DNA from: Acidimicrobiaceae bacterium
GTDB lineage: Bacteria > Actinomycetota > Acidimicrobiia > Acidimicrobiales > Poriferisodalaceae
Length of the DNA: 64,000 bases
Direction of reading: 5' to 3'
Assembly: GCA_002722565.1 (NCBI GenBank)
Contig: PBMG01000021.1
Span: forward strand, 1 to 64,000
The translations under genes and the position numbers were made by a program. How positions within the stretch are numbered: the stretch's first letter is position 1; the number at the start of each line of letters is the position of its first letter. The notes below the pieces were generated by a model. The model ran no database searches, was not told the DNA's origin, and saw nothing but the letters and a program-made list of their open reading frames with translations. Shown here one piece after another: positions 1 through 64,000 of the stretch.

Positions 1-475
<475 letters not shown>

Positions 476-630
476 GATCTGACCATAACTACCTAAAGGT
501 CTTTATGGCACGATCGAAGAGCCCCTGCTGCACCTTTTATAGGGTGGAAATACCCCAGGTAACAGCAGCTGGCTGGAATTGTTGCAGCATCATCGTCTGG
601 CAAGCCATCCGATAACGCTGCGGTTAAATG

Positions 631-702
631 GTTGTGTCATGGCCATGAGTGGCCTGACACGATTTCGTTGTGTCATGACCACGAGTGGCCTGACACGATT
701 GT
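631..702 (-). repeat. Tandem pair of 35-bp hairpin units in the rRNA leader
   Basis: Two near-identical 35-bp units (631-665 and 668-702) start 37 bp apart. Each holds a stem built on GTGTCA and TGACAC arms with a GGCC/GGCC inner part, a one-base bulge and a six-base loop. Where the units differ inside the stem, the change gives a G-U wobble in RNA made from the minus strand, so the fold is kept in that transcript. This suggests an RNA element of the rRNA leader rather than a DNA operator. Confidence 0.6.
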
Positions 703-708
703 GTGGTT

Positions 709-740
709 CGATCAGCGGTTACGTGAGTAACAGCCGATCG
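709..740 (-). repeat. 14-position stem-loop upstream of 16S
   Basis: Left arm 709-722, tetraloop 723-726, right arm 727-740. Twelve of fourteen positions pair, and one of the two mismatches becomes a G-U wobble in minus-strand RNA. It lies directly upstream of the duplicated hairpins, so three stem-loops follow each other in the probable rRNA leader. Confidence 0.55.
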
Positions 741-772
741 CCCGCACTGGCGTTTATCGTCCTCTGTTCTGT

Positions 773-778
773 TGTCAA
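773..778 (-). promoter_or_regulatory. TTGACA element: possible -35 or boxA-like site of the rRNA operon
   Basis: A perfect TTGACA on the minus strand, about 300 nt upstream of the 16S 5' end. A good -10 at 16-18 nt spacing is not visible; the nearest AT-rich word (GATAAA) is only about 14 nt away. The context TTGACAACAGAACAG also resembles the conserved segment near boxA of rRNA leaders. The role is undecided between the two. Confidence 0.3.
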
Positions 779-966
779 GGAGCGCTGCGGCCACTTAGAG
801 CGGCAGCATGTGGACACGCGTTTGCCAGCTAATGGCAAGCGGAGGTGTCGAAGCCAGTCAGCGCTGCGCTAACAGCGTTTAAAGGCGAAGGGCCACCCTA
901 CAGGCGGTAAAGGTGCCGCGCCAACCTTTGATCCCTGAATAATGGGGAAATATTGGCATTTTCAAT

Positions 967-2235
967 TCAACTGACGATTATCAGATGCCAAAGTTTCTTT
1001 CCGCGTCTCAACAGCAGATATTTATTGTGCAACAGGTCACTATCTGAAGGCACGAAATCAGCTTCAGTTACACGTTGACCATTCAAGTAAATGCCACCTT
1101 CGTTTATTGCCCTCTTGGCATCTTTGCGACTCTGGCAAAGCTCACTTTCGACCAAAAGGTCAATGACTCCATTACCTAGTTCTTGCAGACCGGTAGAAGG
1201 AACTTCGCTGCTTATGAACTCCAATGCCGCTTCAGAAACCGCCGCAACATCAACGTCAGGGTCAAACAACACTGCTGAAGCCTCGGCCGCGGAAGCGGCT
1301 GCAGTTTTACCATGAACTATTCCAGTAAGTTCACTAGCCAAAGTGCGCTGACCCAGCCGTAGCTGAGGGTTCAATTCGTGTTCCGCCACTAATGCTTCCA
1401 CATCGTCAACAGGCAAAAAGGTCAACTGAAGAAGGAGCTTTCTAACTTCTGAATCGTCGACGCTAATCCACGCCTGATAGAACCGGTATGGACTCATCTT
1501 GTTTGGGCTTAGCCAGATCGTCTCACCACCAGCAGTCTTTCCATATTTGGAACCGTCAGGCTTCGTCAGCAAGGGCCAAGTAAGAGCATGCGCCGATTGT
1601 CCAAGCTTTCGCCTAATCAAATCAACACCTAAAACGATGTTTCCCCACTGATCGGAGCCTCCAACTTGGAGCTGACAGTTTTCGTTATCGGCTAACCACA
1701 GGTAGTCATATCCTTGCAACATCATGTAACTGAATTCGGTGTAGGAGATCCCATCACCTTCAGCCATTCGACTTTTGACAGAGTCTTTCGCGATCATCTG
1801 GTTTACGGTCACGTGCTTACCGATGTCTCGAAGAAAATCTAAGATTCCGATACCGACAGTCCAAGCTCGGTTATCTAATAGCTTCGCTGCTGAATCGCCG
1901 TCAAACTCCAAGAACTTCCTGAGCTGGGGCAATATTCCTTCAAGGTTTCTAGCTAGACCCTCGTCATCAAGAAGGTTTCTCTCTGCGTCTCTACCGCTTG
2001 GGTCTCCCACCATTCCCGTCGCTCCCCCAGCAAGGCTTATCGGCAAATGCCCAGCCAGCTGGAAGCGTCTAAGAGTCAACAGACCAATCAGGTTCCCGAC
2101 ATGCAAACTATCTGCCGTCGGGTCAAACCCGCAGTAAAGGGTAATAGGCCCTTCTGCTAGTCGACTCGCAAGTGCTTCGCGGTCTGTAGTGTCATGGATG
2201 AGGCCTCGAGCCTCAAGGTCGGAAAGAATATCCAC
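967..2235 (-). CDS. tyrS: Tyrosyl-tRNA synthetase
   Basis: Charges tRNA-Tyr with tyrosine in the cytoplasm. The 422-residue length is usual for the bacterial enzyme. Seen in the protein: the class I HIGH-type motif HVGN at residues 45-48, the tyrosine-binding segment GGSDQWGN near 192-199, the KMSKS equivalent KYGKT at 230-234, and a C-terminal S4 RNA-binding domain from about residue 350. The start is GTG at 2235, with no clear Shine-Dalgarno. It is the last gene on the minus strand before the rRNA operon and lies about 50 nt after a small membrane protein gene. Confidence 0.97.
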   Translation of the reverse strand: MDILSDLEARGLIHDTTDREALASRLAEGPITLYCGFDPTADSLHVGNLIGLLTLRRFQLAGHLPISLAGGATGMVGDPSGRDAERNLLDDEGLARNLEGILPQLRKFLEFDGDSAAKLLDNRAWTVGIGILDFLRDIGKHVTVNQMIAKDSVKSRMAEGDGISYTEFSYMMLQGYDYLWLADNENCQLQVGGSDQWGNIVLGVDLIRRKLGQSAHALTWPLLTKPDGSKYGKTAGGETIWLSPNKMSPYRFYQAWISVDDSEVRKLLLQLTFLPVDDVEALVAEHELNPQLRLGQRTLASELTGIVHGKTAAASAAEASAVLFDPDVDVAAVSEAALEFISSEVPSTGLQELGNGVIDLLVESELCQSRKDAKRAINEGGIYLNGQRVTEADFVPSDSDLLHNKYLLLRRGKKLWHLIIVS

Positions 2236-2284
2236 AAAGACAGTGTGCCAAGGAGTGCGACTCTATGGGAGCCACTTTTCATTC

Positions 2285-2536
2285 TTAACGATCTGCCGGC
2301 GCTACACCATCAACATTTTCGTAGCGCTCGGGCCAAAGCAGATGCTGTCTTACGGTGCCATAAAAAAGCAAGACGGCAAGCGGACCAAACAGCAACATCA
2401 TTAAGACCCAGTTGATTTGCCGCCTCCCGTGCTCTTCCCACCTGCTTCTCCCTATAGCAAAAACTGAACCGATTCCCCAGAGCACGATAAGGGCGGCCAC
2501 AGCTAACGAAACCCAAATAAGAGGACCTGAACGCAC
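2285..2536 (-). CDS. Small two-helix membrane protein, unknown function
   Basis: An 83-residue protein starting with GTG. Two hydrophobic segments (about residues 5-28 and 42-62) are separated by a short basic, polar loop with RSRWEEHGRRQ. The second helix, with FGPLAVLLFY, recalls the N-terminal segment of PLD-nuclease-N type proteins, but no domain can be assigned. It sits between another small membrane protein and tyrS on the same strand. Existence as a gene is likely from its frame and membrane-like composition; function unknown. Confidence 0.6.
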   Translation of the reverse strand: MRSGPLIWVSLAVAALIVLWGIGSVFAIGRSRWEEHGRRQINWVLMMLLFGPLAVLLFYGTVRQHLLWPERYENVDGVAPADR

Positions 2537-2559
2537 GGTTTAAAACCTACCTGGGACGA

Positions 2560-2823
2560 TCAACGAACTACCTCGTAGAGCAGAAATGTCGCTGACGAGA
2601 CACTAGACGCCATCAGCCCAATACCGAATGCCTGCATGGTGCCGTCAAAAACTAGGCGGCCACCGAGCGCTAATAGCGCTGTCGCTATCGCTGAAGAAAC
2701 TAGCCAGGCTGGGAAAGAAGCGACCACCAATCGCGGCGAGGCAATTGCCACAATGAACCACCCTGCTATGAAGCCCAAGGCAAGCAAGATCAGGTTCTCC
2801 AATTGGATCACCAAGTAGCGCAT
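2560..2823 (-). CDS. Small membrane protein, unknown function
   Basis: 87 residues with three likely membrane helices (about 9-29, 33-55 and 62-84) and almost no soluble part. It starts with ATG 21 nt after the Nudix gene and is followed 23 nt later by another small membrane protein, so the four genes argH-Nudix-this-next may be one transcript. No family recognised. Confidence 0.55.
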   Translation of the reverse strand: MRYLVIQLENLILLALGFIAGWFIVAIASPRLVVASFPAWLVSSAIATALLALGGRLVFDGTMQAFGIGLMASSVSSATFLLYEVVR

Positions 2824-2844
2824 TGAAAAGAAGCTACAAGAGCT

Positions 2845-3462
2845 TTACGCAAGAAGGCGTTCAGCAATCGTGAATCCGCGCCGAGCCAGACGTTTCGTGC
2901 TCTCATCTAGGGAAAGAGCCGAGTCTTCGAGGTCCCCTTGCCCAATCCACCTGAGGGCCTTCGATTCATGATTACCTCGAAAGAGCGCTCCCTTGGGCGC
3001 TTTTACGAGGTACCTAACGTCAAGGTGAAGATGCGCTGGTTCGGACAAGGATCGTTTCTCAATGACGTGGACATCGATATCAATCGGCTCGTCCCACACC
3101 TTCAAGCCATTTATTCCTGTTTCCTCGGTTGCCTCCCGCAGAGCAACCATTTGCAGGAACCCGTCACCATCGGCATGACCCCCCGGTTGAAGCCAACGAT
3201 TTACCTTCGAGTGAAGAAGGATGACACCGCTAGAGGCCCCGTGGTCCACCACCCAACTAGACCCAGTGAAGTGCCCTTCGAGACAGGAGCGATGCAACAC
3301 GTCCGGGTGATGGGCGGCGAACTCCAGAACTTGTCGCTGCGCCTCAGCCTGAATGTCCTCCACTGGCACGAAGTTTCGAACAATACTGAGCGCTTCAGAC
3401 AGCTGATCGTCAGCTGAAAGAATGGAATCCTCAGCTTCGCGCCACCGAGGTTCTGCTGTCAC
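2845..3462 (-). CDS. Nudix hydrolase
   Basis: A 205-residue protein with a Nudix box in mid-sequence: a GGHADGD segment followed by REATEETGI, which holds the catalytic REUXEEXGU core that binds the metal. The upstream glutamate of the classical GX5E part is replaced (GDGF), as in a subgroup with a GGHxDGD box. Such enzymes cleave nucleoside diphosphates linked to another group; the substrate cannot be read from the sequence. The GTG start at 3462 overlaps the argH stop as GTGA, which points to translational coupling with argH. Confidence 0.85.
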   Translation of the reverse strand: MTAEPRWREAEDSILSADDQLSEALSIVRNFVPVEDIQAEAQRQVLEFAAHHPDVLHRSCLEGHFTGSSWVVDHGASSGVILLHSKVNRWLQPGGHADGDGFLQMVALREATEETGINGLKVWDEPIDIDVHVIEKRSLSEPAHLHLDVRYLVKAPKGALFRGNHESKALRWIGQGDLEDSALSLDESTKRLARRGFTIAERLLA

Positions 3463-4835
3463 CGAAGGTTACCCACACGCGTTCGAAGTGCTTCCAACTG
3501 TCCCGCAACAGCTTCAGACCCAGCTCCACCGTGGCTGTTTCGTCGAGAGCCAATGCCCGGAAGGAGTAGCTCACCAGCTTCAGGACCAAGGTCTTCGTGC
3601 TCTTCGACCAAAGCCATCAGATCACCGTCGCTCTCTAATGACTCACGCACAAGTCCCGCAACAACTGAGTGCGCCGTTCGAAATGGCATTCCTTTCTCAA
3701 CGAGAAAGTCAGCTAAATCAGTGGCCGCAGCGTAAGGGGAATCTGCGCTGTCTTTCATTGAGGTCGAATTAAACTTCAAGGTCTCAATCATTCCTGTTAA
3801 GGCAAGAGCAGTGAGGCGAACTGTGTCGCAACTATCAAACATAGGTTCTTTGTCTTCTTGTAAGTCCTTGTTGTAGGTCAGCGGCAACCCCTTTTGAGTG
3901 GCTAAGAACCCAGTGAGGTTCCCTACAAGACGGCCAGCTTTGCCACGGGCTAACTCAGCTATGTCAGGATTCTTTTTCTGTGGCATCATCGAGGAACCAG
4001 TGGAAAAGGCGTCATCTAATTCCACAAAATTGAACTCTGAAGAAGCCCACAAGCAGATCTCCTCTCCCAACCTCGACAAATGAACTCCGACGACACTCAA
4101 GGAATAAAGCAAGTCTGCTACGAAATCTCGATCAGACACTGCGTCTAAAGAGTTATTGAAGACCGAGCTGAACCCAAGTTTTTCAGCTACCAAATGTGGG
4201 TCAATAGGCAGCGCTGTGCCAGCAAGAGCGCCTGCTCCAAGCACAGAAACATCAGCCCGACTGCGCGCTTCCTGGAGCCTCTCTAGGTCTCGCATCAGCA
4301 TCCAGCAGTAGGCCGCTAAATGGTGTGCTAGTCCGACAGGTTGAGCTCTTTGTAGGTGTGTATACCCGGGGAGATACCAACCGTTCTCGTGCGCTTCTTC
4401 TGCTCTAAGCAGCAGACACTTAATTAAGGCACCAAGCACTTCAGCTAGGGAATCGATCTCACTTAGCGCTACTAGCCGAACGTCATTCGCCACCTGGTCA
4501 TTACGGCTTCGACCTGTGTGAATCTTCGCTGCTGAAGAAGTTATCTCAGTCGCTCGCCTCTCTACTGCCGTGTGTATGTCTTCATCAGACTGCGCCCACT
4601 GGAAGGTTCCTTCTGCTATCTCAGCTTCGACAACTTCAAGAGCTTCAAGAATGTCCCGTAGTTCACTGGCTTCTAGTAACCCGACGTCGCAAAGCATCTC
4701 CGCATGAGCGCGCGAGCCTGCAATGTCTTCTCGGTACATCCGCCTATCGAAAGGCAGGGAGTCATTCAACTCGCGCAGAGCTTGGCTGGCGTCGCCTTCG
4801 AAACGTCCATGCCAAAGTGTGTTTCCATCAGCCAT
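3459..4835 (-). CDS. argH: Argininosuccinate lyase
   Basis: Splits argininosuccinate into arginine and fumarate, the last arginine step. At 458 residues it has the usual length of this fumarase/aspartase-superfamily enzyme. Visible features: HTGRSRNDQ (106-114), the histidine in YTHLQRAQP (around 160), and the family signature GSSMMPQKKNPD (280-291), which carries the catalytic serine loop. It is the last arg gene of the cluster, 46 nt after argR. The usual partner argG is not between argR and argH. Confidence 0.97.
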   Translation of the reverse strand: MADGNTLWHGRFEGDASQALRELNDSLPFDRRMYREDIAGSRAHAEMLCDVGLLEASELRDILEALEVVEAEIAEGTFQWAQSDEDIHTAVERRATEITSSAAKIHTGRSRNDQVANDVRLVALSEIDSLAEVLGALIKCLLLRAEEAHENGWYLPGYTHLQRAQPVGLAHHLAAYCWMLMRDLERLQEARSRADVSVLGAGALAGTALPIDPHLVAEKLGFSSVFNNSLDAVSDRDFVADLLYSLSVVGVHLSRLGEEICLWASSEFNFVELDDAFSTGSSMMPQKKNPDIAELARGKAGRLVGNLTGFLATQKGLPLTYNKDLQEDKEPMFDSCDTVRLTALALTGMIETLKFNSTSMKDSADSPYAAATDLADFLVEKGMPFRTAHSVVAGLVRESLESDGDLMALVEEHEDLGPEAGELLLPGIGSRRNSHGGAGSEAVAGQLEALRTRVGNLR

Positions 4836-4881
4836 AAGAAAGTCCTAAGTGAAGTTTGGTAAGTGGGTGGAGATACAAATC

Positions 4882-5343
4882 TCAAAGTCCTGCTAATTCG
4901 CGAAAATGTTCAGCCACTGCCTCGCCGCTTGTATGTGGGGCAGCAACCACCAAGATGGTGTCGTCACCAGCAACTGTGCCTATGACGTCTGAACTGTCAC
5001 TTCGATCGATTGCCGACGCCACGACGTGAGCAGAACCTGGGGGTGTTGTAAGAACAACTAAATTATGAGAATGTTCAGCGCCCACGACCCAATCACCACA
5101 AACCCGTCTCAAGGTCTCTAAAGGCACGGCTCTTTGGGTTGCGATCTCGGGAATGGCATAAACAGTTTGGCCGCCTGCCCGCAGCTTCACCGCTCCAAGT
5201 TCATCTAGATCACGGCTCACACTGGCCTGTGAGGCTTCAATCCCATCTGAAGCGAGTAGTTCGACAAGTTCGCTATGGTCTCCAACAGAGCGTTCAGCTA
5301 AGAGCCGTTCGATCGCATGTTGGCGTTGAGACTTACTAGTCAT
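4882..5343 (-). CDS. argR: Arginine repressor ArgR
   Basis: Transcriptional regulator of arginine genes that uses arginine as corepressor. The N-terminal winged-helix domain (about residues 1-70) contains the recognition segment SQASVSRDLDELGAVK. The C-terminal half holds the hexamerisation and arginine-binding domain with GTVAGDDTILVV near the end. The ATG at 5343 is chosen because it gives the family N-terminus and overlaps the argF stop by 8 nt (ATGACTAG); an ATG 45 nt upstream would add non-conserved residues inside argF. Its likely target is the double ARG box in front of argC. Confidence 0.94.
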   Translation of the reverse strand: MTSKSQRQHAIERLLAERSVGDHSELVELLASDGIEASQASVSRDLDELGAVKLRAGGQTVYAIPEIATQRAVPLETLRRVCGDWVVGAEHSHNLVVLTTPPGSAHVVASAIDRSDSSDVIGTVAGDDTILVVAAPHTSGEAVAEHFRELAGL

Positions 5344-6238
5344 GCTGCGCCACCTCGCCGACAATCCATGACAAAAGTCCTCTAGCACTGTGCATCCGAT
5401 TATGGGCTTGAAGAAACACTTTGCTCTGAGGGCTCTCTATGACCTCATTGGTAACTTCTTGCCCTCGATGCGCAGGAAGGCAATGCATGAAGACACTGCC
5501 GGCATTTGCGCCTGCCATCAAATCTGAGTTGACCGTGAAACGACTAAAAGCATCAAGGCGTTGCGACGTCTCCTCTTCTTGGCCCATCGATGTCCACACA
5601 TCGGTATAGACAACATCGGCCCCTTGGACCGCTTCATCCGGGTCCTCTGTCACTTGAATCGAACCGCCAGCCACCTGAACTCGTTCCAGATCACCCAAAT
5701 TGGGGCCATGTCCTGCGGGCGACGCCACGCTTGTCTGTATGCCTAGCATCGAACAGCCAATGGCCAAGGACCTCCAAACGTTGTTGGCATCACCTACATA
5801 AGCGACTTTGCCAACTTTTTTGAGACCAATTACCTGCTCGATAGTCAGTAGATCAGCTAGAGCCTGCATTGGGTGAGCTAGGTCCGAGAGTAAATTCACG
5901 ACCGGCATGGTGTTCGCCGCCGCCATCCGTTCAAGGCGTCCGTGATCAAAAACTCTGGCGGCCAAGACGGCGTGATAGCCAGCCATGACTCTTACGACAT
6001 CTTCGGCGGTTTCTCGACTGTCAATCCCGAGTTCTTCGGGTTTGATATACATCGGGTGTCCACCCAGCTGGACAACAGCCATTTCCATTGAATTTCTTGT
6101 TCTCCCGGAAGGTTTTTCGAAAATTAGCGCTACGCCTTGGCCGTTGAGTGACTTCGGGAGGTTTGTCGCAGCTGAAAGTTCAAGGACTAGTTCTAATTCT
6201 TGAACCGTTAGGTCATCGATTTCGAGGAAGTGTCGCAT
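5336..6238 (-). CDS. argF: Ornithine carbamoyltransferase
   Basis: Makes citrulline from ornithine and carbamoyl phosphate. The 300 residues hold the two-domain transcarbamylase fold. The carbamoyl-phosphate loop reads SGRTR (44-48) rather than the common STRTR. The ornithine-side signature HCLPAHRG is intact at 252-259, which separates it from aspartate transcarbamylase. Its ATG overlaps the last base of the argD stop (TAATG), so translation is probably coupled. CarAB, encoded in the same window (57639-62020), would supply carbamoyl phosphate. Confidence 0.96.
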   Translation of the reverse strand: MRHFLEIDDLTVQELELVLELSAATNLPKSLNGQGVALIFEKPSGRTRNSMEMAVVQLGGHPMYIKPEELGIDSRETAEDVVRVMAGYHAVLAARVFDHGRLERMAAANTMPVVNLLSDLAHPMQALADLLTIEQVIGLKKVGKVAYVGDANNVWRSLAIGCSMLGIQTSVASPAGHGPNLGDLERVQVAGGSIQVTEDPDEAVQGADVVYTDVWTSMGQEEETSQRLDAFSRFTVNSDLMAGANAGSVFMHCLPAHRGQEVTNEVIESPQSKVFLQAHNRMHSARGLLSWIVGEVAQHD

Positions 6239-7443
6239 TAGCTTCCGCCCAAGACTTTCGATAATTTCGTCATCGCTTCGTCAATTTCTTCAGACGACAC
6301 TGTTAGCGGCGGCGCTAAACGGATTGCGGTAGGACTTATGCCGTTCACTACTAGGCCTTCCTTTAGACAAGCCAGAGCTATTTCCGGACCGGTCATACCC
6401 ACTGTTTCGGTGTCGATCTCAGCGGCTATCAACAGTCCCAGTCCTCTGGTATCCAAGACGTTAGGAACCGCTAAAAGCTTGCCCATCAGTTCTTCTCCTG
6501 CGGAGCGAGCCAGTGCCGGCGCGTCTATCGATTCCATCACACGAAGAACAGCGCGAGCGGCTGAGGTCGCTAGAGGCTGGCCACCATAAGTTGTCGCGTG
6601 ATCTCCTGGTTGGAACGCTCCTGCTATCTCCCGTTTTGCCCAGATCGCTCCAATGGGGACTCCATTACCTAGGGCTTTGGCCATCGTCACCACATCGGGC
6701 CGCACTCGACCCTGAGCATCAAAGTGGTGTTGCCAAGCGAACCACTCCCCAGTTCGAGCAAAGCCAGTTTGGACTTCGTCAAACATCAACAGCATTTGCC
6801 GCTCATCGCAAAGCTCGCGGACTTTTTCCAGGTATTCACGGTCGCCTACGTTGACGCCACCTTCACCTTGCACAACCTCTAGTAAGACCGCTGCACATGT
6901 CGGGTCAATCGCCTCTTCTAAAGCTTCAAAATCGTTGTAAGGCACATGTCGGAAACCTTCGGGTAGGGGTTGAAAAGTCTCATGTTTTTCAACCTGGCCT
7001 GTCGCGTGGAGCGTGGCGAGAGTTCTTCCGTGAAAGGATCTGAGGGCGCTGACTACGACGTATTTACCGTGACCGCCATTTCTTCGAGCCAATTTTATTG
7101 CGCCTTCGAGCGATTCAGCGCCGCTGTTACAGAAGAAGACTTGGCCACCGCCTCCTTGGAGACGGTCAATGGTTTCCGCTACTTCTAGACCCGGAACCGT
7201 TTCGTAGAGATTCGATACATGGAGAAGAGTGCGCGCCTGCTCAGCTATGGCTTCAGCCACGGCGGGATGGGCATGCCCTAACGAGGTCACTGCTAGCCCG
7301 CAAAGAAAATCCAAATAACGGTTGCCGTCTCGATCAAAAAGCTCAGTGCCGGACCCTCTAACGAATTGGACGGGCGGCAGTCCATACGTTGGCATTAGCG
7401 GATAAGACTCTGGTTTGTCTGCGGCGACAGTTGAAGTAATCAT
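6238..7443 (-). CDS. argD: Acetylornithine aminotransferase
   Basis: PLP-dependent class III aminotransferase that converts N-acetylglutamate semialdehyde to N-acetylornithine. 401 residues. Key parts: the phosphate-binding NSGAES segment (106-111), FDEVQTGFAR with the PLP-ring aspartate D222 (221-230), and the Schiff-base lysine K256 in MAKALGNG. Position between argB and argF supports ArgD over other ornithine-type transaminases. Start ATG at 7443, 39 nt after argB. Confidence 0.96.
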   Translation of the reverse strand: MITSTVAADKPESYPLMPTYGLPPVQFVRGSGTELFDRDGNRYLDFLCGLAVTSLGHAHPAVAEAIAEQARTLLHVSNLYETVPGLEVAETIDRLQGGGGQVFFCNSGAESLEGAIKLARRNGGHGKYVVVSALRSFHGRTLATLHATGQVEKHETFQPLPEGFRHVPYNDFEALEEAIDPTCAAVLLEVVQGEGGVNVGDREYLEKVRELCDERQMLLMFDEVQTGFARTGEWFAWQHHFDAQGRVRPDVVTMAKALGNGVPIGAIWAKREIAGAFQPGDHATTYGGQPLATSAARAVLRVMESIDAPALARSAGEELMGKLLAVPNVLDTRGLGLLIAAEIDTETVGMTGPEIALACLKEGLVVNGISPTAIRLAPPLTVSSEEIDEAMTKLSKVLGGS

Positions 7444-7482
7444 CGGATCTTCCTTACTAAGTAGCTGTGCTGTATAGGTCTG

Positions 7483-8412
7483 CTAGTCGCTGACCATTGT
7501 CCCGATGCCGGCATCGGTGAAAATTTCTAGCAACGCAACATGTGGGACTCGTCCATCCACCAGGTGCGCACTCGTAACCCCGTTCTTCACAGCTCTCACG
7601 CAAGCTTCAGCTTTGGGGATCATCCCATCTGTTATTTCGGCCGTTTGAATCTTGGAATCCAGATCATCGGCGCTGATTTCTCTGATTAACGAGTTTTTGT
7701 CGGCCATGTCACCGTAAAGGCCTTCAACATCAGTTAGATACAACACTTTTTCCGCATTCATTGCTTGCGCAACCGCACCTGCGACAGTGTCAGCATTGAT
7801 GTTGTAAGCCTGCCCGGATGAGTCGGCGCCAATGGTTGACATCACCGGAATAAGGCCCTCTGCAAAAAGCTTTTCTAGCAAGGTTGGGTCGACTGAAGTG
7901 ACGTCTCCCACAAATCCAAGATCTGGATTACGGGGCGCCGCTGTTATCAAGCCTCCATCTTCGCCACTTACGCCAACCGCTAATGGGCCATGAATGTTGA
8001 TCGAGCTGACAATTTCGCGGTTCACTTTGCCTACTAAGACCATCCTCGCAATATCGAGAGTCTCAGCATCTGTAACCCTGAGCCCATCCCGGAACTCAGG
8101 TTCTTTACCTAGACGTGCCATGAGCTCACCAATTTGAGGGCCTCCGCCATGAACGACTAGCGGCAATATCCCTACCTGGTGCATAAGGACAACATCCTCT
8201 GCGAATCGCTGAGCTAGCGACGGGTCTGTCATAGCGTTCCCACCAAATTTTATGACAACCACCTTGCCTCTCCATCGCTGGATATAAGGAAGAATTTCGA
8301 CCAGTAGTTCGGCTTTGTTCATATGATCGCCCGCAGATTGAGCATCTTCTAGTTCAACAACGGAGGCTTCCTCCGGTCCCACTAGCCGAAGTGGGGGCAT
8401 CTTTTCATCCAT
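7483..8412 (-). CDS. argB: Acetylglutamate kinase
   Basis: Phosphorylates N-acetylglutamate, second step of arginine synthesis. It carries the amino-acid-kinase motif KFGGNAM and the substrate loop VHGGGPQIGELM. The ATG at 8412 is preferred over the GTG directly before it because AGGAG lies at the right distance (minus-strand AGGAGATTGTG-ATG). That start gives an unusual N-terminal extension of about 30 polar residues before MNKAELLVEILPYI, where many homologues begin. The gene follows argC directly; argJ, often found between the two, is absent. Confidence 0.95.
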   Translation of the reverse strand: MDEKMPPLRLVGPEEASVVELEDAQSAGDHMNKAELLVEILPYIQRWRGKVVVIKFGGNAMTDPSLAQRFAEDVVLMHQVGILPLVVHGGGPQIGELMARLGKEPEFRDGLRVTDAETLDIARMVLVGKVNREIVSSINIHGPLAVGVSGEDGGLITAAPRNPDLGFVGDVTSVDPTLLEKLFAEGLIPVMSTIGADSSGQAYNINADTVAGAVAQAMNAEKVLYLTDVEGLYGDMADKNSLIREISADDLDSKIQTAEITDGMIPKAEACVRAVKNGVTSAHLVDGRVPHVALLEIFTDAGIGTMVSD

Positions 8413-8424
8413 CACAATCTCCTA

Positions 8425-9459
8425 CTAAGGCATAAGTCCGATGGTCGGTAACCCGGCTGTCTCGTCGAGGCCCAACGCAATATTGGCGCACTGAATTGCG
8501 CCACCGGACGCCCCTTTAACCAAATTGTCTATGGCGCTGATGACCAGCAGCCATCCAGTCCGTTCATCGACGCGGGCTGTCAGGTGGATCGTGTTGGCCC
8601 CCATTGTTGCCTTCGTAGACGGGGAACTTTCATCTACTACAACAAATGGCTCATCGCTGTAGCACTGCCTCAATAAGTCCAAAGCTTCTTCGGTCGTAAA
8701 GTTTTCCTCGGTTGGGCGGGCGTAACACGTAGCCAAAATTCCGCGGACCATGGGCGCCAAATGCGGGGTGAACAAAATTTCGCATCCACTTACCTGTTCG
8801 ATTTCTGGGGTGTGACGGTGCGTCAGTAAACCGTACGCGTTGAAATTCTCATCTACCGAGGAAAAGGTTGTGCTGGCCTTTGCTGCTCTTCCAGCCCCAC
8901 TGACACCCGAGGCGGCATCAACGATTACACCGGTTTGTTGGATTTTGCCTGCCTCTGCAAAGGGATGTAACGCAAGAGATGCTGCTGTCGGATAGCAACC
9001 GGGCACTGCTATGCCTTGAGCACCTTTGAGTTCGCTGCGATATACCTCAGGTAGGCCATAGACGAAGTGCTCAAGAAGCTCAGGCGCAGAGTGTTCAACT
9101 CCGTACCATTGCGGATAAAGGCTCGGGTCCTTGAGTCTGAAATCTGAACCTAAATCAAGGATGCATCCGACCTTGTTAAACAGTTCTGACACAATTGGTT
9201 GGCTTGCCATATGAGGGAGCCCAAGAAAGACTGCATCAAGCCCCTCCATCTCAGAAGCTGCGTACTCTCTGTAAACAGTCTCTCCGTATTCTGCCGCAAG
9301 GCTGGGATATAGGTCCCTTACTTTTGAACCGGCTTGAGTGTCGCCCGTCGCAACCACAAGTTCCATTTCGGGGTGACCGGCTATAAGCCTCATGAGCTCA
9401 GAGCCGGTAAAGCCTGAGGCGCCGACGATGCCCACTTGAAGTCTTGCGTTGCTTGACAT
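8425..9459 (-). CDS. argC: N-acetyl-gamma-glutamyl-phosphate reductase
   Basis: NADPH-dependent reductase of the third arginine step. With ATG at 9459 the protein has 344 residues and opens with the Rossmann motif GIVGASGFTG (10-19). The catalytic cysteine is C155 in VPGCYPTAA. An ATG 45 nt further up would add a non-conserved leader reaching into the ARG-box operator, so it is rejected. First gene of the minus-strand cluster argC-B-D-F-R-H; its promoter overlaps two ARG boxes, so ArgR probably represses the whole run. Confidence 0.95.
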   Translation of the reverse strand: MSSNARLQVGIVGASGFTGSELMRLIAGHPEMELVVATGDTQAGSKVRDLYPSLAAEYGETVYREYAASEMEGLDAVFLGLPHMASQPIVSELFNKVGCILDLGSDFRLKDPSLYPQWYGVEHSAPELLEHFVYGLPEVYRSELKGAQGIAVPGCYPTAASLALHPFAEAGKIQQTGVIVDAASGVSGAGRAAKASTTFSSVDENFNAYGLLTHRHTPEIEQVSGCEILFTPHLAPMVRGILATCYARPTEENFTTEEALDLLRQCYSDEPFVVVDESSPSTKATMGANTIHLTARVDERTGWLLVISAIDNLVKGASGGAIQCANIALGLDETAGLPTIGLMP

Positions 9460-9487
9460 GAGGTTCAGGGTACATGAATTAAACTGA

Positions 9488-9525
9488 AATGCATAATTAT
9501 TCATATATATGAATATTTATGCATC
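9488..9525 (-). promoter_or_regulatory. Tandem ARG boxes (ArgR operator) upstream of argC
   Basis: Two 14-bp cores, TGCATAATTATTCA (9490-9503) and TGAATATTTATGCA (9510-9523), are mirror copies of each other. Each differs from the E. coli core TGAATNNNNATTCA by one base, and the TGCAT/ATGCA half-sites resemble actinobacterial ARG boxes. As 18-bp boxes they lie 2 bp apart, close to the 3-bp spacing of classical double ARG operators. Together they form a palindrome over 9491-9522 with a single mismatch. The argC start is about 30 nt away, and argR is in the same cluster. Confidence 0.8.
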
Positions 9526-9559
9526 CGTTGGCCTCCCCCTTCGCACCCCTCGCCAACGG
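9525..9559. repeat. Perfect 8-bp inverted repeat next to the ARG boxes
   Basis: CCGTTGGC (9525-9532) and GCCAACGG (9552-9559) are separated by a 19-nt pyrimidine-rich spacer. It lies in the divergent gap between argC and the MFS gene and could be a second operator or a leader hairpin. No family recognised. Confidence 0.4.
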
Positions 9560-9574
9560 ACCTATTGTGTCAAG

Positions 9575-10759
9575 GTGGCCATAGACCCCGCACCCATCAA
9601 GAGCTGGACTCCCATCATCTCTCTAGGGGTCATGACATGCACCTGCTACGGTGCAGCTTTTTATGCCTACGGGATCCTCCTAGACCCAATTCACAAAGAC
9701 TTGGGGTGGTCCCTCACTTTCTTGGGGACCGTTTTCGCCGCTTCTCAGCTAATAAGTGGCTTTGGCGCTTCATTTGCCGGCCGCCTACTCGATCGATGGG
9801 GTGGCAGACTGGTTTTCGCCATTCAGGCCGCCGCTTCCCTATCCCTGTTGGCCAGCAGTTGGGCCTCCAACGCTGCGATATTCGCATTCTTGACGGCCAC
9901 AGGCTTGGGTGTCATGGCGACCACTGGCTTCTATCACATATCAACGGCAATCGCGGGCCGAGTCGGGCCTGCAAATCGCGAGCAACGAATAACTGTTCTG
10001 ACCGTGATCGGTGCCTTCTGCAGCCCTATATACCTTCCAGTCGGAGCAGTGATCATCAACTCGTGGGGTTGGAGGCCGGCTGTTCGAATCTTCGCTTTGG
10101 TGGCTTTTGCAGGAGCGCTTCAAGCCTCACACTTTGCCAGCGAAGGTCGTTCTACAGAGACACAGGGGCCGTCACCTAGCGCCTTTCAGGCTTTACGTAC
10201 ATCGATACATCGACCTCAAGTCAGGAGAATGCTGTTCGCCTACGCGTTTGCGGGCTTCTCCTACAGCACCCTTCTCGTATACCAAGTGCCGATCATGATC
10301 GATCAAGGGCTAGCACTTGGAACAGCCGCCGGGATCGCCGGATTTCGCGGCTTTAGCCAACTTTTTGGTCGCGTTGGAGTAATACCCATAGCTGCGAGAC
10401 ACGAAGCCTCTCTTGCACTCAAAATCAGCTATCTATTGGCCGCTTTCGGTTCGCTTTTTATCCTGGGAGGCAACTTATGGCTCGGCCTAATATACGGAGT
10501 CCTGGTCGGCAGCAGCCTCGGTGCATCAACTCCATTGCAGGCCCTATACGCACAGGACACTTTCGAACCCGAAGACCTTGGCTTACTTATGGGGCTACAA
10601 CACTCCGTGTTCGCTGTCGCAGGAGCCGCAGGACCAGTGGTCGCCGGATTCGCCGCCGATACAGCTGAAAGTCAGTCCCCAACCGTATGGATCTCAGTAT
10701 GCAGTCTATCTGCAGCCGCATTTCTTCTTCGGAAGAAGAAAACGCACACACCAGACTGA
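9575..10759 (+). CDS. MFS transporter
   Basis: A 394-residue, 12-helix major facilitator protein of the inner membrane; the fold resembles oxalate/formate- or monocarboxylate-type carriers. The loop between helices 2 and 3 reads AGRLLDRWGGR, the conserved MFS signature. The GTG at 9575 is chosen because an upstream ATG at 9509 lies inside the ARG operator, and the chosen start leaves about ten residues before the first helix, matching the second MFS protein of this window (18916). Divergent from argC. Substrate unknown. Confidence 0.82.
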   Translation: MAIDPAPIKSWTPIISLGVMTCTCYGAAFYAYGILLDPIHKDLGWSLTFLGTVFAASQLISGFGASFAGRLLDRWGGRLVFAIQAAASLSLLASSWASNAAIFAFLTATGLGVMATTGFYHISTAIAGRVGPANREQRITVLTVIGAFCSPIYLPVGAVIINSWGWRPAVRIFALVAFAGALQASHFASEGRSTETQGPSPSAFQALRTSIHRPQVRRMLFAYAFAGFSYSTLLVYQVPIMIDQGLALGTAAGIAGFRGFSQLFGRVGVIPIAARHEASLALKISYLLAAFGSLFILGGNLWLGLIYGVLVGSSLGASTPLQALYAQDTFEPEDLGLLMGLQHSVFAVAGAAGPVVAGFAADTAESQSPTVWISVCSLSAAAFLLRKKKTHTPD

Positions 10760-10784
10760 ATCTTGATCACCTCACAACACAGGT

Positions 10785-10812
10785 TTGGACTGACCATAGA
10801 GTGAGGTAGCCT
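10785..10812 (+). promoter_or_regulatory. Candidate promoter of gltBD
   Basis: TTGGAC at 10785-10790 and TAGCCT at 10807-10812 with 16-nt spacing. This is the same layout as the candidate pyrR promoter (CTGACA, 16 nt, TAGGCT). It would start transcription near 10819, leaving a leader of about 75 nt to the ATG at 10894. Confidence 0.35.
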
Positions 10813-10893
10813 TTAGTAGAGTTCCACTTGGGCCAACGACGTCCCGAACTAGCGAACATCAACCTTAACGCTCGATCACTCCGGACGTCAGAC

Positions 10894-13800
10894 ATGCACG
10901 AAACCACCCACAGCACATTCGGGCTGCCCGCGGCCCAGGGTCTCTACGACCCTAAGTTTGAGCATGATGCGTGTGGTGTGGCCTTCGTCGTCGATATGCA
11001 CGGGCGAGCTACACACGAAATGGTTCAGCGCGGACTTAAGTGCCTCTTTCAACTTGACCACCGCGGAGCTACAGGCGCCGAGGAGAACGTCGGGGACGGC
11101 GCAGGCATCCTGATCCAAACACCCGACTCCTTTTTCCGAGCCGTTGTCGACTTTGACCTTCCCCAGTTAGGGCATTACGCAGCAGGCATGGCCTTCCTGC
11201 CTTCAGAAAGCCCCGATATAGCCATTGAAGCGATCGAAGCTCTAGCCGAACAAGAAGGCTTGGCGGTAGTTGGTTGGCGAGAAGTTCCTACTGATAGCTC
11301 ATCTTTAGGATCTTTCGCCACCGACGCTATGCCTACCTTCCGCACCCTGTTTCTCTCAGGCAAAGACGGTTCAGACCTGAAAGACCTAGAACTAGAGCGG
11401 GCCGCCTTCGTATTGAGGAAGCGAATTGAACACGAGGTTGAACCGGGTGTTTATTTCCCTTCCCTTTCTTGTCGCACCTTCGTCTACAAAGGCATGCTGA
11501 CCTGTGAACAGCTATCAGCTTTCTTTCCTGACCTAACAGATCCACGACTGACCAGTGCCTTAGCTCTAGTTCATTCACGATTCAGCACGAACACCTTCCC
11601 ATCTTGGCCTCTTGCCCACCCATACCGACTTGTTGCCCACAACGGTGAGATCAACACTGTCATGGGTAATCGCAATTGGATGCATGCCCGAGAAAGCAAA
11701 CTTGCTAATGAGGTCTTCGGTGATGCCTTAGACCGAGCATTACCGATTATGACCAAAGGCGCTTCAGATACAGCGAGCTTCGACGAGGCGCTCGAATTGC
11801 TTTATCTTGGCGGCAGAACCCTCCCACACGCCGTCCTCATGATGATTCCTGAAGCCTGGGAAAATCATGAACGGTTACCTCAATGGAAGAGGGATTTCTA
11901 CGAATTCCATGCTTCTTTAATGGAGCCGTGGGACGGGCCAGCATCAATCGCGTTCACAGATGGAAGCGTGATCGGCGCTGTCCTTGACCGCAATGGTCTT
12001 CGTCCATCGAGATTCTGGGTCACAGATGATGGCCTCGTTGTGGTGGCATCAGAAGTCGGTGTACTTGATCTTGACCAGACCAAAGTAATCCAGAAGGGCC
12101 GATTGCAACCCGGAAAAATGTTCCTCGTTGACACGACGGAAGGCCGGATCGTTGGCGATGAAGAAATCAAAAGCACGCTCGCTGGAGAACACCCCTACGA
12201 AGACTGGCTCCAAGAGGGTCTGGTTCACCTGGACGATCTCCCAGACCGCTTTCTGTTAACCCCGCAACATTCGTCGGTCGTGAAGCGCCAAAGAACATTT
12301 GGGTACACAGAAGAAGAACTGAAAATCCTGCTTTCACCAATGGCTCGAACCGGAACCGAACCAATTGGTTCAATGGGCACCGATACCCCGATAGCCGCTT
12401 TATCTAAGAGACCGCGAATACTCTTCGACTATTTCGCCCAACTGTTTGCTCAAGTCACCAACCCGCCACTAGATGCAATAAGAGAAGAGCTTGTAACTTC
12501 GACCTCTTCATCTATCGGCCCAGAAGGCAACTTACTGAAACCCGGTCCGGATTCTTGTCGCCAAATAGTCTTGCCACGCCCAGTCATCTCTAACGAAGAC
12601 CTCGCCAAACTTCTCTACCTAAACGAAAAGGGCGATCACCCTCAATTCAAGTCCTTTGCCATCGATGGCTTGTACCCAGTGGCAGAAGGAGGGGCAGGGA
12701 TACAGAGAGCACTCCAAGAGATCCAGAAAGAGATATCTGAAGCGATAAGTAACGGAGCGAAGATAATTGTCCTGTCAGACAGGTACAGCAACGAGACGCA
12801 TGCTCCTATCCCGTCTTTGCTACTAACGGGAGCCGTTCATCACCATCTAGTTCGTAATCGAACTCGCACCGAAGTCGGCCTGGTCATTGAGTGTGGCGAT
12901 GCTCGCGAGGTTCACCACATGGCATTACTACTTGGGTACGGAGCTGGAGCAGTCAACCCCTACCTTGCTATCGAGTCAATCGAAGACCTGATTGAGGAGG
13001 GAGCAATAGCTGAAGTCGATAACAAGACAGCCGTGAGGAACTACATAAAGGCCTGCTCTAAAGGCGTGCTGAAGATCATGTCTAAGATGGGCATCTCAAC
13101 TGTCGCGAGCTATACGGGAGCACAGGTTTTCGAGTGCGTTGGACTTTCTACCGAAGTGATAGACGATTACTTCACCGGGACAACTTCCAAACTAGGCGGA
13201 GCAAATCTAGATGTCATCGCTAAAGAAGTAGAGGCCCGTCATCGATTCGCTTATCTAGAAAACCCAGAGGATGTTGCCCACAGAGACCTTTGGGCGGGTG
13301 GCGAATACCAATGGCGACGCGAAGGTGAGTACCACTTATTTAATCCTGAGACGGTTTACAAACTTCAGCACTCCACCCGTACAGGTAAATACGAAATATT
13401 CAAGGAGTACACCCAGCTCGTAGACGACCAATCTGAGGAGCTGGCGACACTCAGAGGACTCTTCAACCTTGCCCCTTCGGAACGCGGCCCGATACCAATC
13501 GAAGAAGTGGAACCTGTTAGTGAAATAGTGAAAAGATTTTCAACGGGCGCTATGAGTTACGGATCCATCTCTGCGGAGGCCCACGAAACGCTAGCCATCG
13601 CCATGAACCGTCTCGGAGGTAAATCCAACACCGGAGAAGGGGGCGAGGACCCCAAACGCTTCACACCGGACGCCAACGGCGATTCGCGCCGGTCATCGAT
13701 CAAACAAGTGGCTTCAGGACGCTTTGGAGTTACCTCTGAGTACTTGGTGAACTCAGATGACATTCAGATCAAAATGGCCCAAGGAGCCAAACCTGGGGAG

Positions 13801-15462
13801 GGAGGACAATTACCTGGACCCAAGGTTTGGCCGTGGATCGCTGAGACCCGTCATTCGACACCCGGAGTGGGCTTAATTTCACCTCCCCCTCATCACGACA
13901 TCTACTCAATCGAAGACTTAAAGCAGTTAATCCACGACCTCAAAAACTCAAATCCAGAAGCACGAATACACGTGAAACTCGTAGCTGAAGTTGGCGTTGG
14001 AACAGTTGCCGCCGGAGTTTCTAAATCAAAAGCTGATGTTGTATTGATCTCCGGACACGATGGAGGCACTGGTGCCTCACCTCTCACGTCACTAAAGCAC
14101 GCAGGCGGGCCATGGGAACTTGGACTCGCTGAAACCCAACAAACATTACTCATAAACGGATTGCGCGATCGCATAGTTGTCCAGGCTGATGGCCAGCTGA
14201 AAACAGGGCGCGACGTCATCGTTGCCGCCCTGTTAGGAGCTGAAGAATTCGGCTTTGCTACTGCCCCGTTGGTGGTTTCTGGCTGCGTCATGATGCGCGT
14301 ATGTCATCTCGACACATGCCCTGTTGGAGTTGCTACTCAAAACAAAGAACTACGGTCGCGTTATAGCGGCAAAGCTGAATTTGTAGTCAACTTCTTCGAA
14401 TACATAGCGCAAGAAGTCCGCGAATACTTAGCCCAACTTGGGTTCAGTTCAATAGAAGAAGCTGTAGGTCGAGTCGACTGTCTCAACGTTGACGAAGCAG
14501 TCAATCATTGGAAAGCCGAAGGACTCGACCTAACGCCAATTCTTCACGTCCCTACTTCTCCATGGGAACAAGACCGCTTCTGCTCCAAGAGCCAAGAACA
14601 TGGTTTAGAGAAAGCCCTAGATCAGGAGCTCATCAAACAAGCCCAACCGGCCCTAAGGGACGGCTCCCCCGTCACGTTCGCGACTCCCGTCTCGAACGTG
14701 AATAGAACTGTGGGAACGCTGCTGGGACACCATGTCACTAAAAACTTCGGCGGCCAGGGCTTACCTGACGACACGATCACTATAGAAATGACAGGGTCAG
14801 CCGGGAACAGTTTTGGTGCCTTCGTGCCAAAAGGCATCACATTCCAACTATTCGGTGATGCAAATGACTACCTAGGAAAAGGGCTTTCCGGCGGTCGCAT
14901 CTCCTTACGACCGCCTAACAACTCTGCGCCCGCCTTCATCCCAGAGGACAATGTCATCGCAGGCAATGTCATCCTCTACGGAGCGACCAGCGGCCAAACT
15001 TTTATCCGAGGCATTGTCGGGGAAAGATTCTGTGTTCGAAATTCAGGCGCTACTGCTGTAGCAGAAGGTGTAGGAGATCATGCCTGTGAATACATGACCG
15101 GAGGCACGGTAGTGATTTTAGGTCCGACCGGAAGAAACTTCGGTGCCGGTATGTCTGGAGGCGTGGCCTTTATATATGACCCTGACGACAACTTTCATCG
15201 AAACCTAAACACTGAAATGGTTGATCTTGAAAGTTCCCTCGAAGACGACGACGCCAACTTATTACGTGACCTCATTCGCCTACACCACGAGGAAACAAGT
15301 TCTGGAATCGCATCAACAATTCTTGACAATTGGCATCAGCAGGTCCGCAATTTCAAGAAGGTCATGCCGAAAGATTACCGACGCGTACTTGATGCAATTT
15401 CAACCGCCGAAGAACAAGGCCAAGACGTCGAGGAGGCTGTCATGGCAGCGGCGAAAGGGTGA
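10894..15462 (+). CDS. gltB: Glutamate synthase, large (alpha) subunit
   Basis: Makes two glutamates from glutamine and 2-oxoglutarate. At 1522 residues it is full length. Order of domains: class II glutamine amidotransferase with nucleophile C27 (in HDACGVAFV, exposed after propeptide cleavage), central domain, FMN-binding synthase domain, the 3Fe-4S ligands in [12 protein letters not shown] (CX5CX4C), and a C-terminal glycine-rich beta-helix (GXGXG) domain. The ATG at 10894 is preferred to a TTG at 10828, which would sit almost at the predicted transcription start. gltD follows after 75 nt. Confidence 0.96.
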
Positions 15463-15537
15463 ATGGGATGTTCAATTCGAACATAACGAAAGCACATGAT
15501 GCCCAGTTGGGAAACCAGAGCAAGGATCTGATTCGCC

Positions 15538-16995
15538 GTGGCTGATATCCGTGGGTTCTTAAAACATCAGAGACAAACTCCGACAAGACGGCCGGTACCA
15601 GTGCGTCTTCTCGATTGGCACGAGGTCTACGAAGATTTTGACCAAGGAACGTTGAAAGAACAGGCAAGTCGATGCATGGACTGCGGAATCCCCTTCTGCA
15701 ACAACGGCTGCCCTCTCGGCAACATCATTCCAGACTGGAACGACTTGGTTTACCGTGATCGATGGCGCGAAGCCATCGACCGTCTTCATGCGACCAATAA
15801 CTTTCCGGAATTTACGGGCCGTCTCTGCCCAGCCCCCTGCGAAGGGGCTTGCGTTCTTGGCATAAACCAAGACCCAGTCACCATAAAACAGGTTGAGGTA
15901 AGCATAATCGACCACGCTTTTGAGATGGGCTGGGTCACTCCGGTCCTCCCGTCATCCTTATCAGGCAGATCAGTCGCAGTTGTAGGCAGCGGCCCAGCCG
16001 GTTTAGCCGCCGCCCAGCAACTAACACGAGCCGGCCACTCAGTCACTGTCTTCGAACGCGCCGATCGAATCGGAGGCTTACTTAGATACGGAATCCCCGA
16101 ATTCAAAATGGAGAAGAGACACATCGATCGACGGATTGAGCAGATGAAGCTGGAAGGCACTGAATTCCAGACCGGTGTAGACGTAGGTGCCGACATAACT
16201 GGTCAACAACTACAACAACAATTTGACGCCGTAGTCCTAGCCGGAGGAGCAACTCAGTGGCGCGACCTTCCGATCGAAGGGCGAGAACTAAACGGGATTC
16301 ACCAAGCCATGGAATACCTACCATGGGCAAACCGCGCACAGGAAGGCGATCTCGCTGTAGACGAAGTACCAATTTCTGCTGCTGGGAAAAAAGTCATAAT
16401 CATCGGAGGGGGTGACACTGGAGCTGATTGTCTAGGCACCGCCCATCGACAAGGAGCGGCTTCCATCCACCAATTCGAGATCATGCCCCGTCCCTCTGAG
16501 GAGCGTTCCGCCAGAAACCCCTGGCCGACCTTTCCTATGACATTCAAAGTCACATCAGCCCACGAAGAAGGCGGCGAACGTATCTACTCGGTCAACACTG
16601 AAAGATTCCTCGGTGACGGCAACGGAAATTTGCGCGGACTCGCGGCCCATGAAGTTGAGCTAACCGACGGACAATTCGAAAAAGTTACCGGCTCTGAATT
16701 TGAGTTAGAGGCAGACCTTGTCTTCTTAGCTATGGGCTTCACCGGTCCTGAAAAAAATGCCTTACTAGAGCAACTTGATGTGGACCTCGACGATCGATCC
16801 AATGTGGCCAGAGATAGCCAGTTCGCAACTAACACTGAAGGAACGTGGGTCTGCGGCGACATGGGGCGCGGACAGAGCCTCATAGTGTGGGCCATAGCTG
16901 AAGGTAGGTCTTGTGCTGCTGCTGTAGACACCTTCTTGAGCGGCTCTACAGCCTTAATGGCACCCGTAACCCCTGCAGATCGACCGTTACTGTAA
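15538..16995 (+). CDS. gltD: Glutamate synthase, small (beta) subunit
   Basis: FAD protein that passes electrons from NADPH to GltB. 485 residues. The N-terminal part has two cysteine groups for 4Fe-4S clusters (C46, C49, C54, C58 and C97, C101, C105). The FAD Rossmann motif VVGSGPAGLAAAQQL lies near 148-162, and the NADPH motif IIGGGDTGADCLG near 287-299. GTG start at 15538 with AAGGAT about 11 nt upstream. It lies downstream of gltB on the plus strand, so the pair should be cotranscribed. Confidence 0.95.
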   Translation: MADIRGFLKHQRQTPTRRPVPVRLLDWHEVYEDFDQGTLKEQASRCMDCGIPFCNNGCPLGNIIPDWNDLVYRDRWREAIDRLHATNNFPEFTGRLCPAPCEGACVLGINQDPVTIKQVEVSIIDHAFEMGWVTPVLPSSLSGRSVAVVGSGPAGLAAAQQLTRAGHSVTVFERADRIGGLLRYGIPEFKMEKRHIDRRIEQMKLEGTEFQTGVDVGADITGQQLQQQFDAVVLAGGATQWRDLPIEGRELNGIHQAMEYLPWANRAQEGDLAVDEVPISAAGKKVIIIGGGDTGADCLGTAHRQGAASIHQFEIMPRPSEERSARNPWPTFPMTFKVTSAHEEGGERIYSVNTERFLGDGNGNLRGLAAHEVELTDGQFEKVTGSEFELEADLVFLAMGFTGPEKNALLEQLDVDLDDRSNVARDSQFATNTEGTWVCGDMGRGQSLIVWAIAEGRSCAAAVDTFLSGSTALMAPVTPADRPLL

Positions 16996-17028
16996 CGAAG
17001 TGGTACTCAGGCGATAACCGACCGCCAG

Positions 17029-18432
17029 CTAGGGCTGGTTGCTGCGACCCTCCCGCAAATAAGCCTCTAGTTTTGCTAACGCATCTGGTGTCGCAGCAAC
17101 AATTCGACTCAACAAATCCTCCTGGGTCAGAGTTCTATCGGCGCGTCCTCTAACTCTTCCAAAGCCGTCCAGTCTCGCGTTTATAAGCCACTCTTTGAGG
17201 CTGGGTTTAGAATTCCATTTGATCGAATTAACAGTGTTTTGCAGCGTGGTTCTCACCCAATCCAAGGTGTCGTCTGGGTGAGGTACGACTGCACAAACTT
17301 CGTTCTTAATCACCTCATCGGACTCAGTCGCCTCGACATGCGCTATCAAAGCTGCACTGAACGCCTGCTGGCAAGTCCGGACCGTTTGTAAAGTTATGCG
17401 GTCTCTCTCAAACACCGGTTGCACTGGGCGCTTGGTTAAGCCATCCGAAGTGCAATCAATATGAACTGTTCCAGGCGTTGTCGGTACTTCACCACCTTCA
17501 AGTTCAATGCTTTCTGCTCCGATTCGTCTAACCCGACCTAAACGAATCACGTTTTGAATTTGCCGCAACTGATCAAGTTCAGACGTGGTAACAGTGCAAC
17601 ACCGGTACATCGTTGGACGAACAGCCGAATCCAACTGAAGCAATATTTCCCTGTCTCTCAGCTCATCGAACATCTCCTCCACCGAAGTCGAAGATGCAAC
17701 TATCTCCAGAGTTTCGGCTTGACGAAGCATGACCCGATCCGCAAACTCAGGCCCGGGTTGTATGTAGGCGCGGTCCAACATCCACTGGTCACGTGGCACG
17801 ATCCACCTAATCAGTTCGGACCCAACGCCGTTATTAATCAGCCACAAGCATGAATCGATAGCCGTCTTACCTCCGCCTACCACTACGTAGCCGTCAGGAG
17901 CTTCATCGATAGTTACAAGGCCGTTAGGCGGCATACATATAGCGCCCTCGTCGACTTGATACTTGGGTGGATTAACTGATGGAACGGTCACATTCATGTA
18001 AGTAGCATCCACTGTCTTTGATGCCCGGATCTCAGTTTCTAACCCCGAGGTAAGAGACTTAATACAGCCATTGCCCAGATACTCCGACATAGGCCGGTAA
18101 TCCACTCTTCCACTGGGCAAGAAATACTGATTCATCACTTCTTCGAAATAGGCAACTACCTCCCCACCAGAAGCCAACTCGTACAGGCCCGCATTCCCGC
18201 CGACAAGATCTTTTTGGTCACCACCTAGAGATCTTGAATTAACCCCATAGAAGGAGGACGGCTGATGAAGGCGAACAAATGGATAGGCATCATTCCAATG
18301 TCCTCCCGGGCGCGCATGACGATCAACGATGGTGACAGTTGCATCAGTTTCTGCGATAAGCACATCAGTAAATGCCATACCCATGGCCCCAGCACCGATA
18401 ACCAGATAGTCACTAACCGCCTTTTCGTTCAC
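17029..18432 (-). CDS. FAD/NAD(P)-dependent oxidoreductase (monooxygenase-like)
   Basis: A 467-residue flavoprotein with two Rossmann motifs: GAGAMGMAFTDVL (13-25) for FAD, followed by the acidic end of strand 2 (IVDRHARPGGHW), and GGGKTAIDS (186-194) for a nicotinamide cofactor. The PGGHW segment after the first fold is typical of flavin-containing monooxygenase relatives. Substrate unknown. The ATG at 18432 follows the PPOX gene stop by 5 nt, so the two form an operon. It converges on gltD. Confidence 0.75.
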   Translation of the reverse strand: MNEKAVSDYLVIGAGAMGMAFTDVLIAETDATVTIVDRHARPGGHWNDAYPFVRLHQPSSFYGVNSRSLGGDQKDLVGGNAGLYELASGGEVVAYFEEVMNQYFLPSGRVDYRPMSEYLGNGCIKSLTSGLETEIRASKTVDATYMNVTVPSVNPPKYQVDEGAICMPPNGLVTIDEAPDGYVVVGGGKTAIDSCLWLINNGVGSELIRWIVPRDQWMLDRAYIQPGPEFADRVMLRQAETLEIVASSTSVEEMFDELRDREILLQLDSAVRPTMYRCCTVTTSELDQLRQIQNVIRLGRVRRIGAESIELEGGEVPTTPGTVHIDCTSDGLTKRPVQPVFERDRITLQTVRTCQQAFSAALIAHVEATESDEVIKNEVCAVVPHPDDTLDWVRTTLQNTVNSIKWNSKPSLKEWLINARLDGFGRVRGRADRTLTQEDLLSRIVAATPDALAKLEAYLREGRSNQP

Positions 18433-18437
18433 AACTA

Positions 18438-18845
18438 CTACCCCTCAATATCGGGTCCAGCTGCCTCTATCGAGAAGTGAACGATGCAACGTTGAGCATC
18501 GGTCATAGCCTGCCGATATTCATCCCAATCAGGGTGTTCTCCGCTTAACGTTCGATAGTAGGAAACCAAGTGGTCCATAGCCTGAGGCAAGCTAACGACC
18601 TCTGCTCTGCATTGAAGCTGCACCCACCTTCCAAGCCATTTATCAGGAAATACACACAGCCAAGAGGTTGGTTCTCTGCGCAGATTCCAGGTCTTTACAG
18701 CTGTCTCACGTGTGCTCATTACGATTACATCGTCCACCACAGCAAGCGTCACCGGCGACATTTGAGGAGAACCATCGCGGCGGCGAGTTGCCAACACCGC
18801 ACGTGAATTGTTGCGAACATATTCCAGACCTTTTTCTATTTCCAT
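18438..18845 (-). CDS. PPOX-class, probably F420-dependent flavin/deazaflavin protein
   Basis: A 135-residue split-barrel protein of the pyridoxamine-phosphate-oxidase-like family. Typical elements are AVLATRRRDGSPQMSPV near the N-terminus and VIVMSTRETAVKTWNLRR, in which the basic residues fit phosphate binding. Short members of this class in Actinomycetota usually bind F420, though FMN or haem are possible. It lies 5 nt upstream of the FAD oxidoreductase on the same strand, suggesting a shared redox task. Confidence 0.8.
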   Translation of the reverse strand: MEIEKGLEYVRNNSRAVLATRRRDGSPQMSPVTLAVVDDVIVMSTRETAVKTWNLRREPTSWLCVFPDKWLGRWVQLQCRAEVVSLPQAMDHLVSYYRTLSGEHPDWDEYRQAMTDAQRCIVHFSIEAAGPDIEG

Positions 18846-18915
18846 TTCTCCATCCTGACACGAAGAGGATTGGATCCATAGACCTAATCAACAAAGACTG
18901 CCCTAGGGTGGCCAG

Positions 18916-20175
18916 ATGCCCAACTCTCCGGAGATAGACAGCGCTCGAGGATGGGTAGTGGCATTTGCCGGATGCGCAATAAACACTTGGACCTTTGGCG
19001 TGTTCTACGCATTCGCTACCGCGCTGGAACAAATGCTCGCTGAATTCGATGCCAATCTCTCAGGTATCGCGGCATTTTTTTCAGTAACCGTTTTTCTTTT
19101 CTTTGCCGTTGGAATTGTGGCTGGCCCGTTAGCAGACCGCTATGGAGCAAGACGTTTAGTTGCGATGGGCGCAATATTCATGGGCGGCGGTTTGTGGTTA
19201 ACCGCCCAAGTCCAGTCTCTTGCTACTGGGATCCTTGTCTACGGACTCGGTGTTGGCCTAGGCATTGGCTCCTACCTCGTCCCATTGAACGCTGCTACAG
19301 GTGCCTGGTTCGAAAAGCACAGGACACTTGCTCTTGGCGTCAACACGGTAGGTATTGGTCTGGGTACGTTAATCTTGGTTCCGATTGCTGAGTGGTTAAT
19401 CCGCACCGCAGGTTGGCGATCAGCTTTCGAAGCTATGGGCATCGGTAGCGTTCTGGTCTATGGACTCGTCGCTTTGGTTTCGTTTAAACCGCCGACGCCG
19501 CTTTCCCCTTTGTCGGTAAGTGTTTCAGCAGTAAAGCGCGCTGTTCGTCGATCTGAATTTTGGCGACTTTACGTCGCAGGATTTTTCATGTCTGTTGCCC
19601 TATTCGTTCCTTTTGTGTTTGTAGTCCAGTACGCCAAGGAACAAGGTATTTCCTCTGCCAGCGCAGCGTTCCTGATCACTTCATTAGGACTCGGGAGCGT
19701 CTTGGGGCGCCTGGGCTTAGGCGTGTTGGGTATTCGAGTCGGAGTATTACCTCTCGTAGTCATGTGCTTCGCCATCCAACCAGTTTCTTATGTGATTTGG
19801 CTGATTGCCGGGTCGAATTACCTCCTTTTGCTTCTCTTTGCTGCGTTATTAGGAGTGGGCTATGGCGGGTTTGTGGCGCTGAGCCCGGTGGCGGTGGTTG
19901 GAATGTTTGGACTTGAAGGCCTTGGCGGCGTACTCGGCGTGCAATACACATCAGCTGGGTTGGGAGCTCTAATAGGCCCGATCGGCGCCGGTGCAATCAT
20001 CGACGCGACCGGCTCATACACGGTCGCCATTATTGGGGCTATCTTCATTTCACTGATAGCGACCCTCTCGGTGGTGCCACTCTGGCGCCTCAACAACAGC
20101 AGCGATCCAGTCATCCCCCACCGATCATTTCTTAGCGAACCAACTGTATGGCTCGTTTCTCCCCGGATCCGTTAG
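18916..20175 (+). CDS. MFS transporter
   Basis: 419 residues with about 12 hydrophobic helices, inner-membrane carrier. The loop after helix 2 reads GPLADRYGARRL, the MFS signature. The N-terminus (about 12 residues before helix 1) and general fold match monocarboxylate/oxalate-type MFS proteins, like the MFS gene at 9575. GGGTGGCC-type Shine-Dalgarno just before ATG. Divergent from the PPOX gene; its stop overlaps the DUF3237 stop by 4 nt. Substrate unknown. Confidence 0.85.
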   Translation: MPNSPEIDSARGWVVAFAGCAINTWTFGVFYAFATALEQMLAEFDANLSGIAAFFSVTVFLFFAVGIVAGPLADRYGARRLVAMGAIFMGGGLWLTAQVQSLATGILVYGLGVGLGIGSYLVPLNAATGAWFEKHRTLALGVNTVGIGLGTLILVPIAEWLIRTAGWRSAFEAMGIGSVLVYGLVALVSFKPPTPLSPLSVSVSAVKRAVRRSEFWRLYVAGFFMSVALFVPFVFVVQYAKEQGISSASAAFLITSLGLGSVLGRLGLGVLGIRVGVLPLVVMCFAIQPVSYVIWLIAGSNYLLLLLFAALLGVGYGGFVALSPVAVVGMFGLEGLGGVLGVQYTSAGLGALIGPIGAGAIIDATGSYTVAIIGAIFISLIATLSVVPLWRLNNSSDPVIPHRSFLSEPTVWLVSPRIR

Positions 20176-20603
20176 GGAAGTTGAGTCAGAGAATAAACCT
20201 CATAGGTAACCCCGCCCCCTTGGTGCAGTTGGCCTATTCCAACCCCTTGCACATTATTCAACCAGGAGTACTTTTCGTCACCGGTCTCAAATTGCGGCGC
20301 TGACCGTGCGACTCCAGCAGCGGGTTCTCCGATGCCTTTGTACTGCATCAAGATCACTGCATCATCGTCGGTAACCAAGGTTAGGCGAACGTCCAGCTGG
20401 ATATTTCGATCGGCACGCGCTGTAACCCAGTCGCCACCTGGTGACACAACGCGACCATTCAGCCGCTCACCGGCGAAGGTTCCACCCGCCACTTCTGCAA
20501 TGATTCTGGTGCCATGTGGTCCACCCTTGATTATTTGAGGTCCCTCAGCGACCTGAAGATCCAGGGTGAAGAGGTGTTCGACGTCGAGTTGTTCAATTGC
20601 CAT
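20172..20603 (-). CDS. DUF3237-family protein
   Basis: 143 residues that fit the DUF3237 beta-barrel family: an N-terminal LFTLDLQV segment, a glycine-rich GGPHGTRIIAEVAGGTFAG region, the ARADRNIQLDVRLTL strand pair, and YKGIGE. The biochemical role of the family is not known to me; members are common near catabolic gene sets. Third gene of a minus-strand run PhyH-like, VOC, DUF3237. Confidence 0.8.
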   Translation of the reverse strand: MAIEQLDVEHLFTLDLQVAEGPQIIKGGPHGTRIIAEVAGGTFAGERLNGRVVSPGGDWVTARADRNIQLDVRLTLVTDDDAVILMQYKGIGEPAAGVARSAPQFETGDEKYSWLNNVQGVGIGQLHQGGGVTYEVYSLTQLP

Positions 20604-20632
20604 GCCTTAAGCCTTGCACATTTCTCTCGGCC

Positions 20633-21034
20633 TCAGCCCAAATTAAAGAAGTCCGCGAGTTCGGGCGACACGGCGTCGATATCTACTTCGAAAAGCTCCA
20701 AAAGGACATCATCTGGAGCCGAACACATCAAATATCGCCAATTGCCGAATTCGCGGATGTCAGACCGAAACTCGACACCATTAGCGGTCATCCGGTCTCT
20801 CAGGTCGGCAAGGCCTTCGACTCGTATACCGACGTGGTGATACGCGCCGCTCGAGTTCCCTCTCGGCTGCTGGTCATAGATGTTGATGCGACCCTGTCCA
20901 ACCTTCATAAAAATGTTCCGCGCTCCGCCAAACTCTCCGTCAAAACTCACCACTGCCTGGAGATTGCGGCGCCACCACTCGACGGTAGCTGATGCATCAC
21001 TGGCAAAAATATGGACGTGATGGAGATCAAGCAC
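20633..21034 (-). CDS. VOC-family (glyoxalase/dioxygenase-like) protein
   Basis: 133 residues with the two beta-alpha-beta-beta-beta modules of the vicinal oxygen chelate fold. Possible metal ligands: histidine in LHHVHIF near the N-terminus, histidine in GAYHHVGIRV in the middle, and glutamate in LLELFEVD near the end. That set fits glyoxalase I, epimerase or dioxygenase types; the reaction is open. GTG start at 21034 is supported by AAGGATTCCA directly upstream. It follows the PhyH-like gene by 8 nt. Confidence 0.82.
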   Translation of the reverse strand: MLDLHHVHIFASDASATVEWWRRNLQAVVSFDGEFGGARNIFMKVGQGRINIYDQQPRGNSSGAYHHVGIRVEGLADLRDRMTANGVEFRSDIREFGNWRYLMCSAPDDVLLELFEVDIDAVSPELADFFNLG

Positions 21035-21042
21035 TGGAATCC

Positions 21043-21876
21043 TTAAAGGGTCGGTTGATCTGTGCGGGCGCCAGCGTAAATGATTTGTCTCATTGCGTCG
21101 GCTGCTCGTTTGTGGAACTCGACTGCTGCCGGTTCAAGGTCATACGCGGGTTGTGGGCAGTGCTCAAAATTATGATGTTGATCTTCCCCTCGCACTAGCG
21201 CCGCCGTATCCCATTCAGCCAACGTCTGTTTCGTATGAGTTGGCATGTAGTGGAATGAAAGTCCAATACGTCGATCTAAAGTGCTATTGGGTCCAGAACC
21301 ATGAGCGGTTCGGACGTTATGAAACGAGACCTGTCCAGCCTCAAGCGGCATAGCGACAGTTGATTGTCTGCGGAGGTCGATTTCTAGTTCCTGCCCTCTA
21401 CTCAAAAGATTATCCTCGGCATACGTTTCATTGTGAGGAATCACATATTTGTGGCTCCCCGGTATGACACTCATACATCCCGCGTCCTCGCTGGCATCAC
21501 TTAGGGCGATCCAGATAGACACCACTTCGGCGCTGGAAAGCCCCCAGTACTCGAGGTCCTGATGCCAGCCTACGTAACTAGGACTCGAGGCTTCTTTTAT
21601 CCAGAAGACAGAATTCCAACAGAGAATGTCAGGCCCAATTAGATCCTCAACAGCATCGAGGATGGTTTCGTTTCTCATGAGCTCATCGATCCACGGAAAC
21701 AAAATGTGTCCGCTGGAACGCTCGTGAGCGGGCAGAGACCCGCCTCGCATCGATTCCCATCGCTCTAGGCGAGTTCGACAGTCGCGAACTTGTTCTGCGG
21801 TGAGCACATTTAACGGCGAAACCCATCCGTCGTTTTCGTATTTCTCAATTTGATCGGCGCTAAAGACCTTGCCCAT
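21043..21876 (-). CDS. Phytanoyl-CoA dioxygenase (PhyH)-family protein
   Basis: 277-residue Fe(II)/2-oxoglutarate oxygenase fold. The metal triad is visible as H105-x-D107 in GWHQDLEYWG and H192 in TAHGSGPN, with an arginine near 202-203 (DRRIGLSFHY) for 2-oxoglutarate. These enzymes hydroxylate varied small molecules; the family name does not fix the substrate. First gene of a minus-strand trio with VOC and DUF3237 proteins, divergent from the long CoA-transferase at 21999. Confidence 0.86.
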   Translation of the reverse strand: MGKVFSADQIEKYENDGWVSPLNVLTAEQVRDCRTRLERWESMRGGSLPAHERSSGHILFPWIDELMRNETILDAVEDLIGPDILCWNSVFWIKEASSPSYVGWHQDLEYWGLSSAEVVSIWIALSDASEDAGCMSVIPGSHKYVIPHNETYAEDNLLSRGQELEIDLRRQSTVAMPLEAGQVSFHNVRTAHGSGPNSTLDRRIGLSFHYMPTHTKQTLAEWDTAALVRGEDQHHNFEHCPQPAYDLEPAAVEFHKRAADAMRQIIYAGARTDQPTL

Positions 21877-21998
21877 GTCATAAGGCTATGCGGATCCGGA
21901 GCGCTGCGGTGAACTGATCGCTTCAGAATAGTTAGCGCAGAAGGCGCAACTGTCCTTCGGCGTTGAATCTATGCTCTTGGAAGATTAAGGGGGGCGGG

Positions 21999-24410
21999 AT
22001 GTTAGAACACATCCGGGTCATCGATCTTTGCGATGGAACCAGTCAGTTCGCTGGACACATTTTGGCTCGTCTAGGCGCTGAGGTAATAGCAGTAGAACCG
22101 GGCGAAGGAGTCTCCACGCGCCATTCAGGACCCTATGTTGCCGATGACCCTCACCTGGACTTCAGCCTCACCCACTGGGCCTACAACAGAGGTAAAAAAT
22201 CCGTTGTCTTGGATATCGAATCGGAGCAGGGCCGCAAAAGATTTTTGAGTCTCATTCGAAGCGCTGACATTTTGTTCGAAGATCGCGAACCCGGCTATTT
22301 GGATTCTCTGGGTCTCTCTCCCATAGACCTCGCCAATACCAACCCCCAAATAATCCACGCCTCTATTACCCCCTACGGTCTTACCGGTCCGCGGTCGCAT
22401 TGGCAGGGAACCGACTTAACCACTGTGGCAGGAAGTTCGTTTTTGTACGCAAGCGGTGACGCGGACCGTGCTCCGCTCAGAATAGGAGTTCCTCACAGCT
22501 TTCTTCATGGTGCAGCTGATGCCGCTGCTGCGAGTTTGGGCGCTCTTCAAGAGCGGAATCGAAGCGGCATGGGTCAACACATCGACGTCTCGGCTCAGGA
22601 GTCTCTGACCATTGGATTTCCTCAGAATGTCGCACCGATGGAGCATGCTTTACCTGCCGATCGAATGGCGGGTGGAATCAGGATCGGCGGAATGGAAATC
22701 CCGTTGTTGTTCCCGTGTCTGGATGGCTATGCCATTTGCGTGATCTTGCCCGGTGCAGCTTTCGCACCGTTTTGTCGCCGACTCACAGATTGGTTGGAAG
22801 AAGAAGGTGCCAGCGACGAGAATCTTCGATCCATTGACTGGGTCAACATCGGGGTTCAGCTGTTCGCTGGCGAGGTGAGCTTTGATGGGGTCGCTGCTGC
22901 GTTCGCAACCTACGGGCGTTTCCTTGCATCAAAATCCAAAGCCGAGCTGTGGGACGCAGCTTTAGAACGCAATCTTCTCATTACGCCATCGATGACGATT
23001 GCTGACCTAGTCGATTACGAACATCTTGAAGCTCGGGAGTTTTGGGATATCGAACCTGACGGTCGAGGCGGCGAAGTGAAGTACCCGGGTGAGCTAGTGA
23101 AGTTCAAGAACAACAGCACTAGTTTCCCCGGACGACCCCCTACTTTGGGTGAACATAACGACTCAATTGCGTTGGAACGACAAACCCAAATTCAAGTCCG
23201 CGAGCCGATAACTGATTCGTTACCTCTTGAAGGGTTGAAAGTTGTTGAATTCTCCTGGGTGATCGCAACTCCATCCGCTGTTCGAATCCTCTGCGATTAC
23301 GGGGCTGATGTAGTCAAGGTAGAGACCGCCAGTCGCCCGGACACCATGAGAACGGTGAATCCCTTTGTCAACGAAGACCCACATCCTGACAACAGCGTCG
23401 GTTACGGCGTGTATAACGCTGGGAAGCGGAGTTTAAGTCTCGACCTCAGCAAACCGGACGCCAAAGATGTGGTCTACGATCTGATCCGTTGGGCTGATAT
23501 AGCGACAGAGTCTTTTGCGCCTGGCGCTATGAAGCGATTGGGTTTCGGTTACGAGGTGCTCTCAGCGGTCAACCCAGGATTGATCATGCTTTCCAGCTCT
23601 TTGCTTGGACAAAGCGGTCCTCATTCGAAGCTAGCCGGCTACGGGTATATGGCCGCAGCGATCGCCGGCTACTACGAATTGACCGGTTGGGTTGATAGGC
23701 CGCCGGCTGGACCTTACGGCCCATACACAGATTTTTTGGCTCCGCGAATAGTGGTGTCATCCTTAATGGCTGCTTTAGAGAAACGCAGGGAAACTGGGCT
23801 CGGTGAGTACATCGATTTGTCACAAACCGAGTGTGCGTTGCACTACTTGGCGCCTGCAATATTGGACCAAAACGTCAACGGACGAACAATCCAGCGAGCC
23901 GGAAATGATGATCCGAACATGTTCCCGCACGGTGTGTTTCCCGCTCAAGGCGATGACTCGTGGCTGGCTATCGCTTGCTCAGATGACAGCTGGCCACGGT
24001 TAGCTCACTTGTTGAAGCTCGATGACCTCGCAAATGCCGATCAGATGATTCGTCGCGAACAACGCGCAAAAATTGACGAGCAGATAAATGCATGGTCGTC
24101 GGTTCGCAACAGCACCGCTGCTGCCGAAGAACTCCAAGCGTTGGGGGTGGCGGCTTATCCGGTGCACGACGCTGCCGGAACTAACTCAGACCCCCAGCTA
24201 GCTCACCGGCAACACCAAGTCCAAGTTCCGCAAAGTCACGCTGGCCAAATGTGGACTCATTCGTGCAGAACAAAAATGTCACGTACACCAGCAGTGCTCG
24301 ATAAAGGCGGGCCGTGTTTGGGGGAAGATAATTTTGAAGTGCTGAGTGAACTACTGGGGTATTCGTTAGATCAGATCGCCGATTTAGCGGCAGCCGAAGT
24401 TCTCGAATAA
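21999..24410 (+). CDS. Tandem-domain class III (CaiB/BaiF) CoA-transferase, paralogue 1
   Basis: 803 residues made of two CaiB/BaiF domains in series (about 1-390 and 408-790), about twice the family length. Such enzymes move CoA between carboxylic acids through an aspartyl intermediate. The aspartate is present in the C-terminal half (D578 in PYTDFLAP), but the aligned place in the N-terminal half is F168, so only the second half looks catalytic. ATG at 21999 is preferred over one 36 nt upstream because AAGGGGGG lies just before it. Similar throughout to the protein at 26937. Confidence 0.88.
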   Translation: MLEHIRVIDLCDGTSQFAGHILARLGAEVIAVEPGEGVSTRHSGPYVADDPHLDFSLTHWAYNRGKKSVVLDIESEQGRKRFLSLIRSADILFEDREPGYLDSLGLSPIDLANTNPQIIHASITPYGLTGPRSHWQGTDLTTVAGSSFLYASGDADRAPLRIGVPHSFLHGAADAAAASLGALQERNRSGMGQHIDVSAQESLTIGFPQNVAPMEHALPADRMAGGIRIGGMEIPLLFPCLDGYAICVILPGAAFAPFCRRLTDWLEEEGASDENLRSIDWVNIGVQLFAGEVSFDGVAAAFATYGRFLASKSKAELWDAALERNLLITPSMTIADLVDYEHLEAREFWDIEPDGRGGEVKYPGELVKFKNNSTSFPGRPPTLGEHNDSIALERQTQIQVREPITDSLPLEGLKVVEFSWVIATPSAVRILCDYGADVVKVETASRPDTMRTVNPFVNEDPHPDNSVGYGVYNAGKRSLSLDLSKPDAKDVVYDLIRWADIATESFAPGAMKRLGFGYEVLSAVNPGLIMLSSSLLGQSGPHSKLAGYGYMAAAIAGYYELTGWVDRPPAGPYGPYTDFLAPRIVVSSLMAALEKRRETGLGEYIDLSQTECALHYLAPAILDQNVNGRTIQRAGNDDPNMFPHGVFPAQGDDSWLAIACSDDSWPRLAHLLKLDDLANADQMIRREQRAKIDEQINAWSSVRNSTAAAEELQALGVAAYPVHDAAGTNSDPQLAHRQHQVQVPQSHAGQMWTHSCRTKMSRTPAVLDKGGPCLGEDNFEVLSELLGYSLDQIADLAAAEVLE

Positions 24411-24423
24411 GACCTCTACCTGT

Positions 24424-25242
24424 TCAGTTGGAACTCCAAACCAGCGGATACTGATCACTGTCGAGTTCATCGCCGTCATCGTGTACGTCAGACCGAAGGT
24501 GGCCTTGAGTGCCCTTCCGGCTGTCATACACAGCATCGTCACCGCAATATCGCACGGTATAGCCGCGGCGACGAACGTCGCTTCGTAAGTTCCCTCCGGC
24601 CCCGTGAACAGTCATTGCATGGAATGCGTAGACATCTCCTGGTTCTAAATCCCAGCTAATAATTTCATAACCATCACGCGCTGCTTCTATATCAGGAATA
24701 TCAACGTAGTCAGGGTTTCTCTCATATTCACCATGCCCTGCAGTTTTCCCGAAGGTTTCTGGCTGGTACCAAACGTCCCATAGATGTGAGCCCTTGATGA
24801 ATTCAAGCCCACCACTTTCGACACTGACACTGTCTAAAGCGACCCAAAATGACATTATTTGTTGTCCTCGAACCGGCCAATAGGGCAGGTCATTGTGCCA
24901 ACGAGTCCGGTTTTCGGTTCCTGGTTCCTTGACGAACAACTGGTCATAGAAGAGATTCAATTTCGAAGATTGAAAAAACTGGGTGGCTAACGAGACAAGC
25001 GGACCCTGCGTGCAGAATCGAGCCATTTCAGGATCTGTTTCCCAGATACGAATATTTCCGTGAAATTTACCTACCCCATTATCCGGCACATAGCCGTGAA
25101 CGAATGGGCCTGGAGCACGAATATCTCTTTCAACTCCTGCCTCTAACACACCCAACCATTCATCGCTGACAACCTTCCTCAGCGGCACCGCCCCATCTCT
25201 GAAGCATGCTTCTCGTTCTTCTTGAGATACCACGTGGTCCAT
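24424..25242 (-). CDS. Phytanoyl-CoA dioxygenase (PhyH)-family protein
   Basis: 272 residues, Fe(II)/2-oxoglutarate oxygenase. H116-x-D118 lies in RWHNDLPYWP and the distal histidine is H213 in TVHGAGGN, followed by an arginine-rich stretch. It differs clearly from the PhyH protein at 21043, so the two probably have different substrates. It starts 24 nt after the carboxyltransferase gene on the same strand and converges with the CoA-transferase at 21999 (13-nt gap). Confidence 0.86.
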   Translation of the reverse strand: MDHVVSQEEREACFRDGAVPLRKVVSDEWLGVLEAGVERDIRAPGPFVHGYVPDNGVGKFHGNIRIWETDPEMARFCTQGPLVSLATQFFQSSKLNLFYDQLFVKEPGTENRTRWHNDLPYWPVRGQQIMSFWVALDSVSVESGGLEFIKGSHLWDVWYQPETFGKTAGHGEYERNPDYVDIPDIEAARDGYEIISWDLEPGDVYAFHAMTVHGAGGNLRSDVRRRGYTVRYCGDDAVYDSRKGTQGHLRSDVHDDGDELDSDQYPLVWSSN

Positions 25243-25265
25243 TTTGTGATCCTATTCTCCCGCGA

Positions 25266-26834
25266 TCAAACAGTCGGCCAATAGCTGAGCGGTCGTTGTT
25301 CTGGAGGAGGCACCCGTCTCCCATCAAGTTGCCGTAAGTCTTCGACTAAAATTTTTCTCGTGTCGGCAGGATTGATTACTTCGTCAATACGAAGCGTCCC
25401 AGCAGCTTCGTACGGCGAGGTCGCCAAACCGATCTCCGAAACGAGCCTGACGCGTTCAGCTTCCGCTTCTTGTGGCTCCATACCTTCGAGGCGGTTGGCG
25501 TAAGCGACGTTCACTCCCACTTCTGGGTCCATGAACCCAATCTCAGCCCCAGGCCATGAATAGAGCCCGGAGGAACCTAAGCCAGAACCATTCATTGCTG
25601 GGAAGGCCAACCCGAATCCTTTCCTGAGAGTGACCGTCAAAGTGGGCGTGGACATGTTGCCAAGGGCTTCTACAAAACGGATAGCTAGAGAAAGAATTCG
25701 GTCATGTTCAACCGCTTTCCCGACCATGAAACCGGGCACATCCATCAAGAAAATAACGGGCAGATTAAACGCATCACATAGGCACATCAACCGAATAGCT
25801 TTTCGACAAGCTTCCGGGTCTAACACCCCAGCGTTGAACATCGGGTTATTCCCGATGACACCAATCGAGAATCCATCAAGCCTACCTAAGCCAGTCGTAA
25901 GGTTCCGCGCGTATCCCGGTTGTAACTCCATAAAGGTTCCAGGGTCCAAGAGAGCGGCGCTGAACCGCCTCATGTCATAACCACGTGTCCTTTTGGCGGG
26001 GACCATCGCAGCTAGTGACTCATCTGGTGTTAGGTCAGCGCGTGTCTCGCTGCGCGGTGCCTCAGTCCATGCGTTGGGCGGCAGGTAAGACAACCATTTT
26101 TGAACAGCTTCGTAGCTCTCCTCAAATGTCTCTACGCCGAGATCGATTTGACCAGTTATTCGTGAATGAACATCAACACCTCCGAGTTCTTCAAAGCCAA
26201 TGACTTCTCCCGTAGCAACTTCGAAAACTCTTGGAGATGTAACCGCTAGAACTGAACCACGGACCTGAACAACGAAGTCTGAAAAAGCAGACTGGAAAGA
26301 TGAGCCACCGAAGCTCTGCCCAACAATGACAGTTGCCATTGGGATTTGACGCCTTCGTCGAGCTAACTCTGGATCAGGCGCTATGTCAGAGATCCCCTCG
26401 GCTCCAATAAGGTCCGGGATTCGTCCACCACCGGTTTCACCTACATAAACATAGGGCATCCCGCGTTCGATAGCGCGTTCATACAGTCGGTGCAGCCGCC
26501 GACTACCTACGATGGCGCTGGATCCTTTTTTGACCGTGATGTCATCACCACCAATTGCAACCGGTCGACCATCGATCAGACCTTCACCTCCTACTTTCCC
26601 ATCGCCTGGCGTACTGTCGCGGTCCTCTAGCCGCATCGAACGACTGTGGGTTCCTAATTCCCGAAAAGTTCCATGGTCTAACAAGCCATCGATATGTTCA
26701 CGGATTGTCGGAGTTCCTTCTTCTCGCATTCTGGCAACACGATCAGCGCCACCCATGTCATTACGTATTCGTGTTTGACGTTCTTGGAGATCTGCTACAG
26801 GGTCAAACTCAGTTTCGTTATTGTCTTCAGTCAT
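25266..26834 (-). CDS. Acyl-CoA carboxylase, carboxyltransferase (beta) subunit
   Basis: 522 residues with the two crotonase-fold halves of biotin-dependent carboxyltransferases. The N-terminal half has KKGSSAIVGSRRLHRLYERA, GETGGGRIPD and VGQSFGGSSFQSAF; the C-terminal half has DVPGFMVGKAVEHD and GLAFPAMNGSG, which form the acyl-CoA and biotin sites. It resembles propionyl- or methylcrotonyl-CoA carboxylase beta chains; the acyl group is not decided. No biotin carboxylase or biotin carrier gene is in the window. AGGAAAGT precedes the ATG. Confidence 0.88.
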   Translation of the reverse strand: MTEDNNETEFDPVADLQERQTRIRNDMGGADRVARMREEGTPTIREHIDGLLDHGTFRELGTHSRSMRLEDRDSTPGDGKVGGEGLIDGRPVAIGGDDITVKKGSSAIVGSRRLHRLYERAIERGMPYVYVGETGGGRIPDLIGAEGISDIAPDPELARRRRQIPMATVIVGQSFGGSSFQSAFSDFVVQVRGSVLAVTSPRVFEVATGEVIGFEELGGVDVHSRITGQIDLGVETFEESYEAVQKWLSYLPPNAWTEAPRSETRADLTPDESLAAMVPAKRTRGYDMRRFSAALLDPGTFMELQPGYARNLTTGLGRLDGFSIGVIGNNPMFNAGVLDPEACRKAIRLMCLCDAFNLPVIFLMDVPGFMVGKAVEHDRILSLAIRFVEALGNMSTPTLTVTLRKGFGLAFPAMNGSGLGSSGLYSWPGAEIGFMDPEVGVNVAYANRLEGMEPQEAEAERVRLVSEIGLATSPYEAAGTLRIDEVINPADTRKILVEDLRQLDGRRVPPPEQRPLSYWPTV

Positions 26835-26936
26835 ACTTTCCTCAGGGTGAGATAACAGTTCATCACTTTCTGTCGCCCTACGCTAAGTCGAACACTACGA
26901 TCATCACTTCGCGCGATTGAAGGCAAGAGGGAGCCA

Positions 26937-29342
26937 ATGCTGTCGCACTACCGAATTCTCGACTTAACAGATGATCGAGGTCATTTTGCTGGCTTCCTGT
27001 TCGCGCAGTTGGGTGCTGACGTCATTGCAGTCGAACCCCCTGATGGGCAAAGATCCCGTTTCCTCCCTCCTTTTGCAGCAGATACTCACGATGGTGAGTT
27101 TTCGCTACAGCACTGGTCATACAACAGGGGTAAACGCTCTGTGATTATTGATGACCAGGAAACACTTGTCGATCTAGCACGAACAGCGGACGTACTGATT
27201 GAGTGCGGCGCATTTGATATTGACCTCGAGGAGCTAAGAGAGGTCAACCCATCACTAGTTACCGTTTCGATGAGCAACTTCGGCCAAGATGGACCCAAAT
27301 CCGAGTGGGTTGGGACTGATCTCACTCTTAGTGCAGCCGCAGGCCCAATGTCACTAAATGGACACAGAGATCGACCTCCAGTTCGTATTTCTGCTCCCCA
27401 AGTTTGGGTAAATGCTGCTTCAGAAGCCGCTTGCGCCGCTCTCATTGCCTTGACTGAAAGAAAGATAAGCGGGTTTGGGCAACACGTAGATGTTTCAGCT
27501 CAAGAAGCAATGATTTTGACGGCTCAAGGGTGGATGGCTCCATCTCTATGCGACAACCCCCCAGCGCAACGAACAGGTGGAGGTTTCGAGCTGTTGGGAA
27601 TGGTCGAGTTTCGTTTTGTTTACGAGTGCTCGGATGGCTACGTGACAATCACCTTCCTTCCCGGAGTCCTTGTCGGGTCCTTTACTAATCGTCTACTCGA
27701 ATGGGTCCGAGATGAAGGCCATCTCGACGAAGATCTCAAGAACATAGACTGGACGGACCTGTTAACTGATCGTCCATTGGAAGAAGTGGCTTCTATCACG
27801 GACAGAACCTCTCAGTGCCTAGCGAAGGCACTGCTTCCTTACTCAAAAGATCATTTATTTAGCATGGCGCAGCAAGACAAACTCTTGTTGGTTCCAGTTA
27901 TCACGCCGTCCGATGTCCTCGAGACGCCTCATTACACCGAACGCAAGTTTTGGGATGAGGTTGAAATGCCTCAGATAAGCAGAAAAGTTAGATTTCCTGG
28001 TCCGTGGGCACATGGTGACACTATTGGTCTGAAGCGTCTAGGGAGACCACCAAAACTAGGTGAACATACCGAAGAAGTATTAAGCGAAGTCCCGCAGATC
28101 CGAAGTTTCGACGGCGACCTGAAGTCACCTTCACAGCTTCCTTTTGAGGGATTAACTGTATTGGACTTCACATGGGTGTACGCGGGTCCCTTTGCTACGC
28201 GCATGCTGGGTTACTACGGCGCCAGAGTTATTCGGGTTGAATCTCAGACACGACCAGACCAAGTCCGTACTTCCGGCTTGTCTCGAGACCCTGAAGACCC
28301 AGATGGCCCCGAAAATAGCCAGCAGTGGCACTCCATAAACGCACACAAAGAAAGCTTGCAGCTTAATCTGAAGGCTCCAGAAGCTCGCCAGGTCGTCTTA
28401 GATCTCGCAGCTAAGAGCGATATCGTTGTCAATGCCTTCTCAGCAGGAGTGCTAGACCGTGTAGGACTGAGCCCGGCGGAGCTCTTAGAAGTCAATCCGC
28501 GCCTAATCATTTGTTCGACAACTCTTTTCGGCCAAACCGGACCGCTATCTCCAATCCCTGGTTTCGGCAACATGGGAGCAGCCACGGGTGGTTACTACGA
28601 GTTAACCGGTTGGGCAGACCGCTTGCCCGCAGGACCCTTTCTCGCATATACGGACGCAACGTCTCCCCGACTGACCGCGGCCTTATTAATGGCAGCATTA
28701 GACCACCGAGAACGCAGCGGTAAAGGAATGGTTTTAGATTTTTCTCAAGCCGAAGGCGGTATTCATTTTCTAACCGAAGCGATCCTGGACCAAGAGGTGA
28801 ATGGATACGCTCAAACCAGAATCGGGAACGCTGACCGATGGATGGCTCCACATTCTGTATACCAATGCGCAAATGAGCAAGGTGATCAATGGGTTGCCAT
28901 CGCTTGCGAAAATGATGACCAGTGGGCATCCCTTGCCTCGATCGTCGGGTGCCTTGATTTAGCTGATTTGGGGCTCACCCAACGACAAGAAAGAGAGGAA
29001 GAGCTCGACAGTATTTTGCAAACTTGGTGTTCCTTGAGGAGTCCATCTGAAATTACAGATTTACTCCAAAGTGTTGGAGTTCCAGTTCATCAAGTTCAGA
29101 ACAGCCCAGAAATAGTGTCCGACGGGCAGTTGCTTCATCGTTCTCACTTTGTCGAAGTGCCCCACGATGTTTACGAATCGACGTGGGTTGAGCAGTACGG
29201 CTTCCGTTTATCCAGAAGCGATGGAACCCCTAATCGGAGCGGACCTCTATGGGGCGAACATAATTTCCAAATCCTCAATGACCTTTTAGGTTACGACGGC
29301 GATGCGATAGCAGACTTGGTCATAGCCGGCGTTCTCGAATAG
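26937..29342 (+). CDS. Tandem-domain class III (CaiB/BaiF) CoA-transferase, paralogue 2
   Basis: 801 residues, two CaiB/BaiF domains, same build as the protein at 21999, with shared phrases such as HVDVSAQE in the first half and GYYELTGWADR in the second. The catalytic aspartate is D573 (AYTDATSP) in the second half; the aligned place in the first half is W157. GAGGGAG precedes the ATG at 26937. Divergent from the carboxyltransferase gene across about 100 nt. Substrate unknown; the pair probably arose by duplication. Confidence 0.88.
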   Translation: MLSHYRILDLTDDRGHFAGFLFAQLGADVIAVEPPDGQRSRFLPPFAADTHDGEFSLQHWSYNRGKRSVIIDDQETLVDLARTADVLIECGAFDIDLEELREVNPSLVTVSMSNFGQDGPKSEWVGTDLTLSAAAGPMSLNGHRDRPPVRISAPQVWVNAASEAACAALIALTERKISGFGQHVDVSAQEAMILTAQGWMAPSLCDNPPAQRTGGGFELLGMVEFRFVYECSDGYVTITFLPGVLVGSFTNRLLEWVRDEGHLDEDLKNIDWTDLLTDRPLEEVASITDRTSQCLAKALLPYSKDHLFSMAQQDKLLLVPVITPSDVLETPHYTERKFWDEVEMPQISRKVRFPGPWAHGDTIGLKRLGRPPKLGEHTEEVLSEVPQIRSFDGDLKSPSQLPFEGLTVLDFTWVYAGPFATRMLGYYGARVIRVESQTRPDQVRTSGLSRDPEDPDGPENSQQWHSINAHKESLQLNLKAPEARQVVLDLAAKSDIVVNAFSAGVLDRVGLSPAELLEVNPRLIICSTTLFGQTGPLSPIPGFGNMGAATGGYYELTGWADRLPAGPFLAYTDATSPRLTAALLMAALDHRERSGKGMVLDFSQAEGGIHFLTEAILDQEVNGYAQTRIGNADRWMAPHSVYQCANEQGDQWVAIACENDDQWASLASIVGCLDLADLGLTQRQEREEELDSILQTWCSLRSPSEITDLLQSVGVPVHQVQNSPEIVSDGQLLHRSHFVEVPHDVYESTWVEQYGFRLSRSDGTPNRSGPLWGEHNFQILNDLLGYDGDAIADLVIAGVLE

Positions 29343-29523
29343 CTACCGGTCTAAAAAGCACACAAACCTCAAAATCCCTATTCCTCAACCTTGCGTTGCT
29401 AGCCAACATCTAATAACGATGTCTCCGAACTTTGCGGACCCTTTAGGTGTTCCAAGACCAGAGTGCAACAAGCAAGGTCTCGTTTGAGTATCTACTCTGT
29501 GTCCAAACATTTGGAGGGTTCTT
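29343..29523. other. Intergenic gap before the SDR gene
   Basis: A 181-base gap with no credible ORF, RNA gene or clear terminator. It should contain the promoter of the SDR gene; TTGAGT near 29484 is a weak -35 candidate without a convincing -10. GGAGGG at 29513-29518 is the SDR ribosome binding site. Confidence 0.4.
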
Positions 29524-30348
29524 ATGACCGGGCGTATGGCCGACAAAGTAGCAATCGTTACCGGAGGAGCGTCTGGCATAGGAAAATCTTGTTGTCTTCG
29601 CTTCGCCAAAGAAGGCGCTCAACTGGTAGTCGCTGACATAAATCTTGAACGGGCGGTGGCGGTAGCTGACGAGATCGAGAAAGCAGGGGGCAGAGCCACT
29701 GCAGTGGCAGTGGATACTTCAATCCCTGAAGAAGTGGATGCGATGGCCAATAGTGCGATTGAAGTCTTCGGTCGACTCGATGCATGCGTCGCTGCAGCAG
29801 GCATCTCCCATGCCGGGTATGTAAGTCGCGAAGCAGACCAGCAAGCAAGTCAAGACCGCCATGACCGCCAAGACATGCTCCTGATCGAAAAATCTTTGAC
29901 CAACTGGCAACGCGTTCTCGACGTGAACCTCACCGGCGTGATGCTGACCAATCAATCTGTAGCCAAGCACATGGTTGCGTCAGGTGGTGGGTCCATAGTC
30001 AACATTGCCTCGGTGGCAGGGAGAACAGCCCTTATGGGCGCCTCCGATTACTGCGTCTCAAAAGCCGGGGTCTGGATGCTCACCAAATGCGGAGCTATTG
30101 AACTAGCTCGGCATGGAATACGGGTAAACGCAGTAGGACCCGGTTACATAAGGACCTCGATGAGTGGAGCTGCCACCAGTAACGAAAAATGGGTCGACGA
30201 AAGAATAAAGGAAACGCCTTTACGTCGGCTAGGGGAACCTTCCGACATCGCTAATGCCTGCCTATATCTCTGCAGCGATGAAGCAAGTTTTGTTACAGGA
30301 GAGATTATTTTCCCTGACGGCGGCCTGATTGCCGACAGCCGAGCGTAA
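29524..30348 (+). CDS. Short-chain dehydrogenase/reductase (SDR)
   Basis: 274 residues, classical SDR. NAD(P)-binding motif TGGASGIGKS near residues 14-23, an aspartate after beta-2 (VVADINLE) that favours NAD(H), NIASVAGR with the catalytic serine region, and the YxxxK pair in DYCVSKAG. The C-terminal FVTGEIIFPDGG is typical of the family. An insertion of about 20 polar residues (EADQQASQDRHDRQD) follows strand 4. GGAGGG Shine-Dalgarno 5 nt before the ATG. Substrate unknown. Confidence 0.9.
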   Translation: MTGRMADKVAIVTGGASGIGKSCCLRFAKEGAQLVVADINLERAVAVADEIEKAGGRATAVAVDTSIPEEVDAMANSAIEVFGRLDACVAAAGISHAGYVSREADQQASQDRHDRQDMLLIEKSLTNWQRVLDVNLTGVMLTNQSVAKHMVASGGGSIVNIASVAGRTALMGASDYCVSKAGVWMLTKCGAIELARHGIRVNAVGPGYIRTSMSGAATSNEKWVDERIKETPLRRLGEPSDIANACLYLCSDEASFVTGEIIFPDGGLIADSRA

Positions 30349-30403
30349 GTTGAGTGGGTGCTGAACTTCCGTCAACATACTTTTGGCGTCTAGTTTCTTC
30401 GCC

Positions 30404-31321
30404 ATGTTACGAGTTGCGGTCGAACCAGAATGTTGGCGTCGCGAGGCCCTAGTCCAAGCGGTCATCGCTGGTGGTGGAGATGTCACGGCTCCTGATATCG
30501 CGGAGGCGTTGGTGTGGGCAGAACCTGCTCGGGCCGACCTTTTACCGCCGATGCTTGACGACAATCCCAATATTAATTGGGTACAACTGCCATACGCCGG
30601 GATCGAACCCTTTCTAGACATGTTGCGGTGCCGACCCAATCTCACCTGGACTTGTGGCAAAGGGGTGTACGCCGCGCCGGTCGCCGAACACGCGTTGGCG
30701 CTTGCCTTGGCAGGTTTACGCGGAGTTGCCTCCTACGCCCAAGCGAACAGTTGGTCAGAACCGCGAGGCAAGAACCTCTTCGATGCCAACGTTACGATTC
30801 TCGGTGGCGGAGGAATTACCGAGCATTTAATCCCATTACTGAGACCTTTTGATTGCAAGATTACCGTTGTCCGAAATCAGTTAAGAAAAATGCGGGACGT
30901 GACCCAGGTAGTAGCTAGCCGCGATTTACATTCAGTTCTGCCATCAACCGATCTGTTAATTCTGGCCCTAGCTCTTACACCTGAGACTGCTGGGATTATT
31001 GGGACGACAGAATTGGCCTTACTGCCCGATGAGGCGTGGGTGGTCAATGTCGCTCGAGGTGGACATATCGTGACTGAAGATCTCGTTGAGGCTCTCCGGG
31101 AAAAATCCATCGGAGGGGCTGCCTTGGATGTCACGGATCCTGAGCCACTGCCGGACAGGCATCCACTTTGGTCATTAGACAATTGTCTTATCACGCCCCA
31201 TATTGGCAACACTCCCGAGATGGGTCTTCCTCTTCTTGCTGAGCGTGTAACTGAGAACGTCCAAAGACGAATATCAGGCAAACAACTGATAGGACCAGTA
31301 GACGTCGATCTTGGTTATTAG
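30404..31321 (+). CDS. D-isomer-specific 2-hydroxyacid dehydrogenase family protein
   Basis: 305 residues, NAD-dependent. The nucleotide loop reads LGGGGITEHL. The catalytic triad is visible: arginine in NVARGGHI, glutamate in TDPEPLPD, histidine in ITPHIGNTPEM. The N-terminal substrate domain is short, as in glyoxylate/hydroxypyruvate reductase-like members; the exact acid is unknown. ATG at 30404 is preferred over a TTG 21 nt upstream because it gives the family N-terminus. It lies 55 nt after the SDR gene and converges with pheT. Confidence 0.86.
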   Translation: MLRVAVEPECWRREALVQAVIAGGGDVTAPDIAEALVWAEPARADLLPPMLDDNPNINWVQLPYAGIEPFLDMLRCRPNLTWTCGKGVYAAPVAEHALALALAGLRGVASYAQANSWSEPRGKNLFDANVTILGGGGITEHLIPLLRPFDCKITVVRNQLRKMRDVTQVVASRDLHSVLPSTDLLILALALTPETAGIIGTTELALLPDEAWVVNVARGGHIVTEDLVEALREKSIGGAALDVTDPEPLPDRHPLWSLDNCLITPHIGNTPEMGLPLLAERVTENVQRRISGKQLIGPVDVDLGY

Positions 31322-31328
31322 CAGTTCC

Positions 31329-33707
31329 TTAAGATCTAAGAGTTGCTTTGTGTGAGGTCTCTACTGCTTCGATGCAACGTTGCCGTATGCCACCTACTTC
31401 TTCCTCCCCTAAGGTCCGATCTTTCGCCTGAAGTCTGATCGAAAAGGCGAGAGAACGTGACCCCTGATCAATCTGATCGCTTCGAAACACGTCGAATAGC
31501 TGCAAATCTTGGAGCTCATCGCCGGCCGCGTTTCGCAGAGTTAGCTCGATAGCTGATGCCTGCACGCCTTCATCTACTAAAAAGGCTAGGTCGACATCAC
31601 TTGAGGGGAATGTCGAAACCGGTTCGTATGGGACATCAGAGTCAGCGATAGCCGCCTGAATAATTTGGTCAACTCTTAAGTCAAGCCAAGCACATCTATC
31701 GTCGATTTCGTAGCGTTCAAGAACAACAGGGTCGATTTCTCCAACCGATCCAATCTCTACTTCTCCAATACAGATGCGAGCTCCGCGAGTGGGGTGCAGA
31801 CCCGGAAGATCATCCGTGTTGATCAACCTGAATTCGACCTTGAGCCCATCTCCTAATTCTCGGAGTAAACCAACTGCACTAGCCGCATCGCTATCGGATA
31901 GCAGTGCTGCCAATTGTTCATACTCATCGGGCAACGAAGAAGTGGAATCGTTAGAGGCTCCAAAAACAGCGCCTGTCTCAAACAATCTCACCCCCCTATT
32001 GCGATGCGAGTAGTTGTACCCAACAGACGTGAGTAATCCAGGAAGAAGTGAAGGCCTCAGGACTGACTCTTCTACTGCCAAAGGGTTTAGTAATTGCACC
32101 GGGTTCTCGACCGATAGGCCAGCCTTGGAAACGTCATCAGGGGCGAGAAAGGGATTGGGCATCGCCTCTACTAGGCCGCTTCCAATCATGATCTGCCGTA
32201 TCGTCCTACGCGTCTTCTGCTCGGCCGTTAAACGCCCAGCATCAGGAGATCGCGGAACGGTGGTTCCAAGCGAGCTGTACCCATAGTGACGCGCTACTTC
32301 TTCTGCGATATCGGTTTCGGTTTCGGTATCGGGTCGAAAGGAAGGGACTGTGACGAGTTGAACGTCTTCACTATCCGTAGCTTCAACATCGAATCCAATC
32401 GGAACTAACAAGTCTCGAATTTCTGTGGATGTGAAGTCTCGCCCGAGCAACAGGCTCATTCGTGAGTTCCTAACCGAGACCGCTTCATTCTCTGGCAAGG
32501 CTCCATGGACATCAAGAACCTCTCCGACTAGCTCAATTCCGTCTGGCGTGATCTCGTTAAGCAAATAACAAAACCGCTGCACTGCGTTTATATTCAATTT
32601 CCAATCAGTTCCTCGTTCGAATCGAGCTGATGCTTCTGATCGAAGCCCAAGGCGTTGCGAGGTCCTTGCAATCGATTCAGATTCCCAACTGGCCAACTCA
32701 AGCAGCACGGCCTCTGTAGAGGCAGAAATTTCAGTAGTCGCTCCTCCCATCACTCCAGCTATGCCGATTGGTTCACTGTCCTCATTAACGATTAACCCAT
32801 CCCCACTCAGTAAAGTGCGCTCTTGCCCATCGAGGGTAAGGATGGTTTCTCCGTCGGTTGCTCGCCGCACACCGATGTGTCCGTTAGGCACCAGCGACAG
32901 GTCATAAGTGTGGTTAGGAGTTCCGAGTTCAAGCATCACATAGTTGGAGACATCGACTACCGAATTGATCGGACGCATTCCCAAGAGCGTCAATCGCATC
33001 TGCATCCACAAAGGAGACTCTCCTACGCTGACACCTCGGATCACTCTTGCAGTAAAGCGCGGACAAAGCTCTCCATCTTCGACGTTAATGCTCGCAAGGT
33101 CACCCTCCAGCGGCTCAGAGACCGATTCCGACCAGTCTGGGATCTCGAAAGGCACGTCGAGCCGTGCGGCTAAGTCCCGAGCCACACCCGCTACTGACAT
33201 TGCATCAGGGCGATTTGGGTTTATTTCCAAATCCCATAGCACATCACCTACAAGCCCTATTTGGTCCATCAAAGGAGCGCCGACAGTTAATCCCTGAGGC
33301 AGAATCATTATCCCGTCGTGGTCCGAACCTAAGTTCAGTTCAGCCGCAGAGCAACACATGCCGTTAGATACTTCGCCACGCATTTTTCGTTGCGCGATCT
33401 CCATACCATCGGGCATAACTGTGCCAATAGTCGCGAACGGGATCAGATCACCTTCTGACATGTTGAAGGCGCCGCAGCAAACCTGCACCGGGTTATTTGG
33501 TTCAACTTCGACATCAACTAACTGAATTCTGTCTGCCTCGGGATGCGGCCTGAGACTTGCGACTCTTGCCACTACGACACCGTTGAGGGGGTCGAGAACC
33601 CGAGTCTCTTCGACGGCCATACCTAAATCGCTCATATGGTCAGCTAGCTCATATGGGTCACCCTCGATTGGGGCAAACTCACGTAACCAAGAAAGGAGAA
33701 CTTTCAT
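31329..33707 (-). CDS. pheT: Phenylalanyl-tRNA synthetase, beta subunit
   Basis: 792 residues, full length. Domains in order: N-terminal tRNA-binding (OB) domain containing HPEADRIQLVDVEV, B3/B4 editing region, B5 domain, a core catalytic-like module, and a C-terminal anticodon-binding FDX-ACB domain ending near VETSHKATLRS. Works as an alpha2-beta2 tetramer with PheS, encoded 12 nt upstream on the same strand. In Mycobacterium the next gene block is argC onward; here about 22 kb of other genes intervene. Confidence 0.97.
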   Translation of the reverse strand: MKVLLSWLREFAPIEGDPYELADHMSDLGMAVEETRVLDPLNGVVVARVASLRPHPEADRIQLVDVEVEPNNPVQVCCGAFNMSEGDLIPFATIGTVMPDGMEIAQRKMRGEVSNGMCCSAAELNLGSDHDGIMILPQGLTVGAPLMDQIGLVGDVLWDLEINPNRPDAMSVAGVARDLAARLDVPFEIPDWSESVSEPLEGDLASINVEDGELCPRFTARVIRGVSVGESPLWMQMRLTLLGMRPINSVVDVSNYVMLELGTPNHTYDLSLVPNGHIGVRRATDGETILTLDGQERTLLSGDGLIVNEDSEPIGIAGVMGGATTEISASTEAVLLELASWESESIARTSQRLGLRSEASARFERGTDWKLNINAVQRFCYLLNEITPDGIELVGEVLDVHGALPENEAVSVRNSRMSLLLGRDFTSTEIRDLLVPIGFDVEATDSEDVQLVTVPSFRPDTETETDIAEEVARHYGYSSLGTTVPRSPDAGRLTAEQKTRRTIRQIMIGSGLVEAMPNPFLAPDDVSKAGLSVENPVQLLNPLAVEESVLRPSLLPGLLTSVGYNYSHRNRGVRLFETGAVFGASNDSTSSLPDEYEQLAALLSDSDAASAVGLLRELGDGLKVEFRLINTDDLPGLHPTRGARICIGEVEIGSVGEIDPVVLERYEIDDRCAWLDLRVDQIIQAAIADSDVPYEPVSTFPSSDVDLAFLVDEGVQASAIELTLRNAAGDELQDLQLFDVFRSDQIDQGSRSLAFSIRLQAKDRTLGEEEVGGIRQRCIEAVETSHKATLRS

Positions 33708-33719
33708 TCTGAGTCTCGC

Positions 33720-34790
33720 TTAGAACTGTTCGAGGAATCGAACATCGTTGGTGTACATATCTCGTAAGTCTTTTATTCCGTGTCGCATTAGGGCTAGTCG
33801 GTCTATCCCGAAACCGAAAGCAAATCCGGTCCACTCTTCGCTGTCGATTCCACAGTTAGACAAAACGTTCGGGTGCACCATTCCACAACCGCCAAGTTCA
33901 ATCCAGCCTGTGCGTTGACAGGTTTGGCAACCTTCGCCCTCACAGATAACACAGGTGATGTCAAACTCGGCGCTCGGCTCCGTAAACGGAAAATAAGAAG
34001 GTCTCAGTCGACTTCGAATCGCTCCGCCGAAATATGCTGCCGTGAATTCGTTGAGGGTTCCGGCAAGGTCCGTGAGGCTAATGCCGTGATCAATCACCAG
34101 GCCTTCAATTTGATGAAAGACGGGCATGTGGCTGGCGTCGGCTGTGTCCCGACGAAATACACGTCCTGGACAAACTGTGTAGATGGGTGGGGGATTTGAC
34201 TCCATAACTCGAATTTGGACTGGCGAAGTGTGAGTTCGCAGCAAGATATTTGTCGCTTCCCCACCGTCTCCATCCCCTATCTCTGTTCGTTCACCTAGGT
34301 CTAAGTAAAGTGTGTCGAACATCGACCTAGCGGGATGCGCTGCGGGCAGATTCAACGCCTCAAAGTTGTACCAATCGGTTTCCGCTTGAGGCCCTTCTGA
34401 GACGGTAAAGCCCATACCTACAAAAACATCTTCAAGACGTTCCATGGTCTGTGTGACTAGGTGGAGGTGACCTCTGTTGCTCCCCCCTAGCGATTCTGTA
34501 AGGTCGAGCCGTTCGGTCTCAAGCTGCGCTCGGCGGTTCTCTGCGATGAAGCGCTCTTTTACCGTCGCGTGAGCTTGACGCACATCGGTCTGAGCTTGGT
34601 TCAAGGCTTGACCAACATCAGCTTTGTCGGCTGCATCGACTTCACCCATTAGCCGCTTAAGTCCTCCTAGCGTCGATTTCTTTCCGAATAGCATCGGCTC
34701 GAGGGCAGTAAGACTCTCCATGTCTCCTGCTTGTTCGATTTCACCGATTGCTGAAGCTCGGGCTTGGGCGATCTGCTCGTAAACGCTCAC
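33720..34790 (-). CDS. pheS: Phenylalanyl-tRNA synthetase, alpha subunit
   Basis: Catalytic subunit of PheRS, class II. Motif 2 region FHQIEGLVID and motif 3 GFGIDRLALMRHGI are clear, with a coiled-coil N-terminal arm. A cysteine group CVICEGEGCQTCQRTG in the catalytic domain resembles a zinc knuckle seen in some bacterial PheS. The GTG at 34790 gives the usual family N-terminus (356 residues); a TTG at 34832 would add 14 atypical residues. No strong Shine-Dalgarno is seen for either. Confidence 0.96.
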   Translation of the reverse strand: MSVYEQIAQARASAIGEIEQAGDMESLTALEPMLFGKKSTLGGLKRLMGEVDAADKADVGQALNQAQTDVRQAHATVKERFIAENRRAQLETERLDLTESLGGSNRGHLHLVTQTMERLEDVFVGMGFTVSEGPQAETDWYNFEALNLPAAHPARSMFDTLYLDLGERTEIGDGDGGEATNILLRTHTSPVQIRVMESNPPPIYTVCPGRVFRRDTADASHMPVFHQIEGLVIDHGISLTDLAGTLNEFTAAYFGGAIRSRLRPSYFPFTEPSAEFDITCVICEGEGCQTCQRTGWIELGGCGMVHPNVLSNCGIDSEEWTGFAFGFGIDRLALMRHGIKDLRDMYTNDVRFLEQF

Positions 34791-34847
34791 ACAATGAAGG
34801 ATACGACCAGCGAGGCGATTAGCTGAAGTCAATAAGAGAATGAGTTA

Positions 34848-35585
34848 TCAATCATTGTCTATGGCTTGCATTTGGTACATCACCAGGCCTCCTGCAACGG
34901 CGACGTTCAATGATTCAACATGTTGACCCATTGGGATAGTTACCAGAACGCTGGCGTGCTTCATAACGTCCCCTGAAACTCCTTGAGCTTCGCTTCCTAG
35001 CACCAGGGTCATATGGTCTGCGGGCTTGAGGGATCTAAAGTCGTTTTCGCCTCTAGAGTCAGCGGCAACCACCAAATGACCCTCCACTAACAGAGCAGCG
35101 ATAAACGATTCGAGGTTTATATTTCTGGCGAATTGCATGGAAAATAGGTTTCCAGCGCTGGCTCTAATCGACCGAGGGCTTAACAGGTCAGCTGTTCCAG
35201 GTGATGTGACAACAGCTTCAAATCCCGCTGCTGCAGCGGTTCGAACGATCGCCCCTACGTTGCCCGGATCTTGGACCGAGTCGATAACCACCACCCGTCG
35301 ACACTCAGCGATTGATCCCAGTTCAGAGTCATGAACCTCTGCGACGGCCAGCAGGCCTTGAGGTGAACCACTTTCCGCTATTCGGTCAAGCACGTCACTG
35401 TCGACTTCATGGATAAGCACGCCGTCCTTAAGGAAGGTTGCAGCGACTTCACTTCGGTCAGGACGGTGAAATATTTCTCTTAGGTCAGCGCCGACATTCA
35501 AGGCACTCTGGATAGCCCGCGGGCCCTCGATAACTACTTGGTTTTGGGCATCACGGTAGCGTCGATCGTTAACTAGACGCCTCAA
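34848..35585 (-). CDS. TrmH/SpoU-family RNA 2'-O-methyltransferase
   Basis: 245 residues, SAM-dependent SPOUT methyltransferase that probably acts on 23S rRNA. The N-terminal substrate-binding domain begins RYRDAQNQVVIEGPRAI. SPOUT motifs: VQDPGNVGAIVRTA (motif 1), LVLGSEAQGVS (motif 2) and IPMGQHVESLNVAVA (motif 3), which form the knotted SAM site. Only a TTG start (35585) is available, with AAGG about 10 nt upstream. Position between rplT and pheS is conserved in actinobacteria. Confidence 0.92.
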   Translation of the reverse strand: MRRLVNDRRYRDAQNQVVIEGPRAIQSALNVGADLREIFHRPDRSEVAATFLKDGVLIHEVDSDVLDRIAESGSPQGLLAVAEVHDSELGSIAECRRVVVIDSVQDPGNVGAIVRTAAAAGFEAVVTSPGTADLLSPRSIRASAGNLFSMQFARNINLESFIAALLVEGHLVVAADSRGENDFRSLKPADHMTLVLGSEAQGVSGDVMKHASVLVTIPMGQHVESLNVAVAGGLVMYQMQAIDND

Positions 35586-35617
35586 CCGGGTCAGCCTTGA
35601 CGACTGCGAGGAAAGAG

Positions 35618-35980
35618 TCAGCTTGCTTGCCGGGCTGATTCGGCTTTTTCTACAAGTTTGCTAAACGCCTCGGGATCATTCACCGCCATATCCGACAGGA
35701 TTTTTCTATCCACTTGAATTCCGGCAGCATTTAAACCGTTGACCAACTTGCTATAGCTGGTTCCGTTTTGACGAGCTGCAGCATTAATACGCTGAATCCA
35801 AAGGCGACGAAACTCACCTTTACGAGCTCGACGATCTCGAAAGGCATAGTTGCCACTATGCATTACTTGTTCATTCGCAGCTCGGTACGAACGACTCTTA
35901 TTGCCGTAATAACCTTTGGCCTGCTCTAAAGTCGCTTTGCGACTCTTTCGGCCAGCGACAGAACGCTTTACTCGTGCCAC
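35618..35980 (-). CDS. rplT: 50S ribosomal protein L20
   Basis: 120 residues, basic, with the L20 start [14 protein letters not shown] and the [12 protein letters not shown] and [13 protein letters not shown] segments that bind 23S rRNA. Second of the infC-rpmI-rplT ribosomal trio. In other bacteria L20 represses this operon through its leader; here a terminator hairpin lies in the infC leader. Confidence 0.98.
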
Positions 35981-36007
35981 TTTGACATCTCCTCTAACGA
36001 ATCGCTT

Positions 36008-36202
36008 CTATTTACCCAGCATCTTGTTGATGCGCGGGAGGTCGGCTTTACTTATCTCGCCTTCAACAGCGAGTCGACGTTTTCTCTTAGCTGACTTCTT
36101 TTCCAAAATGTGGTTTCTGCCCTGCTTCCGCCGGACCAGCTTTCCAGAACCGCTGGTTTTGAACCTTTTCTTGGCTCCACTGTGTGTCTTCATTTTTGGC
36201 AT
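36008..36202 (-). CDS. rpmI: 50S ribosomal protein L35
   Basis: 64 residues, strongly basic, with the L35 signature [15 protein letters not shown] at the N-terminus and the KSAKRKRRL block. Lies 27 nt upstream of rplT and downstream of infC on the minus strand. Confidence 0.98.
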
Positions 36203-36263
36203 GACATTTCCTTATACAGGGATTCGGTAGAGGGAGCCTTAAATTCAAAGGACTCCCCAACCT

Positions 36264-36830
36264 CTAATCGTTTGGATTTTCCTCAGTGTTCTTACGTCTT
36301 TGTTTTGCGGCCTTATCGGGACTCAAGACCATGGTCATATTCCGGCCATCTAACTTGGGGAACTGATCAACTTTTCCTACTGTTTCAACGTTTTCTGCGA
36401 CTCGTTCAAGAATCTCCCTACCCAACTCCGGGTGAAAGACCTCACGACCTCGAAACATGATCGTGATTTTCACTTTGTGACCGTCCGACAGGAATTTCTC
36501 AACTTTTGAAGTCTTGGTGTCAAAATCGCCTTGTCCGATTTTTGGCCGGTACTTCATCTCCTTCAACGAAATAGAACTGGCCTTTTTCCTTGATTCTTTC
36601 GCCCTTTGCGATGATTCGTACTTGAACTTGCCATAGTCCATGATTCGACATACTGGAGGATTAGCCTCTGGGGCCACCTCTACTAAATCAAGATCAAGAT
36701 CTTGCGCAATGTTCAATGCTTCTGGCAAGGGTTTGATTCCGATCTGCTCACCGTCTGGGGCAACCAGTCGAACCTCCCGAACCCGAATCTCTTCATTGAT
36801 CCGGGCATCGCCTTCATCTGGGCGTGCTAT
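36264..36830 (-). CDS. infC: Translation initiation factor IF-3, non-canonical start codon
   Basis: IF-3 binds the 30S subunit and checks start-codon choice. The conserved N-terminal domain (RINEEIRVREVRLVAPDGEQ) continues in frame well upstream of the first TTG at 36728, up to a TAA stop 15 nt before codon 36830. No ATG, GTG or TTG exists in that stretch. The likely start is ATA at 36830 (188 residues, AAGG 2 nt upstream) or ATC at 36800. Rare starts in infC are known in other bacteria and allow IF-3 to control itself. The C-terminal domain is complete (KIGQGDFDTKT, FRGREVFHPELG). Confidence 0.93.
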   Translation of the reverse strand: MARPDEGDARINEEIRVREVRLVAPDGEQIGIKPLPEALNIAQDLDLDLVEVAPEANPPVCRIMDYGKFKYESSQRAKESRKKASSISLKEMKYRPKIGQGDFDTKTSKVEKFLSDGHKVKITIMFRGREVFHPELGREILERVAENVETVGKVDQFPKLDGRNMTMVLSPDKAAKQRRKNTEENPND

Positions 36831-36856
36831 GGCCTTACTCGCTTAACCAAGGACAT
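36827..36856 (-). CDS. Possible 9-codon upstream ORF overlapping the infC start
   Basis: ATG at 36856 opens a nine-residue frame (MSLVKRVRP) whose TAG stop at 36829-36827 overlaps the presumed ATA start of infC. GGAG lies close upstream, nearer than usual. It could feed ribosomes to the weak infC start by coupling, or be chance. Confidence 0.25.
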   Translation of the reverse strand: MSLVKRVRP

Positions 36857-36885
36857 TCTCCAAGTCCGTTAATGGCACCTTCCGC

Positions 36886-36920
36886 TCAAAAACAAAAGGC
36901 GGACACATTTGGTGCCCGCC
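36886..36920 (-). terminator. Intrinsic terminator in the infC leader (possible attenuator)
   Basis: On the minus strand GGCGGGCAC pairs with GTGTCCGCC (nine positions, one G-U) around a five-base loop, followed by TTTTGTTTTT. It lies 55-90 nt upstream of infC and faces it. No minus-strand gene ends just upstream (the plus-strand DUF1844 gene and hisG lie beyond), so it is better explained as a leader attenuator than as a gene-end terminator. An upstream CCTCC can pair with GAGG that overlaps the terminator's 5' arm, so an alternative fold exists. Confidence 0.8.
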
Positions 36921-37111
36921 TCACATATCGGAGGATCCAGTAACGTTAATTACTTCAACCCGACAGGGACCGAATCGCACCTTCCGGTGGAACGGTGGGG
37001 GCGGAACCCCGCTTGTATCTATTGTCAAGGCCGTAGGGTAACAGGGTAAAGAGCAATTCCGAACAAGTAGTGTCTCCAACTAGGACACTTTGGTTTATTG
37101 AAAGAGGTCAT
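36921..37111. other. infC leader and divergent promoter region
   Basis: A stretch of about 190 nt between the infC terminator hairpin and the DUF1844-like gene. It holds short hairpins readable on the minus strand (GGGG/CCCC at 36997-37010; AGTAA/TTACT around 36938-36953) and a TTGACA at 37023-37028 (minus) without a matching -10. It probably holds the promoters of both divergent units and an infC regulatory leader. Confidence 0.4.
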
Positions 37112-37519
37112 GTGAGCAGCTTTTGGACTCCCTCGGGAGAGCACGAAGTTCCAGGAGACAACGGGGAAACCGGTGACCGCAATCAGACATTTGCGGAGCC
37201 GCAGGACAGCCAGGTCGACCCAGAAACCGCTGCAGCAATGGAGCAACAGCTTCGCGAGGCTCAGGAACAATTACTTTCAGTACCAGCTGGTCAGATAGTC
37301 GCTAATCACGTAATCGGACTTTTCGAGCTCGCAGCCCTTCACCTAAGGGTTGACCCTCCGAACCTTGAAGAGGCTCGCTTACCAATTGACGCTATGGGAA
37401 TTCTCGTTGAACAGCTCGGTGATCAGCTCCCTGAACACCAAACGTTGTCTGCGGCCTTACATCAAATCAGACTGGCATTTGTAGAGGTGCAGAACCAACC
37501 GGATGAAGACGACCAGTGA
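37112..37519 (+). CDS. DUF1844-like protein
   Basis: 135 residues. The N-terminal third is polar and acidic without order; the C-terminal part (GQIVANHVIGLFELAALHL, NLEEARLPIDAMGILVE, LSAALHQIRLAFVEVQ) matches the helical DUF1844 pattern often encoded beside infC in Actinomycetota. Function unknown. The GTG at 37112, with AGAGG just before it, is chosen over an in-frame ATG at 37070. Convergent with hisG, divergent from infC. Confidence 0.78.
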   Translation: MSSFWTPSGEHEVPGDNGETGDRNQTFAEPQDSQVDPETAAAMEQQLREAQEQLLSVPAGQIVANHVIGLFELAALHLRVDPPNLEEARLPIDAMGILVEQLGDQLPEHQTLSAALHQIRLAFVEVQNQPDEDDQ

Positions 37520-37528
37520 ACAGTGTCG

Positions 37529-38404
37529 CTAGGGAACAATTTTTGAGATAGGAAGTTCGATTACGTCAGTTGCCCCGAGCTCTAGAAGCTGGGGAATCAA
37601 GACGTTGATATCACTTTTGTTGACTACCGTTTCGACAGCGAAACCTCCACCGCCCCATAGCTCGTTCACCGTGGGTGCCTTCATGGAAGGGAGGACATTA
37701 ATTACCTGGTCAAGGTCTGATGCAGAAACATTCAGTTTCATTAGGACACGCCCGCGAGCGTCCAATACACCATCAAGGAGCGTCTTTATCTGCTCCATAG
37801 CTTTCCGTTTTTTTGGGTCTTCGTATGATTCGCGATTTGCAAAAATTTCTGTATAGCTCGTCAATATTTCGTCAATGATTTTCAATCCGGCTGCTCTGAG
37901 CGCACTACCTGTCTCTGTTAGGTCGACGACGGCGTCAACTATCTCAGGCGCTTTGGCCTCTGTAGCTCCGTAGCTAAGTCGCACATCTGCCTCGACTCCC
38001 GCAGCAGCAAAGTGTCTGTTAGTGAGTTCTGGGTATTCACTTGAAACTCGCACTCCTTGTGGGAGATCCGATAGGACTTCATATTGGCTATCGGCCGGGA
38101 CCGCTACGACTATCTTGACCGGCTTGGCTGTTACTTTCGAATATTTAAGTTCGCCCAAAGACACAACATCACTACTGGTTTCTTCGATCCAATCTCTACC
38201 CGCTATTCCGAGGTCAAAAAGACCATCTTCAACATAGGCTGGAATTTCTTGGGGTCGAAGAATCCTTACATCAGCGATTCTCGGGTCGTCGACGGATGCC
38301 CTGTAATCGACATCGCTGGTCCGACGAACAGCGAGGTCGGCGTCTTCGAATAACTGGAAGGTGGCTTTTTCGAGAGAACCCTTGGGCAACACGAGTTTCA
38401 GCAT
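37529..38404 (-). CDS. hisG: ATP phosphoribosyltransferase (long form)
   Basis: First histidine-pathway enzyme: joins ATP and PRPP. 291 residues, so the long, HisZ-independent form. The two catalytic domains include VLPKGSLEKATFQLFEDADL-type start and LFDLGIAGRDWIEE. The C-terminal regulatory domain (about 215-291; MKAPTVNELWGGGGFAVE) binds histidine for feedback control. The usual partner hisE is not adjacent. ATG at 38404; downstream of the riboflavin genes on the same strand. Confidence 0.95.
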   Translation of the reverse strand: MLKLVLPKGSLEKATFQLFEDADLAVRRTSDVDYRASVDDPRIADVRILRPQEIPAYVEDGLFDLGIAGRDWIEETSSDVVSLGELKYSKVTAKPVKIVVAVPADSQYEVLSDLPQGVRVSSEYPELTNRHFAAAGVEADVRLSYGATEAKAPEIVDAVVDLTETGSALRAAGLKIIDEILTSYTEIFANRESYEDPKKRKAMEQIKTLLDGVLDARGRVLMKLNVSASDLDQVINVLPSMKAPTVNELWGGGGFAVETVVNKSDINVLIPQLLELGATDVIELPISKIVP

Positions 38405-38501
38405 GATGTTGACGGTACCCGCCTAACACCCTGATTCACTAGTTAATTACGTCATTAGAGCGTTGCCGGTGAGGTTTGGCTCCAAGAACAAATTTTAGTG
38501 A

Positions 38502-39767
38502 TTAGTCGGCCGCCAGGTCATCAAGGCCGTCGATGAGGTGGCCCAAGCGCTGTTGTTTGGTTCGCAAATAGGCCAAATTTTCTGGATTGGCGCCGTCAAG
38601 GGTGGATACACGCTCGACTATCTCAAGGCCATAGCCCGTGAGCCCACCAATCTTTTTCGGATTGTTGGTTATTAATCGCATCTTTGTCACTCCCAGTTCT
38701 ACGAGAATTTGGGCGCCAATCCCGTATTCGCGACTATCAACTGGAAGACCTAGCTCGAGATTGGCATCGACTGTGTCATGCCCTTCGTCTTGCAGAGAGT
38801 ATGCGGCAATTTTGTGGCCTATACCGATTCCCCTACCTTCATGTCCACGCAAGTAGACCAGAACTCCAGCTCCCTCCTTCGCTATGGCTTCGAGAGCCGA
38901 ATGAAGCTGACTTCCGCAATCACACCGCATCGAGGCAAGAATGTCGCCTGTAAGACATTCGCTATGCACCCGCACCAAGACAGGGTCCGCTCCCATGATG
39001 TGACCGAACACAAGAGCGACGTGCTCTTGCCCGTCGAAATCTCTGAACACGTAGCTTGTGAAGTCGCCATAGATGGTAGGCATCCGCGATTGCGCGATGG
39101 GATCAACCAGCCGTTCGTTTGCCCGTCTATAGCGAATTAAGTCAGCGATAGAGATCAAAAGGAGATCATGTTCTTCACAGAAATCAATCAGGTCCGGCAA
39201 TCGAGACATCGTGCCATCATCATTAACGACTTCCGCCAAGACTCCAGCTGGCTCGCAACCAGCAAGTCGAGCCAGATCGACCGCCGCCTCCGTGTGGCCT
39301 GCGCGTTTTAGTACCCCCCCTGACCTGTAACGCAGAGGTAGAACGTGACCTGGTCGGACGAAGTCGTGGGGTTCGCTATTTGGAGATGCCAACAGGTTAA
39401 GGGTTTTCGAACGATCCGCAGCAGAAATTCCAGTTGTGGTGCCTTCAGCGGCATCGACGGTAACCGTATAGGCAGTTCTCATCGGCTCCGTATTGATCGC
39501 CACCATAAGGGGCAGAGCGAGCCCATCGAGACGCTCGCCAGTCATCGGGGCACACAAAACTCCTGAGGTGTACCGAACAAAAAAGGCAATAGTCTCGGGC
39601 GTCGCGTGTTCCGCTGCCATGATGAGATCGCCTTCATTTTCTCGATCCTCATCATCGACCACTACGACGATTTCACCGCGCCCTATGGCATCAATCGCAT
39701 CTTCTACCGCTGCCAAGGGAGAGTCGGCATCTCCTGATCTCTGGTTCCTCGTTTTTGATTTAGGCAT
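38502..39767 (-). CDS. ribBA: Bifunctional 3,4-dihydroxy-2-butanone-4-phosphate synthase / GTP cyclohydrolase II
   Basis: 421 residues. The N-terminal half makes dihydroxybutanone phosphate from ribulose 5-phosphate (VDDEDRENEGDL acidic loop, RAGHTEAAVDLARL). The C-terminal half opens GTP; its zinc ligands are the cysteines of CLTGDILASMRCDC and the catalytic area includes RGHEGRGIG. Both halves look complete. Third gene of a ribD-ribE-ribBA run; ribH, expected next, is absent. Confidence 0.96.
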   Translation of the reverse strand: MPKSKTRNQRSGDADSPLAAVEDAIDAIGRGEIVVVVDDEDRENEGDLIMAAEHATPETIAFFVRYTSGVLCAPMTGERLDGLALPLMVAINTEPMRTAYTVTVDAAEGTTTGISAADRSKTLNLLASPNSEPHDFVRPGHVLPLRYRSGGVLKRAGHTEAAVDLARLAGCEPAGVLAEVVNDDGTMSRLPDLIDFCEEHDLLLISIADLIRYRRANERLVDPIAQSRMPTIYGDFTSYVFRDFDGQEHVALVFGHIMGADPVLVRVHSECLTGDILASMRCDCGSQLHSALEAIAKEGAGVLVYLRGHEGRGIGIGHKIAAYSLQDEGHDTVDANLELGLPVDSREYGIGAQILVELGVTKMRLITNNPKKIGGLTGYGLEIVERVSTLDGANPENLAYLRTKQQRLGHLIDGLDDLAAD

Positions 39768-39791
39768 CGTTATAGACCTCTGCGAGTTCGG

Positions 39792-40370
39792 TCACGAATC
39801 ATCTCCGTTGTGGGGTGCTAGGAGTCGTTCGACATACTTAGCTATTACATCAACTTCAATGTTTACGTTATCGCCCTCTTGGTATGAACCAAGTGTCGTT
39901 ACCGCGAGGGTATGAGGAATAAGCGCTACTGAAAACGCTCCGTCTCGGACATCGAAACAAGTCAAGCTGACTCCGTCCACAGTTATCGATCCTTTTTCAA
40001 CCAAATAACGAGTCAGATTTTCTGGTACCCGAACCCTTAAATCGGGTCCTGGGGTGACCACTGTTCCCACTCCGTCTACGTGTCCTTGGACCATGTGTCC
40101 ACCCAGCCGATCAGAATATCTGACTGCGCGTTCCAAGTTCACCGGGTCGCCCCCTCGTAAATTACCGAGGGATGTCCGTTCGATTGTTTCGCCGACTACG
40201 TCGGCTTCCCACCAGCCATCTCCTAATGCCACGACCGTCAGGCAGCATCCGTTGACTGATATGGAGTCATCGATCTCGGTTCCTTGAATTACTTCATCGG
40301 CCTGGAACCGATATCGATCTCCATTGTTAGATACGAAAGATCCCAACTCTTCAATCAATCCTGTAAACAT
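39792..40370 (-). CDS. ribE: Riboflavin synthase, alpha chain
   Basis: About 192 residues: two lumazine-binding repeats, the first opening MFTGLIEELGSF and the second with GGHMVQGHVDGVG. Turns two dimethylribityllumazines into riboflavin. The ATG at 40370 overlaps the ribD stop region, so the genes are coupled; a further ATG one codon upstream is the alternative. Confidence 0.95.
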   Translation of the reverse strand: MFTGLIEELGSFVSNNGDRYRFQADEVIQGTEIDDSISVNGCCLTVVALGDGWWEADVVGETIERTSLGNLRGGDPVNLERAVRYSDRLGGHMVQGHVDGVGTVVTPGPDLRVRVPENLTRYLVEKGSITVDGVSLTCFDVRDGAFSVALIPHTLAVTTLGSYQEGDNVNIEVDVIAKYVERLLAPHNGDDS

Positions 40371-41374
40371 CAATCTCCCTCTAAAGGCCGGATCTCGACC
40401 CTAAGATCAGAACCAACTTTGCGGACATCTCGCAGATCTCCACGCCATAGGTCTGACATTGTCGCAGAACCCTGACCCATAAACACAGGGTGGCCGTCGT
40501 CCCCACCCATTAATGACGGCGCTAGATAGAAGACGTATTCGTTAACGAGACGCTGTTGGTGAATGGCCGCTGCAACGATAGCTCCCCCTTCGACCAGCAA
40601 ATCCACTACTCCCCTGCTACCTAGTTCAGACAAGACGTCGACGAGATCCCCTTCTAGCTCCCAACAAGGGTGAACTAACGCGTCTTTTGGGGCCTTTCCC
40701 AGCACTATTCGTTGTGGGTCTGCACCCGAAACAAAGCGAGTCGTTAAAGACGGGTCATCGGACCTGACAGTCCCAGCGCCAACCATTACCGAATCGCAAC
40801 GCGCCCGCAAAGCATGAACATCTTCTCGAGCTTCCTGGCTTGTAATCCATTCCGACGATCCGTCAGGAGCCGCTGTTCTCCCATCCATTGTGAAAGCCAT
40901 CTTGAGCACCACCCATGGTTTACCCGTGACGCGGTGATGTATATATGCCTCAAGTTGTTTTCTTATTTGTTTTTCCTCAATTCCTTCGACCACCTCAATA
41001 CCAGCAGTCCTCAGAGCTTCGATTCCAGCACCTGAAACTTGAGGGTCTGGATCCGTTATACCGATGACAACCCTCTTTACTCCCGATTCGACAATGCCAG
41101 AAACGCACGGAGGCGTTCTTCCTTGGTGACTACACGGCTCAAGTGTCGTGAACAAGGTGGCCCCGCGAGCTTTTGCGCCCGCCGAGCCAATAGCTACACG
41201 TTCAGCGTGCGCTCCACCCGGAGACTCTGTTGCACCATCGAAAAGTTCTCCATCGGAACTCAGGATGACCGCCCCAACCCATGGGTTGGGGGCTGTGCTG
41301 CCCCGAACCTGCTCCGCGTTTGCAATAGCTCTTTCCATTAGAGAGGCATCAGTGAGAGGATCAGACGTATTCAC
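40370..41374 (-). CDS. ribD: Bifunctional riboflavin deaminase/reductase
   Basis: 334 residues. N-terminal cytidine-deaminase-like domain with zinc ligands in GGAHAERVAI and PCSHQGRTPPC; C-terminal NADPH reductase domain with KMAFTMDGRTA and GAGTVRSDDPSLTTR. Carries out the second and third steps of the pathway. It starts 2 nt after the MogA/MoaB gene and overlaps ribE, so mog-ribD-ribE-ribBA may be one transcript. No FMN riboswitch motif seen upstream. Confidence 0.95.
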   Translation of the reverse strand: MNTSDPLTDASLMERAIANAEQVRGSTAPNPWVGAVILSSDGELFDGATESPGGAHAERVAIGSAGAKARGATLFTTLEPCSHQGRTPPCVSGIVESGVKRVVIGITDPDPQVSGAGIEALRTAGIEVVEGIEEKQIRKQLEAYIHHRVTGKPWVVLKMAFTMDGRTAAPDGSSEWITSQEAREDVHALRARCDSVMVGAGTVRSDDPSLTTRFVSGADPQRIVLGKAPKDALVHPCWELEGDLVDVLSELGSRGVVDLLVEGGAIVAAAIHQQRLVNEYVFYLAPSLMGGDDGHPVFMGQGSATMSDLWRGDLRDVRKVGSDLRVEIRPLEGD

Positions 41375-41376
41375 AA

Positions 41377-41907
41377 TTAATGAAGCCGTTCACCATGGAG
41401 TAGCCGTAAGGCATGGGGCACGACATCTGCCACAGCTTCAAAGCACTCGACACACCCCGCAGTAGAGCCCGGTGTATTCAAAATGATGGACTTTCCAGCA
41501 ATGCCCGCCATCCCCCGCGACAGGCGACCCAATGGGTTCGCCAAACGCATGGCCTCGGCGATTCCAGGCGCATTGCGTTCAACAACTCGAAGGGTCCCCT
41601 CGGGAGTCAGGTCTCTTTCAGTAAATCCGGTCCCACCTGTAGTAATGACCAAACCGGCAAAGCCACTAACCATGTCAATCAGGCTTTCAGCGACGCTATC
41701 TACCCCGTCGGCGACAGCTCTGTGTTCAACGACTTGAAAGCCCGCAGAACTCAGCGAAGACACCAGCGCTTCACCGCTTTTATCTTCCCTCTCTCCCGCC
41801 ACAACGCCATCCGATACCGTCAGCACCTTTGCCTGTAACGCGTCGTTGTCACCCGTTCGAGGTCGAGAGTCATGCCTTATTTCGTCATGGTTTTCGCTCT
41901 GGGCCAT
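41377..41907 (-). CDS. MogA/MoaB-family molybdopterin biosynthesis protein
   Basis: 176 residues with the molybdopterin-binding fold: LTVSDGVVAGEREDKSGE near the start, TTGGTGFTERDLTPE (phosphate loop) and NTPGSTAGCVECFE. It would adenylylate molybdopterin (MogA role) or bind it (MoaB role). No other molybdenum-cofactor genes are nearby. Start ATG at 41907 without a clear Shine-Dalgarno; divergent from the membrane protein gene at 42020. Confidence 0.9.
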   Translation of the reverse strand: MAQSENHDEIRHDSRPRTGDNDALQAKVLTVSDGVVAGEREDKSGEALVSSLSSAGFQVVEHRAVADGVDSVAESLIDMVSGFAGLVITTGGTGFTERDLTPEGTLRVVERNAPGIAEAMRLANPLGRLSRGMAGIAGKSIILNTPGSTAGCVECFEAVADVVPHALRLLHGERLH

Positions 41908-41974
41908 ATTCGGAGGTTACCGCCCCGTCTTCTCAAGAATCCTTACAACCAGGTTAAGGACTGCCTTTGTGCCG

Positions 41975-41980
41975 TATTAT
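41975..41980 (+). promoter_or_regulatory. Candidate -10 element TATTAT
   Basis: TATTAT at 41975-41980 would start transcription near 41987, about 33 nt before the chosen GTG at 42020. A weak TTAAGG -35 lies 15 nt upstream. It may drive the plus-strand genes 42020-45571. Confidence 0.3.
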
Positions 41981-42019
41981 CCCCCAAGCACACAACATCC
42001 GACCCCAGAGGCAGGGCGA

Positions 42020-42424
42020 GTGAGAGACATTACTTTCGATAGCGAAACCTTTCGCGTGTCACTGCACGTTCTATCCGTATGCGTTTGGGTCGGAGGACAG
42101 ATCGTGGTCGGAGCCATAGTTCCCGCCCTTAGACGCAAACACCCTGAAGCGCTTTCAGCGATAGCGAAGGCCTTCGGCCGAATCGGTTGGCCTTTCTTCG
42201 GTCTCGCGACTTTCACAGGCATCTGGAATATGGCTTCCTTACCGGGAACTAGCTCAGCCTGGAACGCCGCTCTGGGGATAAAGCTACTTCTGGTTGCACT
42301 TTCCGGTGTATGTGCATGGTTACACCAGTCAACCAATCGACCTGCTATCAGAGGCATCACCGCCGGGATCGCCCTGGTGACTTCCGTGGCTGCCTTGGTT
42401 GTGGGCGTGATGTTGTCCGCTTAG
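42020..42424 (+). CDS. CopD-like four-helix membrane protein
   Basis: 134 residues with four hydrophobic helices (about 11-33, 50-70, 77-95, 107-130). The segment SLHVLSVCVWVGGQIVVG matches the first helix of CopD-like or haem/copper-related integral membrane proteins, where the histidine may bind metal. Function not certain. GTG at 42020 gives this N-terminus directly; a GTG at 41969 with AAGGA upstream is the alternative. First gene of a plus-strand set. Confidence 0.7.
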   Translation: MRDITFDSETFRVSLHVLSVCVWVGGQIVVGAIVPALRRKHPEALSAIAKAFGRIGWPFFGLATFTGIWNMASLPGTSSAWNAALGIKLLLVALSGVCAWLHQSTNRPAIRGITAGIALVTSVAALVVGVMLSA

Positions 42425-42480
42425 CAGCTGCGATCAAGCTAGGAGTCGCATCCTCCTCTGCTGGCACCTAATCTCATTAT

Positions 42481-43326
42481 GTGACATATACCTGCTTTAA
42501 CGTCGAAATAAACGACCACATCGCTCACGTCCGAATGATTCGGCCTGAACGAGCCAACTCCATGATTCCTGAATTCTGGCAGGAGCTACCAGAGATCATT
42601 GATCAGCTATCTGAAGGAGATGAAGCTCGGGTCATCGTTCTTTCAGCGGAAGGACGACACTTTTGTTCGGGCATGGACTTAAGTGTCTTTGCCGGAGACA
42701 ACGACGTAAGCGTTCCCGGAACTTCAAGTCACATAAGTCGCCATCGAGCTAGTTTTCGCACTACGGCCTTAAACCTGCAACGGTCTTTTACGTCTCTTGA
42801 AGAAAGCAGACTCCCGGTGCTTTGCGCAATTCAAGGAGCATGCCTTGGTGGCGGTATCGACATGGTTTCCGCTACCGACCTTCGTTACGCAACAACCGAC
42901 GCATTCTTCTCTATACAAGAAATCAATATCGGTATGACGGCCGACGTTGGAACACTCCAGCGAATGCCGAAGCTTGTTCCAGAGGGGATAGTTCGCGAGT
43001 TGGCCTACACAGGCCGCAATATGCCAGCCAGCGAGGCAAAGGAACGTGGCTTCGTCAATGAGATCTACGCTGATCAAGACGAAATGACAGATGCAGTTTT
43101 TGTAATTGCGAAAGAAATTGCTTCGAAGAGCCCAATGGCCATCTGGGGCACCAAGCAAACCCTGAATTACGGTCGAGACCATTCAGTGGCTGACGGACTG
43201 GAATACATCGCTACCTGGAACGCTGCGATGTTCGATCCAGACGATATGGCCGAAGCCTTCACGGCTCAAAGTGAAAAACGCGACCCTGAATTCCCAGAGC
43301 ACAAGCGAATTAGGAAAGGTATATAA
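42481..43326 (+). CDS. Enoyl-CoA hydratase/isomerase family protein, dienoyl-CoA-isomerase-like
   Basis: 281-residue crotonase. The oxyanion-hole segments are HFCSGMDLSVF (60-70) and QGACLGGGIDMVS (118-130). The stretch DLRYATTDAFFSIQE and GMTADVGTLQRMPK closely follows delta(3,5)-delta(2,4)-dienoyl-CoA isomerase (ECH1): the three acidic positions appear as D140, E147 and D155. An isomerase acting on unsaturated acyl-CoA is therefore more likely than a plain hydratase. GTG start; the amidase follows after 12 nt. Confidence 0.88.
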   Translation: MTYTCFNVEINDHIAHVRMIRPERANSMIPEFWQELPEIIDQLSEGDEARVIVLSAEGRHFCSGMDLSVFAGDNDVSVPGTSSHISRHRASFRTTALNLQRSFTSLEESRLPVLCAIQGACLGGGIDMVSATDLRYATTDAFFSIQEINIGMTADVGTLQRMPKLVPEGIVRELAYTGRNMPASEAKERGFVNEIYADQDEMTDAVFVIAKEIASKSPMAIWGTKQTLNYGRDHSVADGLEYIATWNAAMFDPDDMAEAFTAQSEKRDPEFPEHKRIRKGI

Positions 43327-43338
43327 GAAGAGGTCGAC

Positions 43339-44754
43339 GTGGAAGAACTATGGAAACTAAGCGCCGCCGAGATAACGATCGGCATCAAAGAAGGAACGTT
43401 TTCTGCTACTGAGGTTACGCAGTCGGTCCTAAGTCGAATCAATGACAAGAACCCAGAACTGAACGCAATTACCGTTGAGTTTCCCGAGGAGGCACTCACC
43501 GCAGCTGCGCAAGCAGACGAAGCGTTAGCAAGCGGCCACCTACTAGGTCCGTTACATGGAGTACCGGTAACCATCAAAGAAAACATTGACGTCGCAGGTC
43601 AAGCAACACCGAATGGTGTACCAGCGTTCGCGGACTTGATGGCGCAGGAAGACGCTCCACTAGTGAAGAACTTACGAGACGCGGGGGCGATCGTTGTTGG
43701 TCGGACTAATGTCCCAGAGTTCTCAATGCGCGGGACAACCGTAAACCCACTAAGGGGACGCACGTTTAACCCTTGGGATACCGATGCAAGCCCTGGAGGA
43801 TCTTCGGGCGGTGGGGGCGCCGCAGCAGCAGCTGGGTTTGGTCCATTGCATCACGGCAACGACATCGGCGGCTCCCTTCGATTTCCTGCTCTGGCTAATG
43901 GCATCACCACAGTAAAGCCAACAAATAACCGAATCCCAGTATTCAACTCATCAGCGCAGGCCGAGCGTGGACCGCTATCTCAAATCATGTCAGTCCAAGG
44001 CATCATGGCCCGCGATGCCAGCGACCTGTCTTTAGCGACAGAGGTTATGATTCGGCCTGATCCCCGAGATCCGTTGTCTCCCCCAGTGCCCTGGAAGGGA
44101 CCCAAAGTAGACCGCCCACTTACTGTTGCCATCACAAAGGAATCTTACGGGTACCCCATTCACGACGATATTTTGAGGCTGATCGACCAAGCAGCTGACG
44201 CCTTACAAGATGCGGGGTATCAAGTTCAAGAAGTTCGGACACCATCAATTGACGAACCATTCAGGGACTGGTTTAGGACATTGATAACCGAGATGAACGT
44301 CGGACTATTGCCGCAGATACTCGAACACGGCAGCGACGACATTAAAACAACTTTCGATTATTTCTTCCGAATGGGAGAGGTGCTGGAACTTGACACCTTC
44401 ATCAGTGACTTCGGAGAACGAACAAGAATGATGCGCGACTGGAACCTCTTTTTGGCAGAGTTCCCATTAACGCTGACTCCTATTTACATGGGTCGTCTCT
44501 ACGACTGGGACTACGATCTCCAAAGTTTTGACGCATGCAAAGATTTTCTCGAAGCTTCTAGTTATTCAATGGCTATCAATTATTTAGGTCTACCAGCTGG
44601 AGTTATAGCAACTGGACTCGTAGAAGATCGTCCCGCGGCAGTCCAAATTGTTGGTCAACGCTATAGAGAAGATCTGATCTGCGAAGCTTTGGAGGCGATT
44701 CAGCAACGCTGTGGTCGGTTGACTGACCAACTGTGGGCTCGAGAATTCACCTGA
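43339..44754 (+). CDS. Amidase signature family protein
   Basis: 471 residues. The Ser-cisSer-Lys triad is visible as K80 (VTIKENIDVAG), S155 (SPGGSSGG) and S179 (DIGGSLRF). Members hydrolyse amides, from small aliphatic amides to the Glu-tRNA of GatA; here there is no GatB/GatC context, so a small-molecule amidase is likely. GTG start at 43339 with AGAGG just upstream. Operon-like spacing with the crotonase gene. Confidence 0.9.
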   Translation: MEELWKLSAAEITIGIKEGTFSATEVTQSVLSRINDKNPELNAITVEFPEEALTAAAQADEALASGHLLGPLHGVPVTIKENIDVAGQATPNGVPAFADLMAQEDAPLVKNLRDAGAIVVGRTNVPEFSMRGTTVNPLRGRTFNPWDTDASPGGSSGGGGAAAAAGFGPLHHGNDIGGSLRFPALANGITTVKPTNNRIPVFNSSAQAERGPLSQIMSVQGIMARDASDLSLATEVMIRPDPRDPLSPPVPWKGPKVDRPLTVAITKESYGYPIHDDILRLIDQAADALQDAGYQVQEVRTPSIDEPFRDWFRTLITEMNVGLLPQILEHGSDDIKTTFDYFFRMGEVLELDTFISDFGERTRMMRDWNLFLAEFPLTLTPIYMGRLYDWDYDLQSFDACKDFLEASSYSMAINYLGLPAGVIATGLVEDRPAAVQIVGQRYREDLICEALEAIQQRCGRLTDQLWAREFT

Positions 44755-44800
44755 TCTGCTTTTTCTGCGCCTGGTTAGCGCTGGCGCCTATCTTTCTTGA

Positions 44801-45571
44801 ATGACATCTCTTCGACTTATTCCTCTTGAGTGCGGCTGGCTCTCCACTTCGGCATCTTCTGTAGTCGCTGGACTCGATGGCCAAGTCGAATTACCCATTC
44901 CAAGTTGGTTGGTAATCCATCCTTCAGGTCAGACTGCCGTATTCGACACTGGACTCCATCACGAGCTGGTAGATGGAGTCGGAGCTCGATACCCGTTGAT
45001 GGCGCGTCAATTTGAATCCACCTTTCGTTTGGAGGACCGCGTTTCAACGCGACTAGAAGAAGTTGAAATCGACCCAATGTCGGTTGATCGCATTATTTTC
45101 AGTCATCTACATTTCGATCATTGCGGAGGAACCTCGTTAATTCCCAACGCCCGAATCATTGTTCAACAGGCGGAATGGGATTCAGCGCACCACCCAAAGC
45201 TCATAGAGCACGAGGTTTACAACCCAGCCGATTTTGATCTGGGGCACGATGTGTTGAAAGTAGATGGAACTCATGACGTTTTCGGTGATGGGTCAGTCCT
45301 TTGTGTGCCTACGCCAGGGCACACTGCTGGGCATCAATCTCTTCGAGTGAACTTGGCAAGCGGGCCTGTTGTCTTGACGGGCGATTGCGTTTATTGGGAA
45401 GAGGTTCTTGAGGGAATGTTGTTGCCCCCATTTGGTTTCGATCATGACCTCCAGTTGGCGTCGATGCGAAAACTCAAAGGTTTACGAGATGACGAGGGTT
45501 GCAGGTTGTTCTACGGCCACGACGCAACCCAGTGGGCAGGGCTTCAAGAGTCCATTGTAGGAATTATCTAG
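44801..45571 (+). CDS. Metallo-beta-lactamase-fold hydrolase
   Basis: 256 residues with the zinc motif HLHFDHCGG (H102, H104, D106, H107), the later histidine in TPGHTAGHQS, an aspartate in LTGDCVYW and a final histidine in YGHDATQW. The overall pattern is close to lactonase-type members (AHL-lactonase-like), but the substrate is not proven by it. ATG at 44801 without a clear Shine-Dalgarno. Its stop overlaps the GNAT stop by 4 nt. Confidence 0.88.
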   Translation: MTSLRLIPLECGWLSTSASSVVAGLDGQVELPIPSWLVIHPSGQTAVFDTGLHHELVDGVGARYPLMARQFESTFRLEDRVSTRLEEVEIDPMSVDRIIFSHLHFDHCGGTSLIPNARIIVQQAEWDSAHHPKLIEHEVYNPADFDLGHDVLKVDGTHDVFGDGSVLCVPTPGHTAGHQSLRVNLASGPVVLTGDCVYWEEVLEGMLLPPFGFDHDLQLASMRKLKGLRDDEGCRLFYGHDATQWAGLQESIVGII

Positions 45572-46158
45572 TTTTGAACTTCCTTATATCTGTTCGCCCA
45601 CAGTTGATCTGACATACGAAACAACGCATGGCGACACAAACTGTCGCTCGAATCAAGATTCGGATGGTTGAAATCTTCCCTTTCTTCGCGTGTCATCCCT
45701 AAACGTTGCATCACTGCGAGAGACCGCGAGTTAGACAACGGGGTGGATGACAGAACCTCACTAAGCCGTAAAACCTTGAAGGCATATTCGAGAATCTGTG
45801 TTGCTGCCTCTGTCGCATATCCGAAGCCCCAATGTGGTCGAGATAGACGCCATCCGATCTCCATACACGGTGTGAATGCTGCGTCCCATATTGGGACAGA
45901 AAGACCAACGAAACCTACGAAAGAACCTTCGTTGCCCTGAGCATCGTCACATATTTGGACCGCCCAAAATCCATAATCCCTCTCCTCTAAACCAAGTTGA
46001 ATTGCCTCCGCCAACAAGTCACTTTGGTCGGCGCTCAAGGTCGACGATTCATACTCCATAACGCGGGGGTCAGCGTTCATAGAGGCAAAAGGTTCCCTAT
46101 CCGCTGGGCGCCAATGTCTCAGCAGCAACCGTGGTGACCGAAGTTCCGGTGCCGCCAC
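45568..46158 (-). CDS. GNAT-family N-acetyltransferase (RimJ/RimL type)
   Basis: 196 residues beginning LRSPRLLLRHWRPADREPFASMNADPRVM, the usual entry of RimJ/RimL-like acetyltransferases; the acetyl-CoA loop is in RPHWGFGYATEAA (R/Q-x-x-G-x-G/A). A protein or small-molecule amine may be the acceptor. The GTG start overlaps the amidohydrolase stop (TAGTG), so the two genes are coupled. Confidence 0.87.
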   Translation of the reverse strand: MAAPELRSPRLLLRHWRPADREPFASMNADPRVMEYESSTLSADQSDLLAEAIQLGLEERDYGFWAVQICDDAQGNEGSFVGFVGLSVPIWDAAFTPCMEIGWRLSRPHWGFGYATEAATQILEYAFKVLRLSEVLSSTPLSNSRSLAVMQRLGMTREEREDFNHPNLDSSDSLCRHALFRMSDQLWANRYKEVQN

Positions 46159-47162
46159 TAAGGAGTGTTCAGACGATAAAAGCGGCGGGCAGACCCTGAA
46201 AACAGATCAACACGCTCCGAGATACTCCAGCCCGCTTCGTCAGCGATGCGTTGGAAAGCATTGAACAAGACGGTGTAAGAACAGCCTTGTTTGTCAACAG
46301 GGAAGTTGCTCTCGAACATGCACCTTTCGGGCCCGAATGTTTCCACACAATGTCGTATGTCCTCGCTCCACAAATCAGCTACATGCTCTGACGTTGGGGC
46401 AACAGGCAAGCGGTTCAATCCGACGCCATAAAGACTCATACCAATCCCGCCTACCTTGACCATAACCTGTTCGTGCTCGGCTAACGACTCGAGTGCTGGT
46501 CGCAAAGCCGAGCGGACCTGGTCTCGTTCACCTGCATACGGACCAATACCCAGAGGGCCTCCTAGATGGTCCAACACAACTGGAGTTTCTGGCACTGCTG
46601 CTACTAGGTCAACCAATTCTTCAACCTGAGGGTGAAACATCCACGCGTCAAAACTAAACCCCATCTCACCTAGCTTGGCGAAACCTTCGCGGAAGTCGTC
46701 GTGGCCCAGCAATCCCGGTGGGGGTTTAGTATGCGATTCCCGAATTTCGTCGCTCGCATCCCACGCACTTGCGTGTCGGATACCCCTAAATTTCCCACCG
46801 CCTTCTGCGTCTTGGGCTGCTAGAACTTCTTCTACCGCATTTCCTCTCGTTAAGTCAGCAAATCCCACGATCCCCGATATTTCTGCACCATCCGCTTCTA
46901 CCGAAGCTTCAGCTTGCTGCCTGACGAATTCGATCTCTCCGACAGGGCGGAGATATTCAGGCCCGTCGTTTCGATACCCGGCGCCACACTCAACGAAGAC
47001 TGTCTGTACAACGTTATGTCCCGAACCTGTATCAAGATGCAACTCAGGAAGCAGATAAGTTCCGGTGGGAAAGTCCCATAAATGGTGATGCGGATCAACG
47101 ATCTCTTCTAGCGGGTCGATTGCTTCTTCGACGGTGCTCAATAACCACTCATTTTTATCCAT
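46158..47162 (-). CDS. Amidohydrolase family protein (COG3618-like TIM barrel)
   Basis: 334 residues with the metal-binding start VDPHHHLWDF, then VVLDHLGGPLG and MFESNFPVDKQG near the end, as in amidohydrolase-2/L-fuconolactonase-like enzymes that act on lactones or dicarboxylates. Substrate unknown. ATG at 47162 with AAGG close upstream gives the family N-terminus; an ATG 33 nt further up is less likely. Not a dihydroorotase by motif. Coupled to the GNAT gene. Confidence 0.85.
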   Translation of the reverse strand: MDKNEWLLSTVEEAIDPLEEIVDPHHHLWDFPTGTYLLPELHLDTGSGHNVVQTVFVECGAGYRNDGPEYLRPVGEIEFVRQQAEASVEADGAEISGIVGFADLTRGNAVEEVLAAQDAEGGGKFRGIRHASAWDASDEIRESHTKPPPGLLGHDDFREGFAKLGEMGFSFDAWMFHPQVEELVDLVAAVPETPVVLDHLGGPLGIGPYAGERDQVRSALRPALESLAEHEQVMVKVGGIGMSLYGVGLNRLPVAPTSEHVADLWSEDIRHCVETFGPERCMFESNFPVDKQGCSYTVLFNAFQRIADEAGWSISERVDLFSGSARRFYRLNTP

Positions 47163-47214
47163 CGCCTTATCTTTCTTGTAGCGCACTATGAACAACTACG
47201 AAGCTAGTCAAGGT

Positions 47215-47793
47215 TCACCAAGGACGCCCCCAGGTATCCCAGTCAAAGGGTTCAATACCGTCTCCCGTAAGCCTCCAGATCGATGCTTCAGCTATGCCAT
47301 TTTCGATATCTAGAAAACCAACAGTGCCTAGTTGAACATTTAGATTGTGAGGAAAGGTCGGCGAGCCTGGATTGACGCATAACACGTCATCGATGGTCGT
47401 TATGTGCTCAACATGAGTATCTCCATAGACAACAACATCGAGTTCCGAACCGTCAAAATGTCTATCGATAGCATCAAGAACCCCATATGAAGGCAACTCA
47501 GGAATTGGCATGTGGTGAGTTAGACCAACCTTCAAACCATCGAAATCGTGAACCCAAGAAGACGACAACAAAGCATGCTCTGGCTGTACCTCTCGTCCGG
47601 AGGATCCATCGTCGCCATTGCCTCGCGCTGCCCATGTCGGAGCCACTTGATGAAGCTTCTCTATAACCGAGATTTCATAGATATCACCAGCGTGAAGAAT
47701 GGCATCGCAGCCTTGAAAAGCCTTGTACGCCTGCGGCCAAAGATCAGGCCCTGCCTCGGGAATGTGAGTGTCGGAGATCAAGCCAATGCGCAT
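47215..47793 (-). CDS. Metallophosphoesterase (YfcE/MJ0936-like)
   Basis: 192 residues opening MRIGLISDTHIPEAG, the D-x-H metal motif of calcineurin-like phosphoesterases, with HAGDIYE, ARGNGDD, THHMPIP and YGDTHVEH completing the metal site. Such small enzymes hydrolyse phosphodiesters; the substrate is unknown. ATG at 47793 has AAGG 8 nt upstream; an upstream ATG at 47877 would run back into rsmB. 11 nt after the rsmB stop. Confidence 0.9.
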   Translation of the reverse strand: MRIGLISDTHIPEAGPDLWPQAYKAFQGCDAILHAGDIYEISVIEKLHQVAPTWAARGNGDDGSSGREVQPEHALLSSSWVHDFDGLKVGLTHHMPIPELPSYGVLDAIDRHFDGSELDVVVYGDTHVEHITTIDDVLCVNPGSPTFPHNLNVQLGTVGFLDIENGIAEASIWRLTGDGIEPFDWDTWGRPW

Positions 47794-47803
47794 AATTCCA
47801 TCC

Positions 47804-48931
47804 TTAGCTTTCACGTTTCCACTGAAATATAGCCATGCCATCTGTTCCGAAGTCATGGGGCAAAACCAGACCCCCACCGTGGTGTTTTCGCCAATGCTCT
47901 CCCTGTAAGCCCAGCGTTATTATTTCTTGATGTCTGCCAATAAAACTTTCGGCGACATCACTTGTTTCGGCTTGTGTAACAGTACAAACGCTGTACGTCA
48001 GAACTCCTTGCGGAGCCAACAGCCGCAATGCCTCTTCTAATAAGGCATCTTGAATGCTGGCAAGTCGGTTAATCGCCTTTTCGGAGATCTGCCAACGTGC
48101 ATCGCTTCGCCGCCCAAGTGCTCCCAGTCCGCTACATGGAGCGTCAACTAGAACTGCATCTGCGCAACCGTCGCGAAAGGGCGATTTCGTGCCGTCGCCG
48201 ACCACAACCTGCACTCCTGGTCGGTAACTGTCGACGATCTTCTCCAAAGAGCGGGCTCTAGCAGGGTCTATTTCGTTAGCCCAAACTTTGGACCAAGCTG
48301 GTCCCATGGCTGTTGTTTTACCCCCGGGAGCTGCACACAAGTCAACTAATATCCCACCGCCGGGTGAAGCCTGGTCAACAGCCTCGCTAACCCAACGAGA
48401 CGATTGACCTTGGATATACCCATCCGGTCTAGGTCTCGGCCGCTCCGGCGCATTCATTGAGATCAGCGACTCCCGTCCCTCTGCCCCCCAGGTATTCACA
48501 AAAAGGTCCCAAATCCAGTCTGGATAGCTAAATTTCGTTGCCTCGTCCGGCCACTGCGGGTCAACATCCACCATTTTTCGTAATACTGCATTGACTAGGC
48601 CACTAGCTCGTCGAGGCGCTGCTTCAACGGTGTCATTAACTGCTGCATGAGCTGGTGTGCCCAGGTGAATTAGTTGATATGTGCCCATACGAAGTGCAGC
48701 CAACACATCACTGTCCAAATTCCTCTTGACAAAATGTTCGATCAGATGATCCACAGCGCGTCGCATACGGGTGGTGCCTTGCACCAATTCTGTGACGAAA
48801 GCCTTGTCTCTTTGACTTAGGCCCCTGCCTTGGTCTTCCAAGAAAGCTGCCAGCACCACATTGGCTCTTGATCCTCTATCGATTTCGGTTAAAGCCTGGA
48901 CCGCGACTTGACGGCTGGTAAGGCCCTTCAC
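47804..48931 (-). CDS. rsmB: 16S rRNA (cytosine-967-C5)-methyltransferase RsmB
   Basis: 375 residues. The N-terminal NusB-like RNA-binding domain (VAVQALTEIDRGSRAN, KAFVTELVQGTTR) is followed by a SAM methyltransferase with LCAAPGGKTTAM, the motif IV cysteine in VDAPCSGLGALGRR and the catalytic cysteine in TYSVCTVTQAE. Methylates C967 of 16S rRNA. A little shorter than E. coli RsmB. Overlaps the fmt stop by 4 nt. Confidence 0.94.
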   Translation of the reverse strand: MKGLTSRQVAVQALTEIDRGSRANVVLAAFLEDQGRGLSQRDKAFVTELVQGTTRMRRAVDHLIEHFVKRNLDSDVLAALRMGTYQLIHLGTPAHAAVNDTVEAAPRRASGLVNAVLRKMVDVDPQWPDEATKFSYPDWIWDLFVNTWGAEGRESLISMNAPERPRPRPDGYIQGQSSRWVSEAVDQASPGGGILVDLCAAPGGKTTAMGPAWSKVWANEIDPARARSLEKIVDSYRPGVQVVVGDGTKSPFRDGCADAVLVDAPCSGLGALGRRSDARWQISEKAINRLASIQDALLEEALRLLAPQGVLTYSVCTVTQAETSDVAESFIGRHQEIITLGLQGEHWRKHHGGGLVLPHDFGTDGMAIFQWKRES

Positions 48932-49821
48932 GTGCCTAACCGCGATTTTGCAACCAAGCGGGCGCCGTTAATCCATGATTGCGCTTCCATGCGTGGCTTT
49001 CCTTCTGCTTGCACAATCAACAACTGCAAAAGACCTTTCCCGGTGCCGACTAAATCATGAACTAAAACTCCTACCTCACCCGATCCATCAACAACACGGG
49101 TCTCGTGAATTTTCAGCAGCGAAGAGCTATTTGTCGTCCAAGCTCCCCCCACCCTCACGATTCGGTCAAGTTCGACAGCTGACAGTTTCCAATCGAGTTC
49201 CAAATCGGATCGATGTATTTTGGCGGCTACAGTTGCCGTTCCGGTCTGAGGCAGAGGTTGATCCAAACCTTCCGTAATCGCGGCGACGAGCTCCTCTGCA
49301 CCAAGCTCCGCTAGTTCTTCCATCAGGTCTTGAGCCGTTACATCATCGCTGATTTTGATTTCTCGACTTCGATAAATCGGTCCGGTATCGAGTTCCGGCT
49401 CAAGAGCCATAACGCATACGCCGGTTTCAGTATCTCCAGCCAAAATGGCACGTTCGACTGGTGCTGCTCCACGCCAACGAGGAAGCAACGAAAAATGAAG
49501 GTTGATCATTGGCAACTGGGCCAAGACACTTCGTTCGATAAGTCGGCCGTAGGCAACAACCACGCCGCAGTCTGCTCGGACAGACAAGGAGTCCTTAACT
49601 TCTTCTGATACAGGTATGCCTAATTCGATAGCTGCTTGTTTGACCGCTGTAGGTACCGGAGCAGTGCGTCTACCTCGTCGGCGATCGGGCATCGAAACCA
49701 CCAAAGGAATTTCGAAGCCAGCTTCTACTAGCGCCTGCAAAGGTGGTACCGCAGCAGCTGGGCTACCGAAATAGACCAAAGAACGCGGGTGTTCTGGTGG
49801 CAGGGGTAAGCCGTCAGTCAC
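48928..49821 (-). CDS. fmt: Methionyl-tRNA formyltransferase
   Basis: 297 residues. Adds the formyl group to initiator Met-tRNA. Seen: N-terminal Rossmann core (VYFGSPAAAVPPLQAL), the catalytic region NLHFSLLPRWRGAAPVERAI with the N and H, and the aspartate in ELDTGPIYRS. The C-terminal OB domain is present. Overlaps def by 4 nt (ATGA), so the enzyme that adds and the one that removes the formyl group are coupled. Confidence 0.96.
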   Translation of the reverse strand: MTDGLPLPPEHPRSLVYFGSPAAAVPPLQALVEAGFEIPLVVSMPDRRRGRRTAPVPTAVKQAAIELGIPVSEEVKDSLSVRADCGVVVAYGRLIERSVLAQLPMINLHFSLLPRWRGAAPVERAILAGDTETGVCVMALEPELDTGPIYRSREIKISDDVTAQDLMEELAELGAEELVAAITEGLDQPLPQTGTATVAAKIHRSDLELDWKLSAVELDRIVRVGGAWTTNSSSLLKIHETRVVDGSGEVGVLVHDLVGTGKGLLQLLIVQAEGKPRMEAQSWINGARLVAKSRLGT

Positions 49822-50345
49822 GGCAGCGCTAAGTCACCTGGTGTATTTGAACCACCAGCTATCGCACTTTGAATCTCGCGCCAACGACGAAGCGCTACCT
49901 TCCGCTCTTCACGCTCTAAATGATCAAGAAGGAGCACCCCATCTAGGTGGTCGAGCTCATGCTGAAACAGTCGCGCTAGCAATTCATCTGCCTCAATCGA
50001 GACTTCATTGCCCTCGAGGTCACGTCCTACCAGGTGAACTTCTTTGGGTCGAATAATCTCAAACGATAAACCTGGGACGGAAAGACACCCTTCTTCAAAT
50101 GCCCATTCACCGTTGGCTTCAATGATCTCAGGGTTCACCAGTGTCTGAGGACCTTCGCCAATGTCATATACGAAAAGTCGTTTCTGAATTCCTACCTGCG
50201 GCGCGGCCAGCCCAATCCCCTCGGCTTGGTACATTGCCGGCACCATGTCATCAACCATCTGAACAATTCGTCCATCAATATCGTCAATTGACTTCGCTTC
50301 TTGACGAAGCACAGGGTCGCCCATCACACGTATCTGATAACTCAT
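49818..50345 (-). CDS. def: Peptide deformylase
   Basis: 175 residues. Removes formyl from new proteins. All three motifs are present: GIGLAAPQVG, EEGCLSVPG and QHELDHLDG; the cysteine and the two histidines bind the metal. Lies between priA and fmt on the minus strand. Confidence 0.97.
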   Translation of the reverse strand: MSYQIRVMGDPVLRQEAKSIDDIDGRIVQMVDDMVPAMYQAEGIGLAAPQVGIQKRLFVYDIGEGPQTLVNPEIIEANGEWAFEEGCLSVPGLSFEIIRPKEVHLVGRDLEGNEVSIEADELLARLFQHELDHLDGVLLLDHLEREERKVALRRWREIQSAIAGGSNTPGDLALP

Positions 50346-50375
50346 GGTGCTTCCTAGGTTACCTGTGTCAATCGA

Positions 50376-52109
50376 TCAGGCTCTAAGTGGGTTGATTTCA
50401 ATACGCAATCTTCCCGTTGGTCGCTCAACATTGCTCAGTAGCTCTAGCATGAGCTGCCGGTCATCGCTTCGAATCCGCCATCGTTTGTTATCCGAATTCA
50501 TCACTTCGAGTCCCTGGGGGTTACCTAGACGTTCCACGAACTCGGCAGCCGATGAGCCAGAAATCACTGCCCAATGCGCTTCAGGCGGCTGACGCAACTG
50601 TCTACGGATCTCTAATTCAGCTCGAGCCACCGAACCGGGGTCGGCATTAATTGCAGCTTGAAGAACTGGGTGTTGGGGCATCCTGGTCTGAATCAGAATA
50701 CGGCCACCATTTTCTCGTGGACCTACCAGTCGGGCCGCATGGACTATCAGCGACATAGCTTCTTCGGCTGCTCGATAACGCGGAGCTAGAATTTCTTGAT
50801 CGAAATCCAAAAATGCCACGAGATCGCTGTTGTCGATACGGTGAAAAATAGCCTCTGTACCTACATAGAGATCTGCGTCCGCTGGTACAACTTCAGTTGA
50901 AGCATCGACTTCGGCAACAGGTCGCCTAGCAATGTGTTCTAATTCTTCGCTTACCCCCGTCACTCCTAGCTTCACTCTGCGAAATTTCGTAGAGGAACAC
51001 ATAGAGCAAACTGCAGGCCTATCGTCCCCATCAGTGGGGTGAACCAGTCGGTCACCATCAAGACCCAGTGCTTTACCGGTCTCTTCAGATCGAGCTAACT
51101 CACCGCAATGATCGCAGTATGCAAACCGGGCTCGACCTTTACGGTTGACAACACATACGGCACGTCGACTGCTTCGAAGTGAACGTGCGAGGTGATCCGA
51201 ACACCATGAGCCGGCCGTTGGAGCTTCGCTGCGTAGATCCACTAATTCAATAATTGGCCATCCAGCCCGTTCCGTTCTTCGATCGGGGGTCAAAAGCGGG
51301 GCACCACATGTCAGTGCTTCAAGCGAGGGTGTCGGAGAGGTTATGACCCATCGAGATCCATCGCGTCTCGCCCGCTCTAAGACAACGTCCCGGGCATGCC
51401 AGGTCGGGGCAGATTCTTGTTGATAAGCCTCATCATGTTCGTCTATGACAAGCACCGCATCTAAGGGATCGATAGGAGCCCACGCTGCCGATCGCGTACC
51501 AATTGTCACCGAGCCGCCAGCTGAAGCCTGCCAATCCTTCGGGTATAGGGATACGTCTATCCCTGCTCTCTTCATGGCTACTGCTAGCCGTTGAGAACGC
51601 GCAAGAGTCGGAACGAGAATTAAGGTTCGACCCTGTGCAGCTGCCGCAATTGCTATGCCCACGTCATCACTCGCTGGCGGAGTTCGCACTACTGCTCCAC
51701 CTCGACTAAAGGCTTCTTCAGCCAAGTTATTCGTTGTGAACTTTGTGTGTTGAGACACCTTTCCCCGGGGAATGGAACTCACAACGCGATCATGAGTCGC
51801 TGTGCGCAAAAAGTGGACTCGACTACCCAACCAATGTCCACTGGCCCAAGTAGCCAGATTAACCAGGGCCTCCGGGGGCCCGTAACTACTGACCTTTTTG
51901 ATTTCTCTTAGTTTGAGACCCTCTTGCGGCCTCACATCCAATTCAGTTATCCAACCTCGAACTCGTCGGCCGCGTAAATCGATGCGCACAACCGTACCGA
52001 TCCGGACCTCCGAGCAGTCCGAAGATTCGACAACCTCATCGGTTAACAGGTAGTCAAATTCCCGGTCTACAGCGGGTTCGTCTGGGAGAACTCGAACTAC
52101 TAGCGACAC
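50376..52109 (-). CDS. priA: PriA-like primosomal protein N', degenerate
   Basis: 577 residues, shorter than E. coli PriA (about 730). The N-terminal DNA-binding part and the helicase shape are recognisable (LVIDEHDEAYQQES as the DEEH equivalent; ITSPTPSLEAL). The Walker A loop expected before LILVPTLARS is missing: the area reads PPASDDVGIAIAAAAQG. Only two CxxC pairs are seen (CDHC, CSMC) instead of four zinc half-sites. Actinobacterial PriA proteins are known to lack helicase motifs, so it probably has a structural role in replication restart. Confidence 0.87.
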   Translation of the reverse strand: MSLVVRVLPDEPAVDREFDYLLTDEVVESSDCSEVRIGTVVRIDLRGRRVRGWITELDVRPQEGLKLREIKKVSSYGPPEALVNLATWASGHWLGSRVHFLRTATHDRVVSSIPRGKVSQHTKFTTNNLAEEAFSRGGAVVRTPPASDDVGIAIAAAAQGRTLILVPTLARSQRLAVAMKRAGIDVSLYPKDWQASAGGSVTIGTRSAAWAPIDPLDAVLVIDEHDEAYQQESAPTWHARDVVLERARRDGSRWVITSPTPSLEALTCGAPLLTPDRRTERAGWPIIELVDLRSEAPTAGSWCSDHLARSLRSSRRAVCVVNRKGRARFAYCDHCGELARSEETGKALGLDGDRLVHPTDGDDRPAVCSMCSSTKFRRVKLGVTGVSEELEHIARRPVAEVDASTEVVPADADLYVGTEAIFHRIDNSDLVAFLDFDQEILAPRYRAAEEAMSLIVHAARLVGPRENGGRILIQTRMPQHPVLQAAINADPGSVARAELEIRRQLRQPPEAHWAVISGSSAAEFVERLGNPQGLEVMNSDNKRWRIRSDDRQLMLELLSNVERPTGRLRIEINPLRA

Positions 52110-52158
52110 AGTGCCATTTTGCTTGACGGGTGGGACTTCGGCGGGTCAAGTTAAAGAT

Positions 52159-53361
52159 TTAGAGGCCTAGGGCCGAACGTAAGTCATCTACGCGATCAGT
52201 TCGTTCCCAAGTAAACAAGTCCCCGGTGGACTCACGACCGAAATGACCATACGACGCTGTTGATTGGAAAATCGGCCGCCGGAGATCTAGATCTCTAAGA
52301 ATCGCTGCGGGTCGGAGGTCGAATATTTCGCTAATCGAAGATGCAATCCGGTCGGGATCCACATTCTCGGTACCAAAAGTTTCGACTAGGACCGATACCG
52401 GGCGAGCGACACCGATCGCATATGCGACTTGGACTTCGCAACGATCAGCAGCGCCTGCAGCTACAAGGTTCTTGGCTACCCAGCGCGTCGCGTAGGCGGC
52501 CGACCGGTCAACCTTGGACGGGTCTTTACCTGAGAAAGCTCCACCACCATGCCGCGCATACCCGCCGTAAGTATCCACGATGATTTTCCTACCTGTAAGC
52601 CCACAGTCTCCAACCGGTCCACCAACGACGAAATTACCAGTGGGATTTACGAAGACTTCGAAGTCGTCTTCAGCAAATTCCGCTGGGACAGCAGGTCGGA
52701 TGACATGTTCAATCAGATCCGGTCGAATCATCCCGTCCCTATCGATACCCGGGTTGTGTTGTGTTGAAACAAGAACGGTCTTTAACCTCACGGGTCGCCC
52801 GTCCTCATACTCAAACGACACCTGAGTCTTGCCATCCGGCCTCAGGTATGGAACTTGGCCCGATTTACGGGCTTCGGTCAGCTGTTCAGCCATTCGGTGA
52901 GCTACGTGGATTGGCAGAGGCATCAAAACCTCTGTTTCGCGACATGCGTACCCAAACATCATTCCTTGGTCGCCAGCACCTTGGCGATCGAGCGCATCGT
53001 CTTCACCCGATTGGCCACTTCTGACCTCTTCAGAATCGTTTACTCCCTGAGCAATGTCAGGTGACTGTTCGTCAAGCGAAACCATTACTCCACATGTACT
53101 GCCATTGAAATCGAGTGAATCTCTGTCATACCCGATCTCATTTATTGTTTCTCTCACCACCGACGGTATGTCGACGAACCCAGTTGTGGTGATTTCCCCT
53201 GCAACGACAACAAGGCCAGTAGTAACCATTGTCTCGCAGGCAACTCTGCTCGCTGAATCTTGCTCTAGCATCGCGTCAAGAATGGCGTCGGAAATCTGAT
53301 CCGCCATTTTGTCGGGATGACCTTCAGTCACCGACTCCGAGGTGAAAGTCCATCGACTCAC
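52159..53361 (-). CDS. metK: S-adenosylmethionine synthetase
   Basis: 400 residues; makes SAM from methionine and ATP. Signatures: [16 protein letters not shown] near the N-terminus, [10 protein letters not shown] (methionine/ATP site) and the P-loop-like [22 protein letters not shown] start at 53361 with AGGAGAG upstream. No SAM riboswitch fits in the 71-nt gap to coaBC. Confidence 0.97.
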
Positions 53362-53432
53362 GCCATCTCTCCTGATTGTTCGACCGGCAATGCTAAGGCT
53401 AGGCCATAGAGCGCCTTTAGGGGCATTCCAAG

Positions 53433-54617
53433 CTACCTAGCAAGTATTTGTGCAACTGTATCCAAGACTTCGTCCGCTATCTCTCGTTTTGAACGAAGCG
53501 AAACATGTCTTTGGCAGCCATCGGCTTCCAAGATAGTTACTTCGTTTGTTTCATGGGCAAACCCGACCTCTGGTGCCGAGACATCGTTAGCAACGATCAC
53601 ATCGACATTCTTTTTCTCAAGCTTCATCCTCGCATGAGTAATCAACTCGTCAGTTTCAGCGGCAAAGCCCACAATCACTTGTCCAGGTAACTTCGAAGAG
53701 CCGAGATTCGACAAAATATCAGCGGTTGCCTCTAGGAGTAACTCTGGCGGTCCGCCATCTTTTTTGATTTTTGAGTCTGACGTATCTACGGGACGAAAGT
53801 CAGCTACCGCCGCCGCCATAACGATCACATCTGCATCAGCTCGCTCCAAAACGGCTTCATGCATCTGTGAAGCCGACTCAACAGAGACCAGGTCAACCCC
53901 TACCGGAACCTCGAGTTCAACTGTCGAAATCAACGTGACCTCAGCGCCACGAGCGACAGCTGCCTCAGCCATGGCGTATCCCTGCTTGCCGGTTGAACGA
54001 TTACCAACGTACCTGACCGGATCAATTGCTTCTCTGGTACCTCCGGCTGTAACTACAACCTTTCGCCCACTGAAATCACCGTTGGTTAGTAGTTCTGTTA
54101 TGACTTCAAAGATTTTTTCTGGGTCCGCTAGGCGTCCTGACCCTGAGTCTCCCCCAGCGAGACGTCCTTCCTCGGGAGCGACTACCGTGACGGCTCGATT
54201 TCTCAACGTCTCCAGATTGTCTTGCACCGCCGGGTGTTCCCACATTTCTGTATGCATCGCTGGACAGACGACGACTGGTGCTCGGGTCGCCACCAAAATA
54301 GCTGTTAGTAAATCATCCGAGATTCCACTCGCATAACTTCCAATGCTCCGAGCAGTTGCGGGCGCTACAACGACTAGATCCGCAGTTTGTCCCAACGTCG
54401 TGTGTGGAATCGGGTCTGAATCATCGAAGATTGAAGTCCTGACCGGTTCCGAAGCCAGCGCATCAAAGGTGGCCTTGCCGACAAATTTCTGCGCACTTTC
54501 AGTCATTACAGGGACAACATGAGCCCCGGCATCAACCAACATCCTGCACAGCAGAACTGCCTTGTAAGCAGCTATCCCCCCGGTGACTCCCAGGATGATG
54601 CGGCGACCTGCCAGCAT
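53433..54617 (-). CDS. coaBC: Bifunctional phosphopantothenoylcysteine decarboxylase / phosphopantothenate-cysteine ligase
   Basis: 394 residues; two steps of coenzyme A synthesis. CoaC half: [12 protein letters not shown], the catalytic histidine in [11 protein letters not shown]. CoaB half: [28 protein letters not shown] and the lysine-containing KIKKDGG loop. ATG at 54617 has AGGAAG upstream; a farther ATG at 54653 would lie inside rpoZ. Follows rpoZ by 10 nt. Confidence 0.95.
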
Positions 54618-54627
54618 CAGTTTCTTC

Positions 54628-54963
54628 CTACTCTTCGTCAGACACGGCCTCAAGAGCAGCTGCGTCAGCTTCAGCTTGCGCTAGTGCCTCTGCCTCTAGG
54701 CGAGCCCGTTCTTCCGGATCGAATCGCTCATAACCGATTTTGTCAGCTTGAATTTCTTCAAAAGCCATCGACAAGGACTTCCGCGCTGTGCTCGTTACTT
54801 GCGGAGGTACCTCGCTGCCCCCGCCGTCTCCGAGGCCAAGGTCATATGAGATTAGTTGGCGCGATCTTTTGGCCGCCAAACTTACTAGCGTGAACCTAGA
54901 GTCGACCTTTTCTAGCAATGCCTCTAGGCCCGGACTAATCATCGTGTCTTGTTCCTCGGACAT
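54628..54963 (-). CDS. rpoZ: RNA polymerase omega subunit
   Basis: 111 residues. The core SRFTLVSLAAKRSRQLI is the family hallmark (KVDSRF...AKRARQ), followed by the conserved KSLSMAFEEI helix. The C-terminal tail is alanine- and glutamate-rich. Sits in the standard gmk-rpoZ-coaBC order of Actinomycetota, 96 nt after gmk. Confidence 0.94.
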   Translation of the reverse strand: MSEEQDTMISPGLEALLEKVDSRFTLVSLAAKRSRQLISYDLGLGDGGGSEVPPQVTSTARKSLSMAFEEIQADKIGYERFDPEERARLEAEALAQAEADAAALEAVSDEE

Positions 54964-55059
54964 TTGCTCTACCTCAATAAGGGTTCGAAGGCTTTAACCG
55001 GAATTCAATACTATCAGCGACCTGCTGAACTCGAACGAGTCGAGCGCAACATCAGCCCG

Positions 55060-55629
55060 TTAGCGTGACAATCTCCGCTGACGAACATCAGCTATGACAG
55101 AGCGAACTTCGGAAACCGCCGCATCTAGTTCGCCGTTCAGCACAACAGAATCAGCTAATTCTCGACCAATTTTCTCTTCCATCTCAGCGGCGGACAACCG
55201 TTGCTTTATGTGTTCTTCACCATCACCTCGGGCTCTCATACGGCTCTCTTGCTCGAGTCGGTTAGGTGGAACGATCAAGATAACAACCGCATCAGGTTGG
55301 CGTTCCCTGACCGCTACAGCTCCCTGCACATCGATCTCTAGTAGTAAGTCTTTCCCAACGGGGACCATCGGGGTTGGGGTTCCATAACGATATTCAAAAA
55401 AGTTCGCCCATTCATAAAAGCCCTCAACAGCAATACGCTCGTCGAACTGTTCATCTGTTACGTAAGCGTAAGCGTCTTCAGCTTCGTTGGGCCTTCGCGG
55501 TCGCGTGGTCCAAGATTGGCTGAGATGCAAAGTGGCGTCACCCTTCATCAGTTGACCAACGATGGTGCCTTTACCTGCTCCCCCAGCACCACAAATCACA
55601 AATACGATGGGATTACTGTTGCTACTCAC
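55060..55629 (-). CDS. gmk: Guanylate kinase
   Basis: 189 residues; phosphorylates GMP. P-loop GAGGAGKGT near the N-terminus, GMP-binding TTRPRRPNEAEDAYAYV and the lid region with RMRARGDGEEHIKQR. Located downstream of mihF by 33 nt. Confidence 0.96.
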   Translation of the reverse strand: MSSNSNPIVFVICGAGGAGKGTIVGQLMKGDATLHLSQSWTTRPRRPNEAEDAYAYVTDEQFDERIAVEGFYEWANFFEYRYGTPTPMVPVGKDLLLEIDVQGAVAVRERQPDAVVILIVPPNRLEQESRMRARGDGEEHIKQRLSAAEMEEKIGRELADSVVLNGELDAAVSEVRSVIADVRQRRLSR

Positions 55630-55662
55630 AGCGGTCGAGTCCGTACCATGCAGCAGCCAACT

Positions 55663-55980
55663 TCAGGCTGCGAAAAACGCCAAGAGCTGGTTGCGTTGAT
55701 TTTCTCCCAAACCTTGCAGCCGTCTACTCTCCGCTATGCCGACTTCTCGCATCAATCTGCGAGCTTTGACTTTGCCAATCTTAGGCATCGATTCAAGAGC
55801 GGCAAGAGCCTTCATCTTCCCGACTAACTCGTCGTTGTCGGCAAGTTCCAGTAATTCGTCAAACGACACCAACCCCATTTTAAGGCGATCTTTAGTTTCT
55901 GCCCTCACACGTCGCGCTGCTGCAGCCTTTTCCAGCGCAGCTTCGCGTTGTTGGGCCGAAAGAATGGGCGGTGTAGGCAT
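55663..55980 (-). CDS. mihF: Integration host factor, actinobacterial type (mIHF)
   Basis: 105 residues, almost all helical, with the helix-two-turn-helix segment MPKIGKVKARRLMREVGI that binds DNA without sequence preference. The family occurs in Actinomycetota only and shapes the nucleoid, so it is a strong taxonomic marker. It lies in the usual place between pyrF and gmk. Confidence 0.95.
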   Translation of the reverse strand: MPTPPILSAQQREAALEKAAAARRVRAETKDRLKMGLVSFDELLELADNDELVGKMKALAALESMPKIGKVKARRLMREVGIAESRRLQGLGENQRNQLLAFFAA

Positions 55981-56024
55981 CGTTGTGAAGTCTAACGGCG
56001 CTGTAGCTAGCGCGAACCCTCTAG

Positions 56025-56732
56025 CTAAATTGCATCGGCTACCTCGGAGGCGATCCTGCTAGCTGCTTCTTCGGGTTCAGCGGAGGCAGTCACTGCTCTA
56101 CCGATAACCAGCAGGCCTGCCCCTTGTTCGATAGCGACTCTAGGCGTCGCCGGGCGTCCTTGATCATTAGCCGCCACCCCTTCAGGCCGAATGCCCGGGA
56201 CGACGCTAAGGAGCTCAGGAGCTACGGAAGAAACCTCGTGTAGGTCACTTGCGGCACAGACAACACCTCCGCAATCAGCGTTAACGGCGTACCCAAGCCT
56301 TTCCTGCAGCAACGACTCTGGAGCCTCTAAATCAGAGGTCAAGACAGTCACAGCAAGCACCATCGGCGGAGTCAATCCGGCAGCTGATGCTCCTTCGTTC
56401 AGGCCATCGACGGCAGCTGCCAACATGTCAACCCCACCTGACGAATGAACGGTGACATAAGAAACTCCGAGGCTCCCTAACACCTTGGCAGCTTTCCCGA
56501 CTGTTGTTGGAATGTCGTGCAGTTTGAGGTCAAGAAAAACCTCATAGCCCTGATCCAGAAATGTCCCTACAGCTTCTGGCCCCGAGGCAGAGAACAGTTC
56601 TAACCCAACTTTTGCGACCGAAAACCACGGCAGCATCTTGCGACCAAGACGGCCAGCTTCAACTAAGTCGTCAACATCGAGCGCTAAGGCCAGACGGGAA
56701 CGAGTGTCATTATCGACATCCCTAGGATTCAT
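56025..56732 (-). CDS. pyrF: Orotidine 5'-phosphate decarboxylase
   Basis: 235 residues, last step to UMP. The catalytic segment DLKLHDIPTTVGKA carries the D-K-D set. C-terminal phosphate site in VPGIRPEG and LVIGRAVTAS. Its ATG overlaps the pyrD end by 11 nt. Confidence 0.96.
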   Translation of the reverse strand: MNPRDVDNDTRSRLALALDVDDLVEAGRLGRKMLPWFSVAKVGLELFSASGPEAVGTFLDQGYEVFLDLKLHDIPTTVGKAAKVLGSLGVSYVTVHSSGGVDMLAAAVDGLNEGASAAGLTPPMVLAVTVLTSDLEAPESLLQERLGYAVNADCGGVVCAASDLHEVSSVAPELLSVVPGIRPEGVAANDQGRPATPRVAIEQGAGLLVIGRAVTASAEPEEAASRIASEVADAI

Positions 56733-57642
56733 GGGCCACTCCGGTAATAGAACTCAAGGAACTTACTCCATGTTTTCTGCACCACTTTTGTAGATCGTGC
56801 AGGATCCGCTGAGATGCTTTGGGATTCGCAAAGTGCGCCGACCCCACCTGAATAGCGGATGCTCCCGCTGCGAGGAACTCGACCGCATCTTCAGCCTTAG
56901 CTATTCCCCCTACACCAAGAATCGGCACTGGACCCAATGACTGGTACACGTCATATACAGCTCTAACAGCGATAGGGCGGATACTGGGCCCCGAAACGCC
57001 ACCTCCGCCATTACCAAGAACAGGTCGAAGGGTTCGTGGGTCTATCACCATCCCGAACAACGTGTTCGTAAGGGTCAAGGCTTCGGCCCCAGCCTCGATT
57101 GCTGCCTTGGCTATGGAAACAATGTCCGTAACGTTCGGGCTCAATTTGGCCCATGTGGGGAAACCAGAAATTAGTGAGGCGTTAATAGCAGCCTCACAGC
57201 TGTGGGCATCGTGAGCAAACATGTCGCCCCGACTTTCTAAATTGGGACAACTCACATTCACTTCGACTGCCGTGATTCCTTCAACTCCCGCCAAGCGACT
57301 GGCAGCCTCTCTGTACTCGTCAACACTTCGCCCCCAGATGCTGACCACCACTCGAGCCCCATGGCTTAATAAGGCAGGTAGGTCTTCTTTGATCCAACTA
57401 TCAATACCTGGGTTCTGTAGACCTACTGAGTTGATCATTCCAGATGAAGTCCCGTGAACTCTAGGTGAAGGGTTGCCTGCCCACGGTTGAGCCGACAGGG
57501 ACTTAACAACCACAGCCCCTAGCTCTCCTAAGTCGCAATATGCAGCGAGTTCCGTGCCATGACCTACTGTCCCAGAAGCGGTCATCACAGGGTTAGGAAA
57601 GGTTATCGAGCCAACCTTTACCGATAGCCCTTGGCCTGTCAT
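56722..57642 (-). CDS. pyrD: Dihydroorotate dehydrogenase, class 1B-like
   Basis: 306 residues, FMN enzyme of pyrimidine synthesis. [11 protein letters not shown], the [10 protein letters not shown] and SVGLQNPG segments and the catalytic cysteine in [10 protein letters not shown] match class 1B (Bacillus PyrD type). Class 1B normally pairs with the FAD/2Fe-2S protein PyrK, which is not seen in this window. ATG at 57642 overlaps the carB stop (ATGA); an upstream ATG inside carB is rejected. Confidence 0.93.
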
Positions 57643-60600
57643 TCGACCGAGCTTTCGAAGCCCAGAAATTCTTGTAATGGTCGCACGGTCAGCGGGTTGG
57701 ACATCCATTCTTCTAACCCAACAGCTGCCGCTCGTGCCGCTGCGACAGTCGTCAAACAGGGCACTTTATGGGCGGTTGAAGCAAAACGAATTCGATGACC
57801 GTCGCTTCGAGGGCCTCGGCCACGCGGTGTGTTAACCACGAGTTTGACCTGGCCTGCCCCAATTAGCTCAACTGCATCTACGCCAGCACTAATCTCGCGC
57901 CCTTCTTCGCTTAGCTTCGCTACCACCGTTTCCACTTGAACTCCGTTGCTACTCAAGAACTCGGCGGTTCCTGAAGTAGCAGCCAACGCAAACCCAAGAG
58001 CGACGAATCTCTTAGCAGCTTCAAGGCCCTGCTCCTTATCTCGATCTGCAAGCGAGAAAAAAATTGTTCCTCCGATCGGGAGTCCTTCACCCGCAGCAAT
58101 TTGGCTCTTAGCGAATGCCAACCCAAATGTCTTGTCGATGCCCATTACTTCACCGGTAGAGCGCATCTCGGGTCCAAGTACTGTGTCGACATCAGGGAAC
58201 CGTTGGAATGGCAAGACTGCTTCTTTTACTGCAACATGACCTTCCCTGATCGGCTCTGGCAAAGCACCCATTTCTCGCAATTCTTTTAGTGTTTCTCCGG
58301 CCATTACTCGCGCCGCGACCTTCGCCAACTGCACGCCCGTCGCCTTAGCGACGAAGGGAACGGTTCGAGATGCCCGGGGATTAGCTTCAATAACGAATAC
58401 TTGGCCCTGCTTAACCGCAAACTGAACATTCAAAAGACCCACAACCTCGAGCCGTTCTGCGAGTTGTTTCGCGTACTCGACTATGACTTCTTGGGTCTCT
58501 AGAGAGAGGTTGGGTGGCGGGATCGCACAGGCACTATCTCCTGAATGCACACCTGCTTCTTCTACATGTTCCAGAATTCCACCGAGAATAAATTCGCCCT
58601 CCTGGTCTCTGATGGAGTCCACATCAACTTCGATTGCATCTTCCAGGAACCTGTCGATGAGCACCGGGCGATCAGCCGACAGTCCACCTTCTCTGCCTAA
58701 GCCTTCGAAGGCTGCCAATTCTTTCATCGCTTCTTGAAGTTCTTGCAGGTCATACACAATTGTCATAGCCCTACCACCCAACACATAGCTCGGTCGGACC
58801 AAGGCAGGAAAACCAATTCGTTCACAGATTTGCGCAGCCTCCTCAAAGGTCACTGCAGTGCCGCCAGGTGGCTGCGGGATCTCCAGTTGTGCGCACAACG
58901 AGTTCCAGCGTTCACGGTCTTCGGCCAGATCAATGGAATCCGGAGCTGTCCCGCACACGAGTTCAGCTGGTAACTCCGAGGCCAACTTGAGCGGTGTTTG
59001 GCCTCCGAGGCTAACGATAACCCCAGCTGGATCTTCAGCATCAATAACGTTGAGAACATCTTCGAGCGTGAGCGGCTCGAAGTAAAGTCGATCTGACGTG
59101 TCGTAGTCGGTGGAGACAGTTTCGGGGTTGCAGTTGACCATGATGGTTTCGTAGCCGGCTTCCTCCAACGCGAAGCTGGCGTGGACACAGCAATAATCGA
59201 ATTCAATACCCTGACCTATTCGATTAGGCCCCGAGCCAAGAATCATCATCCGCGGTCGAACGCCTGGGCGAATCTCATCTTCGTCCTCGTAGGTGGAGTA
59301 GTGATACGGCGTTATTGCGTCGAACTCAGCAGCACAGGTGTCGACGGTCTTGAAGGTCGTAACAACGCCAGCGCTCAATCTGCCTGCTCGCACGTCTCGC
59401 TCTTCTTCCTTCAAAAGATAAGCAAGTTGAGCATCGGAAAATCCGAGTTGTTTAGCGCGTCGCCACTCCATACGAGTTAACGAAGACAGAGTTACCTTCT
59501 CCAGATGAAGCCGTTCTTCAACAATCATGAGCATCTGGTCTAAGAACCAGTTGTCTATATCGCATGCGAGGTGAATCTGATCGACAGGAACCTCTCGCCT
59601 CATCAGTTCTCCTATTTGGAACAGTCTTTCGGGCGTCGGAATAGCTATAGCAGTAAGCAACTCTGCATCATCTTGTTGCATATATTGGACTTCCCCCGGG
59701 TCAGCGTTAAGCCCCATCCGCCCTTGTTCAAGCGAGCGAATACCCTTTTGGAGACTCTCAGGAAAAGTCCTTCCTATAGACATCGCTTCGCCCACCGATT
59801 GCATCTGAGGGCCCAATACTCCTGATGCCCCGGGTAGCTTCTCAAATGCCCATCGCGGGATCTTGGTTACTACGTAATCGATCGTGGGCTCGAAACTCGC
59901 TGGCGTCTTTTGCGTAATGTCATTAGTAATCTCATCAAGGCGGTACCCGACTGCTAAACGTGCCGCGATCTTGGCAATGGGAAATCCTGTCGCCTTAGAA
60001 GCGAGAGCTGAGCTCCTACTCACGCGGGGGTTCATCTCAATAACAATTTGCTCACCTGTATCAGGGTGGACCGCAAATTGGACGTTTGACCCTCCTGTTT
60101 CGACTCCGACTCGTCGGATGCAGGCAAACGCAGCGTTTCGCATTTCTTGATACTCAACATCGGAGAGTGTTTGAGCTGGAGCAACAGTGATGGAATCGCC
60201 TGTATGTACCCCCATCGCATCAACATTCTCAATTGAGCAGATCACCACACAGTTATCAGCGTGATCCCTCATTATCTCTAGCTCGTATTCTTTCCAGCCT
60301 TTGATTGATTTCTCGATCAAGATCTCCGAGATTGGGCTCGCATCCAGACCCAATGCTGCGACTCGCTCGAACTCTTCGGCGGTATGAGCAAAGGCCGTGC
60401 CTTTGCCACCCAAAATGTAGGCGGGCCGAATAATGACTGGGAGCCCAATTTCTTCAGCGACGCTCAGAGCTTCATCCATTGTGTGAGCAATGCCAGATAG
60501 GGCACACTTCAACCCAATCTCTTCCATCGCTTGCCTGAAGAGGTCTCGGTCTTCCGCTGTGGCAATAGCATCGCCACTTGCGCCGATCATTTCCACGTCA

Positions 60601-60932
60601 TATTGATCTAATACGCCGGATTCAACGAGCTCAGTAGCAAGATTTAATGCTGTTTGCCCTCCGAGAGTCGGCAAAATGGCGTCTGGCCGCTCACGTTCAA
60701 TGATGGCAGTAAGGACATCCGCTTCAAGGGGTTCTATGTATGTGGCGTCCGCAAATTCCGGGTCCGTCATTATCGTTGCGGGGTTGGAGTTGGCGAGAAT
60801 TATTCGGTAACCCTCTTCTTTCAAAACTCGACATGCTTGTGTACCTGAGTAGTCGAATTCGCAGGCCTGACCGATGACGATCGGCCCAGATCCAATTATC
60901 AAAATACTTTCGATGTCATCTCGTCTCGGCAT
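57639..60932 (-). CDS. carB: Carbamoyl-phosphate synthase, large subunit
   Basis: 1097 residues. Two homologous ATP-grasp halves, each with [17 protein letters not shown]- or [16 protein letters not shown]-like entry loops, an oligomerisation region between them and a C-terminal MGS-like regulatory domain (about 950-1090). Makes carbamoyl phosphate from bicarbonate, ammonia and two ATP for both PyrB and ArgF. One-base overlap with carA. Confidence 0.97.
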
Positions 60933-62020
60933 TAGCTCATGCCCCCGTGAAACGAAGCCATCAAATCAGCAAATTCTTGGAACAGGTAACGGGAATCATG
61001 TGGACCGGGACTGGCCTCAGGGTGATATTGAACGCTAAACGCTGGTATGTCATTGCAGCGAAGACCCTCAAGTACTCCGTCGTTGAGGCAAACATGGGTT
61101 TCGGTTACGCCGGGGACAGAACCTGACTCAATAGCAAAGTTGTGGTTTTGGCTAGTAATTTCGATCCGGCCAGTGTCTAGATTCCGCACGGGTATGTTGC
61201 CCCCGTGATGGCCAAATTTCATCTTGTAGGACTTTCCTCCAAGAGCCAAAGAAAGAATCTGATGACCCAGACAAATTCCGAACACTGGCACCTTTCCCAG
61301 CAGGGCACTGAGCGCGGTGACAACTTGCCCTGCCATCATCGGGTCGCCGGGTCCATTTGACAGAAAGACACCATGGGGGTCCAACGCCAGGACTTCGTCG
61401 CTACTTGTTTGGGCTGGTACTACAAAAACAGTGGCTATCTCTGACAACTGATCCACTATCGATTTTTTTATGCCCAAATCGTAGGCAACAACCCTGAGCT
61501 CGCCCTGTCCCACTTCGTAGGTTCGTGGGGTCGTAACGGAACCAACCAGATCTACTCCTTCCGTACCGGGCTCTGACGAGGCAGCTTCAACGAGCAAATC
61601 GAGTGAGGCTGAACCAAACGCGGCGGGCATGGCTCCGTTTTCTCGGACATGTCGTGTCAATCGTCGAGTGTCTATGCCTGCAATACCCGGTATGCCTTCT
61701 GACCGGAGGTAACTCTCTAGGTCACCCTCGCTTCGCCAGTTGGATTGTCGCCTTGCTAAGTCGCGGACAACGACGCCTCTACAGAAGGGGCGTGTTGCTT
61801 CGACATCAGCGGTTGAGACGCCATAATTGCCTATATGTGGATAGGTGAAGTTGATTATTTGTCCCGCATATGAAGGATCTGTTATCACCTCTTGGTACCC
61901 GCTTAAGACAGTGTTGAAGACCACTTCACCTGACGTAATCTCAACTTCCTCACCGATCAGTTCTCCTTCGAACGTTGCGCCATCAGACAGCACTAACGCT
62001 CCTTCGCGAATTTGGGTCAC
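60932..62020 (-). CDS. carA: Carbamoyl-phosphate synthase, small subunit
   Basis: 362 residues. The C-terminal glutaminase has the nucleophile in [16 protein letters not shown] and the H-E pair in QYHPEASPG. The N-terminal domain starts [16 protein letters not shown]. Delivers ammonia to CarB. It lies 63 nt after pyrB; pyrC, common at that spot, is absent. Confidence 0.97.
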
Positions 62021-62083
62021 CTACTCTCCCTGTCATCCATGATCTGTTTCTGATTCACTTTCTTTTCCTTAACAACATCGGCC

Positions 62084-63037
62084 TCAATCAATCTCAACAC
62101 CCGAACCCAATAGCCTGAAAAGAACAGCCATCCTCACCGCTACTCCGTTGGTTACTTGTTGGTTAACCAACACATTCACTCGCTTGTCTAAGACTTCGCC
62201 AGCTATCTCAATTCCTCGATTCACGGGACCCGGGTGCACAATCACGACGTCATCTCTCATAGTGTTGGCTCTCGCTTCAGTTATTCCGTAGCGGTCGACG
62301 TAGTCATCAACCGAACTAATTACAGATTCACCCATACGCTCCGTCTGAATCCGCAGTAAGCCGACTACGTCCAAACTCGGGAGAACTGAATCCAAGTCAT
62401 CGGTAATTTCAACTGGCCAATTCTCGGTATCGGTGGGCTGAAGGTTATGCGGAGCCACCAGAGTTACTTTGGCTCCGAGACTGCGGTAAGCGATGAAATC
62501 GCTTCGGGCTACCCTGCTGTGTTTGATATCGCCGACAATGCCGACATGGATTCCTTCCAAGGAGGCCTCAGTGCCAGCAGATCCGTGAAAGTGCTGACAT
62601 AGGGTGTAAGCATCCAACAAACCTTGCGTCGGATGCGCGTTCAACCCGTCTCCCGCGTTGATTACTGAGATTGCTTCTCCTACTCCTTCAGCGATCTGGC
62701 CGGGAAGACCATCCGAACCATGTCGAATTACCAGAGCATCAACGCCCAACGCCCGGATTGTTTCCACCGTGTCTTGAAGTGATTCCCCTTTAGAAAGGGA
62801 AGAGGTGTGGGTTGGAAAATCAATAACATCAGCGGATAGCCGTTTTGCGGCAAGGTCAAAAGACATCCGCGTACGGGTGGAATCTTCAAAGAAAATCATC
62901 GCCACGGTCCGCCCGCGCAGTGCTGGCACCTTAGGAATCGGTCTTCCGCTAACTTCAACAAATCGATCCGTTAGGTGCAACAACTCCTGGATAGCGTCAC
63001 GATCCATATCAGCAAGGTTGATCAGATGGTTCGTCAT
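62084..63037 (-). CDS. pyrB: Aspartate carbamoyltransferase
   Basis: 317 residues, first committed pyrimidine step. Carbamoyl-phosphate motif FEDSTRTRMSFD, the lysine-bearing loop SSLSKGESLQDT, and HPGPVNRGIEI near the C-terminus. Overlaps the pyrR stop by 4 nt. Confidence 0.97.
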   Translation of the reverse strand: MTNHLINLADMDRDAIQELLHLTDRFVEVSGRPIPKVPALRGRTVAMIFFEDSTRTRMSFDLAAKRLSADVIDFPTHTSSLSKGESLQDTVETIRALGVDALVIRHGSDGLPGQIAEGVGEAISVINAGDGLNAHPTQGLLDAYTLCQHFHGSAGTEASLEGIHVGIVGDIKHSRVARSDFIAYRSLGAKVTLVAPHNLQPTDTENWPVEITDDLDSVLPSLDVVGLLRIQTERMGESVISSVDDYVDRYGITEARANTMRDDVVIVHPGPVNRGIEIAGEVLDKRVNVLVNQQVTNGVAVRMAVLFRLLGSGVEID

Positions 63038-63600
63038 TTACGCATCTCTCCCAACAACACCCCTTCAGGATTCACGTCTACGACCTCATCTCGGCGGGTG
63101 GGCAGGTTTTTGCCTACGAAATCGGGACGAATCGGCAGCTCTCGGTGACCTCGATCAATTACTACGGCCAGTTGGACAGCGCGCGGGCGACCGAAATCTG
63201 TGAGCGCATCTAAGGCAGCTCTAATCGTTCGACCGGTAAACAAAACGTCGTCCACTAAGACAACTATCTTGCCGCCGAGGTCAATTTGGATGTCAGTTTC
63301 CGCCTCAGGCATAACTGGTCTCAGGCCTATGTCATCGCGATATAAAGCAACATCTAGCGTTCCGGTCGGGACGTCCACTCCATCAATTTCAAAAAGTAAC
63401 CGAGACAGGAGGCGAGCTATCTCGACTCCACCTGTTTGGAGCGCAACCAACACAACGTCTTCGAGTCCCTGGTTGCGTTCAATAATTTCGTGACTGATTC
63501 TCGTAAGAGCTCGGTGAACCTGAGCCGCGTCCAAAACAGTAGTACGAGCAATAAAAACGCCCCCATACGGGGGCGTCATACGGCGCTCGCGGTCGGCCAC
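63034..63600 (-). CDS. pyrR: PyrR regulator / uracil phosphoribosyltransferase
   Basis: 188 residues. PRPP-binding loop VLVDDVLFTGRTIRAAL and the basic TRISHEIIERN helix fit PyrR, which binds pyr mRNA when UMP is high. GTG at 63600 has GGAGG 7 nt upstream, which decides the start. Codons 8-16 contain a perfect terminator hairpin, and a PyrR-binding hairpin sits just upstream, so the gene is probably its own first target. First gene of pyrR-pyrB-carA-carB-pyrD-pyrF. Confidence 0.95.
   Translation of the reverse strand: MADRERRMTPPYGGVFIARTTVLDAAQVHRALTRISHEIIERNQGLEDVVLVALQTGGVEIARLLSRLLFEIDGVDVPTGTLDVALYRDDIGLRPVMPEAETDIQIDLGGKIVVLVDDVLFTGRTIRAALDALTDFGRPRAVQLAVVIDRGHRELPIRPDFVGKNLPTRRDEVVDVNPEGVLLGEMRK
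63551..63578 (-). terminator. Intrinsic terminator inside the pyrR 5' coding region
   Basis: On the minus strand an 8-bp GC-rich stem (ACGCCCCC / GGGGGCGT; arms at 69-76 and 57-64 of the 63500s) with a 4-base loop is followed by TTTTTAT. It lies 24-50 nt inside the pyrR frame and codes for part of MTPPYGGVFIA. Likely an attenuator that forms when the start is not translated. Confidence 0.75.
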
Positions 63601-63611
63601 GATGTTTCCTC

Positions 63612-63650
63612 CTGTCCGTCTGAGCCTCACAGGACTCGCTTCACGGTCAG
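63612..63650 (-). promoter_or_regulatory. PyrR-binding RNA hairpin in the pyr leader
   Basis: The minus-strand RNA contains AGUCCUGUGAGGCU (63623-63636), an exact fit to the PyrR loop consensus ARUCCNGNGAGGYU. It is capped in a stem: CCGU/ACGG below a purine-rich internal bulge, extended by CUG/CAG with one A-A mismatch. The last stem base is the first G of the GGAGG Shine-Dalgarno, so PyrR binding should hinder translation of pyrR. Confidence 0.85.
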
Positions 63651-63656
63651 GGGTGC

Positions 63657-63684
63657 AGCCTAGTCCAAATGGAGTTCTTGTCAG
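63657..63684 (-). promoter_or_regulatory. Candidate promoter of the pyr operon
   Basis: Minus-strand CTGACA (63679-63684) and TAGGCT (63657-63662) with 16-nt spacing. The predicted start is about 63650, exactly where the PyrR hairpin begins, so the hairpin would be the very 5' end of the mRNA. Confidence 0.5.
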
Positions 63685-63707
63685 GGACCAATTAAGAGTT
63701 AACTGAA

Positions 63708-64000
63708 CTAACTGCCTATTTCGCGAGCCGCTGACCCGAGTATCCCATTTATGAATTTCCCGCTTTCTTCGGTAGCGCCAAACAGGTTGCCTAACTCAAC
63801 TGCCTCGTTAATCACAACAGCAACAGGCAGATCGCCTAAAAGCAATTCGTAGATACCGATACGAAGAATCCATAGGTCGAGCATTCCCAAACGATCTAAT
63901 GACCAGCCCTCGTGAAGGTACGCGTCAATTTCCGCGTCAATTCGTTCAACGTCGTCAGAGACTCCTGTGACCAGATCTTCAACGAGTTGTGCAGGCGTAA
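63708..64000 (-). CDS. nusB: Transcription antitermination protein NusB, C-terminal part (cut by window edge)
   Basis: The frame stays open to the right edge, so the start lies beyond 64000. About 97 residues are visible, with the family motifs LRIGIYELLLGDLP, VVINEAVELGNLFG and SGKFINGILGSAA. NusB binds boxA RNA with S10 in rRNA antitermination. nusB upstream of pyrR is common in Actinomycetota. Confidence 0.93.
   Translation of the reverse strand, partial: TPAQLVEDLVTGVSDDVERIDAEIDAYLHEGWSLDRLGMLDLWILRIGIYELLLGDLPVAVVINEAVELGNLFGATEESGKFINGILGSAAREIGS

Follow-up and report, generated by a model that had tools for sequence, protein, structure and literature searches.

A probable translation-coupled attenuator fused into the regulator gene pyrR of the Acidimicrobiia

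How might a cell control its pyrimidine operon when a terminator lies inside the coding sequence of the regulator itself? We met this question in a 64,000-nucleotide stretch of DNA from an Acidimicrobiaceae bacterium (contig PBMG01000021.1), which we call the window. An initial annotation had noted a PyrR hairpin that reaches the GGAGG ahead of pyrR and an intrinsic terminator in the gene's first codons, and had suggested that the two may work as one attenuator.

Several known systems frame the question. In Bacillus, the terminators under PyrR control are found in leaders that are not translated, where they alternate with an antiterminator. In mycobacteria, PyrR reportedly acts by translational repression, through a hairpin over the pyrR ribosome site, in work attributed to Fields and Switzer (2007). 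For the pyr genes of Thermus strain ZO5, van de Casteele and colleagues (J Bacteriol 179:3470) are said to have proposed in 1997 that PyrR works without an antiterminator and that a translating ribosome prevents the terminator. The signal at Escherichia coli pyrBI is UTP-dependent polymerase pausing. Coupling of transcription and translation across pyrL is necessary to prevent the terminator there (PMC5021804).

The pyrR locus

The window's PyrR scores 213.1 bits against the curated family model NCBIfam NF003549 (cut-off 138). It carries a 21-codon N-terminal extension, VADRERRMTPPYGGVFIARTT. The match to the best PyrR model begins at residue 19, known PyrR structures align only from residues 19–21, and residues 1–13 have a pLDDT below 50 in the predicted structure. 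The gene lies next to nusB and heads a putative operon in the order pyrR-pyrB-carA-carB-pyrD-pyrF, which spans down to 56025 on the minus strand (Table 1). pyrC is absent between pyrB and carA (62020–62084); the dihydroorotase gene that passes the cut-off for the family lies on a different contig (G000:C1:258772-259989).

Table 1. Features of the pyrR locus in the window, in order along the minus strand
Feature	Position	Strand	Remarks
nusB	3' end at 63708	minus	upstream neighbour of pyrR
-35-like hexamer CTGACA (predicted promoter)	63679–63684	minus	16-nt spacer to the -10-like hexamer; from sequence
-10-like hexamer TAGGCT (predicted promoter)	63657–63662	minus	predicted mRNA 5' end near 63650
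PyrR-binding hairpin (putative)	63608–63653	minus	-17.9 kcal/mol; 3' base overlaps the Shine-Dalgarno sequence
PyrR loop AGTCCTGTGAGGCT	63636–63623	minus	exact consensus match
Shine-Dalgarno AGGAGG	63608–63613	minus	7 nt before GTG
pyrR CDS	63034–63600	minus	GTG start 63600–63598
Terminator stem-loop GACGCCCCC-GTAT-GGGGGCGTT	63556–63577	minus	pyrR codons 8–15; -17.9 kcal/mol
U-tract T5	63553–63557	minus	codons 15–16, GTT TTT
pyrB	62084–63037	minus	ATGA overlap with pyrR stop; first gene the terminator would cut off
carA	60932–62020	minus	NCBIfam; part of putative operon
carB	57639–60932	minus	putative operon member; assigned by recognition from the ORF only
pyrD	56722–57708	minus	NCBIfam; putative operon member
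pyrF	56025–56732	minus	NCBIfam; putative operon member

Predicted promoter, PyrR hairpin and ribosome site

The loop fits the consensus AGUCCNGNGAGGCU, sits on a stem as in the Rfam family RF00515, and belongs to a hairpin (63653–63608) that runs into the AGGAGG at 63613–63608. The initial annotation's PyrR loop, with a stem ending on the GGAGG of pyrR, is thereby confirmed, and the overlap of hairpin and pyrR ribosome site is of the mycobacterial type. None of 200 shuffled sequences folds as well as the 161-nt leader (z -2.84). A looser loop finder, used after a stricter one had missed 12 of 212 loci, places a PyrR loop in all of the best 148 of 262 Acidimicrobiia loci, the match in L207 being false by eye. 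In that locus pyrR follows nusB with no PyrR hairpin recognisable by eye, and an in-frame terminator was not found there either.

The predicted mRNA 5' end, at about 63650, coincides with the base of the PyrR hairpin. Of 84 same-order loci, 79 have a TAnnnT that starts at -38 to -22 relative to the PyrR loop (usually -26 or -24), as do 54 of 63 other-order loci (usually -25 to -23); at control offsets (-58 to -42) it occurs in three loci of each set. This near-fixed distance places the 5' end at the PyrR hairpin, where the mRNA probably starts.

A terminator within codons 8–16

Codons 8–16 of pyrR read ATG ACG CCC CCG TAT GGG GGC GTT TTT. They form a stem of nine pairs, one of them G-U, and a T5 tract that shares its first two T with the stem. 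The GC hairpin and U-tract that the initial annotation had seen in these codons thus hold, and the RNA folding that it had called for gives the PyrR hairpin and the terminator -17.9 kcal/mol each. Over this 1.5 kb a simple terminator scan finds six sites, where shuffled sequence yields 1.2 on average. The pyrR terminator is one of 13 strong sites in the whole window and the only one of these within a same-strand ORF and no more than 100 nt from the ORF's start. Strong terminator-like sites also occur at 36896–36922 (minus strand; very compact, -18.7) and, a second time inside pyrR, at 63395–63432 (minus strand; -12.0).

The stem lies within codons 8–16, unlike a Bacillus-type terminator in an untranslated leader, and its presence sets the locus apart from a mycobacterial-type leader without a terminator. 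As in the Thermus type, an ORF runs from the PyrR hairpin across the terminator; here that ORF is pyrR itself. We considered whether pyrR might re-start downstream, leaving the terminator in an untranslated region. Inspection by eye shows neither an in-frame ATG or GTG nor a ribosome site from the U-tract to the conserved core, whose second codon is a TTG. A re-start is opposed also by codons 2–7, which vary mostly synonymously, as translated sequence does.

Selection on the stem in near relatives

We compared the window with 57 near relatives, ranked by identity to the whole query and found with an N-terminal seed, a set therefore biased toward a kept N-terminus. All eight stem pairs are kept in 58 of 58 genes. 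The changes that do occur preserve pairing: GGC becomes GGT, giving a G-U pair, in L007 and L011, and L013 and L015 share a paired double synonymous change, CCC/GGG to CCT/GGA. The Val codon of the U-tract is GTT in 42 of 42 distinct near relatives. The peptide TPPYGGVF is nearly invariant among close relatives. Upstream of it, in codons 2–7 (63597–63580), MA[DE]RERR is conserved and most variation is synonymous.

Changes were counted on a gene tree drawn from the core sequences of 54 of the 58 genes, namely the distinct ones that have 188 codons and contain no N, with L047 set aside. The third positions of the stem codons T9, P10, G13, G14 and V15 changed 0, 1, 1, 2 and 0 times, against 7–24 times (median 14) for 27 other fourfold sites in invariant A, G, P, T or V codons (Mann–Whitney p=0.00024). 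One of the 27, the third base of P11 in the terminator loop, changed 21 times. The comparison for covariation and synonymous bias that the initial annotation had proposed thus yields frozen stem wobbles and pairing-preserving double changes. On this comparative evidence, the stem-terminator in codons 8–16 is under selection at the RNA level.

Divergent relatives in the class

A query of the core only matched 262 of 296 genomes of the class Acidimicrobiia, and 5' regions were taken from the best 148 of the 262, with the window's own row and a partial match (G019) excluded. Among these best 148, a looser terminator finder, based on RNA folding and giving more chance positives than our strict detector, places a terminator inside the frame of a fused pyrR in 63 loci; a further 63 have a fused pyrR without a detected terminator, ten have a leader ORF with a terminator inside, and 12 are of other types. 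A few of the fused terminator-like hairpins are expected by chance. The in-frame terminators of the 63 loci are often unrelated in sequence to that of the window. The remaining 12 comprise four leader ORFs without a terminator, one ambiguous locus without one, three (L085, L116, L158) in which the first ribosome site heads a short ORF that ends before the stem and pyrR spans the stem, three without a clear ribosome site (among them L097, with a canonical in-frame stem), and L207, which lacks a PyrR loop. Within the best 148 of 262, the genera that have a fused gene with a terminator number 27 of 51 in the same order and 15 of 43 in the other orders; for families the figures are 16 of 23 and 10 of 22.

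The stem has been re-made in several ways. Synonymous double changes restore it in L084 and L098, and changes that alter the protein do so in L087 (Thr/Val to Ala/Ala), L105 (Pro/Gly to Arg/Arg) and L119 (Pro/Gly to Ser/Asp). L086 has a stem with a shifted loop, and L119, L126 and L156 have the same kind of stem in unrelated N-termini. In L084, L087 and L098 the stem is present without a qualifying U-tract. Three loci of a family with many small genomes (L145, L185, L193) have another in-frame terminator in place of the canonical stem, for example ACGCCAGG...CCTGGCGTTTTTT, encoding unrelated protein sequence.

The stem is also lost. Fifty-four divergent genes start exactly 21 codons before the core: all eight pairs are present in 25 of them, at least seven in 29, and fewer than seven in the other 25. 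RER at residues 4–6 is kept in 16 of those 25, and the extension must therefore be under some other constraint. The looser finder reports another terminator-like hairpin in eight of these 16 genes and no other terminator in L107, L110, L113, L114, L128, L131, L132 and L142. Five further divergent genes keep the stem and lack a qualifying U-tract. The losses mean that the element is dispensable; they leave the selection in near relatives unaffected. The initial annotation had said that relatives with the same protein start and a broken hairpin would speak against it: among distant relatives they do (25 of 54 with fewer than seven pairs), and among near relatives the stem is intact in 58 of 58.

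Some loci have features of their own. L031 has, by eye, a second short ORF, VAAQQDVGRNG* (1473–1508), between the PyrR hairpin and pyrR, and L116 has another there, VAAKLHG*; in both, the stop overlaps the pyrR start as ATGGCTGA, ahead of an intact in-frame terminator. L043 and L044 are records titled Bifidobacterium breve MAG that have an Acidimicrobiia-type pyrR locus with 70% identity to the window protein; they are probably mislabelled.

Chance controls

How much of this recurrence would chance supply? Between loop and core, the strict detector finds a terminator in 69 of 147 genomes; its hits number 95 among 5,880 dinucleotide shuffles and none among 147 core stretches of equal length. 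The looser finder is positive in 77 of 147 loci, in 109 of 1,470 shuffles (7.4%) and in one of 147 core stretches; at -12 kcal/mol or below, it is positive in 66 of 147 loci and 32 of 1,470 shuffles. In other classes its figures are 31 of 58 loci, 71 of 580 shuffles (12%) and four of 58 core stretches. Since shuffles are positive too, some of its calls are chance.

A synonymous-recoding test used the first version of the strict detector, which missed some stems extendable into the T-run; its count of 56 of 127 is therefore an undercount. At least 56 of 127 divergent fused genes reach a score of 20, against none of 127 core controls. When the protein of each of these 56 is recoded synonymously 200 times, the native gene outscores no fewer than 191 of the recodings, and for 28 genes none of the 200 attains the observed score.

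Pairing was also scored in the 54 divergent genes. Stem cells pair in 75.2% of cases, against a mean of 69.2 and a maximum of 72.7 in 500 shuffles and 40.7–65.3% for slid-partner controls, over which the stem is favoured by having been defined on the window. Double-change cells number 24, more than in shuffles (mean 13.0, maximum 21), and do not exceed the slid controls (13–24). Nor do these genes exceed the slid controls in pairs with double changes (5, against 6–8) or in extra pair types (14, against 15–22).

Separate leader ORFs

In L137, L176, L228, L146, L213, L223 and L225, an ORF headed by a separate ribosome site follows the PyrR hairpin, crosses the terminator and stops at or near a possible pyrR start. 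All 15 leader-type loci of the class have a possible pyrR start no more than 15 nt from the leader stop, and in eight of the 15 the two overlap directly as NTGA or TGATG. The corresponding figures for other classes are 28 of 38 and 21 of 38.

The set from other classes consists of 63 actinobacterial loci, the top 23 and 40 picked by hand from the list, and is not a random sample. The looser finder places a terminator inside a leader ORF in 22 of them; 14 have a leader ORF without one, two have a terminator after the leader stop, eight lack a clear start, and in five the loop was not found. The other 12 are fused, all without a detected terminator, so that a fused pyrR with a terminator inside was found in none of these 63 loci. 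Measured from the start codon, the first base after the stem falls at a median of +47 in fused genes (n=63, range 43–99). For leader forms the median is +42.5 within the class (n=10) and +45.5 in other classes (n=22).

A proposed mechanism

We think it likely that the regulator gene pyrR contains, fused into its reading frame, an autoregulatory attenuator of transcription that is coupled to translation. When UMP is high, PyrR–UMP would bind the hairpin at the 5' end of the mRNA and block ribosome entry; codons 8–16 would stay untranslated, the terminator would fold, and RNA polymerase would stop after roughly 98 nt, ahead of pyrR-pyrB-carAB-pyrD-pyrF. When UMP is low, a ribosome would enter and translate the extension, the stem would stay open and polymerase would read through. 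Because the terminator lies in the first pyrR codons, just after PyrR's own hairpin, transcription of the entire pyrimidine operon probably depends on whether pyrR is translated. If a ribosome on the extension does control the terminator, this N-terminal part of PyrR serves as a leader peptide that has become part of the regulator. Other lineages have a terminator of this kind in a separate leader ORF, which would be coupled to pyrR. The initial annotation's proposal of a joined PyrR–terminator attenuator thus draws support from frozen stem wobbles, compensatory changes and recurrence; the coupling step we infer.

A serious kinetic objection comes from E. coli, where a terminator placed 30 bp downstream of the AUG lost only about 10% of its efficiency when translated (PMC4824070). 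The proposed coupling would thus require polymerase to pause close to the U-tract or the first ribosome to be fast. The same paper notes that pausing sites can couple transcription and translation, as in pyrBI.

Alternative readings

Would translational repression be enough? PyrR might repress translation only, with the stem a pause or stability element, termination minor, and polarity or Rho doing the rest. We hold this to be unlikely, with several observations in its favour: the PyrR hairpin overlaps the ribosome site, 63 of the best 148 of 262 class loci and 12 of 12 fused loci of other classes do without a detected terminator, and the early-coding terminator in E. coli resists translation (PMC4824070). 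However, it leaves unexplained why stem and T-run are conserved, re-made by double changes and recurrent in unrelated sequence, and why leader ORFs span a terminator.

It is rather less probable that the terminator is constitutive, ending a fixed share of transcripts, or senses ribosome speed, for example at Pro-Pro, with no gating by PyrR. Codons 10–11 of the window are indeed Pro-Pro, and polyproline stalling raised intrinsic termination in a reporter (PMC5021804). Yet the terminators directly follow a PyrR hairpin at the ribosome site, and L086, L105, L119 and L145 have a terminator without Pro-Pro there.

An RNA switch of the Bacillus type, with an antiterminator competing with the PyrR hairpin, we regard as very improbable. 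RF00515 does align hairpin and terminator together, at 33.2 bits, a score that falls short of membership at the gathering cut-off of 54. (Across 59 genomes of the order, RF00515 gives one weak match and none over the cut-off, yet the loop precedes nearly every pyrR fetched.) Moreover, the PyrR hairpin has a probability below 0.5 in 25 of 70 loci when the transcript ends early. Against the switch, the stem sits in the coding frame, and our search for an antiterminator gave native 5' arms pairing upstream at 0.43 and swapped arms slightly better at 0.47, a weak control of low power in which one of four comparison leaders was clear. Those four leaders (L066, L067, L069, L075) have a PyrR loop and a terminator; the test revealed a clear antiterminator in L075 alone, and native arms came out ahead of swapped arms in two of the four. 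The native arm lies above the swap median in 28 of 70 loci, and the terminator is formed in the lowest-energy fold of the full leader in 67 of 70. As the mRNA apparently begins at the hairpin, there would be no antiterminator partner further upstream.

That protein constraint or chance accounts for everything, with TPPYGGVF a functional peptide and the palindrome incidental, is hardly credible: the peptide's near-invariance fits, but wobbles are frozen only in the stem with the loop codon free, other peptides share the stem, and synonymous recodings seldom attain the observed score.

Relation to known systems

Returning to a PyrR-gated terminator controlled by the ribosome, we find a likeness to each known system and a difference from it. 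The locus shares with the Bacillus type (RF00515) a PyrR loop consensus followed by an intrinsic terminator; it differs in that the terminator is in frame, an antiterminator was not detected and the Rfam score is below cut-off. A hairpin over the ribosome site is shared with mycobacterial PyrR, to which a terminator in the first codons is here added. E. coli pyrBI/pyrL resembles it in that leader translation prevents a pyr terminator, and differs in working without PyrR and with a leader separate from the regulator. Thermus ZO5 reportedly has its leader upstream of pyrR, whereas here the terminator is inside the pyrR frame and has comparative evidence of selection. Control of a pyr terminator by a ribosome is said to have been proposed already, for Thermus. 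The Thermus pyr sequence was not among the 15 plasmid records searched.

The initial annotation knew of no described case of a terminator inside the pyrR frame, and none was found in titles and abstract openings of the open literature.

What the element would mean

On balance we lean toward a broader reading, in which a leader peptide gated by PyrR became part of the pyrR gene in the Acidimicrobiia, so that the first codons of pyrR serve as protein, leader peptide and terminator at once, in-frame terminators have been rebuilt several times from unrelated sequences, and other actinobacteria keep a separate leader ORF. The element would join both known PyrR modes, attenuation and translational repression. 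It would belong to a natural series that runs from a separate leader peptide, through an in-frame terminator, to repression without a terminator. It offers a terminator selected inside a protein-coding frame, passed over by the Rfam model at its cut-off, and it opens to direct testing the question of how soon a ribosome can overcome such a terminator. If the proposal is true, translation of the regulator itself would be the antiterminator for its operon.
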